From IMG/VR virus record IMGVR_UViG_3300042540_000238, positions 1-29,232 of that record: a DNA stretch of 29,232 nt; one strand, 5' to 3'. The notes beneath the pieces are model-generated. The model made no database searches, was not told where the DNA came from, and worked only from the letters and a program-made list of their open reading frames with translations. This stretch comes from a virus. The position numbers and the translations under genes are program-made. How positions within the stretch are numbered: the first letter of the stretch is position 1; every line of letters starts with the position of its first letter. Below, piece by piece: positions 1 through 29,232 of the stretch.

Positions 1-166
1 CGCCGTGACCTCTGTAGCCGAAGTAAGCCTGGGTGGGTTAGTCGCCATCGGCTCGGCGCAAGTCATGCCTCTCGGTCCTATTCGTGACTGTTTAGGATTT
101 GCAGGAGAGAGGGCGCTGTCGAGGAGCAGCAGGCGAGGGGTTGGGCACCTCATCCTCACTTATTAT
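1..166. other. GC-rich, foldable segment without a recognised gene
   Basis: No tRNA, known RNA family or convincing CDS was recognised here. The only long open frame runs across the following tRNA-Glu and has no ribosome site, so it is not called. The stretch is visibly richer in G and C than most of the window and can fold. 67-73 pairs with 107-114 (one bulge), enclosing a TCCTA/TAGGA stem at 76-80 and 93-97. GCTG at 115-118 pairs with CAGC at 127-130. It could be the 3' part of a structured RNA or a tRNA-array leader that starts outside the window. Both readings are inference. Confidence 0.35.
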
Positions 167-241
167 GCTTCATTCGTCTATTGGCTAGGACACTCGCCTC
201 TCAAGCGGGAAAGAGGAGATCGATACTCCTATGAAGCACCA
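167..241 (+). tRNA. tRNA-Glu (anticodon CTC)
   Basis: Full cloverleaf. The acceptor GCTTCAT/ATGAAGC pairs perfectly, with A73 and an encoded CCA. The anticodon stem is CTCGC/GCGGG around loop CTCTCAA, giving anticodon CTC, which reads GAG. The T stem is AGGAG/CTCCT with the atypical loop ATCGATA, which the His and Ile tRNAs of this array share. It is the first recognisable tRNA of the array and lies 5 bases before tRNA-Phe, so the two are probably cut from one transcript. Confidence 0.93.
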
Positions 242-246
242 TTTAT

Positions 247-322
247 GTGTCCCTGGTGTAGGTGATCCGCACGTCGGCTTGAAGTACCGAAGGACTTAGT
301 TTGATTCTAAGGGGACGCACCA
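247..322 (+). tRNA. tRNA-Phe (anticodon GAA)
   Basis: The acceptor GTGTCCC/GGGACGC has one G-U pair and is followed by A73 and CCA. The D stem is GTGT/GCAC. The anticodon stem TCGGC/ACCGA has one C-A mismatch next to the loop TTGAAGT, giving GAA. The T arm is CTTAG/CTAAG around TTTGATT. One base separates it from tRNA-Leu. The identity is clear, but the mismatch and the four-base variable loop make it slightly irregular. Confidence 0.88.
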
Positions 323-323
323 T

Positions 324-401
324 GGGCGCATGGACAAATAGGTAAAGTCAGTCGGCTCAAACCCGTAAGTTTTCTCGGTTCGAATCCGAGTGCGCCTACC
401 A
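324..401 (+). tRNA. tRNA-Leu (anticodon CAA), irregular anticodon stem
   Basis: The acceptor GGGCGCA/TGCGCCT carries A73 and CCA. The D arm is GAC/GTC, with a long AAATAGGTAAA loop. The T arm is CTCGG/CCGAG around a standard TTCGAAT loop. The most natural anticodon loop is CTCAAAC, giving CAA (codon TTG). However, only three anticodon-stem pairs (CGG/CCG) are good; the outer two are mismatched. The long class II variable arm expected of a leucine tRNA is almost absent. The gene is clear as a tRNA, but the isotype is less certain. Confidence 0.75.
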
Positions 402-405
402 ATTT

Positions 406-479
406 GCTGGGGTAGTGTAATGGAAGCACCCGAGTTTGTGGAACTCGGAGCCTAGGATCGATACCTAGTCCCAGTACCA
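406..479 (+). tRNA. tRNA-His (anticodon GTG), alphaproteobacterial type
   Basis: The acceptor is GCTGGGG/TCCCAGT with G1-U72 and G7-U66 wobbles, discriminator A73 and an encoded CCA. The anticodon stem CGAGT/ACTCG encloses TTGTGGA, giving GTG. The T arm is CTAGG/CCTAG. Most bacterial tRNA-His carry an extra G at -1 opposite C73. This gene cannot be read that way without breaking the CCA end. A73 with U72 and no G-1 is the form known from a group of alphaproteobacteria, which fits a host in that class. Confidence 0.93.
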
Positions 480-482
480 TTC

Positions 483-557
483 GCCGCAATAGCACAGAGG
501 TAGTGCATTCCCATGGTAAGGGAAAGGTCGTAGGTTCAATTCCTACTTGCGGCACCA
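483..557 (+). tRNA. tRNA-Thr (anticodon GGT)
   Basis: A regular cloverleaf. The acceptor GCCGCAA/TTGCGGC is perfect, with A73 and CCA. The D stem is GCAC/GTGC. The anticodon stem TTCCC/GGGAA surrounds ATGGTAA, giving GGT (codon ACC). The T arm is GTAGG/CCTAC around TTCAATT. G1-C72 and C2-G71 agree with threonine identity. Confidence 0.92.
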
Positions 558-562
558 GTTAC

Positions 563-636
563 GCCGGTTTAGTATAATGGCATTACAGTGGTTTCGTAGT
601 CCTCTGATAGCGGTTCGATTCCGTTAACCGGCACCA
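563..636 (+). tRNA. tRNA-Thr (anticodon CGT), weak anticodon stem
   Basis: The acceptor GCCGGTT/AACCGGC is perfect, with A73 and CCA. The T arm is AGCGG/CCGTT around TTCGATT. Numbering from the D arm puts the anticodon loop at TTCGTAG, giving CGT with A37. The stem GTGGT/TCCTC then has two U-U mismatches. A one-base shift would read TCG (Arg), but it puts U at position 37, which is unusual. The acceptor pairs match threonine. This gene ends four bases before the promoter of the phosphatase gene. Confidence 0.8.
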
Positions 637-640
637 TTAC

Positions 641-669
641 TTGACATTCCTTTTCGAATGTGATAGGAT
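641..669 (+). promoter_or_regulatory. Promoter of the HAD phosphatase gene, with -35/RBS inverted repeat
   Basis: TTGACA (641-646), a 17-base spacer and TAGGAT (664-669) form a sigma70-type promoter. The C before it matches the alphaproteobacterial CTTGAC preference. Transcription should start near 676. The ten bases ATTCCTTTTC (646-655) are the exact reverse complement of GAAAAGGAAT (687-696), which holds the Shine-Dalgarno and the first two bases of the ATG. The promoter's own RNA lacks the first arm. tRNA-array read-through RNA would contain both arms. Confidence 0.8.
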
Positions 670-694
670 TAGACATAATGTGAAAGGAAAAGGA

Positions 695-1159
695 ATGAAT
701 AAGGTTTGGATTTTTGATATTGACGGCACTCTTGCTGATAACGAACATCGTATGCACCATCTTGATAATGGTAAAAAGGAATGGGATGCGTTCTTTTCAA
801 AGCAGCATTTGGATGAGCCTTATCAGCCTGTAATCGATGTGTTACACGCTTTGGCTAATGATCGTCCGGGTGATAAGGTGATTATCGTTACTGCCCGTGA
901 TGAGCGTTTTCGTGAGGATACTTTAGAATGGGTCAATAAGCATATCCCGTGGATGTCCCACGATGATATGTATATGCGTCCTTTCGGCTTTCGTGGTAAT
1001 GATGACCTTTTGAAGGTTGCGATTATCAAGAATTGGCTTGCTGCTAACCCTGGTTATACTGTTGGTGCAATGTTTGATGATCGTCACCGTATCATCGATG
1101 CCTGTCGTGCCGAAGGCTGGTATACTTTCGAGTGTAACCAGTCTCGTAAGGAGTTTTGA
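695..1159 (+). CDS. HAD-family polynucleotide 3'-phosphatase-like protein
   Basis: A 154-residue protein resembling the isolated phosphatase domain of T4 polynucleotide kinase/3'-phosphatase. HAD motif I is DIDGT (D8, D10), motif II threonine is T66 in IIVTAR, K107 is a candidate for motif III and the FDDR acidic pair is D128/D129. The kinase domain of T4 PseT is absent. It may remove 3' phosphates from cleaved nucleic acid, for example damaged tRNA, since tRNA genes lie on both sides. The start at 695 is chosen because it follows GGAAAAGG at proper spacing and the HAD motif begins right after it; the frame is open upstream to 641, inside the promoter. The family is clear, but the substrate is inferred. 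Confidence 0.85.
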   Translation: MNKVWIFDIDGTLADNEHRMHHLDNGKKEWDAFFSKQHLDEPYQPVIDVLHALANDRPGDKVIIVTARDERFREDTLEWVNKHIPWMSHDDMYMRPFGFRGNDDLLKVAIIKNWLAANPGYTVGAMFDDRHRIIDACRAEGWYTFECNQSRKEF

Positions 1160-1160
1160 A

Positions 1161-1352
1161 ATGATTGACTTGACAAAAGAAGGTAAACAGTTTATAGTGT
1201 TTATCAAAGATGGTAGCAATACATACCAGACTTCTTTTAGAAACTGGAAAGATACAGAAAGTTTCATTGCTACTTGTAGAGGAGTTTCAAAGATTGTGTC
1301 GGTGGAGTCCTATGAGATTCCACTGACAGGTTTAAAAGTTGCTGTCCCTTAG
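1161..1352 (+). CDS. Small hypothetical protein overlapping tRNA-Ile
   Basis: Encodes 63 residues, starting one base after the phosphatase stop with AAGGAG upstream. A longer frame starting at 1017 lies inside the phosphatase gene and is less likely. I recognise no family; the product is mixed alpha/beta in character, with no signal peptide. Its last ten bases, including the TAG stop, are the 5' end of tRNA-Ile, so translation to the end and maturation of that tRNA compete for the same RNA. A promoter-like sequence lies inside its first codons. Confidence 0.65.
   Translation: MIDLTKEGKQFIVFIKDGSNTYQTSFRNWKDTESFIATCRGVSKIVSVESYEIPLTGLKVAVP
1170..1198 (+). promoter_or_regulatory. Possible internal promoter for the second tRNA group
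   Basis: TTGACA (1170-1175), a 17-base spacer and TATAGT (1193-1198) match the other promoters of the window closely, again as CTTGACA. The site lies inside the 5' end of a small ORF, about 145 bases before tRNA-Ile. It would supply Ile, Tyr and Gln tRNAs without translating the ORF. Its position within coding sequence leaves room for coincidence. Confidence 0.5.
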
Positions 1353-1416
1353 CTCAAAGGTAGAGCAATCGCTTGATAAGCGATAGACGATGGATCGATA
1401 CCATCAGGGACAACCA
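1343..1416 (+). tRNA. tRNA-Ile (anticodon GAT)
   Basis: The acceptor TGTCCCT/AGGGACA is perfect, with A73 and CCA. The D stem is GCTC/GAGC. The anticodon stem ATCGC/GCGAT encloses TTGATAA, giving GAT. The T arm is GATGG/CCATC with the ATCGATA loop seen in the Glu and His tRNAs. Its first ten bases overlap the end of the upstream small ORF. Confidence 0.94.
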
Positions 1417-1420
1417 ATAT

Positions 1421-1504
1421 GCCGAGACCGCCTGAGTGGACGGGCACCCGACTGTAAATCGGACGCTTATAGCACGGTAGGTTCGAACCCTACTCTCGGC
1501 ACCA
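1421..1504 (+). tRNA. tRNA-Tyr (anticodon GTA)
   Basis: A class II tRNA. The acceptor GCCGAGA/TCTCGGC carries A73 and CCA. The anticodon stem CCGA/TCGG encloses CTGTAAA, giving GTA. A long variable arm is present, and the T arm is GTAGG/CCTAC around TTCGAAC. Its GUN anticodon makes it a queuosine acceptor in bacteria, as is the phage tRNA-His. Confidence 0.95.
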
Positions 1505-1511
1505 TCTTTGT

Positions 1512-1586
1512 TCGGGGATAGTTTAATTGGTAGAACGGCAGATTTTGGTTCTGTCTATCAGGGTTCGAGTCCTTGTCCCCGATCCA
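1512..1586 (+). tRNA. tRNA-Gln (anticodon TTG), U73
   Basis: The acceptor TCGGGGA/TCCCCGA is followed by T73 and CCA. The anticodon stem GCAGA/TCTGT encloses TTTTGGT, giving TTG. The T loop is TTCGAGT. Bacterial tRNA-Gln usually has G73, so the U here is unusual; the fold is otherwise standard. Confidence 0.9.
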
Positions 1587-1624
1587 ATCTATATAATGGA
1601 GTGAATCCATAGTAAGAGATATTT

Positions 1625-3088
1625 ATGCACCATGCTTTGATCTTTAGTATTTGTGAAAACTTCAACAAAAGATTACCAGGCGGACATAGAATTGCCACCC
1701 ATCTGAGACAAGAAGGATGGGATGTTGAGGTCATTGACTGGGCCAACTTCTTTGAATTGGATGAACTAAAAGAAATATGTAGATCACGAATATCCAACAA
1801 AACTGTATTTGTTGGATTTAGTGCTTTTATGAGTTATTGGGATCCAAACTTAGAATTATTCTGTCAATGGGTTACAGAAAATTATCCTGATGTAACGATC
1901 ATTCTAGGTGGTCAAAGTTCACCAAGAATGAAAACGAATTATATTCATTATTATGTTCATGGATATGGTGAAAAGGCTATAACCGAATTGACAAAAAGCC
2001 TAATAGGCAATACACCAATTGAAGGTATTAAGTTTGATCCTATTTATGAAGATAAAAAAGTTATCAATGCAATTAAAGACTATCCTGCTTTTCCTCAAAA
2101 AGAAGTAAAAATCGTTTATCAAAACCGAGACTTTATCGACCAACGAGAATGGTTGACCATGGAATTTTCCCGTGGTTGCATCTTCAAATGTTTGTATTGT
2201 AACTACCCCATTTTGGGAGTAAAAGGTGATTATACTCGGAGTGCCGAAGATTTTTATGAGGAAATGTCAACCAACTATGATAATTGGGGTGTTTCAAATT
2301 ATTTTGTAGCAGATGAAACATTCAATGATTATACTGAAAAGGTTGTAAAGTATGCTGATGCGGCGGATAGATTATCTTTTAGACCCTTCTTTAGCGCATT
2401 TTTGAGAGGTGACTTATTAGCAATTAGACCTCAAGATTGGGAACCTATGGTTCGCCTAGGGATGGTTGCTCATTTCTATGGATTAGAAAGTCTGAATCCT
2501 GCGAGTGCTAAGACTATTGGAAAAAGTAGTAATATGGAAAAAATATTGAGTGGTATTCTGGATGCCAAACAATATTTCAAAACTCATGGTGATGGATATT
2601 ATCGTGGTCATATATCACTTATTGCCGGTCTCCCACACGAAACAGTAGAAACGTTGAATAGAACTTTCAATTGGCTTGAGGAAAATTGGAAAGGTGAATT
2701 TTATAGTATCAATCCTTTGGAAATTCCACTAGATCCGACAATGGACAGGTTATCTACCCTTAGTTTAGATTATAGCAAATGGGGATATCGACATATAACA
2801 AATTCAAAGGTAGAAAGAATTGGTATCGAACAAGTTGCTAAAAAAATGATGTGGGAAAATGATAACATGGACATTTTTACGGCACAAGATATATGCAATG
2901 ATATGAACTTTCACCTATACAATAGTGGCGAATATGGAGCGACTGGATTTAATTTACATTTTCTTTATCAAAGAAATCTATCAATCTTAGATTGTTTGAA
3001 ATCAAAAGTTGGGTTTCAAACACATATGGATGACTCAATTTTCTATGACCGATTACAAGATTATAAACACAAAAAACTAAGTCTATAA
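1625..3088 (+). CDS. B12-binding-type radical SAM protein
   Basis: A 487-residue protein. The N-terminal 130 residues look like the Rossmann-like B12-binding domain common to B12 radical SAM enzymes: a GGHR...LRQEGWDVEVIDW start, ILGGQSS near residue 93 and HGYGEKAITEL near 112. The radical SAM core follows, with C185, C189 and C192 in GCIFKCLYC binding the [4Fe-4S] cluster. Such enzymes cleave SAM to a 5'-deoxyadenosyl radical and often methylate or rearrange unactivated carbon. The substrate is unknown. The gene is AT-rich, uses many ATA, AGA and AAT codons unlike the structural genes, and sits between two tRNA-Gln genes, ending three bases before the second. The neighbouring unknown gene at 3183 has similar composition and may be a partner. 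No clear Shine-Dalgarno is visible. Confidence 0.88.
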   Translation: MHHALIFSICENFNKRLPGGHRIATHLRQEGWDVEVIDWANFFELDELKEICRSRISNKTVFVGFSAFMSYWDPNLELFCQWVTENYPDVTIILGGQSSPRMKTNYIHYYVHGYGEKAITELTKSLIGNTPIEGIKFDPIYEDKKVINAIKDYPAFPQKEVKIVYQNRDFIDQREWLTMEFSRGCIFKCLYCNYPILGVKGDYTRSAEDFYEEMSTNYDNWGVSNYFVADETFNDYTEKVVKYADAADRLSFRPFFSAFLRGDLLAIRPQDWEPMVRLGMVAHFYGLESLNPASAKTIGKSSNMEKILSGILDAKQYFKTHGDGYYRGHISLIAGLPHETVETLNRTFNWLEENWKGEFYSINPLEIPLDPTMDRLSTLSLDYSKWGYRHITNSKVERIGIEQVAKKMMWENDNMDIFTAQDICNDMNFHLYNSGEYGATGFNLHFLYQRNLSILDCLKSKVGFQTHMDDSIFYDRLQDYKHKKLSL

Positions 3089-3091
3089 TAT

Positions 3092-3166
3092 TCAGGATTA
3101 GTTTAACTGGTAAAACCCCGGACTCTGACTCCGGTATTCGTGGTTCGAATCCATGATCCTGAACCA
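3092..3166 (+). tRNA. tRNA-Gln (anticodon CTG)
   Basis: The acceptor TCAGGAT/ATCCTGA carries A73 and CCA. The anticodon stem CCGGA/TCCGG encloses CTCTGAC, giving CTG. The T arm is CGTGG/CCATG around TTCGAAT. It stands apart from the main array, wedged between two AT-rich genes. With the TTG gene it covers both glutamine codons. A73 departs from the usual G73. Confidence 0.92.
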
Positions 3167-3182
3167 ATTGAAGGAAATTTAT

Positions 3183-3893
3183 ATGAATATCTACTGGTCT
3201 GTATATAATATAGATGATTATTTTTCAGAAATAAATTATTTTGAACCAGAAAATTTATATAAAAGAGAGGTAAAAACTAATTATGCTTTCGAAAAACATA
3301 ATGATTTTAGACTTTGTCCGGCAGTCAGACAAGAATTGCTTAATACTTTTGCTCTAAAGTTCCCATATGATTATAGTCTAAAAATAAATAGACAAGCAGG
3401 CACATACAATAGTGATATGTATGATCAAGATTTTATAAATCATTATGTTCATGCTAAATCAGTTGAGCAGGGTTTATTATCTTTCTCTGTAAACTATATC
3501 TTCTTTTGTGAGGAAGAAATAGAAGCAAGTGGAACAGGTGCTCATTTTTCTGAGAATGATTTTGTAAAAAATACTAGATTCATTCCAGGAAGATTCAACA
3601 TAGGAAAATGGTTCAGGCCTACAGATTGTCAGTTTCTTCTAAATGATGATACTAATTTTATTAGTATGAAAAGAGGTGATGATTGGTCTTATATAAAATT
3701 TGACACCAATGAAAATATAACCTTGAAAAGGTTTTTCTTTACCGATAAACTCAAAAAAATTGTAAGACAAAACGTAAAGTCTAAAATGTATAAGACTAAA
3801 ATCGTTAGTTTGAATTATTGGTATAATATTTTCAATGAGTCGAGACAAAAGAAATTTATTTTGAAGGAAATAAAAAACAATCTTATGGAATAA
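3183..3893 (+). CDS. Unrecognised AT-rich protein beside the radical SAM gene
   Basis: Encodes 236 residues with no family I can name. It is rich in aromatic, Asn and Lys residues, has no signal peptide and no obvious metal motif. The middle (roughly 88-150) looks like beta structure, and the C-terminal 60 residues are strongly basic. The start at 3183 follows AAGGAAAT at good spacing; an in-frame ATG at 3153 lies inside tRNA-Gln and is rejected. Its composition matches the radical SAM gene upstream, so the two may have arrived together and work together as enzyme and substrate or partner. That link is inference from position only. Confidence 0.7.
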   Translation: MNIYWSVYNIDDYFSEINYFEPENLYKREVKTNYAFEKHNDFRLCPAVRQELLNTFALKFPYDYSLKINRQAGTYNSDMYDQDFINHYVHAKSVEQGLLSFSVNYIFFCEEEIEASGTGAHFSENDFVKNTRFIPGRFNIGKWFRPTDCQFLLNDDTNFISMKRGDDWSYIKFDTNENITLKRFFFTDKLKKIVRQNVKSKMYKTKIVSLNYWYNIFNESRQKKFILKEIKNNLME

Positions 3894-3903
3894 GGAGTAT
3901 ATT

Positions 3904-4386
3904 ATGAAAAATATCTTGACAACCCTGGCGTTATTTGCTACACTAACAACCTCGGCCGCTGCCGATCCGTTATCTGATTTTTTCGGTGGTATCTTTGGCG
4001 GTCAGTCTCAACCACAACAGACAGTCAAAGGAAAAGGTAGACATGGTAAGAGCGTTTCTCCACGTTATGATAACAATAGTGATGGCGATTATGCTGGGGG
4101 CGGTTCTGGTGGCAGCCGCATGGTTGCTTCGTTTTACGGGCACGGCGAACGTCTCTCCCGACATACGGCGTCAGGCGCAGTTTTCAACCCTAACGCCCAC
4201 ACAGCAGCCCATCGTTCACTTCCATTTGGAACTCACCTAAGAGTATGTCACCATGGATGCACTACTGTTGTCGTCAATGACCGAGGTCCTTTCGTTCGTG
4301 GCCGTTCTCTCGATTTGTCTTATGGTGCTGCTCGTGCTATCGGGATGGGATCAACCTCATCGATAACGGTTCAGAGACTAAATTAG
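3904..4386 (+). CDS. RlpA-like exported double-psi beta-barrel protein
   Basis: A 160-residue protein with a clear signal peptide (MKN..., hydrophobic core, AAA/D cleavage near residue 20). A low-complexity Gly/Ser/Gln-rich linker spans about 25-72, and an RlpA-type barrel spans 74-160. Family hallmarks are ASFYG, TASG, TAAHRSLPFGT and NDRGPFVRGRSLDLS. RlpA proteins cleave or bind denuded peptidoglycan glycan strands in the periplasm. The SPOR domain of cellular RlpA is missing. The AAGGAG site overlaps the end of the gene before. It is the first of several exported products encoded in this block and may modify the wall during infection or aid lysis. Confidence 0.9.
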   Translation: MKNILTTLALFATLTTSAAADPLSDFFGGIFGGQSQPQQTVKGKGRHGKSVSPRYDNNSDGDYAGGGSGGSRMVASFYGHGERLSRHTASGAVFNPNAHTAAHRSLPFGTHLRVCHHGCTTVVVNDRGPFVRGRSLDLSYGAARAIGMGSTSSITVQRLN

Positions 4387-4389
4387 TTC

Positions 4390-4418
4390 TTGACAAATCG
4401 ACAAGGTGCCTATATATT
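4390..4418 (+). promoter_or_regulatory. Promoter of the 75-residue exported protein gene
   Basis: TTGACA (4390-4395), 17 bases and TATATT (4413-4418); the box could also be read as TATATA at 4411 with a 15-base spacer. It begins just after the RlpA-like stop. The predicted start near 4424-4425 falls at the base of a stem-loop, so the mRNA would begin with a 5'-terminal hairpin. Confidence 0.72.
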
Positions 4419-4422
4419 ATTG

Positions 4423-4465
4423 TATTGTGCGCTGCACAATAAAACTGCTTCGCCTAATGGGAAGC
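4423..4465 (+). promoter_or_regulatory. 5' leader with two stem-loops
   Basis: TATTGTGC (4423-4430) pairs with GCACAATA (4434-4441) around a three-base loop. GCTTC (4447-4451) pairs with GAAGC (4461-4465). Neither is followed by a U tract, so they are not terminators. The first starts at the predicted RNA 5' end and could protect the message from decay. AAAGGAAAAG before ATG 4485 stays unpaired. Confidence 0.6.
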
Positions 4466-4484
4466 ATAACATAAAGGAAAAGAA

Positions 4485-4712
4485 ATGAATAAAGTTATTT
4501 CTCTACTAACTATCCTCACACTAGCAACACCAGCATTTGCAACTGAATATAAGACCGATACATTTGAGAAGTATGGTTATGCTGCTGGTGCTTCTACTAT
4601 CCCTAGCACTGAATTGAAGGGTGGTCTCCGTGGTTCTCACGTTGCTGCTAATCATCATAAGGAAAACTCCTATTATCCTGGATTCATTGCTACCCAGCCT
4701 AAGGAAAAGTAA
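4485..4712 (+). CDS. Short exported protein, unknown function
   Basis: Encodes 75 residues. Residues 1-19 are a textbook signal peptide ending AFA, with cleavage predicted before TEYKTD. The mature part is about 56 residues, rich in Tyr, Gly, Ser and His, with no cysteine and no recognised domain. It has its own promoter, a structured leader and a strong AAAGGAAAAG ribosome site, so it is probably made in quantity. A 21/27 match of its ribosome-site region is found before the M15-like peptidase gene at 7739, suggesting joint control. No function can be given. Confidence 0.75.
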   Translation: MNKVISLLTILTLATPAFATEYKTDTFEKYGYAAGASTIPSTELKGGLRGSHVAANHHKENSYYPGFIATQPKEK

Positions 4713-4719
4713 AATAGAC

Positions 4720-4748
4720 TTGACATTCCGTTTCTTCTGTGCTATCCT
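4720..4748 (+). promoter_or_regulatory. Promoter of the 89-residue gene, with -35/RBS inverted repeat
   Basis: TTGACA (4720-4725), 17 bases and TATCCT (4743-4748). ATTCCGTTTC (4725-4734) is the exact reverse complement of GAAACGGAAT (4768-4777), which spans the ribosome-binding region and start codon. Compared with the cassette at 641, both arms changed together (T to G and A to C), so pairing is kept. The two cassettes also share CATAATGTGA near the expected RNA start. Confidence 0.8.
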
Positions 4749-4775
4749 TATTCATAATGTGAGAGGAGAAACGGA

Positions 4776-5045
4776 ATGGTTAGCAAGACTGTTTATCGAG
4801 AAGTCGCCGTTGATGTTGATGTCGACCTTTGTGATTATGACACGGACGAATTGATTGAGGAAATCGAGTATCGTGATGGTGGTAACAAATGGGAAGTTGT
4901 TGACAAGAATAACACCGAGTTTGTTGCACCTCGTGTCTATGATGAAATCTATGAATTGTATCGTGACTATATAAGTCGTAGCCCGTCTTTCGAAGAAAAC
5001 CTTAAAGGCTTCTTTGAGAATTATGCTGGTTCTATCGTTCTCTAA
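4776..5045 (+). CDS. Acidic hypothetical protein
   Basis: Encodes 89 residues, strongly acidic, with an N-terminal stretch VAVDVDVDLCDYDTDELIEE and no signal peptide. No family recognised. GAGGAGAAAC precedes the ATG, so the start is well supported. The gene has its own promoter cassette, nearly a copy of the one before the HAD phosphatase, hinting that the two are expressed in the same phase. Acidic early proteins of this size are sometimes host-protein inhibitors or DNA mimics, but nothing here proves that. Confidence 0.75.
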   Translation: MVSKTVYREVAVDVDVDLCDYDTDELIEEIEYRDGGNKWEVVDKNNTEFVAPRVYDEIYELYRDYISRSPSFEENLKGFFENYAGSIVL

Positions 5046-5058
5046 AAGGATCACTGAA

Positions 5059-5424
5059 ATGAGGAAGAGTATTATTGCATTAGTCGCCGCAATCGGCATT
5101 GCTTTTGCCGCTGCCACGCCTGCTAAGGCCCAGTTTTGGGGCGGATACGGCGGTTGGGGATATGGTGGTTGGGGTTACGGCAGTGGTGCCGCAATTGCTG
5201 GTATGGCAGTTGGTGGTCTACTTGCTGGTGCTATGATGGCACAGACCTATAGTTATCCGTATGCTTATGGTGCACCTGTTTATGGTGCTTATGGTGCTGG
5301 ATACGGTTATGCACCTGTAGCGGTTCCTGCCTATCGGGCACCTGCCGTCAAAAAGCAAATCATCATTCGCAATAGTCCGGGCGCCCGTGTCTATGAAGAA
5401 GATGATATCTTTGGTGGTTGGTAA
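5059..5424 (+). CDS. Exported Gly/Tyr-rich protein
   Basis: Encodes 121 residues, starting at an ATG with AAAAGGA upstream; a longer frame from 5014 lies inside the gene before. Residues 1-25 are a signal peptide ending AKA before QFW. A glycine/tyrosine/tryptophan repeat block (WGGYGG, GYGGW) follows. A hydrophobic Gly/Ala segment at about 45-62 could span a membrane, then come Tyr/Ala/Pro repeats and a more ordered C-terminus around KKQIIIRNSPGARVY. It resembles small glycine-zipper-type outer envelope proteins of alphaproteobacteria in composition. Function unknown; an envelope location is inferred from the signal peptide. Confidence 0.78.
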   Translation: MRKSIIALVAAIGIAFAAATPAKAQFWGGYGGWGYGGWGYGSGAAIAGMAVGGLLAGAMMAQTYSYPYAYGAPVYGAYGAGYGYAPVAVPAYRAPAVKKQIIIRNSPGARVYEEDDIFGGW

Positions 5425-5425
5425 T

Positions 5426-5704
5426 ATGTGTTACTTCACTATCACCTCCGATATCCAAAACAAAGAGGGCCATACATTGGCCCTCATGATCATTGATGCT
5501 GATAATGAAGAATATGCTAAACGTGAGTATATCAAAACATTCAATCTACCAAGTTTTGATATACAGGAAGGCATCCACATATCAGACGGGTTTGCGGATC
5601 TAGTAACCGCACCTATCAAAAAACTAATCACAAAACATAAAAGCGGTAACTCCGATGTATCATTAGTTAGTTACTGCAATTCAGTCCATACCAAGTATGA
5701 ATAA
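5426..5704 (+). CDS. Hypothetical protein upstream of the oxygenase-like gene
   Basis: Encodes 92 residues, no family recognised. ATG 5426 is one base after the previous stop; the in-frame codon at 5387 lies inside that gene. No signal peptide. The pattern suggests a small alpha/beta fold (CYFTITSD, then TLALMIIDADNEEYAKREY). The stop overlaps the start of the 2OG-oxygenase-like gene (TAATG), so the two are translationally coupled and both are AT-rich. A perfect 8-bp stem with a 5-base loop at 5465-5485 is buried in its coding sequence. Confidence 0.65.
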   Translation: MCYFTITSDIQNKEGHTLALMIIDADNEEYAKREYIKTFNLPSFDIQEGIHISDGFADLVTAPIKKLITKHKSGNSDVSLVSYCNSVHTKYE

Positions 5705-6348
5705 TGATAAGAGAAATTATACATGATGATCTTCTGATCAAAAAACTAAATCTGAATACCGCCCAAATAAAATCGGATTGTTATAGATTGAATGGTGTAT
5801 TACAACGATTCGATCCAAAAAATATGGATTATGGTGGTGCCCGATTTAGTGAAGATATGATGTTGTCGGTTTCAAATTCGGCAAGACTATGGAAGAAATA
5901 TAATACCTTTTTCTATCCATACGATGGTTTACACCAACTATACAAGTCAATCAGAGAGACTTTTTATGAGGTTAAACCAAAAGAATATAATGGAAAATAT
6001 TATATTCAATCTTGGATGAATTTCTATACCCGAGGACAATTCATAGACTGGCATTCTCATTCTAATACAGAAGATAGGCAGTTTATGAGTGGATATTATT
6101 GTGTATATGGCGAACCTTCTCATACAACTGTAAGATATAATGACGATAAAACATATGACATAGATAATATAAATGACCATCTGGTCTTTAGTAAAATGGG
6201 TGGAAAATTTGTTCACAGTGAACATAGAACATGGCCTTGGAATCAAGATGAACCAAGAATTTCCATAGCATTTGAAATCTTACACACAGAAGGAATTGAA
6301 CATCACTTTCCTGAAAATGAAATGATAAACCATTGGGTACCAATCTAG
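5704..6348 (+). CDS. Putative 2-oxoglutarate/Fe(II)-dependent oxygenase
   Basis: A 214-residue protein with the layout of the short 2OG-Fe(II) oxygenases common in T4-like marine phages. The iron-binding region is WHSHS (H117 and H119), then SGYYCVYGEPS on the next strand. A distal histidine (H171) lies in GKFVHSEH, and the 2OG-anchoring arginine is R185 in PRISIAFEI. An HxH in place of the usual HxD is a departure that needs checking. Such enzymes hydroxylate proteins, sugars or small molecules. The substrate is unknown. It is AT-rich and coupled to the 92-residue gene before it. Confidence 0.78.
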   Translation: MIREIIHDDLLIKKLNLNTAQIKSDCYRLNGVLQRFDPKNMDYGGARFSEDMMLSVSNSARLWKKYNTFFYPYDGLHQLYKSIRETFYEVKPKEYNGKYYIQSWMNFYTRGQFIDWHSHSNTEDRQFMSGYYCVYGEPSHTTVRYNDDKTYDIDNINDHLVFSKMGGKFVHSEHRTWPWNQDEPRISIAFEILHTEGIEHHFPENEMINHWVPI

Positions 6349-6358
6349 GAGAATGAAA

Positions 6359-6721
6359 ATGCGACATATTATGATCTTTGCGGCCGTCTTTACTGTTTCT
6401 TTCGGACTTACACAATATGTTCTAGGTGAGGAATTCAAGAAGAAAGAAGATAAGAAAGAGGACATGATATGCCTTACTAATGCAGACCTTGATAAGACCA
6501 TGACCGAAAAGGGGTATGACATACTGCTAAATATGACAAACAGTGAAGGTGTTGTCGAATCGATTTGGACCGCTGGTCAATCTATTGCTATTACTGCCGC
6601 TGTTCCCAATGAACAGAAAAGTTGCTTACTTGCTACAATGTCTAGTGTGACCTATAATCCTAAGGCTATCGAAGAAGTCTGGGAAACATATAAGAAGCAG
6701 ACTAAGCAAAGAGACATTTAA
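6359..6721 (+). CDS. Membrane-anchored or exported small protein
   Basis: Encodes 120 residues. ATG 6359 is chosen over 6353 because AGGAG (6347-6351) is seven bases from it and only one from the earlier ATG. Residues 2-21 form a hydrophobic segment (IMIFAAVFTVSFGLTQYVLG), either an uncleaved anchor or a signal peptide. A charged E/K stretch and a small domain with two cysteines (CLTNADLDKTM and KSCLLATM) follow and could form a disulphide outside the cytoplasm. No family recognised. Confidence 0.7.
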   Translation: MRHIMIFAAVFTVSFGLTQYVLGEEFKKKEDKKEDMICLTNADLDKTMTEKGYDILLNMTNSEGVVESIWTAGQSIAITAAVPNEQKSCLLATMSSVTYNPKAIEEVWETYKKQTKQRDI

Positions 6722-6735
6722 CAGAGGAAGAATAA

Positions 6736-7083
6736 ATGGCTTGGGGATATCATCTAGTCCTTGACTGCTATGACGCAGACAAGGAACTAATTACTAGCAG
6801 CACCAACATTGCTGCATTTGCTAAGGCGCTAGTGAAGCGCATCAACATGAAGGCCTATGGTGAACCCCAGGTCGTTCATTTTGGAGAGGACGATAAACTG
6901 GGTTATACATTGGTTCAGTTGATCGAAACATCAAATATCGTAGCACATTTTTGTGACGACACTGGCAACTTTTACCTCGATGTATTCTCATGTAAACCAT
7001 ATGAGAATGCCGTGGTAATTGAAACAGTAAAACAGTTCTTTGCTCCTAAGAGGATCACAGACAGGTACTTAGAAAGAGAGTAA
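6736..7083 (+). CDS. SpeD-like pyruvoyl-dependent decarboxylase homologue
   Basis: A 115-residue protein that aligns by eye with the small bacterial/archaeal S-adenosylmethionine decarboxylase. GYHLVLDCYDAD is at the N-terminus, ETSNIVAHF occupies the place of SESHLTIHTW, and YLDVFSC the place of AAIDLFTC. The serine that becomes the pyruvoyl group (S66), the proton-transfer histidine (H71) and the cysteine (C86) all appear to be kept. The glutamate before the serine is replaced by threonine. The usual reaction gives decarboxylated SAM for spermidine synthesis. Some phage relatives decarboxylate arginine or ornithine instead, so the substrate is open. It lies four bases before the DUF458-like gene. 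Confidence 0.75.
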   Translation: MAWGYHLVLDCYDADKELITSSTNIAAFAKALVKRINMKAYGEPQVVHFGEDDKLGYTLVQLIETSNIVAHFCDDTGNFYLDVFSCKPYENAVVIETVKQFFAPKRITDRYLERE

Positions 7084-7086
7084 ACG

Positions 7087-7548
7087 ATGAAGAGGTTGGA
7101 CTTGGATGAAGTTAGAGACTTTATCGAAAATACCTCCGAGTCCACCCACATTTACATTGGTGCTGACTCGGAGAGACACAAGCGGCACGGTATATGGTGG
7201 GCAGACTACGCAACCGTAGTTGTTGTCCATTATGATGGTAACCGTGGTGCTAAGATTTTCGGTGAGATTGTTACTGAAAGGGACTATGATCAGTCTCGTG
7301 ATAAGCCTCGTATGAGACTTATGAATGAGGTAATGAAGGCAGCACAGATGTATTTGGACTTGGCCGAGTCTATTGGTGATAGAAAGTATGAAGTTCATAT
7401 TGATATCAATCCAGACTTCAAGCATGGTTCATCGTGTGTAATCAATGAAGCGATGGGATATATCAAAGGCATGACTGGTGTTACGCCTAAGGTAAAACCA
7501 TCTGCATGGGCGGCATCCATTGCGGCAGATAAATTTCCAAGTTTATAA
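7087..7548 (+). CDS. DUF458/YkuK-like RNase H-fold protein
   Basis: A 153-residue protein resembling the DUF458 (YkuK) family, predicted to have an RNase H-like fold. Visible landmarks are HIYIGADSERHKR (first acidic strand), ATVVVVHYDGNRGAKIF (second and third strands), EVHIDINPD (an acidic strand) and SAWAASIAADK near the C-terminus. Acidic residues D27, D106 and D148 are candidates for a metal site. A nuclease role is predicted for the family but not established. The gene runs directly after the SpeD-like gene with four bases between. Confidence 0.72.
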   Translation: MKRLDLDEVRDFIENTSESTHIYIGADSERHKRHGIWWADYATVVVVHYDGNRGAKIFGEIVTERDYDQSRDKPRMRLMNEVMKAAQMYLDLAESIGDRKYEVHIDINPDFKHGSSCVINEAMGYIKGMTGVTPKVKPSAWAASIAADKFPSL

Positions 7549-7738
7549 CGCCGGCGCCTAAATACTATTCCACAAGGCAGTCATATTGCCTTGTGGTTAA
7601 TCGCCGCTGACCACGGATGTAATGGCAGCGGCACCCACTCCTCCTCGTCAGACTTCGGTCTAAATCAATCCCACATTTCATTAATCTTTCGTTTACTGTG
7701 GAGTATTGTGCGTGGAGGCATAACAGAAAGGTACTAAA
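7549..7738 (+). other. Structured intergenic leader with three stem-loops
   Basis: 190 bases without a CDS. A palindrome CGCCGGCG (7549-7556) and CTAAATA (7558-7564, late-promoter-like) are followed by stem 7570-7579/7587-7596 (10 bp), stem 7603-7609/7626-7632 (7 bp) and AGAC-TTCG-GTCT (7650-7661). None has a U tract. GTATTGTGCG (7703-7712) and the ribosome-site region echo the leader of the gene at 4485. It may be a structured 5' leader or a small RNA. No tRNA fits. Confidence 0.5.
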
Positions 7739-8236
7739 ATGAAGAAGGTTTTATTTGCTTTCATTACAGTCCTTGCTTTGACGGGGACCGTAGAAGCAAG
7801 AAGCCGCTATTCAGCGCCATCCGTTGCTGAGGAAACCGATCCTATCTCCACCATTCTTGGTGGTGAGGATTGGAGTGTCTCGCCCCAGCCACGTTTCAAG
7901 AATAAGAGACAAGCCATGGCGTATAAGCAGGAGCAAGAAGATCACTGGGGTTTCGGTCATGCTTCAAACTCCTTAGTCGCCCTCGGCTATGACTTGCAGC
8001 GTAGAGGGTTCCGTGTATCGGAACACCCAAGATTTGGGGGAGTCCATCATGTTCATCATGGTTGGGCACACTACGCAGGCCGTGCCATCGACATCAATGT
8101 GGGTCGTGGCGTGGTTGAAGCACGTTCTGGATATGCAGGTAGATTTGATCATCTTGCCAATGAACTAAGAGCAGAAGGTTATACGGTGTTGTGGCGAGTA
8201 GCCGGACACTTTAATCACATGCACGTCCAGCGATAA
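7739..8236 (+). CDS. Exported M15-like peptidase
   Basis: A 165-residue protein with a signal peptide (residues 1-20, VEA/RS). A linker follows, then a D-Ala-D-Ala carboxypeptidase/M15-type fold. The metal and catalytic signature is visible as HHGWAHYAGRAIDIN (second H and D of the HxxxxxxD pattern) and HFNHMHV near the C-terminus. It probably hydrolyses peptidoglycan stem peptides in the periplasm. The exported form differs from phage M15 endolysins, which usually stay cytoplasmic until holin opening. The only recognised lysin-type gene besides it is GH19-like at 25952. The gene ends six bases before a strong terminator and has a long structured leader. Confidence 0.82.
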   Translation: MKKVLFAFITVLALTGTVEARSRYSAPSVAEETDPISTILGGEDWSVSPQPRFKNKRQAMAYKQEQEDHWGFGHASNSLVALGYDLQRRGFRVSEHPRFGGVHHVHHGWAHYAGRAIDINVGRGVVEARSGYAGRFDHLANELRAEGYTVLWRVAGHFNHMHVQR

Positions 8237-8241
8237 TAAAT

Positions 8242-8272
8242 AGAGGGCGGAGAGAAATCTCCGCTCTTTTTT
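8242..8272 (+). terminator. Rho-independent terminator
   Basis: A twelve-pair stem (including two or three G-U pairs) runs from 8242 to 8253, with a GAAA tetraloop and the return strand up to about 8269. Six Ts follow at 8267-8272. It sits six bases after the M15-like stop and ends the block of exported proteins. It is the only strong intrinsic terminator seen in the window. Confidence 0.92.
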
Positions 8273-8286
8273 GTAATGGATTATGA

Positions 8287-9198
8287 ATGTCTGATATATC
8301 ATTCAACTACCTCAAAAGTCTATTTGATGAACAGAATTGGGATATTGGAGTTCTAACACCAGAGAATTTTCATAGAACAAATTTACATCCTGTAAAAATA
8401 AAATTACATAATATCTTTGTCGAAGATTATAGCAACCATATTCATTTTAGATATGAAACAAATGCTTTAGTTGTTATCAGACACGGTCACACATGGGATT
8501 ATACACACTATGATGAGGCCTTAGATATACTGGAGTCAAATGGTGTTTTGGAAAAACATCCAAATTGTATGGTATACACAAATTTTAAAGAAGCTGCCAT
8601 ATTATCAGGACTAGGTGTAAGAGCAAAAAACTCTTTGATTTACAGTTATAAATTTGGTTTTGATTGTCATATTGCTGTCATAAGATTTTCGGATAATATT
8701 GTAGACTTACCAGAAAACAAAAGAATAAATTATAAAATATGGAATAGATGTATCGGTTGTGATGATTGTGCGAAAGCATGTCCAGTAGGCGCTATTCATA
8801 ATAGTGATAAAAATCCTTTTGCATGGTGGATAGATTCACCTAAATGTGACAACTTTATTGGTCTTAACAATCACCCAAGAATACCATCAATCAAAGAGTT
8901 TTGGCATAAAAATGTATATCCCGAAATTGATAAACAAAAGATAGAATCGATAACAACAACAGAAATTGCTGGACTACCTTTTGAACAAGGTGGGTTGAAT
9001 GACATGCCTTGGGATAAAAATGGTTATTCTTATGATGGACAGGTAGTCAGAAAGAATGGTGAACCAGTTAATATTCCTGTTTGTCGAGAATGTATTTCAC
9101 AACCAAGATGTAGTAAATGGAATGGTAATTATCCTTACGACGACATACCGGATCATGGTAATGGTGTAAACATCGTAGACATGGCAAAACATAAATAG
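8287..9198 (+). CDS. QueG-like (epoxyqueuosine reductase-related) Fe-S protein
   Basis: A 303-residue protein resembling the QueG/reductive dehalogenase group. FKEAAILSGLGVRAKNSLI (about 100-118) matches the cap motif before the cluster. CIGCDDCAKACP (C155, C158, C161, C165) binds a [4Fe-4S] cluster, and WIDSPKC (C187) matches the cysteine after it in QueG. A further C266/C269/C275 group replaces the normal second-cluster pattern. QueG uses cobalamin to reduce epoxyqueuosine in tRNA with GUN anticodons; this phage carries two such tRNAs (His, Tyr). The protein is divergent, so its substrate is unproven. The gene is AT-rich and follows a terminator with no clear promoter. Confidence 0.72.
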   Translation: MSDISFNYLKSLFDEQNWDIGVLTPENFHRTNLHPVKIKLHNIFVEDYSNHIHFRYETNALVVIRHGHTWDYTHYDEALDILESNGVLEKHPNCMVYTNFKEAAILSGLGVRAKNSLIYSYKFGFDCHIAVIRFSDNIVDLPENKRINYKIWNRCIGCDDCAKACPVGAIHNSDKNPFAWWIDSPKCDNFIGLNNHPRIPSIKEFWHKNVYPEIDKQKIESITTTEIAGLPFEQGGLNDMPWDKNGYSYDGQVVRKNGEPVNIPVCRECISQPRCSKWNGNYPYDDIPDHGNGVNIVDMAKHK

Positions 9199-9202
9199 GT
9201 CT

Positions 9203-9409
9203 ATGACTATTGAAATGAACAATGTGTGGGCCCGTCGAAGAAGGGTCTCCTTAGAAAGAATGAAGATTTGTGAAAGTTGCGAACACCATATAAAGACTAC
9301 AAACCAGTGTGGTAAATGTGGTTGCTTTCTAAGTGGTAAAACTATGTTCATGAGTTCCAAATGTCCCATAGATAAATGGGATAAACACATAGAGAAAAAA
9401 GATGGATGA
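9203..9409 (+). CDS. Small zinc-ribbon protein
   Basis: Encodes 68 residues with a basic N-terminus (WARRRRVSLERM) and a Cys pattern CESCEH, CGKCGCF and KCPIDKW, which fits one or two zinc sites. Proteins of this type are common in T4-like cyanophages, with no assigned role. ATAAATA overlaps the end of the previous gene and AGGT lies before the ATG. A second in-frame ATG at 9215 is possible. It overlaps the Dps-like gene by eight bases, so the two are co-expressed. Confidence 0.75.
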   Translation: MTIEMNNVWARRRRVSLERMKICESCEHHIKTTNQCGKCGCFLSGKTMFMSSKCPIDKWDKHIEKKDG

Positions 9410-9842
9410 AGTAGTAGAAAGAGCAAAAGTCCTATTAGGTAATATGTTTGTGTTCTATATGAAGGCACATGCATATCACTGGAACTATATCGGCGATAAC
9501 TTTCCACAGTATCACGAGTTCTTTGGTGACTTATACGAGAGTGCCCACGACGAGATTGATGTGATTGCCGAGCATATCCGACAAATGGATAATTTTGCTC
9601 CAGCATCCCTGGCCCGTATGATTGAGTTATCAGAGATAAAAGAAGATACACAGATTGTCAAGCCAGAAAAGATGTTCAAAAATCTATATGATGCCAATGA
9701 AACGGTCTTGGCCTGCCTTGATGAATGTTACAGACTAGCAGGTGAACAAAAGGCCTGGGGTTGGCAGAATTATGTCCAAGACCTAATCACGGCCCATCGT
9801 AAACACCGTTGGATGCTAAAGGCAACTATGGGAGAAAAATAA
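9402..9842 (+). CDS. Dps/ferritin-like protein
   Basis: A 146-residue four-helix protein of the Dps class. The signature YHWNYIGDNFPQYHEFFGDLYE, followed by HDEIDVIAEHIRQ (about 25-63), supplies the inter-subunit ferroxidase ligands (H and D/E residues). Dps proteins oxidise Fe(II), store iron and protect DNA from peroxide. The lysine tail used by some Dps to bind DNA is absent. Phage Dps-like genes are known in cyanophages. The stop overlaps the next start (TAATG). Confidence 0.85.
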   Translation: MDEVVERAKVLLGNMFVFYMKAHAYHWNYIGDNFPQYHEFFGDLYESAHDEIDVIAEHIRQMDNFAPASLARMIELSEIKEDTQIVKPEKMFKNLYDANETVLACLDECYRLAGEQKAWGWQNYVQDLITAHRKHRWMLKATMGEK

Positions 9843-10477
9843 TGGCGTTTCTATTCCGCAATTACTGGCCACAACCGGCGCCAGGTTATCTATCAATTCA
9901 TAACTTTGGTAATGGTGCTGATGGAAAACCATATTCATTCATGGTCTGGAATTCCGGAGACAATCGCCATTTCTATCAAGAAGATTACCATGATAATAAG
10001 TGGACTTCCACATGGGTCATGGATTATCTCGGTGAAAAAGGTGTAACTGAAACTGCCGATATCTATCCTCGCCGTGCATATCAATTCTGGACACAGTATA
10101 GAACCACAGCATTTACCAAAGGTAAAGAAATCTTTTGGGGTGGTGTTCAAAATATTGGCGATGAGTTCAATGCACCAATTGAAATCGATTCTATTGCTTC
10201 TACCAAGTTTGAAGCACCTGCTAAAGGTAATCAAAGAGTAAAGTTTGCTAATCAATATAACTATCTACTAGGTCATACCGACGTGGTCGAGATTGAATAT
10301 GACCAGTCATTCAACGGCGGTAAGGCCGCAGGTTGGAGAGCATGGCACGCCCGTGCCGTAGGAATTATCCAGATCCAGTGGCGATATGACGGTAAAGATA
10401 TTGGCGGAACCATTCCTGCCACGGTTTCTACAGTCAAAGGAAAGATAGTCAACAAGTATCCTCAGTTGACTTCCTAA
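9842..10477 (+). CDS. Hypothetical protein, possibly structural
   Basis: Encodes 211 residues, starting at the ATG that overlaps the Dps-like stop; the frame extends upstream to 9809 inside that gene. It is rich in aromatic residues (many W, Y, F), beta-rich by eye, without a signal peptide or membrane segment. I recognise no family. The aromatic content would suit a carbohydrate-contacting or virion surface protein, but that is a guess. The promoter of the deaminase gene begins inside its last codons. Confidence 0.65.
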   Translation: MAFLFRNYWPQPAPGYLSIHNFGNGADGKPYSFMVWNSGDNRHFYQEDYHDNKWTSTWVMDYLGEKGVTETADIYPRRAYQFWTQYRTTAFTKGKEIFWGGVQNIGDEFNAPIEIDSIASTKFEAPAKGNQRVKFANQYNYLLGHTDVVEIEYDQSFNGGKAAGWRAWHARAVGIIQIQWRYDGKDIGGTIPATVSTVKGKIVNKYPQLTS

Positions 10478-10494
10478 ACTCCCTCGTATATAAT
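10466..10494 (+). promoter_or_regulatory. Near-consensus promoter of the deaminase gene
   Basis: TTGACT (10466-10471), 17 bases and TATAAT (10489-10494), the best -10 box in the window. The expected start, about seven bases after the box, coincides with ATG 10501. No Shine-Dalgarno lies in between, so the message may be leaderless. The -35 box overlaps the end of the previous gene. Confidence 0.85.
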
Positions 10495-10500
10495 GATATT

Positions 10501-10914
10501 ATGAAAAATGTGAACGTAGGTATTCTCCATACACTAGCGAAAGTGGCTGCTGCTAATCCCGGTCTAAGGGAAAAGTTTGCGGCCGCTGTCGTTTGCCGTA
10601 ACCGTATCGTGTCTATTGGCATCAATAGTATGAAATCCCATCCCATGCAAGCCAAGTATTCCAAGAATGAACATGCCATCTTCCTACATGCGGAAGTGGC
10701 TGCTATCAAGAATGCCTTGCGTGAAATGGATGTCGATGATCTTTCTAAGTGTGACCTGTATATCGCACGAGTAAAGAAAGAGAAACCGTTTACCAAAAAG
10801 TTTGTATGGGGTTTGTCTAAGCCGTGTCCTGGTTGTGCCAGAGCAATCGCAGAGTTTGGCCTAAAGAGAACGATATACACTTGCGATGATGGTGATTATG
10901 AGGTGGTGAAATGA
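10501..10914 (+). CDS. Cytidine/deoxycytidylate deaminase-like protein
   Basis: A 137-residue zinc deaminase. HAE (H63, E65) supplies one zinc ligand and the proton shuttle, and PCPGC (C109, C112) the other two ligands. The size and the GLxRTIYTCDDGDYE ending fit a free-nucleotide or base deaminase rather than a tRNA editing enzyme. In a phage encoding ThyX, deamination of dCMP would feed dUMP to thymidylate synthesis. The N-terminal region is less typical, so the exact substrate is open. Its ATG falls at the predicted transcription start, and it overlaps the next gene by four bases (ATGA). Confidence 0.82.
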   Translation: MKNVNVGILHTLAKVAAANPGLREKFAAAVVCRNRIVSIGINSMKSHPMQAKYSKNEHAIFLHAEVAAIKNALREMDVDDLSKCDLYIARVKKEKPFTKKFVWGLSKPCPGCARAIAEFGLKRTIYTCDDGDYEVVK

Positions 10915-11123
10915 AGATCGAAGGATATGTAATCTGCTGCCCTATCAAATTTGGGGACCATCCGTGGTACCCTCGTGAACATACTTTTGCCAGGACGGCA
11001 ACAGAAGCATGGGCTCTTTTTATGAATATTCGTCCTGATGATATAGAATGGGATCGTAAGATAACACGATGGGTCAACCTCGGATATTGTCCGAAAAAGA
11101 CAACGATGGAGGTCACATGGTAA
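10911..11123 (+). CDS. Small hypothetical protein
   Basis: Encodes 70 residues in an ATGA overlap with the deaminase gene. Contains three cysteines, two of them adjacent (YVICCPIKFG), several tryptophans and a basic C-terminus. No family recognised. It resembles the small ORFs that T4-like phages carry in rows behind metabolic genes. The coupling to the deaminase suggests shared expression, not necessarily shared function. Confidence 0.65.
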   Translation: MKIEGYVICCPIKFGDHPWYPREHTFARTATEAWALFMNIRPDDIEWDRKITRWVNLGYCPKKTTMEVTW

Positions 11124-11446
11124 TGCAAATCATAGAAAAACCTATGGCCCATACAAGCAATCTCAATAACGGATACACCATTGGTATAACGACCAAAAAG
11201 AACTCCGAGATATTGGATGTATATTGTCGAGAAGGTGGTAACCTCTATATGACCATGTTAGAAGAAGGTGATATATCGGTTGTTCGTACCTTCATAGCAA
11301 CCGCAGCATATCAAAATATGGATTCTATACAACAAAAACCTTTTAGGTTTATCACAAGAGTAGAAACAACACAACCGAGTTGGTGGACTCCAGCACATGG
11401 TCCATTCTTTCCTTCTAACTACTATATCTTTGAGGTGTTACAATGA
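11123..11446 (+). CDS. Hypothetical protein
   Basis: Encodes 107 residues. Start 11123 (TAATG overlap with the stop before) is preferred over 11117 and 11069 because GGAGGT (11108-11113) is nine bases from it. No family recognised. The sequence looks beta-rich (NGYTIGITTKKNSEILDVYCREGGNLYM) and ends in an aromatic, proline-rich part (PSWWTPAHGPFFPSNYYIFEV). No export signal. It overlaps the next gene by four bases. Confidence 0.62.
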   Translation: MQIIEKPMAHTSNLNNGYTIGITTKKNSEILDVYCREGGNLYMTMLEEGDISVVRTFIATAAYQNMDSIQQKPFRFITRVETTQPSWWTPAHGPFFPSNYYIFEVLQ

Positions 11447-11856
11447 ACGAGACAATGGAAGAAAAACTGGCACAGTCTCTATTTGAGCGTGGTGCTGAAA
11501 AGTGTTTTGATAAGAATACCCGTGTTGCCTTCTGTAAGAAGTATCTTATTGACCAGGGTATTGATATTAATCCGCCGAAACCGGTAACGCCAAACTATTC
11601 TTTACAAGACCTACAAAACTTTGGTAGAGAAGAAACATATACCTTTACCGCACGGGAAACAGTAGATCATCATGATTTGAATATGGTAACACATAAGACC
11701 GCACTAATGCATAATGTAAAGGCCGATCTTGTGAATAAACTAATGCATGAACTTGTAAAAAATGATATGATCTATTTTGAAGAAATGAAAAACTATGCTA
11801 TGGATAGCGTAGAGGTATATGCCGGCATCAAAGCAGCAAAGTGGGATAAGCGATGA
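11443..11856 (+). CDS. Hypothetical protein
   Basis: Encodes 137 residues, mostly helical by eye, with two cysteines near the N-terminus and no signal peptide. No recognisable family. Charged, with several His and Met residues in the second half (HKTALMHNVKADLVNKLMHE). It overlaps both neighbours by four bases, so it belongs to the tight run 10501-14237 that ends in the Dam methylase. Confidence 0.62.
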   Translation: MNETMEEKLAQSLFERGAEKCFDKNTRVAFCKKYLIDQGIDINPPKPVTPNYSLQDLQNFGREETYTFTARETVDHHDLNMVTHKTALMHNVKADLVNKLMHELVKNDMIYFEEMKNYAMDSVEVYAGIKAAKWDKR

Positions 11857-12440
11857 CCAATCTACCATGTAAAGATTGTAAGTATTGTAAGCCCAGTTGG
11901 TTCCCATCTATATTCAATCACTATGAGTTTGCCACATGTCATAGACCCGGTAACTACACAACCAGCACCGTGTCAGGTCATCTAATATATGAAACATCTT
12001 TCTGTGATATTTCCAGAAAGTATGATCATATTTGTGGTGTTGAAGGTAAACATTTTGAACCGAAGCGTAGTAAAGAGGTTCAATACTATGACATTTATGA
12101 GAAGAAAAAGAAGGACAAAGAAGTCCTGAAAAAGATGTTCTCTGACCTCAAAAAGGCCAATGCCAAAGTATATGAGTCTCTTGATTGTTATATGCTGCCC
12201 GATAAACCCGGTCACTTTTCACTGAAAGACCTGAAAGAAAAATACCTAAGTGGTGAAGTATCACAGGTAGAAAAAGAACTACAGGATAAACAGAAAGAGT
12301 TTGAGAACGCTATTACCGCACAGGTGAGAACCGAAGTAAAGAAAGATGCTGCCACTCTTATTCGTAAGAAGTATAAGGGTCAGAAGTTGATTATGGAAAA
12401 GCCAGAGTCTCTGGCCAAACTGATTGAGGACATGAAATGA
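11853..12440 (+). CDS. Cys-rich protein with a C-terminal tail shared with a nearby gene
   Basis: A 195-residue protein with three parts. An N-terminal Cys-rich domain (CKDCKYCKP, then single cysteines near 29, 51 and 61) probably binds zinc. A long charged helical section (about 80-165) could form a coiled coil. The last 30 residues (RKKYKGQKLIMEKPESLAKL and on) closely match the end of the protein encoded at 12736, one gene downstream. The function of the tail is unknown; it could be a shared docking signal. No enzyme motif was seen. Confidence 0.65.
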   Translation: MTNLPCKDCKYCKPSWFPSIFNHYEFATCHRPGNYTTSTVSGHLIYETSFCDISRKYDHICGVEGKHFEPKRSKEVQYYDIYEKKKKDKEVLKKMFSDLKKANAKVYESLDCYMLPDKPGHFSLKDLKEKYLSGEVSQVEKELQDKQKEFENAITAQVRTEVKKDAATLIRKKYKGQKLIMEKPESLAKLIEDMK

Positions 12441-12736
12441 CAAAAGAAATTCGTAGATATAAAGTGGATACTTTTGATGACCTTGGTGCCGCCAACTTTG
12501 TCAGGGTAGACCTACCAAAAGGTGCCAAGATTATCGGTGTATCACATACATGGCCGCATGACGGTGGTAAGATACAGATTCATGCTATTGTAAACCCAGA
12601 ACATAAATTAAAAGAACGATGGCTCGCTATCTATTGTGAAGAAGTTCCAATGGAAGATTATGAAAAGAAAACATTTGAGTATATCGGGATGGTGAATGGT
12701 CCCCGCCTCTATCACGTTTTTGAGGTACATGACTGA
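12437..12736 (+). CDS. DUF7352-like small phage protein
   Basis: A 99-residue beta-rich protein. GAKIIGVSHTWPHDGGKIQIHAIV, a charged segment and a closing VNGPRLYHVFEV recall a small phage family that I associate, from memory, with DUF7352. Function unknown. It sits between the two genes with matching C-terminal tails and overlaps both by one to four bases. Confidence 0.65.
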   Translation: MTKEIRRYKVDTFDDLGAANFVRVDLPKGAKIIGVSHTWPHDGGKIQIHAIVNPEHKLKERWLAIYCEEVPMEDYEKKTFEYIGMVNGPRLYHVFEVHD

Positions 12737-13407
12737 TGGCCATCAATATTCCAAATATGAAAGGTGCCTTGGGTGCCGGTCTCGGCCAAATCGGGCAGGC
12801 CTCTGTCAGTGCTACGGGCGCAACCGGCGCCGTGAATAATGGTGGTTATGCTGTTCATACCAACGGAGCCCTTGCACCAATAAATCCTTCTTTCGGAGAT
12901 TTGTGGTCTGATAGTAATGACGGACTTATAAAAGTCTATACGCAACAAGGTTGGGTACCAGTCAGTGGTAGTGTGTCTGCTGCCAGTATCAATGCTATCA
13001 ACCCAGGCAATCTTACATATGGTAGTGCAACTCAATCAATCTCAGTCGCACAGCCATCTACTACAAGTGTTATCTCCATTGAAACTAAAGTCGGTAGAGT
13101 TGGTGTCAATATTGAAACAGGTGATATTACTATTCCACCGGGCATTGGCCGTGACGTAGCCGCTCGTGAGTTTTGGTTGGGATTTCAAGAACACTTCCGG
13201 CCTGCCAATACGGCAAAGTATGAGAAAGAGATTGAGGATTTGAAAAGAGAGGTTGCCAACACTAAAAGTTCGGCCGTCTTATTGAAACAGGTAAGCGAGA
13301 AAGAGGCCAGCAAAAGAGTTGCCGAGAAGATCAGAAAGAAGTATAATGGTGAGAAATTCATCATGGTTAAGCCGGAAGACCTAATCAAGTTTATTGAGGA
13401 AGCATAA
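12736..13407 (+). CDS. Possible virion-associated protein with shared C-terminal tail
   Basis: A 223-residue protein. The N-terminal 60 residues are rich in Gly, Ala and Ser. GDLWSDSNDGLIKVYTQQGW (about 55-75) is a motif often seen in phage tail and head-fibre proteins. A Ser/Thr-rich beta region follows, then a helical segment from about 155 (YEKEIEDLKREV). The 30-residue tail (IRKKYNGEKFIMVKPEDL) matches that of the gene at 11853. A structural role is inferred only from the GDLW motif. TGATG couples it to the gene before and TAATG to the Dam gene. Confidence 0.62.
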   Translation: MAINIPNMKGALGAGLGQIGQASVSATGATGAVNNGGYAVHTNGALAPINPSFGDLWSDSNDGLIKVYTQQGWVPVSGSVSAASINAINPGNLTYGSATQSISVAQPSTTSVISIETKVGRVGVNIETGDITIPPGIGRDVAAREFWLGFQEHFRPANTAKYEKEIEDLKREVANTKSSAVLLKQVSEKEASKRVAEKIRKKYNGEKFIMVKPEDLIKFIEEA

Positions 13408-14237
13408 TGAGACTAAAGACTCCTTTGAGATATCCTGGTGGTAAGAGTAAGGCCATGAATAAAATGGCACCTTACTTTCCACCAACGGATAGTGTAAAGC
13501 ATTATAGAGAACCGTTCCTCGGGGGCGGTTCTGTTGCCTTATGGATGACTCAAAACTATAACCCAGAAACCGTATGGGTCAATGACCTATACTGGCCTCT
13601 CTATAACTTTTGGCATCATTTGCAAAAGGTACCCACCCTGTTGTCGGATGAATTGAGAGAGGCCAAACTGGAGAATAGTACCGAAGATAAGGCCAGAATA
13701 CTATTTGAGGTCAATAAAGAAATACTAAATGATCCAGATGAAACACCTTTCGCAAAGGCAAAGGCCTTTTGGATTGTCAATAAATGTTCTTTCTCCGGTC
13801 TTACCGAGTCCTCGTCATTCTCCAAGATGGCCTCTAATGGTAACTTTACTCTGAAAGGCATCGAGGATCTAAAAGAGTATGGTAAGATTATCAAAGATTG
13901 GAAGATCACCAATGTATCATACGAGGAACTATTGTCAGGTGCTGATGACGATACATTCATCTATCTTGATCCACCATATGAGATTGGTTCAAATCTATAT
14001 GGTAAGAAGGGTAACATGCACAAGGGATTCAGTCACGAGATATTTGCTCTTGATTGTCGCAAGCCCACACTTGCTAACATAGCAATCTCTTATAATGCCG
14101 ACCAGTCAGTGAAAGATCGTTTCCCAGAATGGAATCAGCATGACTTTCCATTGACCTATACCATGCGGTCAAACTCGGCCAACTATCGTAAGAACCAACC
14201 AAAACGTCTGGAACTGTTGCTTACCAATTACGACTAA
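13407..14237 (+). CDS. dam: Dam-type DNA N6-adenine methyltransferase
   Basis: A 276-residue D12-class methyltransferase. RYPGGKSKA at the N-terminus and REPFLGGGSVAL (about 34-45) form the SAM-binding motif I; DPPY (188-191) is the catalytic motif IV. The length is normal. It transfers methyl groups to adenine N6, most often in GATC. In phages it typically shields DNA from host restriction or takes part in packaging or expression control. No matching endonuclease is seen nearby. It closes the overlapping operon that begins at the deaminase. Confidence 0.92.
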   Translation: MRLKTPLRYPGGKSKAMNKMAPYFPPTDSVKHYREPFLGGGSVALWMTQNYNPETVWVNDLYWPLYNFWHHLQKVPTLLSDELREAKLENSTEDKARILFEVNKEILNDPDETPFAKAKAFWIVNKCSFSGLTESSSFSKMASNGNFTLKGIEDLKEYGKIIKDWKITNVSYEELLSGADDDTFIYLDPPYEIGSNLYGKKGNMHKGFSHEIFALDCRKPTLANIAISYNADQSVKDRFPEWNQHDFPLTYTMRSNSANYRKNQPKRLELLLTNYD

Positions 14238-14260
14238 ATATAAGAGAAATAAACTCTTAT
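14234..14260 (+). promoter_or_regulatory. Late-promoter-like CTAAATA with a stem-loop
   Basis: CTAAATA (14234-14240) overlaps the Dam stop. It resembles the T4 late-promoter core (TATAAATA). The same heptamer lies 35 to 49 bases before the genes at 17855 and 19918; here the distance is 36. A 7-bp stem, ATAAGAG (14240-14246) with CTCTTAT (14254-14260), lies just downstream. Stop codons followed by AT can create this motif by chance, so confidence is limited. Confidence 0.42.
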
Positions 14261-14269
14261 TGAGGTCCT

Positions 14270-15700
14270 ATGGCAGCATCAGTTGAAAGATCGGAAATTA
14301 TGTTTGCGGCAGCAATGTTCTTTAGCATTACTGAATTGAAGGCTGCTGTCAAAGATATCAACAGTCTCACCAAGTTCATAACGCAAGTAAAAAAGATAGC
14401 AAACTCTAGTGTCCAGTATGGAAGTCCTTCCATCAAGACAAGTTTTATCAAAACAATAGATACAACTCCAGGATCACTAGATGATCTTGCTAGAGGTATA
14501 TCTGGTGCTATTGGTTTCAAAGGTGTATTACCTGCATCACAAAAGAATGCCGCACCTGCCGGTGTCTATATGACAGGTGATGTTTGGCCAAAAGAGGTGC
14601 AAAAATTCCAGATCAGCGCCTACGGATTCTCCTCATATAATTCTTCCGATATTATGCTAAAGTATGGTAAGAAATACTATGGCGTTTCGCTAAAGAAAAA
14701 GAATGCCGCACAGGCACAGGACCCAACAATCATCAATAAAGTTTTCGACTCCGTTCTAAATGCCGGTAACCCACAGACTGTTTCTAAAACAATGAAAAGA
14801 GGAACAGCAAAGAACGCCAAAGGTGCCGTCAAAGAAAATCAGGATTCATTTGCCCTCATTCGTGCTGAAATTGATACAGCAAAGAAAGAATACTTTGCCA
14901 ATCTGGTTGAACAGGCCATTTCTAAAGGTATCTTGGATAAAAAAGATATCAAAGGTTATTCGCCTGCTGCTTTGAGAGATAGAGATAAAAAAATTGAACT
15001 TCTCTATGAAGCAAAGGGTCGTGATACTAAAAAATTCCCCGATACATATATCAATACCAAAGGTTGGGCCAAGGCACCAAGAGCAGTCTGGGAAGATAAA
15101 ACTCCTTATGACGTTGACCGTGCAGGACTTAGAGATCCAAATTCTATGCGTTCATTCGTCAATAATGATCTTGGTAAAGAAGGCAATGCCCTTTGGGGTA
15201 AATATGTCGAAATTATGAATAGAGACGGAAATGCCGCATTGTTTGGTGAGTCTCTAATCAATCTTGTTCTAAAGACCAAAATGTATGATGAACTTACCAA
15301 GAAAGATATTGATGAAAATGAATTTGCTTTCTTTCTTGTTACAGGTATCGGTAAAGTATCAAAGACTGCCGTATCATTTTCACCTGCCAATGTTATTTCA
15401 CTAAAGACCGTTCTATGTGGTCTAAGCAGAATTGAAAACAAATATAAAAAGTCCAATTATGTTGTTGAGATTGATGCTAACAGAAGAAAGGCATCATTAG
15501 AAGCCAACAAAAGAAAAGGTGCCGAGGACGAGGAGTCAGGTGCTGCCAAGGTTTTCTTCAAACTAAGAAGAGGTAATCTAAATATTCTAAATTTGGAACT
15601 TAGATATAAAGGCAAGTTCTCTCCTCAACCACAATTTTTTGCTACAATCGACCACGAGTTCAAGGAACTGTTGTCAAAAGAATGTAACCTGAAAGTCTAA
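14270..15700 (+). CDS. Large phage protein, possible PD-(D/E)XK-like core
   Basis: A 476-residue protein, basic, without signal peptide or membrane segments. A possible nuclease-like core is SSDIMLKYGKKYYGVSLKKK (125-144): an acidic residue (D127) on a strand, then S-L-K (S140, K142), as in the D...(E/S)xK pattern. The rest is unassigned: a helical centre and a C-terminal Lys/Arg-rich region ending in FFATIDHEFKELL. It lies one base before the ligase-like gene, so the pair may act together on DNA or RNA ends. The family call is tentative. Confidence 0.6.
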   Translation: MAASVERSEIMFAAAMFFSITELKAAVKDINSLTKFITQVKKIANSSVQYGSPSIKTSFIKTIDTTPGSLDDLARGISGAIGFKGVLPASQKNAAPAGVYMTGDVWPKEVQKFQISAYGFSSYNSSDIMLKYGKKYYGVSLKKKNAAQAQDPTIINKVFDSVLNAGNPQTVSKTMKRGTAKNAKGAVKENQDSFALIRAEIDTAKKEYFANLVEQAISKGILDKKDIKGYSPAALRDRDKKIELLYEAKGRDTKKFPDTYINTKGWAKAPRAVWEDKTPYDVDRAGLRDPNSMRSFVNNDLGKEGNALWGKYVEIMNRDGNAALFGESLINLVLKTKMYDELTKKDIDENEFAFFLVTGIGKVSKTAVSFSPANVISLKTVLCGLSRIENKYKKSNYVVEIDANRRKASLEANKRKGAEDEESGAAKVFFKLRRGNLNILNLELRYKGKFSPQPQFFATIDHEFKELLSKECNLKV

Positions 15701-15701
15701 A

Positions 15702-16940
15702 ATGATCCGACTCAACCAATATCTCAAAGAAGCAGCAGCCGAAAAAGACCGTCATCTTACTCACATTGAAGATGCCGTATTGGAAGGTGGTGTAGCGGGC
15801 ACCCGTAACGCAATCAACTTTCTAATCTCATTGAAAGATATGTTTGCCATCAAGGACGAGAATGACCTGTTATCCGAGGCACTTATCCTTAGAACCAAGT
15901 TCGATGGTGCGCCGGCACTATATGCTGGTATCAATCCTGAAAATGGTAAGTTCTTTGTTGGTTCTAAATCTATATTTGCTAAAAATTCCAAACTGAATTA
16001 CACCGAGGCCGACATTCGTGCCAATCATACTGGCGGTCTTGCTGATAAACTATCGCAGGCACTAAAATATCTCCCTGCACTAGGTATCAAAGGCATCATT
16101 CACGGTGACTTTATGTTCTCTAAGTCTGACCTCAAGACAGAGACCATTGATGGTAAGAGATATATTACTTTCAGACCAAACACCATTACATATGCCGTAC
16201 CTGTAGACTCCGCTATGGCCAAAGAGGTAATGGCTGCACAGATGGGTATTGTGTTTCATACATCATATTATGGTAAAACTATGGACACATTACAGACACA
16301 CTTTGATGTTGATATCAGTGGTCTAAGAAAGAATAGAAACGTTTGGTTTAGATCAAACAAATTCTCCGATGTTACTGGTCGTGCTACACTAACCAAGACC
16401 GAAAACGCTAAACTTACCTCATTACTATCACAAGCAGGTTCACTATTCAGGTCCATCCCTGCCAGCATGTTCAATGAGATTGCTTCCAATTCCACATACC
16501 GTATTGACATTATGACTTTCAATAACCAGAAAGTCCGTGCTGGTCAGTCATATGGTAAAGGATATACCGCAGAACTTATAAAGTGGGTTGGTGATAAATA
16601 TACCAAGCACATAGAAACTGCTAAGATGCCTGCTACCAAACAAAAGCGAATCCAAGAAAGAGATATGATTCTCCGCTGGTATCGTCAACATGCTTCTCAC
16701 CTCAAAATGATTTTTGATTTACAGAGAATATTGGTAGAGGCCAAGATGCTACTCATTCACAAGTTCAATCAGGTGAATGATCTTGGCACATTCTTACATA
16801 CTGCCGACGGTGGTTATAAAGTAACCACACCAGAAGGATATGTGGCAGCATGGTCCACAGGTGGCGATGCAGTCAAATTGGTTGACAGAATGGAATTTAG
16901 TCGTGCAAACTTTTTGGCGGTGAAAAACTGGGGTAAATAA
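15702..16940 (+). CDS. Ligase-like covalent nucleotidyltransferase fold protein
   Basis: A 412-residue protein showing the motif order of DNA/RNA ligases and capping enzymes. Motif I is TKFDGAPAL, with candidate nucleotidyl lysine K66 and D68-G69. GSKS follows, HGDFMF (134-139) sits in the position of motif III, and PEGYVAAW (E378) and AVKLV (K392) in the positions of motifs IV and V. Related T4-like phage proteins are usually left as hypothetical (I associate DUF6267 from memory). It may seal or adenylylate nucleic acid ends. Motif III with Asp instead of Glu is unusual. It overlaps the next gene by one base. Confidence 0.7.
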   Translation: MIRLNQYLKEAAAEKDRHLTHIEDAVLEGGVAGTRNAINFLISLKDMFAIKDENDLLSEALILRTKFDGAPALYAGINPENGKFFVGSKSIFAKNSKLNYTEADIRANHTGGLADKLSQALKYLPALGIKGIIHGDFMFSKSDLKTETIDGKRYITFRPNTITYAVPVDSAMAKEVMAAQMGIVFHTSYYGKTMDTLQTHFDVDISGLRKNRNVWFRSNKFSDVTGRATLTKTENAKLTSLLSQAGSLFRSIPASMFNEIASNSTYRIDIMTFNNQKVRAGQSYGKGYTAELIKWVGDKYTKHIETAKMPATKQKRIQERDMILRWYRQHASHLKMIFDLQRILVEAKMLLIHKFNQVNDLGTFLHTADGGYKVTTPEGYVAAWSTGGDAVKLVDRMEFSRANFLAVKNWGK

Positions 16941-17680
16941 TGAAAATACACCAAATTTTGATAAATGATGATAATAATATTCCTAAAATTTTACCTAAAA
17001 TTACTGAAAGATGTTGTGACAGTGTTAGAGAATGTATTCCAGGAGATTATCATTTATATTCCGGAAAAGAGATAGAAGATATACTACTTAATAATTTCTC
17101 AGAAGAAGTTTATCTTTCCTATAAAAAATTGAATCCGTATGCCTTCAAATGTGACTTAGCCCGAGCATGTCTTTTATATTTGTATGGAGGTGTATATGTT
17201 GATTTACATATCCAAATGATGTCAGACATTGATATGGAGTTTTTTGAAAAATACAACTTCTGTGCTCCTAGGGCCCATTTTGATTGGCAATCACAAGGGT
17301 TAGTAGTTCAAAATAATTTTATGATTGCAAAACCTGGTGCCGTAATCTTAGAAAGATTAATTCAGAACATTGTTCATAATTGTCGTGTAGAATACTATGG
17401 TCACGATGTGACCTGTATATCTGGAATGTTTTTATTGGGAAAATTATATAGTGAAGTCATACTAAAAGAAAAAGAAGAAAATATGTATTTGTTTGCTGAT
17501 ATTATAAATATTACACCAGATAGACAAAAAAGAAGATATGCATTAGTATCGAATTTTGGTGATCTGATCGGCGTCATACAAAAAGGTAAAGATATTAGAG
17601 AAACTGGACTCACCGGAGTAAATTGGTTGACTGACTTTGGAAATGACAGGAACGTTTATAACACAAATATAAAAATATAA
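16940..17680 (+). CDS. GT32-like glycosyltransferase
   Basis: A 246-residue protein of the DXD glycosyltransferase type (GT32/Gly_transf_sug). FKCDLARACLLYLYGGVYVD (69-88) is the family's core, in which the DXD metal site reads D88-L89-H90 instead of D-x-D. QNNFMIAKPGA (about 126-136) is also typical. The enzyme would transfer a sugar from a nucleotide-sugar to an unknown acceptor such as lipopolysaccharide, a protein or another glycan. It is AT-rich compared with both neighbours and was probably acquired separately. Confidence 0.78.
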   Translation: MKIHQILINDDNNIPKILPKITERCCDSVRECIPGDYHLYSGKEIEDILLNNFSEEVYLSYKKLNPYAFKCDLARACLLYLYGGVYVDLHIQMMSDIDMEFFEKYNFCAPRAHFDWQSQGLVVQNNFMIAKPGAVILERLIQNIVHNCRVEYYGHDVTCISGMFLLGKLYSEVILKEKEENMYLFADIINITPDRQKRRYALVSNFGDLIGVIQKGKDIRETGLTGVNWLTDFGNDRNVYNTNIKI

Positions 17681-17705
17681 AAATAGTCTAATATTAGGAA
17701 GAGTA

Positions 17706-17831
17706 ATGAAGAAAATAAAAGAACACTGTGGATGCGAAACAGGACATCCAGAGACTAAACCCGTTCCTGTTGTTGCAACAATCAAGAAGATTGTAAAGCA
17801 GTCAAGGAAAAAACAAAAACTAAATAACTAA
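17706..17831 (+). CDS. Very small Cys/His and Lys-rich protein
   Basis: Encodes 41 residues, starting with AGGAAG nine bases upstream of the ATG. A short CGCETGH segment with one more histidine before it could hold a metal, and the C-terminal half is almost all lysine, arginine and glutamine (KQSRKKQKLNN). No family known. CTAAATA, the suspected promoter of the next gene, overlaps its final codons. Confidence 0.55.
   Translation: MKKIKEHCGCETGHPETKPVPVVATIKKIVKQSRKKQKLNN
17820..17826 (+). promoter_or_regulatory. Late-promoter-like CTAAATA
   Basis: A CTAAATA heptamer 35 bases before ATG 17855, like the one 36 bases before 14270. AGAGGGAGAA close to the ATG gives a strong ribosome site. The match to the T4 late-promoter core supports late expression; it could be chance. 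Confidence 0.42.
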
Positions 17832-17854
17832 TATAAACCCGCAGAGGGAGAAGA

Positions 17855-19876
17855 ATGAAAAAGATTGTATTCACATTTGGCCGTTATAATCCGCCAACCA
17901 CAGGCCATGCAGAACTAATTACATATGCGGTAAAGTTAGCACAGAGAAAAGGTGCCGAACACCGTATCTATACCTCCCAATCACATGATCCGTCCAAAAA
18001 TCCACTTTCACCACGAGAGAAAATGACGTTTCTTCGTCAGATATTCCCTGGTGTAAATTTTGTGGATGATCCAAAGATGAAAACCGCATTTGCTATTGCT
18101 AAGAAACTAGCAGATGAAGGTTATGAAGATGTTACATTTGTTGTCGGTGACGACCGTGTTCAAGAGTTTAGAACATCACTTACTAAGTATGTAAAACCAA
18201 GAACCGCCAAAGATTTCAATCCAAAGATTCATTATCCATTCAAACATTTTGAGGTCGTGTCATCAGGTGCCCGTAAGAAGGGAATTTCTGGTACCGATCT
18301 TCGTGCAGCCGTTCGCAAGGGTGACTTTGCCACATTTGCCAAGGCATCTGCCGCCAAAGATAAGACCCTAGCACGAAAGATATTCACCGCCACTCGTGCC
18401 TTTCTAAAAGAAGATACCAGTGGTATGACAAGAAAAGAATTTCATGACAAGTTGATGTCATTCGTTGACTTTACTTGTGCCCATCTTGGTATCGATGAAA
18501 GACCAAAATTTCAATACATGGGATCAGATGAAAGTGGAGATAAGAATCCAGTAAATCAACCATCATTTGCTTCTTATTCACCTGGTGAAAAATTGGTTAG
18601 AGTTGCAACTAAGAACCGTCATCCGATGGATATCTTCCGTTCAGTAGCACATGAGTTGGTTCATCATAAGCAGAACCTTGATGGTCGTCTTGGTAAAGAT
18701 ATCAAGAAAGAAGGTGCCACCGGTTCTAAGATTGAAAACGAGGCCAACGCAGATGCCGGTAAGGTAATGCGTTATTTTGGTAGTTTGAATCCAAGTTATT
18801 TCGATATGCAGTATGTGACCGAAAAGGCCATCATTCTTGCTGGAACACCAGGTTCTGGTAAAGATAAGATTCTAAAAGAGGCAATTCTACCATGTGGATT
18901 TACAGAGGTAAATGCTGACGAATTTCATAAGATTACATTAGAAGGTAATGTAGTCATCAATGGTTCATTCGATTATGATAAAGCAAGAGGTATCAAGGAG
19001 TCACTTGATGCCAGAGGTTATGAAACTATTATGGTATTTGTCAATACCAGCAACGAGGTATCAAAACTAAGAAACGAGGCTCGTGCTGGAAAAGGCCGTG
19101 TCATTGCAGAGAATGTCCGCTTTGGTAAGTGGAAGTCTGCACAAGACGCACTAAACAAATACGACCAGTTATTTGAAAAGGTCATTGAAGTCAAGAATGA
19201 CTTAGACCTAAACCAATCCGAAAAAGTTATTCAGGAAACATACCAAAAACTAATTGACTCGGTAACATCCGAGATTGATGAATTTGTTACAACTGATAAT
19301 GATCGTAAATTCCAGGCTATGTTGGAGGGATATACTGACTTCTCTCCAAACAATAGAAAGGTTTTGGTTGGTGGTGCAGGTAACTGGGGAACCCAGAAAC
19401 TAACAGATAGATATGCACAAGACACCCCAGGTCAAGAACCTGGTCCACCCAAACCTATGAGAGTATTAGATTTGAAACAGAAAACAGTAAGAAGCCCATC
19501 TGCGGCACCTATTGGTGCTGACAGAATAGGCGATGAAGCAGGCCTTCCAAAAGGACCTGGATTCGGTGATAATCAAGCAATTGATTTAACCGGTCTTGAT
19601 AGACAGATTAGCAGACAAAGACTAGATCGTTGGATGCAGAGTGAAGAAACCAAAAAGCGTTTCAAGGCACGTTATGGTTCTCTTTCAGAACAAAAGATGA
19701 AAGAGACTGCCGAAAAGTTGGTGAGAATGGAGAGTTTAGACGATCCATACTCAGGAACTATGTCATCGGTACCTGCAACCACTGGAAATGATGATGTTCG
19801 ACAAAATGCTACAGCAGCAGAATTTGAAAAGAAATCATTATTTGGATCCAGAAGAAAAAAGAAATATACTAAATAA
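17855..19876 (+). CDS. Fusion: cytidylyltransferase, HExxH and P-loop kinase domains
   Basis: A 673-residue protein with three recognisable parts. Residues 1-165 are a nucleotidylyltransferase: FGRYNPPTTGH (the HxGH site, here TTGH), VVGDD at 97-101 and SGTDLR at 145-150. Residues about 195-320 contain HELVH (266-270) with a downstream ENEAN (294-298), a gluzincin-like zinc peptidase pattern. From 325, LAGTPGSGKD (Walker A, 328-337) begins a kinase or zeta-toxin-like domain. The C-terminal 200 residues look disordered and basic. Cytidylyltransferase proteins starting like this are frequent in T4-like cyanophages; the triple combination is unusual. Substrates are unknown. Late expression is suggested by the upstream CTAAATA. 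Confidence 0.72.
   Translation: MKKIVFTFGRYNPPTTGHAELITYAVKLAQRKGAEHRIYTSQSHDPSKNPLSPREKMTFLRQIFPGVNFVDDPKMKTAFAIAKKLADEGYEDVTFVVGDDRVQEFRTSLTKYVKPRTAKDFNPKIHYPFKHFEVVSSGARKKGISGTDLRAAVRKGDFATFAKASAAKDKTLARKIFTATRAFLKEDTSGMTRKEFHDKLMSFVDFTCAHLGIDERPKFQYMGSDESGDKNPVNQPSFASYSPGEKLVRVATKNRHPMDIFRSVAHELVHHKQNLDGRLGKDIKKEGATGSKIENEANADAGKVMRYFGSLNPSYFDMQYVTEKAIILAGTPGSGKDKILKEAILPCGFTEVNADEFHKITLEGNVVINGSFDYDKARGIKESLDARGYETIMVFVNTSNEVSKLRNEARAGKGRVIAENVRFGKWKSAQDALNKYDQLFEKVIEVKNDLDLNQSEKVIQETYQKLIDSVTSEIDEFVTTDNDRKFQAMLEGYTDFSPNNRKVLVGGAGNWGTQKLTDRYAQDTPGQEPGPPKPMRVLDLKQKTVRSPSAAPIGADRIGDEAGLPKGPGFGDNQAIDLTGLDRQISRQRLDRWMQSEETKKRFKARYGSLSEQKMKETAEKLVRMESLDDPYSGTMSSVPATTGNDDVRQNATAAEFEKKSLFGSRRKKKYTK
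19869..19875 (+). promoter_or_regulatory. Late-promoter-like CTAAATA
   Basis: CTAAATA overlaps the stop of the fusion gene, 49 bases before ATG 19918, in a 41-base gap that also holds the AAGGAAAA ribosome site. It is the third copy of the heptamer in front of a likely virion gene. Confidence 0.42.
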
Positions 19877-19917
19877 TAGGATTACATTATCCAATTCAAC
19901 TTACAAGGAAAACTAAA

Positions 19918-21066
19918 ATGTTTGGAAACAACCCATTTCTAACCAAGAAGGACCCTCTAGTTCAAGCGGTCATGGAAGCAAGAAAAGATGGCGACATGCG
20001 CCGTGAAGCCGAGGCCCTTGTCAACGAGGAGTTTGGTGTATATTCTCGCAAGGCAGTTGTTAGAGAGCAACTAGCAGCATATGATGCCAGACTAGAAGAA
20101 GCCTATAAGTGCATGAAAGAAGGTAATAAAGAGAATAAAGAAAAGAAGAAAGAGCATGAAGAAAAGACTGGCATGGAACACATCAAAAAGATGGGCGGAT
20201 TCCCAGGTCAGTCACCAAAGAGAACTGCTCGTGAACTAACAAAAGAAGGCAATGATGGTAATCTTGCTAACAACTATCCTCCATATGACAAAGTTACCCG
20301 TGGTGACGTTGTTGCTGGTCGTCTCGGTAAAGACCAGATGGGTGGCAAGAAAAAGATGGGCGAAGGCCTTGACGTTGTAAAAAGAGATCCATCAGTTCAA
20401 GGTTCAGGCGACGTTACTAAGTCTGCTCCTAAGGAAGATCCATCAACACCTAAGTCCTATCCAGGTGCAGCATCTTCACTAACACCAGGCAATCCAACCA
20501 CACAACGTATGCAGAATGTGGTCAAGGAAGATGAACAGATTGATGAAGTTTCAAAGAAGGCTGCTATCTCTGCTTATAGAGAAAAAGAAGCACAAGAAAG
20601 AGACACCAGCAAACTACATGGTCTAATCAAGAGAAAGTTTGGTAAAAAGACTGCACATAATGCCGAACGTGCTGGCGCTCAATCATCTGTAGGTCTAGTT
20701 CGCCGTGGTGAAGATCGTGGTAAAGAAGATTCCATTGCCCGTGATCGTCGCCATCCAACAGACAGAATGACAAAATCTGGTAAGGTTCATAAGCAAGATA
20801 CTGCCACACTAAAAGGCAATATCAAGCGTCGTCTTGGTTCACACACCAAGCCAGGTCATCTACCAGAAGAAACAGTAAATGAAGCCGCATATTCTGCCAA
20901 GGCTGCCCGTGCTGGTAAAGACATTGGTAAGCCAGGCAAATCATTCAAGATGATTGCTAAGAAGGCCGGCGAACGTTATGGTTCAGAGGAACGTGGTAAG
21001 AAGGTAGCAGGTGCTATCCTTGCCAAGATCCGTGCCAAGCACATGAAGGAAGACCAGGGTTTCTAG
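19918..21066 (+). CDS. Capsid-associated type protein with EQIDE motif
   Basis: A 382-residue, very charged, largely disordered protein. The N-terminal 80 residues are helical (VQAVMEARKDGDMRREAEAL). EDEQIDEVSKKAAISAYR (about 202-220) is a short motif repeated in the protein at 23436. A compact basic C-terminal segment (about 325-375: KAARAGKDIGKPGKSF...ERYGSEERGKKVAGAI) is common at the end of T4-like phage head-associated proteins. A scaffold or internal capsid role is inferred. The stop TAG follows directly on a slippery GGGTTTC, so part of the ribosomes may continue into the next gene. Confidence 0.68.
   Translation: MFGNNPFLTKKDPLVQAVMEARKDGDMRREAEALVNEEFGVYSRKAVVREQLAAYDARLEEAYKCMKEGNKENKEKKKEHEEKTGMEHIKKMGGFPGQSPKRTARELTKEGNDGNLANNYPPYDKVTRGDVVAGRLGKDQMGGKKKMGEGLDVVKRDPSVQGSGDVTKSAPKEDPSTPKSYPGAASSLTPGNPTTQRMQNVVKEDEQIDEVSKKAAISAYREKEAQERDTSKLHGLIKRKFGKKTAHNAERAGAQSSVGLVRRGEDRGKEDSIARDRRHPTDRMTKSGKVHKQDTATLKGNIKRRLGSHTKPGHLPEETVNEAAYSAKAARAGKDIGKPGKSFKMIAKKAGERYGSEERGKKVAGAILAKIRAKHMKEDQGF
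21057..21066 (+). other. Candidate -1 programmed frameshift site
   Basis: In the frame of the upstream gene the bases read G GGT TTC TAG, an exact X XXY YYZ slippery heptamer right before a stop. After a -1 shift, reading continues FLGAPGTGKSVNELA and enters the gene at 21105 in frame without any stop. That gene has no visible Shine-Dalgarno. A short CCG-GGAA-CGG hairpin (21072-21081) follows eight bases later; it is weak. The fusion would be 898 residues. Confidence 0.5.
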
Positions 21067-21104
21067 GCGCACCGGGAACGGGTAAGTCGGTAAACGAACT
21101 AGCA

Positions 21105-22613
21105 ATGTCGATGCCACCTAACGTCGAAATGCCTGTTCCAGGTGTTCGTCGTCAGGCAAGCGCATCGCAGCAAAGACTACAGGGTAATACTTATCGTGCA
21201 GGTCAGAGTTTTGCGTCACAAGGCACAACTGTAAAATCAGGTGGTGCTAGAATGGGTTCCAGTTTCGGTACAATGAAACCAACCACAACTGACGTAAAGA
21301 GAAATATCTCTAACCGATTCAACCCAAGTTTTAGTCAGCAAGCTACTGGATCAATGAAACCATCCTCAGTTGGTGGTTCTACATCATTCTCACAGGGTGG
21401 TAGTCAAGTAGCACAGAAGATGGCAAAGTCATCACCAAGTCAAATGGTGACCAAAATGAGTGGCGCCGGCCGTGCCGCTATGGCCACACCTAAGGCTACT
21501 GTGGCGGCCGCCAGTTCTGTTGCAAAAGGTATAGCAGCAAAGGTGGCAGGTCGTGCCCTTGGTGTTGCTGGTCTTGCAGTTCCAGATTCCACTAAGACCG
21601 AACCAGGTAATCCTGTATTCCGTAAAACAGATACAGGCAAGACACAAGTTGCAGGTTATCGTTCATCAACTACACCAAGTGCATCTGTCAAGAACACACA
21701 AACTGGTATGGTTGGTTCTATGTCAAGACGTGGAGAACTAGCACCTTCTGTCAAGAATCAGGAACTACCTTCTAAGATTGCTCCTGTCCAGACAAAAGAA
21801 CCTGGTACAATGTCTGCTCCTGTTGCTAAACCAGCGGCAGCACCAAAGACAGAACCATCTTCTTTCAAGCAGGCCTTCTCACAGGCCCGTAAGGAAGCAG
21901 GATCAATGGGTGCTAAGTCAACTGGCCAATTCAAATGGACAAATCCAAAAACTGGTGAAACTGGTACATATCAGTCAAACATTCGAGGCAAAGGAACTGC
22001 AAAGGCACCAGAAGAAAAGTTTGTGCCTATGTCACAGCAAAAGGTGACAAGTGTTGGTAAGTCATCAACACCTGCTACTGCTTCTTCTGCAACTAAGGCA
22101 GACACAGCACCAAAAAATGTTTCGACTGATCGAGCATCATATGGTCCTGGTAGACAAGGTCTAACAAGAGTCGCCGGCCTCACTACAGCTGGCACTTCTT
22201 CTGGATCTCTTTCACCAACACCTATCAAACAACAAGATACTGGCATGAAGGCAGCGGAAAAACCTGACACATTTAGTAGTGTTAGACTTAATCCAGAAAG
22301 AACACCTACTACCACTACAAGAGTGCCAACAGGTGTTCCGGATATTGCAGGATCAGCAGCTAAACCTAAAAATGCCACAAGTGACACTGGTGGGTTTATT
22401 TCACAGAATAAACCACCTGAAACCGCACCTGCTCCGGCACCAGAGGTGAAGGCTTCTGTTACTGCGGCACCTGAACCATCTTATTCTGCTGATAGTCCTG
22501 CCGGCAAGGCATGGGCCAACAGAGGTAAGTTTGGTGGTACTCAGCAAGAAGAAAAGAAGATGGTTGCTGAAAGTTATGTTTCAGTGGGTGATAATAAATA
22601 TAGGATCGTATAA
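21105..22613 (+). CDS. Long disordered Ser/Thr/Pro/Ala-rich protein
   Basis: Encodes 502 residues of low complexity. Ser, Thr, Pro, Ala, Gly and Lys dominate throughout, with no globular domain except perhaps the last 25 residues (MVAESYVSVGDNKYRIV). An alanine-rich stretch (about 118-155) could form a helix. ATG 21105 and ATG 21111 are both possible, but neither has a ribosome site; the frame is open upstream through a GAPGTGKS sequence to 21063 and beyond. This supports production as the -1 frameshift extension of the upstream gene. Virion or scaffold location is guessed from its neighbours. Confidence 0.65.
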   Translation: MSMPPNVEMPVPGVRRQASASQQRLQGNTYRAGQSFASQGTTVKSGGARMGSSFGTMKPTTTDVKRNISNRFNPSFSQQATGSMKPSSVGGSTSFSQGGSQVAQKMAKSSPSQMVTKMSGAGRAAMATPKATVAAASSVAKGIAAKVAGRALGVAGLAVPDSTKTEPGNPVFRKTDTGKTQVAGYRSSTTPSASVKNTQTGMVGSMSRRGELAPSVKNQELPSKIAPVQTKEPGTMSAPVAKPAAAPKTEPSSFKQAFSQARKEAGSMGAKSTGQFKWTNPKTGETGTYQSNIRGKGTAKAPEEKFVPMSQQKVTSVGKSSTPATASSATKADTAPKNVSTDRASYGPGRQGLTRVAGLTTAGTSSGSLSPTPIKQQDTGMKAAEKPDTFSSVRLNPERTPTTTTRVPTGVPDIAGSAAKPKNATSDTGGFISQNKPPETAPAPAPEVKASVTAAPEPSYSADSPAGKAWANRGKFGGTQQEEKKMVAESYVSVGDNKYRIV

Positions 22614-22786
22614 TGAAAAAGAAACCCGACAGCAAGAAGATTGCCAAGGAAGATACAAAGGTGGCCTTGCAAAAGGCCGCCGATAAAAAACTAATAAACC
22701 CAGGAAAGACCCAGACTGGTCAACCTGCGGATCCTGTAGTTCAGAATCCCGAGGTCCCAGGCGTAGTAGGTCAAACTTACAACTAA
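22613..22786 (+). CDS. Small basic hypothetical protein
   Basis: Encodes 57 residues. Lys-rich N-terminal half (MKKKPDSKKIAKED) and a Pro/Val/Gln-rich second half. TAATG overlaps the stop of the disordered protein and AGGA lies upstream. No family recognised. It lies 13 bases before the Ig-like decoration protein and may be a small head accessory. Confidence 0.6.
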   Translation: MKKKPDSKKIAKEDTKVALQKAADKKLINPGKTQTGQPADPVVQNPEVPGVVGQTYN

Positions 22787-22799
22787 AAGGAAAAGAACA

Positions 22800-23420
22800 A
22801 TGCCACTATGGGGTAATAAAGACAATGCTGCCAATTCAGACATTGCAGCCGTAATCCAGTATAACAGAGCATCAACCTCTGCTAACCAGTCTGCTCTTTA
22901 TAAGAACGTAACTGCTAATGCTTTCATCACAAATGAAATCGTTGGCCAGTTCGCCGTTGATACAAATGAAGCACAGGTCAACAAAGACATTCCACACTCT
23001 GGTTGGGTTCTTCGTAAGGAAGGCACCGGTCTCCGTGCTGGTCGTATTACCTACGAAGTTCTTGTTGCTACAGGTTCAATCGCCACTGACGGTACAGACG
23101 ATACACAGTTCCCAGATTATCGTCTAACAGTTACCACACAGCCAACAAGTAATACAAAATCGACAATTGGTAACCTAACCTTCACCGTTGCTGCTACATC
23201 AACACCATCAGGTGCTTCTATCAAGTATTACTGGCAGAAATACAATGGTTCTTCATGGGCCAATGTTGCAAACACAGGTGGTCAGTATTTCAACAATACA
23301 TCACCAACATTTACTGCAAACAACCAGACCGCAAACGGCAACGTATTCCGTGCCCTAGTAACCGCAACTGGTGCAAACAGCGTAACATCCGGTTCAGCAA
23401 CAATTCTTTACGTTGTATAA
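22800..23420 (+). CDS. Capsid decoration-like protein with Ig-like domain
   Basis: A 206-residue protein. MPLWGNKDNAANSD at the N-terminus matches a start often seen in structural proteins of T4-like cyanophages. Residues about 1-105 are a small virion domain, and 110-206 an Ig-like beta-sandwich (LTVTTQPTS..., YYWQKYNGSSWANVANTGG, FRALVTATGANSVTS). Ig-like domains decorate T4-type capsids (Hoc-like) or fibres and bind surfaces weakly. AAAAGGAAAAG precedes the ATG. The gene is richer in Thr/Asn/Ser codons, typical of surface proteins. Confidence 0.8.
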   Translation: MPLWGNKDNAANSDIAAVIQYNRASTSANQSALYKNVTANAFITNEIVGQFAVDTNEAQVNKDIPHSGWVLRKEGTGLRAGRITYEVLVATGSIATDGTDDTQFPDYRLTVTTQPTSNTKSTIGNLTFTVAATSTPSGASIKYYWQKYNGSSWANVANTGGQYFNNTSPTFTANNQTANGNVFRALVTATGANSVTSGSATILYVV

Positions 23421-23435
23421 TAAGGAGTGATGAAC

Positions 23436-25142
23436 ATGAAATCATTCCAAAAATTTATAAGTGAGGAAGTTCTTCCAACCGCAATGGTTCAGGATGGCAA
23501 TTTTGATCTTCGTAACGAGGCAGTTCGTGATCAGATCAATGCCATTCTCTCCGGCATTTGTTCACGCTCTCATGTGACCCCTTACATTACTCTCCGTAAG
23601 GTGTCAAAGGCGTTGGCATATTTCAGTATCATTCTACCCAAGAAAACCTTCCTTGAAGGTCATAAGGGTATTGAGGTATATGAAATGGTACAGTTTGGTG
23701 AGAAGATGGGCATGAATGACTCCGGTGAGTTCATTCGTGAAGTACCAGAAAAGTATTACCTATTCTTTGATTATAGAGGTATGCTTGGTATGTTCTCATG
23801 CATGGCTAAGGTTGTTGATAAGGCCGAACTAGACAAGATGCTAGACATGGCCGAAATCACCATGAAAGAATGTGCCGATGACAAGGCAACCATGAGCCAA
23901 CGTAGTGCTGAAAAGGAACCAATGCACGATGTTACCTCTGATGAAAAGAAGAAGGGTAACAAAGAAGCAGTAGCGGATTCCGAAAAGGGTCTAAACGAGG
24001 TATCATTAGGTAAACTTGTTCGTTATCGTAAAGGTGCTGAACAGGAACTAGGTGATATCAAGCATTTCAAGAAGAACCCAGGTCAATATCCTGCGGCCAC
24101 TTCTGACGATGCCAAGGCCGCCGGCCGTAGAGAAAAGACCCGTGAAAAGGGTATCTCTCTAGCACATAAGAAGATGACAGGTAAAGCAAAGGTTGGTGCC
24201 TCTGCTCCTAAGCATCCTTATATGGAAGAAACTGTTGAAGAAGGTCGTATGCCTGCTTCTGTTATCAAGCATAAGCAGCGTATTGCCAACATGACACCAG
24301 AAGAAAAGGCTAAGAAGTTCGCTGGTAAATCAGAGGAACAACTAAAGTCTATGGCTCGTCGTCATGGTTATGGCAAGGACAGCAATGAGTATTCAAAGCA
24401 TGGATCTTTTGAAAAGAAAGAACAGATTGATGAAATCAAGCAGAGTAAAGAAAAACGCTATGATGATATTATCAAAGCATTTAAGACTGCGCCAGGACAG
24501 GTAGGCGGTCAGTCAACTCGTGAACGTGACGCTGCTATCTCCAAGCATATGGGTGGAGATGTTCATAAAGGTGAAATCCGTCGTGCTATGAAAAGACACT
24601 TTCATACAAAGGGTCTTATGGAAGATGAACAGATTGATGAACTAAAGCGATCAACTGTAGCAAGATATGAAAAGAAGGCTGGTAAGCAACTAGATACATT
24701 AGTTGGTAAGGCAAAGGATCCATATCTTTCTGATCTTTCTCCAAAAGAAAGAAAGACTGCTAACAAAAGAGCCGCTGGTATACAAATGGCTATGAATAGA
24801 CTAGAAGAAAAAGCACCTCCAGGTGCCAAGTTTGAACGTATGGTCAAACACATCAAGAAGGGTTATTCCAAGGACGGTCTAACCGCCAAGGAAAAGTCTA
24901 TTGCTTTTGCAACCGCATGGAAGGCCAAGAAGAAAGAACAAATGGACGAAGCCATGGGTTCTGTCAAGAAGGCATCTGCTTTTCGTATCATGAAACGTAA
25001 GGTTTCTACCCAGGTGAAGGCCGGTCTTGGTGTTGAAGGTCCTTCTAAGACCATTCAAGTAACAGGTAAAAACGATCCAGAACGTAAAGTTCGTCGTATT
25101 TCCAAAGATAAGTTTGATCCCTCAAAGTATGTGAAAGTCTAA
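23436..25142 (+). CDS. Capsid-associated type protein with repeated EQIDE motifs
   Basis: A 568-residue protein. ATG 23436 is chosen because AAGGAG (23422-23427) is eight bases away; GTG 23427 and ATG 23430 are too close. Residues 1-150 look globular (PYITLRKVSKALAYFSIILP, EKYYLFFDYRG). The rest is basic and disordered, with short repeats: LNEVSLGKLVRYRKGAEQEL, EQIDEIKQSKEKRY, and EDEQIDELKRSTVARYEKKA. The motif also occurs in the protein at 19918. The N-terminal domain is of a type I have seen next to T4-like head genes. A scaffold or internal head role is inferred. Confidence 0.68.
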   Translation: MKSFQKFISEEVLPTAMVQDGNFDLRNEAVRDQINAILSGICSRSHVTPYITLRKVSKALAYFSIILPKKTFLEGHKGIEVYEMVQFGEKMGMNDSGEFIREVPEKYYLFFDYRGMLGMFSCMAKVVDKAELDKMLDMAEITMKECADDKATMSQRSAEKEPMHDVTSDEKKKGNKEAVADSEKGLNEVSLGKLVRYRKGAEQELGDIKHFKKNPGQYPAATSDDAKAAGRREKTREKGISLAHKKMTGKAKVGASAPKHPYMEETVEEGRMPASVIKHKQRIANMTPEEKAKKFAGKSEEQLKSMARRHGYGKDSNEYSKHGSFEKKEQIDEIKQSKEKRYDDIIKAFKTAPGQVGGQSTRERDAAISKHMGGDVHKGEIRRAMKRHFHTKGLMEDEQIDELKRSTVARYEKKAGKQLDTLVGKAKDPYLSDLSPKERKTANKRAAGIQMAMNRLEEKAPPGAKFERMVKHIKKGYSKDGLTAKEKSIAFATAWKAKKKEQMDEAMGSVKKASAFRIMKRKVSTQVKAGLGVEGPSKTIQVTGKNDPERKVRRISKDKFDPSKYVKV

Positions 25143-25152
25143 TACTTGTGTG

Positions 25153-25545
25153 ATGTTTAGTGATCTAAATGATGATAACTTTTTGATATACGCCGCCAAG
25201 GCCTATGACAAACCGCACATTATACAGTCAGAGTTTGAGGAAGACTTGAAGCGTATAAAGTATGTGAAAAGGTTATTGCGTAAGTATAGACAAACTGGAG
25301 ACTTCAAGGAGAGGTTGGTGCTCAATCATGTCATCATCCTCTCCAATGTCTTTGGTGTAGAAGCAACCGTGAATATGTTATTTTTCAAAGTTGATCCAGA
25401 AGATTATCCCCTCCTCAAAACAATTCTTATATTTTTGAACTATATGCCTAAGAGATTGACTGTCTCGTTTGATAAATACAGTATAAGACAAGAAGAAATA
25501 CTGGTTGATTTGGATATCGCCAATAGACTAAGGAACCTACAATGA
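25153..25545 (+). CDS. Conserved T4-like small protein
   Basis: A 130-residue protein, mostly helical. MFSDLNDDNFLIYAAKAYDKP, EDLKRIKYVKRLLRKYRQTG and LVLNHVIILSNVFGVEATVN are features of a protein conserved across T4-like cyanophages (DUF7207 from memory), with no known role. ATG 25153 starts the family-typical MFSDLN; a GTG three bases before is also in frame. It overlaps the next gene by four bases. Confidence 0.75.
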   Translation: MFSDLNDDNFLIYAAKAYDKPHIIQSEFEEDLKRIKYVKRLLRKYRQTGDFKERLVLNHVIILSNVFGVEATVNMLFFKVDPEDYPLLKTILIFLNYMPKRLTVSFDKYSIRQEEILVDLDIANRLRNLQ

Positions 25546-25949
25546 TTGACGAAGATGCTCCGACAAATAGTGCAGGCGGAGGTGGTATTGCTGGCATTGG
25601 AGTTGGCAGTCATGGAGAGTCTGGTGTATCTGTAAAGACCCAAAGAAAGATACAGAAAAGACAAAAAACTCCACCGACCTCTGTTATTATGGGTTACTTC
25701 CGTCGTAAGGCACCTGTTCTAGCGGAAGATACATTTGCTGGTGCTATGGTATTCGAGGTTTCACCATCTGTTTTCCATACTGCCAAGATGGAAAAGCGTA
25801 AGCACAAGACATGGCGCAAGTATCTGGAAGAGGATGATTGTCTAGCAGAGATTAGAGAATATGCTAACAAGAATCCAGGTCGCCCAATCATACTAAAGAA
25901 TAAGAACACAGGCGAAATGACATATGCCAGATATGGCAAAAGGAGATAA
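25542..25949 (+). CDS. Conserved T4-like structural-type protein
   Basis: A 135-residue protein that starts MIDEDAPTNSAGGGGIAGIG, a recognisable start of a small protein found in many T4-like cyanophages next to the gene before it. A flexible Gly-rich head (1-30) leads to a basic linker and then a compact domain (about 65-135) with FEVSPSVFHTAKMEKRKHKTWRKYL and a Lys/Arg-rich end. Virion association is known only by context. Confidence 0.75.
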   Translation: MIDEDAPTNSAGGGGIAGIGVGSHGESGVSVKTQRKIQKRQKTPPTSVIMGYFRRKAPVLAEDTFAGAMVFEVSPSVFHTAKMEKRKHKTWRKYLEEDDCLAEIREYANKNPGRPIILKNKNTGEMTYARYGKRR

Positions 25950-25951
25950 TA

Positions 25952-26551
25952 ATGAGCATAATCATAACACCAGAATTGCTAAGAAAAGTTGCTGGTGCTC
26001 CAGTCAACAAAGAGGTTACAGAAGGCCTAGCAAAGTTCTTGCCTAAAGAAATGGAAAAGGCAGGTATTACAACGAAACTAAGAATTGCTCACTTTCTCGC
26101 ACAATTAGCACACGAAAGCGATCATTTCAGAACAATGCGAGAATATGCTTCTGGTGCAGCATATGAAGGACGCCGTGACCTTGGTAATGTAAAAGCAGGT
26201 GATGGTAAAAGATTTAGAGGCCGTGGTCCTATTCAGATTACAGGCCGTTACAACTATGAAAAGTATGGCAAGAAACTAGGTATCGATCTAGTAAAGAAAC
26301 CAGAACTGGCAGAGACCCCAGAGGTTGGTGTAAAGATTGCCGTGCAATATTGGACAGACAATGGACTAAATGCGCTTGCCGACAAGGATAATATTAGGGG
26401 TATCACCAAGCGTATCAATGGTGGTTACAATGGTCTCAATTCGAGAATAGCAATGCTGGAGAACGCAAAGAGAGCAATCAAAGCGGTCAGCGTTGCTTCT
26501 GTAGACCTCGATCAAGTAGGTCCACAGTTTATCCCCAAAGACTTTGCTTAA
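25952..26551 (+). CDS. GH19-like endolysin
   Basis: A 199-residue glycoside hydrolase family 19/chitinase-like lysin. HFLAQLAHESDHF (48-60) holds the candidate catalytic E55, and GRGPIQITGRYNY (90-102) is the family substrate-cleft motif. It would cut peptidoglycan glycan strands. There is no signal peptide, so release depends on a holin or other membrane lesion; the next gene may serve there. It follows the structural gene by two bases. A second peptidoglycan enzyme (M15-like, exported) is encoded at 7739. Confidence 0.88.
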   Translation: MSIIITPELLRKVAGAPVNKEVTEGLAKFLPKEMEKAGITTKLRIAHFLAQLAHESDHFRTMREYASGAAYEGRRDLGNVKAGDGKRFRGRGPIQITGRYNYEKYGKKLGIDLVKKPELAETPEVGVKIAVQYWTDNGLNALADKDNIRGITKRINGGYNGLNSRIAMLENAKRAIKAVSVASVDLDQVGPQFIPKDFA

Positions 26552-26565
26552 AGGGGTAGAAAGGA

Positions 26566-26913
26566 ATGGAACTATCAATGTCCGATAATAACACCAACGA
26601 CTTTGAACATGGAGTTGGTGAAGCCGTAACGAGACTACCACCTGTCATTACTGCTATTCTGGCGGTAGGCGGTCTGGTGGCTGCTTACTTCATGACCATT
26701 GGTGAGTTCAAAGTAAAGGATATGGAAATCCAGCAGAGGGTCATTTACCTTGAACAGAAGGTAGACCATATAGAAGAAACTATGGATACCATCAAGAACA
26801 AACTTGAGACTCGTATTCCTGTGGTTGATACCGACCGTCAGGATCTAAGAAAAGAAATTGACAGTCTCAAGGAAGTTATCCAACAGATGAAACCACTACT
26901 CAAGAACAAATAA
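26566..26913 (+). CDS. Single-TM coiled-coil protein, candidate lysis accessory
   Basis: A 115-residue protein with one membrane segment (about 25-44, PPVITAILAVGGLVAAYFMT) and a long charged coiled coil (about 50-112). Position directly after the endolysin and this layout suggest an inner-membrane spanin or a holin-like protein. No outer-membrane lipoprotein partner was found. The start is 26566 or 26578; the first has GGGG nine bases upstream, the second AAAGGA. Identity remains inferred. Confidence 0.65.
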   Translation: MELSMSDNNTNDFEHGVGEAVTRLPPVITAILAVGGLVAAYFMTIGEFKVKDMEIQQRVIYLEQKVDHIEETMDTIKNKLETRIPVVDTDRQDLRKEIDSLKEVIQQMKPLLKNK

Positions 26914-26916
26914 CAC

Positions 26917-26945
26917 TTGACATAGTGTCAGGTGAATGATATAGT
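26917..26945 (+). promoter_or_regulatory. Promoter of the primase gene, with -35/RBS complementarity
   Basis: TTGACA (26917-26922), 17 bases and TATAGT (26940-26945); start expected near 26952. CACTTGACA (26914-26922) can pair with TGTCAGGTG (26959-26967), nine pairs with one G-U, which covers the AGGTGG ribosome site. TGTCAGGTG also occurs just after the -35 box (26926-26934), so two alternative folds exist. Confidence 0.82.
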
Positions 26946-26971
26946 GTTGTTTATTATGTGTCAGGTGGAAT

Positions 26972-28000
26972 ATGTCCGTTTATATCGATAAGAAGTATAT
27001 CTCTCTCCTCGCTCCTAGACTAAAACAGTTCAAGCAGCGGGGAGAGTTTTTATGGAACTTTAGATGTCCTGTTTGTGGAGATTCCTCCAAGGATAAGACA
27101 AAGGCCCGTGGTTATATCTATAAGAAGAAAGAAAACTTCTTCTTTATGTGCCACAACTGTCATTCGTCTACCACGTTCCAAAAGTTCCTAAAAGATGAAG
27201 ATCCAATGCTATACCGTGACTATGTATTGGAGGCCTTTGTGCAATCCAATACCAGAAATAGTGTAAACGTTCAGGACTTTGTAACCAAACCGGTATTCAA
27301 ACCTTTATTTCATGTACCAAGTTCTGATGCTTTGTTTGCTGCTGGTGCGGGTCGTATCAAGGCGTTACCACCAGAGTTCTATGCAAGAAAGTATCTTGAG
27401 GATCGTAAGGTATCTCTTATAGATATGTGGTTTGCGGCAGACTTTGCGGAGTTTGTCAAGAACCTTTACCCACACTATGAGAAAACACTATATAAGGAAC
27501 CACGCATAATCATACCGTTCAAAGACAAGGACGGTAACCTTCTAGGCATCCAGGGGCGATCACTTGACAGACATGCGAAGATCAAATATATCACAATCAA
27601 AGGCGATGAAACTAACCCTAAGATTTTTGGCTGGGATAGATTGGATGCATTGCAAACTGTGTATGTGGTTGAGGGACCCATCGATTCTCTTTTCCTTACT
27701 AATTGCGTGGCTACTATGGATGCAGCATTATACGGTGCTCCTCGCATCTTAGGTCTTGACAAGAACTACGTTTTTGTATATGATAATGAACCTAGGAACA
27801 AACAGATTGTTTCTAATATGCGGAAAACAATCGAAATGGGATACAAGGTCTGCATTTGGCCTGATACCATAAAAGAAAAAGATATCAACGAAATGGTCCT
27901 GGCGGGTACCTCACCTGCTGCCATCCAACACATTATAGATAATAATACATACAAAGGATTATTAGCGACTATGAGAATGAACCAGTGGAGTAAATTATGA
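26972..28000 (+). CDS. DNA primase, T4 gp61 type
   Basis: A 342-residue primase. The zinc ribbon has CPVC (C32, C35) and CHNC (C60, C63). A TOPRIM domain follows with VVEGPIDSLF (E234, D238) and acidic YDNEP and WPDT. It makes RNA primers for lagging-strand synthesis with the phage helicase (gp41-type, outside the window). AGGTGG lies five to nine bases before the ATG. The length matches T4 gp61. It has its own promoter and overlaps the next gene by four bases. Confidence 0.92.
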   Translation: MSVYIDKKYISLLAPRLKQFKQRGEFLWNFRCPVCGDSSKDKTKARGYIYKKKENFFFMCHNCHSSTTFQKFLKDEDPMLYRDYVLEAFVQSNTRNSVNVQDFVTKPVFKPLFHVPSSDALFAAGAGRIKALPPEFYARKYLEDRKVSLIDMWFAADFAEFVKNLYPHYEKTLYKEPRIIIPFKDKDGNLLGIQGRSLDRHAKIKYITIKGDETNPKIFGWDRLDALQTVYVVEGPIDSLFLTNCVATMDAALYGAPRILGLDKNYVFVYDNEPRNKQIVSNMRKTIEMGYKVCIWPDTIKEKDINEMVLAGTSPAAIQHIIDNNTYKGLLATMRMNQWSKL

Positions 28001-28203
28001 CAAAGATGTTGAGATTTACTAATATATCCTCACATGAAACTTTAGACATGCCAATTTATATCAATAGAGATCATATCGTTTCTGTTTATGAGAGACCAAC
28101 GGATGGTGGTTCACTAAGAACAATAATTTTTGGTGCAGGTAATACATGGCATGTGGAAGAAAGTGTAAAAGAAGTTATCAAAATGATTGAGGAAGCACAA
28201 TGA
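27997..28203 (+). CDS. Small conserved phage protein
   Basis: A 68-residue protein (YINRDHIVSVYE, GGSLRTIIFGAGNTWHVEES, VKEVIKMIEEA) of a small beta-then-helix type present in many T4-like phages. It resembles FlbD-like modules in shape. No function known. It overlaps both primase and thyX by four bases and so is produced with them. Confidence 0.7.
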   Translation: MTKMLRFTNISSHETLDMPIYINRDHIVSVYERPTDGGSLRTIIFGAGNTWHVEESVKEVIKMIEEAQ

Positions 28204-28958
28204 ACGATGCTAAGATTATTGCAGTAACACAGCCGCTTATTATGGATCATATAGATATGGCAGAAAACATTATCTATAAGACTCCAGAAGAATTTATCGC
28301 ATATACCGCCAGAGTATCGAATCCAGGCAATCAGAATAACAATCTAACCGCACCTAAACTCCTCAAGTATCTGATTGAACATCGCCACTGGAGCCCTTTT
28401 GAGATGGTTTCTATCACAATGGAAATCAATACAACTCGTGATATCTCTCACCAGATCATTCGCCATCGTTCATTCTCTTTTCAGGAGTTTAGCCAGCGTT
28501 ATGCTGACCCAACTAAGGACATGCAGTTTGTAACGAGAGAGGCAAGACTACAGGATGCTAAGAACCGTCAGAATAGTATTGAGACTGATGATGAAGATTT
28601 GGAATGGCGATGGAAAAACAATCAAGATAGTGTTACAAAGGTTGCTAAAATCTTTTATGAGGATGCTATCAAATGGGGCATTGCCAAAGAACAAGCCAGA
28701 GCAATTCTTCCAGAAGGTCTAACCACAACCCGTCTATATATGTCAGGGACGCTTCGTTCTTGGATTCATTACATTGACGTTAGATCCGAAGAAGGCACAC
28801 AGAAAGAACACCGTCAGGTTGCTCTTGCTGCACAGGAAGAGATACTAAAACACTTCCCGTCATTGCGTGAGTATTGGTTCCCAGAACCTGAATTTGATGC
28901 TCAAGAAGCGATTGATAAGGCTTTTCATAAGTCATGGCATTGGAAGTTCTGGTCATGA
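28200..28958 (+). CDS. thyX: FAD-dependent thymidylate synthase ThyX
   Basis: A 252-residue ThyX with the family signature at 88-101 (RHRSFSFQEFSQRY; the usual N is Q). LPEGLTTTRLYMSGTLRSW near 195-213 is also typical. It methylates dUMP to dTMP using FAD, NADPH and methylenetetrahydrofolate, taking the place of ThyA. With the cytidine deaminase at 10501 and the ribonucleotide reductase at 29133 it secures thymidylate for phage DNA. It overlaps both neighbours by four bases. Confidence 0.95.
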   Translation: MNDAKIIAVTQPLIMDHIDMAENIIYKTPEEFIAYTARVSNPGNQNNNLTAPKLLKYLIEHRHWSPFEMVSITMEINTTRDISHQIIRHRSFSFQEFSQRYADPTKDMQFVTREARLQDAKNRQNSIETDDEDLEWRWKNNQDSVTKVAKIFYEDAIKWGIAKEQARAILPEGLTTTRLYMSGTLRSWIHYIDVRSEEGTQKEHRQVALAAQEEILKHFPSLREYWFPEPEFDAQEAIDKAFHKSWHWKFWS

Positions 28959-29119
28959 AAATAAACACCTACCATATGCTTATCAAATATGTTGATGAAC
29001 AAGGTGAAAACAAACAAATCAGACGAAACAAACTATCAAGGGTGGCCGTCGTTAGATATACAGAATACTTTAAGAACAAATACAAAGACGTTGAGTTTGA
29101 AATCATAGAAGATTTTTAA
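28955..29119 (+). CDS. Small hypothetical protein
   Basis: Encodes 54 residues, starting at the ATGA overlap with thyX; an earlier in-frame ATG at 28934 lies deep in thyX. Highly charged (IRRNKLSRVAVVRYTEYFKNKY) with an acidic ending. No family recognised. It sits between thyX and the class II reductase gene and belongs to the same operon. Confidence 0.65.
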   Translation: MKINTYHMLIKYVDEQGENKQIRRNKLSRVAVVRYTEYFKNKYKDVEFEIIEDF

Positions 29120-29132
29120 AGAGGAAGTAAGA

Positions 29133-29232
29133 ATGGACAGTTTATATCAAGAGTTTATTTACAAGAGCAGATACTCACGCTATCTACCAGAACAAAATCG
29201 CCGTGAGAACTGGGAAGAAACAATCAATCGTT
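29133..29232 (+). CDS. nrdJ: Start of adenosylcobalamin-dependent ribonucleotide reductase (partial)
   Basis: The first 33 codons are present; the gene runs off the window. FIYKSRYSRY, followed by RRENWEETINR, is the N-terminus of class II, B12-dependent ribonucleotide reductases (NrdJ), where a YARW-like motif and RREDW-type segment occur at this position. GAGGAAG precedes the ATG. It would reduce ribonucleotides without oxygen dependence but needs host cobalamin. T4-like phages of Sinorhizobium are known to carry this type in place of NrdAB. Confidence 0.75.
   Translation, partial: MDSLYQEFIYKSRYSRYLPEQNRRENWEETINR

Follow-up and report, generated by a model that had tools for sequence, protein, structure and literature searches.

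Sigma70-type promoters embedded in inverted repeats that may hide start sites on read-through RNA in uncultured T4-like phages

In the 29,232-nucleotide stretch of viral DNA analysed here (IMG/VR record IMGVR_UViG_3300042540_000238, positions 1 to 29,232; hereafter the window), two copies of one design, at 641 and 4720, enclose a sigma70-type promoter in an inverted repeat, the second half of which consists of the ribosome-binding site (RBS) and start codon of the following gene. Judging from the sequence, we consider it likely that this arrangement hides the start site on read-through RNA and exposes it on RNA from the gene's own promoter. RNA entering from upstream, whether from a tRNA operon or from a neighbouring gene, would carry both halves of the repeat and fold into a long stem on which translation cannot start. 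RNA made from the embedded promoter would begin past the left half, would lack the stem and would be translated. The gene would then be expressed only upon firing of its own promoter, regardless of transcription arriving from upstream. If this is true, start-site hiding on read-through RNA is not confined to the late genes of T4, and also serves ordinary sigma70-type promoters across a broad set of uncultured T4-like phages. It would be recognisable from sequence alone, as a promoter spacer complementary to the RBS, which would offer a simple means of testing whole genomes for genes that have to be shielded from upstream transcription in a phage.

Both cassettes lie on the + strand and follow the same order: TTGACA, a 17-base spacer, TAnnnT with an extended -10 TG, the conserved CATAATGTGA, a Shine-Dalgarno (SD) sequence and ATG. 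In cassette 2, the promoter scan places the -35 box TTGACA at 4720..4725; the left arm, CATTCCGTTTCTTCT (4724..4738), opens with the final two bases of this box and precedes the predicted transcription start. The -10 box TATCCT, with its extended TG, follows the 17-base spacer at 4743..4748, CATAATGTGA (4753..4762) surrounds the predicted start and would lie in the hairpin loop, and the right arm, AGGAGAAACGGAATG (4764..4778), constitutes the SD sequence and AUG of the gene at 4776. Positions 4724-4738 and 4764-4778 form 15 pairs, one of them G.U (T.G in the DNA). In cassette 1, the -35 box TTGACA (641..646) begins 4 bases past a tRNA-Thr gene, the left arm is CATTCCTTTTC (645..655), the scan places the -10 box TAGGAT at 664..669, and the right arm, GAAAAGGAATG (687..697), again supplies the SD sequence and AUG, here of the gene at 695; 645-655 pairs with 687-697 through 11 pairs. 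Since the left arm starts at the CA of TTGACA, it is upstream of any start that the embedded promoter could use, and since the right arm is the SD sequence and AUG, the stem is possible only in read-through RNA. The shorter arms named in the first-pass annotation, ATTCCGTTTC (4725-4734) with GAAACGGAAT (4768-4777) and ATTCCTTTTC (646-655) with GAAAAGGAAT (687-696), are exact in letters and coordinates; those of cassette 2 pair perfectly, both stems are in fact longer, and CATAATGTGA is indeed shared by both copies. The position of the left arm in the promoter, ahead of the RNA start, is not mentioned there, although it decides how the design can work. Both cassettes recur, identical to the letter, in an IMG/VR contig of 164 kb. 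Predicted folds of the window copies, read-through RNA versus own RNA, are -26.0 versus -4.9 and -15.2 versus -1.7. Opening the RBS has a predicted cost that is 6.7-16 kcal higher in read-through RNA than in RNA from the embedded promoter for the top 13 of 113 promoters, all of which are cassettes of this design, against an overall median of 1.3.

Pairing of this kind could in principle be functionless, arising where a pyrimidine-rich spacer meets a purine-rich RBS and persisting through the ancestry of a duplicated cassette. When the spacers were shuffled, about 0.1% of trials for the 4720 copy and 0.05% for the 641 copy matched the observed pairing. We assembled 114 units of sigma70-type promoter, SD sequence and ATG from 18 phage records and seven further loci, and compared the spacer-RBS pairing of each with that of composition-preserving shuffles of its spacer. 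Twelve units reached p<=0.01 against an expectation of 1.1. All but one of the 12 are copies of this cassette; several of these are orthologous to one another, so they do not count as 11 independent events. By orthologous family, 2 of 17 pair, namely the promoters of the PNKP-phosphatase gene in tRNA arrays and of the gene at 4776, whereas the 15 other families, each with at least three members, do not pair in this way (family p 0.1-0.78). A single restriction-endonuclease-like gene in a 174-kb relative (PADLOC REase_II, E 6e-15) also pairs, with 21 pairs. Only the -35/-10 spacer is complementary to the RBS, with a mean duplex of -14.6 kcal against about -5.5 kcal in windows further upstream. 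A scan in which the promoter and CATAATGTGA were fixed and the arms left free returned 29 stretches, and in this phage group most of them pair; another scan, with TTGACATTCC...GGAATG fixed, was dropped because it gave mainly chance matches. Thus in most cassettes shuffled spacers rarely do as well as the native one, and pairing is absent from the control promoters of these phages, both of which speak against functionless pairing. What it has in its favour is that TTGACATTCC, part of the left arm, is common to most cassettes and turns up at tRNA promoters as well, that several copies are broken, and that covariation by alignment column is modest. The advantage of native over swapped arms and the continued pairing of register-shifted orthologues, both described below, already disfavour it, and we regard it as highly improbable.

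Two further observations concern the same promoters. TTGACATTCC promoters with no RBS stand directly before tRNA-Arg-like genes (L172:15953, L029:5032 (minus)), and the TTCC that follows the -35 box, which makes up four left-arm bases, may itself serve the promoter or be there by chance. In orthologues of a gene whose product begins MPLL (L302:3345, L296:7164, L310:7120 (minus)), the spacer pairs with the start region in very different letters, the arms in L302 being CAACGGCAATAT/ATATGCCGTTG; as a third paired family these fall below significance (family p 0.096), with L310 less clear and L172 unpaired.

Homologues were gathered by protein search, with orthologues from about 20 phage contigs, and 25 distinct cassettes were compared. 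In nearly all of these cassettes the -35/-10 spacer holds the left arm, and the right arm falls on the SD sequence and/or AUG. Native arms pair better than arms swapped between cassettes (mean -15.3 versus -12.7 kcal, P=2e-5), and they do so within both families (PNKP P=0.0008, P0001, the gene at 4776, P=0.0015), although these family p-values overstate independence, as orthologues share ancestry. Pairs are retained despite other letters or another register in L197 (12 pairs, one G.U), L200 (12), L331 (15, two G.U) and L344 (9), the last encoding a protein 53% identical to the query. L184 and L217 differ at two places on both sides of the stem (GCTTCTCT/AGAGAAGC versus GTTTCTCC/GGAGAAAC). In the first-pass annotation, the argument for selection on the pairing had rested on one paired change between the window cassettes, T to G at the sixth base of the left arm and A to C at its partner. 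That change is there, but it separates two paralogous cassettes in front of different genes and so does not amount to a single mutational step. It is weak evidence by itself; it is the swapped arms and the re-lettered orthologues that carry the claim. The covariation check over all copies that it had proposed, done here as an ungapped column-by-column test, gave only P=0.045, because orthologues vary in bulges and register; as the MAFFT alignment of the cassettes registers the SD sequence and not the stem, no column-based pair count was taken from it. Unpaired arm changes, whose occurrence at the chance rate it had named as evidence against selection, are in part seen in other copies: L196, L209, L211, L213 and L220 are poorly paired, and pairs are broken or lost, in part or altogether, in L202, L209, L211/L213 and L220. 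Altogether, the comparison supports the view that pairing is conserved while sequence, register and bulges change, and that the pairing itself is selected. In L011 (11659-12313, minus), a cassette is kept with changes on both sides, and in place of the 89-aa gene there is an 11-codon reading frame that overlaps a gene resembling those of 2OG-Fe(II) oxygenases.

The way in which the arms vary also bears on whether the repeat acts as DNA. A dimeric regulator binding two half-sites, one in the promoter spacer and the other at the RBS, could repress the promoter, and the geometry would suit such an operator insofar as the repeat is inverted, its half-site centres are usually 36-44 bases apart and the left half-site overlaps the promoter. 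However, a dimeric repressor calls for conserved half-site letters and a fixed helical phase, and neither was found: the letters of the half-sites vary among orthologues while their complementarity is kept, and the distance between centres ranges over 26-44 bases without helical phase. Bulges, internal loops and G.U pairs are present, and the right arm tracks the SD sequence and AUG. We therefore hold an operator to be highly improbable and favour a stem formed in read-through RNA.

The surroundings of the cassettes offer candidate sources for such RNA. Cassette 1 precedes a gene within a tRNA array for a PNKP-type 3'-phosphatase domain protein of 154 aa (695..1159, +; Pfam PF25109, E 1.4e-19; the PHROG match is polynucleotide kinase), and six tRNA genes directly 5' of it (167..636, +) are a possible source of read-through RNA. 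Cassette 2 precedes P0001, a gene for an 89-aa protein (4776..5045, +) without a match in Pfam, PHROGs, NCBIfam or PADLOC. Upstream of it lies the sigma70-type promoter of the ORF at 4485 (4390..4418, +), and the window scan found no terminator-like site between that promoter and cassette 2, nor any just 5' of either window cassette. Most cassettes start no more than about 25 bases from where an upstream gene or tRNA in the same direction ends. In most orthologues examined the PNKP gene is flanked by tRNAs on both sides, whereas P0001 copies do not directly follow tRNAs. In L211/L213, GATAAATA lies just 5' of the cassette, which would fit late read-through. A stem in such a place might instead be a processing site, at which RNase III or a similar enzyme separates the gene from the precursor of the tRNAs or from the mRNA upstream, and both the near-perfect stems of up to 15-21 pairs and the position of the PNKP copy inside tRNA arrays would agree with that. 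Yet many stems have just 9-12 pairs with bulges, the P0001 copies lack the adjoining tRNAs, and the right arm coincides with the SD sequence and/or AUG in nearly every copy, which processing would not need; to this explanation we give very little credence. As for the purpose of hiding the start on read-through RNA, early-only expression and insulation from tRNA-operon transcription are both candidates. A more specific and rather doubtful suggestion is that the hairpin keeps ribosomes off the tRNA precursor, such that the array gene would be translated from its own sigma70-type transcript only and the downstream tRNAs would be spared from unfolding, a role that would parallel the one demonstrated for the hairpin of I-TevI in td splicing.

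The window belongs to a T4-like phage: it encodes a primase 45% identical to that of Synechococcus T4-like phages and has ten tRNA genes. Apart from tRNAs, no Rfam family matched the window above its gathering score, and no DNA match to cultured phages beyond tRNAs was seen among the best 20 of 30 records; no relatives were found in cellular genomes. Between two tRNA groups the window encodes a radical SAM protein with a B12-binding domain (1625-3088). The window has 15 TAAATA sites on the coding (+) strand and 3 on the opposite one, several of them at gene ends (+ strand sites include 7559, 8237, 9192, 14235, 17821, 19870 and 22595), and these sites are possible T4-type late promoters. At the primase promoter, TTGACATAGTGTCAGGTGAATGATATAGTG...TTATGTGTCAGGTGGAATATG (26917-26975), a direct repeat of GTGTCAGGTG covers the spacer before the -10 box and the RBS; it is partly kept in the orthologues of G004, G006 and G009 and is possibly an operator.

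Promoters inside RBS-sequestering hairpins are known from T4 e, soc, 49, I-TevI and segB and from Aeh1 mobE, where, in the cases described, a late promoter is so placed that long transcripts contain both halves of the stem and hide the SD sequence and AUG, while RNA from the embedded promoter lacks the 5' half and is translated; effects have been measured for T4 e (100-fold), soc, 49, I-TevI and mobE (PMC3014915, PMC2988022). The window copies and most of their orthologues resemble this class in that the 3' half of a stable stem contains the SD sequence and/or AUG, and in that the promoter is placed so that its own RNA, from the start predicted here, would lack the 5' half. They differ from it in the promoter, which is not the TATAAATA late promoter but a sigma70-type TTGACA-17-TAnnnT at both 641 and 4720, and in that the -35 box belongs to the stem. 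The genes differ as well, those of the T4 class being late and those here being the PNKP-phosphatase in a tRNA array, the small protein P0001 and, in a relative, a restriction endonuclease. In IS10 and IS50, the transposase is protected from external promoters, as read-through RNA folds and hides its start, while the transcript of the element's own sigma70-type promoter leaves that start free. However, the IS10/IS50 repeat derives from the transposon ends, whereas the cassettes belong to phage genes with no transposon, and their letters vary between orthologues. In IS200, an inverted repeat in the tnpA leader hides the RBS (PMC12594629), but that stem has been described as part of the tnpA transcript itself, whereas the cassette genes' own transcripts are predicted to lack the left half. 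The best explanation, in our view, is that these cassettes extend the trick of the T4 late genes to sigma70-type promoters and to new genes.

Follow-up and report, generated by a model that had tools for sequence, protein, structure and literature searches.

A candidate programmed -1 ribosomal frameshift gene in T4-like phages

Organization of the locus

The stretch of DNA analysed here (the window) comprises 29,232 nucleotides, positions 1 to 29,232 of IMG/VR record IMGVR_UViG_3300042540_000238. The phage is uncultured and T4-like, with a portal (phrog_213), sheath (phrog_23), tube (phrog_45) and DNA polymerase, and the order of genes at the locus (cytidyltransferase, the gene described here, a small gene and a T4 GC0934 structural protein) is shared with Synechococcus phage QB2. 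The parts of the locus are as follows.

17855–19876, + strand: upstream neighbour and synteny marker, with a cytidyltransferase-like N-terminal domain, a zeta-toxin/AAA_33-like P-loop segment and a charged tail
19918–21066, + strand: ORF1, 0 frame, 382 aa, C-terminus ...KIRAKHMKEDQGF, stop TAG
21046–21052, + strand: SD-like AAGGAAG, located from the alignment and ending 7 nt 5' of the slip tetramer
21057–21063, + strand: heptamer G_GGU_UUC, of which only the last four bases (U_UUC) are kept in relatives
21060–21066, + strand: conserved slip core UUUC-UAG (UUUY UAR in 12 of 12 contexts)
21063–22613, + strand: ORF2, -1 frame, 516 codons from the post-slip codon CTA to the stop
21069–21083, + strand: 3' hairpin, 5 nt past the slip codon, with covariation in 15 sequences
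21081–21091, + strand: GGTAAGTCGGT, -1-frame codons GGT AAG TCG GTN, invariant in 14 of 15 contexts
21105–21107, + strand: ATG once read as opening a gene of its own, with a weak, non-conserved SD
22613–22786, + strand: small downstream ORF, starting within a TAATG overlap with the ORF2 stop
22800–23420, + strand: downstream neighbour, a phrog_613 head protein whose position matches the T4 GC0934 structural protein of Synechococcus phage QB2

The heptamer GGGTTTC (21057–21063) lies directly 5' of the TAG (21064–21066) that ends ORF1. The -1 frame is open from 20 codons upstream of the slip site, runs on through 21105 and stops at 22611–22613, giving a predicted slip product of 382 + 516 = 898 aa. 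A previous sequence-only reading of the window had described this heptamer abutting the stop, a -1 frame open into the ORF at 21105 and an 898-residue fusion, all of which we reproduced.

A second record (164,392 b) carries the identical junction, with 20 mismatches to the window over 29,232 bases, which makes an isolated sequencing or assembly error unlikely, and the architecture recurs in eleven further distinct junction sequences. Allowing up to 3 mismatches, we found the core motif GCACNGGNAACNGGTAAGTCGGT once in the window against an expectation of 0.00, indicating that the junction motif is more than a chance occurrence.

ORF1 consists of a helical N-terminal domain common to the whole family, followed by variable lysine-rich modules, whereas ORF2 is of low complexity and ends in ESYVSVGDNKYRIV, as single-ORF relatives do. 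AlphaFold modelled ORF1 residues 1–97 as two long helices (pLDDT 71). The gene product had no Pfam or PHROG match, and a fold search with the predicted N-terminal domain returned no useful match. It is synteny, the position beside the T4 GC0934-type structural gene, that suggests a virion or assembly role such as the earlier description of both ORFs as virion-type implies.

A tRNA cluster was also present, with 26 genes in the 164-kb genome (L077:4713-10989) and 10 in the window (167–3166).

Shift-type, in-frame and element-free relatives

Homologues were sought with ORF1, ORF2, DNA patterns and an N-terminal profile, and junction sequences were taken from IMG/VR. This analysis revealed three kinds of homologue. 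The shift type comprised 12 distinct junction sequences, the window's included, of the form ...AARGAAGA-NNNNNN-TTTY-TAR-nCGCAC-stem-GGTAAGTCGGT; all 12 showed a UUY codon, an adjoining UAR stop, a 5-nt spacer and a hairpin with a GNAA loop, followed by GGUAAGUCGGU. These contexts share descent of one cassette and do not represent 12 independent origins. The in-frame type (three sequences: the L012/L052 group, L054 and L107) carried the same element with one additional base and encoded a single ORF of about 660–770 residues. Relatives of the third kind lacked the element; their single ORFs, which include L022, L025, L106, L108, L110, L111, L117, L121, L122 and L124, mostly end in ESVQVGxNKYRIV. 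The -1 ORF reached a VGxxKYRIV C-terminus in 10 of the 12 shift contexts, the exceptions being L053/L133, in which ORF2 runs on into the next gene, and L119, whose contig stops before the ORF2 stop.

In L133 (L053), the KYRIV terminus is lost through an in-frame fusion of ORF2 with the next small gene (...GTLGALEHRYGSSKKL...), the counterpart of the window's ORF at 22613–22786. ORF1 of L119 (from 2390) has an in-frame TAG at codon 130 where L022 has Tyr (NYSG*KGGGTYDP versus DYSGYKGGGTYDP); a sequencing error, a broken copy and recoding are alternative explanations. The junction element had no match in bacterial genomes and no DNA-level match among phage isolates. Two sequences retrieved by pattern, L063 and L064, encode unrelated P-loop kinases and were rejected as relatives.

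Reading frame across the junction

In all 12 shift contexts, the -1 frame was open, for 151–516 codons or, in two truncated contigs, up to where the contig ends, while reading through the stop gave 8–17 open codons and the +1 frame closed within 6. Only the -1 frame leads anywhere in these contexts, which argues for a -1 FRAMESHIFTING reading. Residues 1–898 of the fusion predicted for the window aligned with residues 1–771 of the single ORF of L054 (E = 7e-109), and the junction peptides of shift-type and in-frame relatives aligned without gaps (KEDQSF-LSAQETGKSV in L009, KEDSSF-NAAQETGKSV in L012). This gap-free alignment fits a -1 slip after Phe.

Other recoding could in principle produce the same fusion, but we regard bypass by a +2 hop, stop readthrough and polymerase slippage as having scarcely any probability even when taken together. 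Bypass would draw some support from the stop that adjoins the putative take-off codon, as in T4 gene 60, where a stop codon lies immediately 3' of the take-off codon; a +2 hop would, however, leave the product one residue short of the alignment with in-frame relatives. Readthrough is opposed by a frame that shuts within 8–17 codons, and polymerase slippage by a T run of just 3–5 bases, which is too short for usual transcriptional slippage.

The sequence-only reading had taken 21105 as the start of a second gene lacking a Shine-Dalgarno sequence. A weak one is present (duplex energy -3.0 kcal/mol), and 26% of 119 genes in the near-identical 164-kb genome have one as weak or weaker (median -5.2), so its weakness is a poor argument by itself. 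Two ordinary adjacent genes, the second translated from its own ATG by reinitiation or weak initiation, would accord with the window's ATG, 38 bases past the stop, with the presence in several contexts of an ATG or GTG within 13–19 codons and with fair SD energies in a few (L009, -6.6; L008, -6.1 kcal/mol). A conserved start with a ribosome-binding site was nevertheless not found: neither the position of the start codons nor the SD was conserved across shift contexts. In L023/L045, moreover, 130 codons pass without a start codon, the earliest possible -1-frame start being codon 131 after the slip, and the stretch of -1 frame from slip site to ATG is open in all contexts and in register with the in-frame relatives. 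We consider the two-gene arrangement very unlikely. With single-ORF relatives in existence and starts unconserved, the claim of a gene at 21105 is not supported; to judge from the sequence comparisons, the ORF there most probably forms the C-terminal half of a single gene, and its ATG probably encodes an internal Met.

Between L008 and L061, the -1 ORF showed a dN of 0.29 and a dS of 0.72 over 375 codons, indicating that ORF2 evolves as a protein. The junction shows together three of the features by which -1 frameshifting is recognized: a conserved slip motif, an ORF open in the -1 frame only and under protein-level selection, and an RNA structure 3' of the slip. From these comparisons, we hold it highly probable that the locus carries a single gene in which programmed -1 ribosomal frameshifting yields a short and a long product.

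Putative slip signal

The bases preceding the stop were TCT_TTY in nine of the 12 shift contexts, GGT_TTY in two (the window and L119) and GAT_TTT in one (L057). G_GGU_UUY is thus confined to the window and L119, and the tandem heptamer proposed as the signal was not borne out. Whether relatives keep the heptamer had been put forward as a check on the frameshift itself; most lack it yet keep both ORFs, which counts against the heptamer, but the frameshift survives its loss because register and tetramer are kept. The shared core of the putative signal is a U_UUY tetramer with an adjoining UAR (UAA or UAG). An SD-like element upstream, which overlaps the codons of a conserved KED, reads AAGGAAG in nine contexts and AAAGAAG in three, and its copy at 21046–21052 is a possible 5' stimulator of slipping.

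The sites of L119 (GGGTTTTTAG) and L057 (GGATTTTTAG) match the luteovirus and dianthovirus sites GGGUUUU or GGAUUUU followed by UAG. Our contexts differ from those in involving bacterial ribosomes and unrelated genes, and in having TCTTTY in most relatives. In the nine TCT_TTY contexts, the codon preceding the slip codon re-pairs poorly. Among tetramers placed before a pseudoknot stimulator in E. coli, U_UU.C and U_UU.U shift second and third most readily; without a stimulator, tetramers hardly shift in that species, and R_RR.U_UU.Y heptamers were singled out as notably shifty (PMC4066793).

A phage-encoded tRNA-Phe was rejected as the cause of slipping, since the shift-type genome G002, with about five tRNA genes, has none for Phe and the in-frame genome G003 has one.

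Downstream hairpin and GGTAAGTCGGT

A hairpin begins 5 nt past the slip codon and follows the scheme G.U, C-G, bulged A, C-G, N-N', G-C, closed by a GNAA loop. In the window, these pairs are G69.U83, C70-G82, C72-G81, C73-G80 and G74-C79, with A71 bulged and the loop at 75–78. The hairpin is short (5 bp and a bulge), and it was 100% paired across 15 sequences, with no unpaired cell and covariation at 2 pairs. The N-N' pair was A-U in eight sequences, C-G in four and U-A in three; in L119, the loop-closing G-C is replaced by U-A, changing T to K in the protein and leaving pairing intact. The covariation score was reached by 0 of 500 shuffles, a value to be read with the limit that shared descent sets on the number of independent changes.

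Of the two bases that change at N-N', one occupies a second codon position and its partner a third; in the window, L038 and L042, the C-G pair comes with the codon ACG, which makes up 6.5% of the Thr codons in the genome. These codon positions and the rare ACG make protein constraint a poor explanation of the covariation. The hairpin may stimulate slipping. The three in-frame relatives have it as well as the shift types, and Rfam matched nothing at the junction. GGTAAGTCGGT, which contains the rare Ser codon TCG (8.5% of the genome's Ser codons), may owe its near-invariance to an RNA function, to a protein function (TGKSV) or to recombination-driven identity.

Two other candidates were rejected. 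An upstream hairpin (AGGAAGA/UCUUUCU, from RNAalifold) loses two of its pairs in both the window and L057 and is incompatible with a ribosome on the site. The Walker-A-like GAPGTGKS that follows the slip is not conserved (NAQATGKS and DALETGKS in relatives) and is probably a coincidence.

Proposed mechanism

Under the frameshift model, the TAG at 21064 would end translation for most ribosomes, giving the 382-aa protein. Some, holding tRNA-Phe on UUC beside the stop, would move back one base so that UUC is exchanged for UUU; the small GNAA hairpin beginning 5 nt further on would help, as might the SD-like AAGGAAG upstream. Slipped ribosomes would then read CUA GGC GCA... and complete the 898-aa fusion, whose long C-terminal module ends in KYRIV. 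Slipping by ribosomes, its efficiency and the ribosomal site involved belong to the inferred part of this model. Both products would presumably serve in the virion or in its assembly, with a ratio that matters.

Evolution of the element

A tree of the N-terminal domain was built from 91 columns and, given so short an alignment, serves only as a guide. On this tree, the shift label required 9 changes, at least 4 of these changes being forced by well-supported branches, and was no more clustered than shuffled labels. L010 and L018 pair the same ORF2 with different ORF1s. Together with the scatter on the tree, this suggests that the element travels among protein modules.

Part of this pattern would also be expected if an ordinary frameshift mutation or an assembly error had disrupted a gene that relatives keep intact, with the conserved DNA acting as a recombination hotspot: some relatives have a single ORF, the DNA of both types is almost unvarying at GGTAAGTCGGT and the element is scattered over the N-terminal tree. 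That reading is nonetheless hard to credit, because the exact register is kept in twelve sequences despite TAA/TAG and TTC/TTT exchanges and differing flanks, the hairpin covaries and the -1 half is under purifying selection.

Taking the programmed frameshift as the preferred reading, we tentatively raise a further idea, which we think somewhat less probable than its opposite: the slip site, hairpin and GGTAAGTCGGT may form a portable frameshift cassette at which recombination swaps N- and C-terminal modules, the cassette setting the short-to-long ratio of a variable virion protein whatever modules flank it.

A module with the consensus AAYSAKAARAGKDIGKPGKxFxxIAKKAGExYGSEERGKKVAGAILAKIRAKHMKED (20880–21060 in the window) stands just before the junction in both single-ORF and shift-type relatives, and it may mark a swap point.

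The -1 frameshift joining the two ORFs, as first proposed for the window, is supported at sequence level by register, tetramer and in-frame relatives; the covarying hairpin, the conserved adjacency of the stop, in-frame homologues and shuffling of the cassette had no place in that first picture.

Comparison with known systems

Tail assembly chaperones use -1 shifts widely, and frameshifted capsid or tail proteins are known from T7, T3, Lactobacillus phage A2 and Listeria phages A118, A500 and PSA (PMC5009743), precedents that count against the suggestion that use outside tail chaperones would be new. As in T7 10A/10B, T3, A2 and A118/A500, a -1 shift shortly before the first frame ends would add a C-terminal extension to the product of a virion gene, here a putative one. 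The T7 gene 10 slip site has G_GU as X_XX, and its shift depends on an element far away, within the terminator (PMC5009743). Here, by contrast, the gene is another one, the extension measures 151–516 residues, a GNAA hairpin lies 5 nt past the slip codon and the stop always adjoins. Lambda gpG/gpGT likewise represents one tailed-phage gene with a short and a long product via a -1 shift (PMC5009743). In our case, neither product resembles a known family and the gene lies outside the tail gene cluster; the genes of the locus and PHROG/Pfam comparison revealed neither a tail-cluster location nor chaperone homology. The "shifty stop" of prfB, with a +1 slip at CUU UGA, is similar in that a tRNA slips on a pyrimidine-rich codon directly 5' of a stop (PMC10885494), but the direction here is -1 and the stops are solely UAA or UAG.

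QB2 (Kyanoviridae) resembles the window in synteny (XCH00380-XCH00384) and in a protein sharing the module GNLANNYPPYDKVTRGDVxAGxxGKDQMGGKKK; unlike the window, it has no frameshift element, and its next gene begins at a TGATG overlap. A literature search, with most subscription journals outside its scope, turned up neither this gene nor any case of frameshifting in this phage group. As far as that literature shows, the kind of event is known, while the gene family, host phage group and arrangement are new.

The locus adds to T4-like phages a candidate frameshift gene that is well supported by sequence comparison. Routine ORF calling divides it into two genes, and both halves would then be mis-annotated. 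The in-frame, frameshifted and cassette-free versions in close relatives offer a natural comparison for why a two-length product is kept, and the element is compact (tetramer, adjoining stop, short hairpin) and easily tested.

tmRNA genes

Permuted tmRNA genes with tags ending in ALAA were identified by ARAGORN in three phage genomes (L074:16549-16926, minus strand; L156:6540-6900; L168:15077-15454), one of them nearly identical to the window. The L156 tmRNA matched Rfam RF04321 (alpha_tmRNA) at 95 bits, which may hint at the host.
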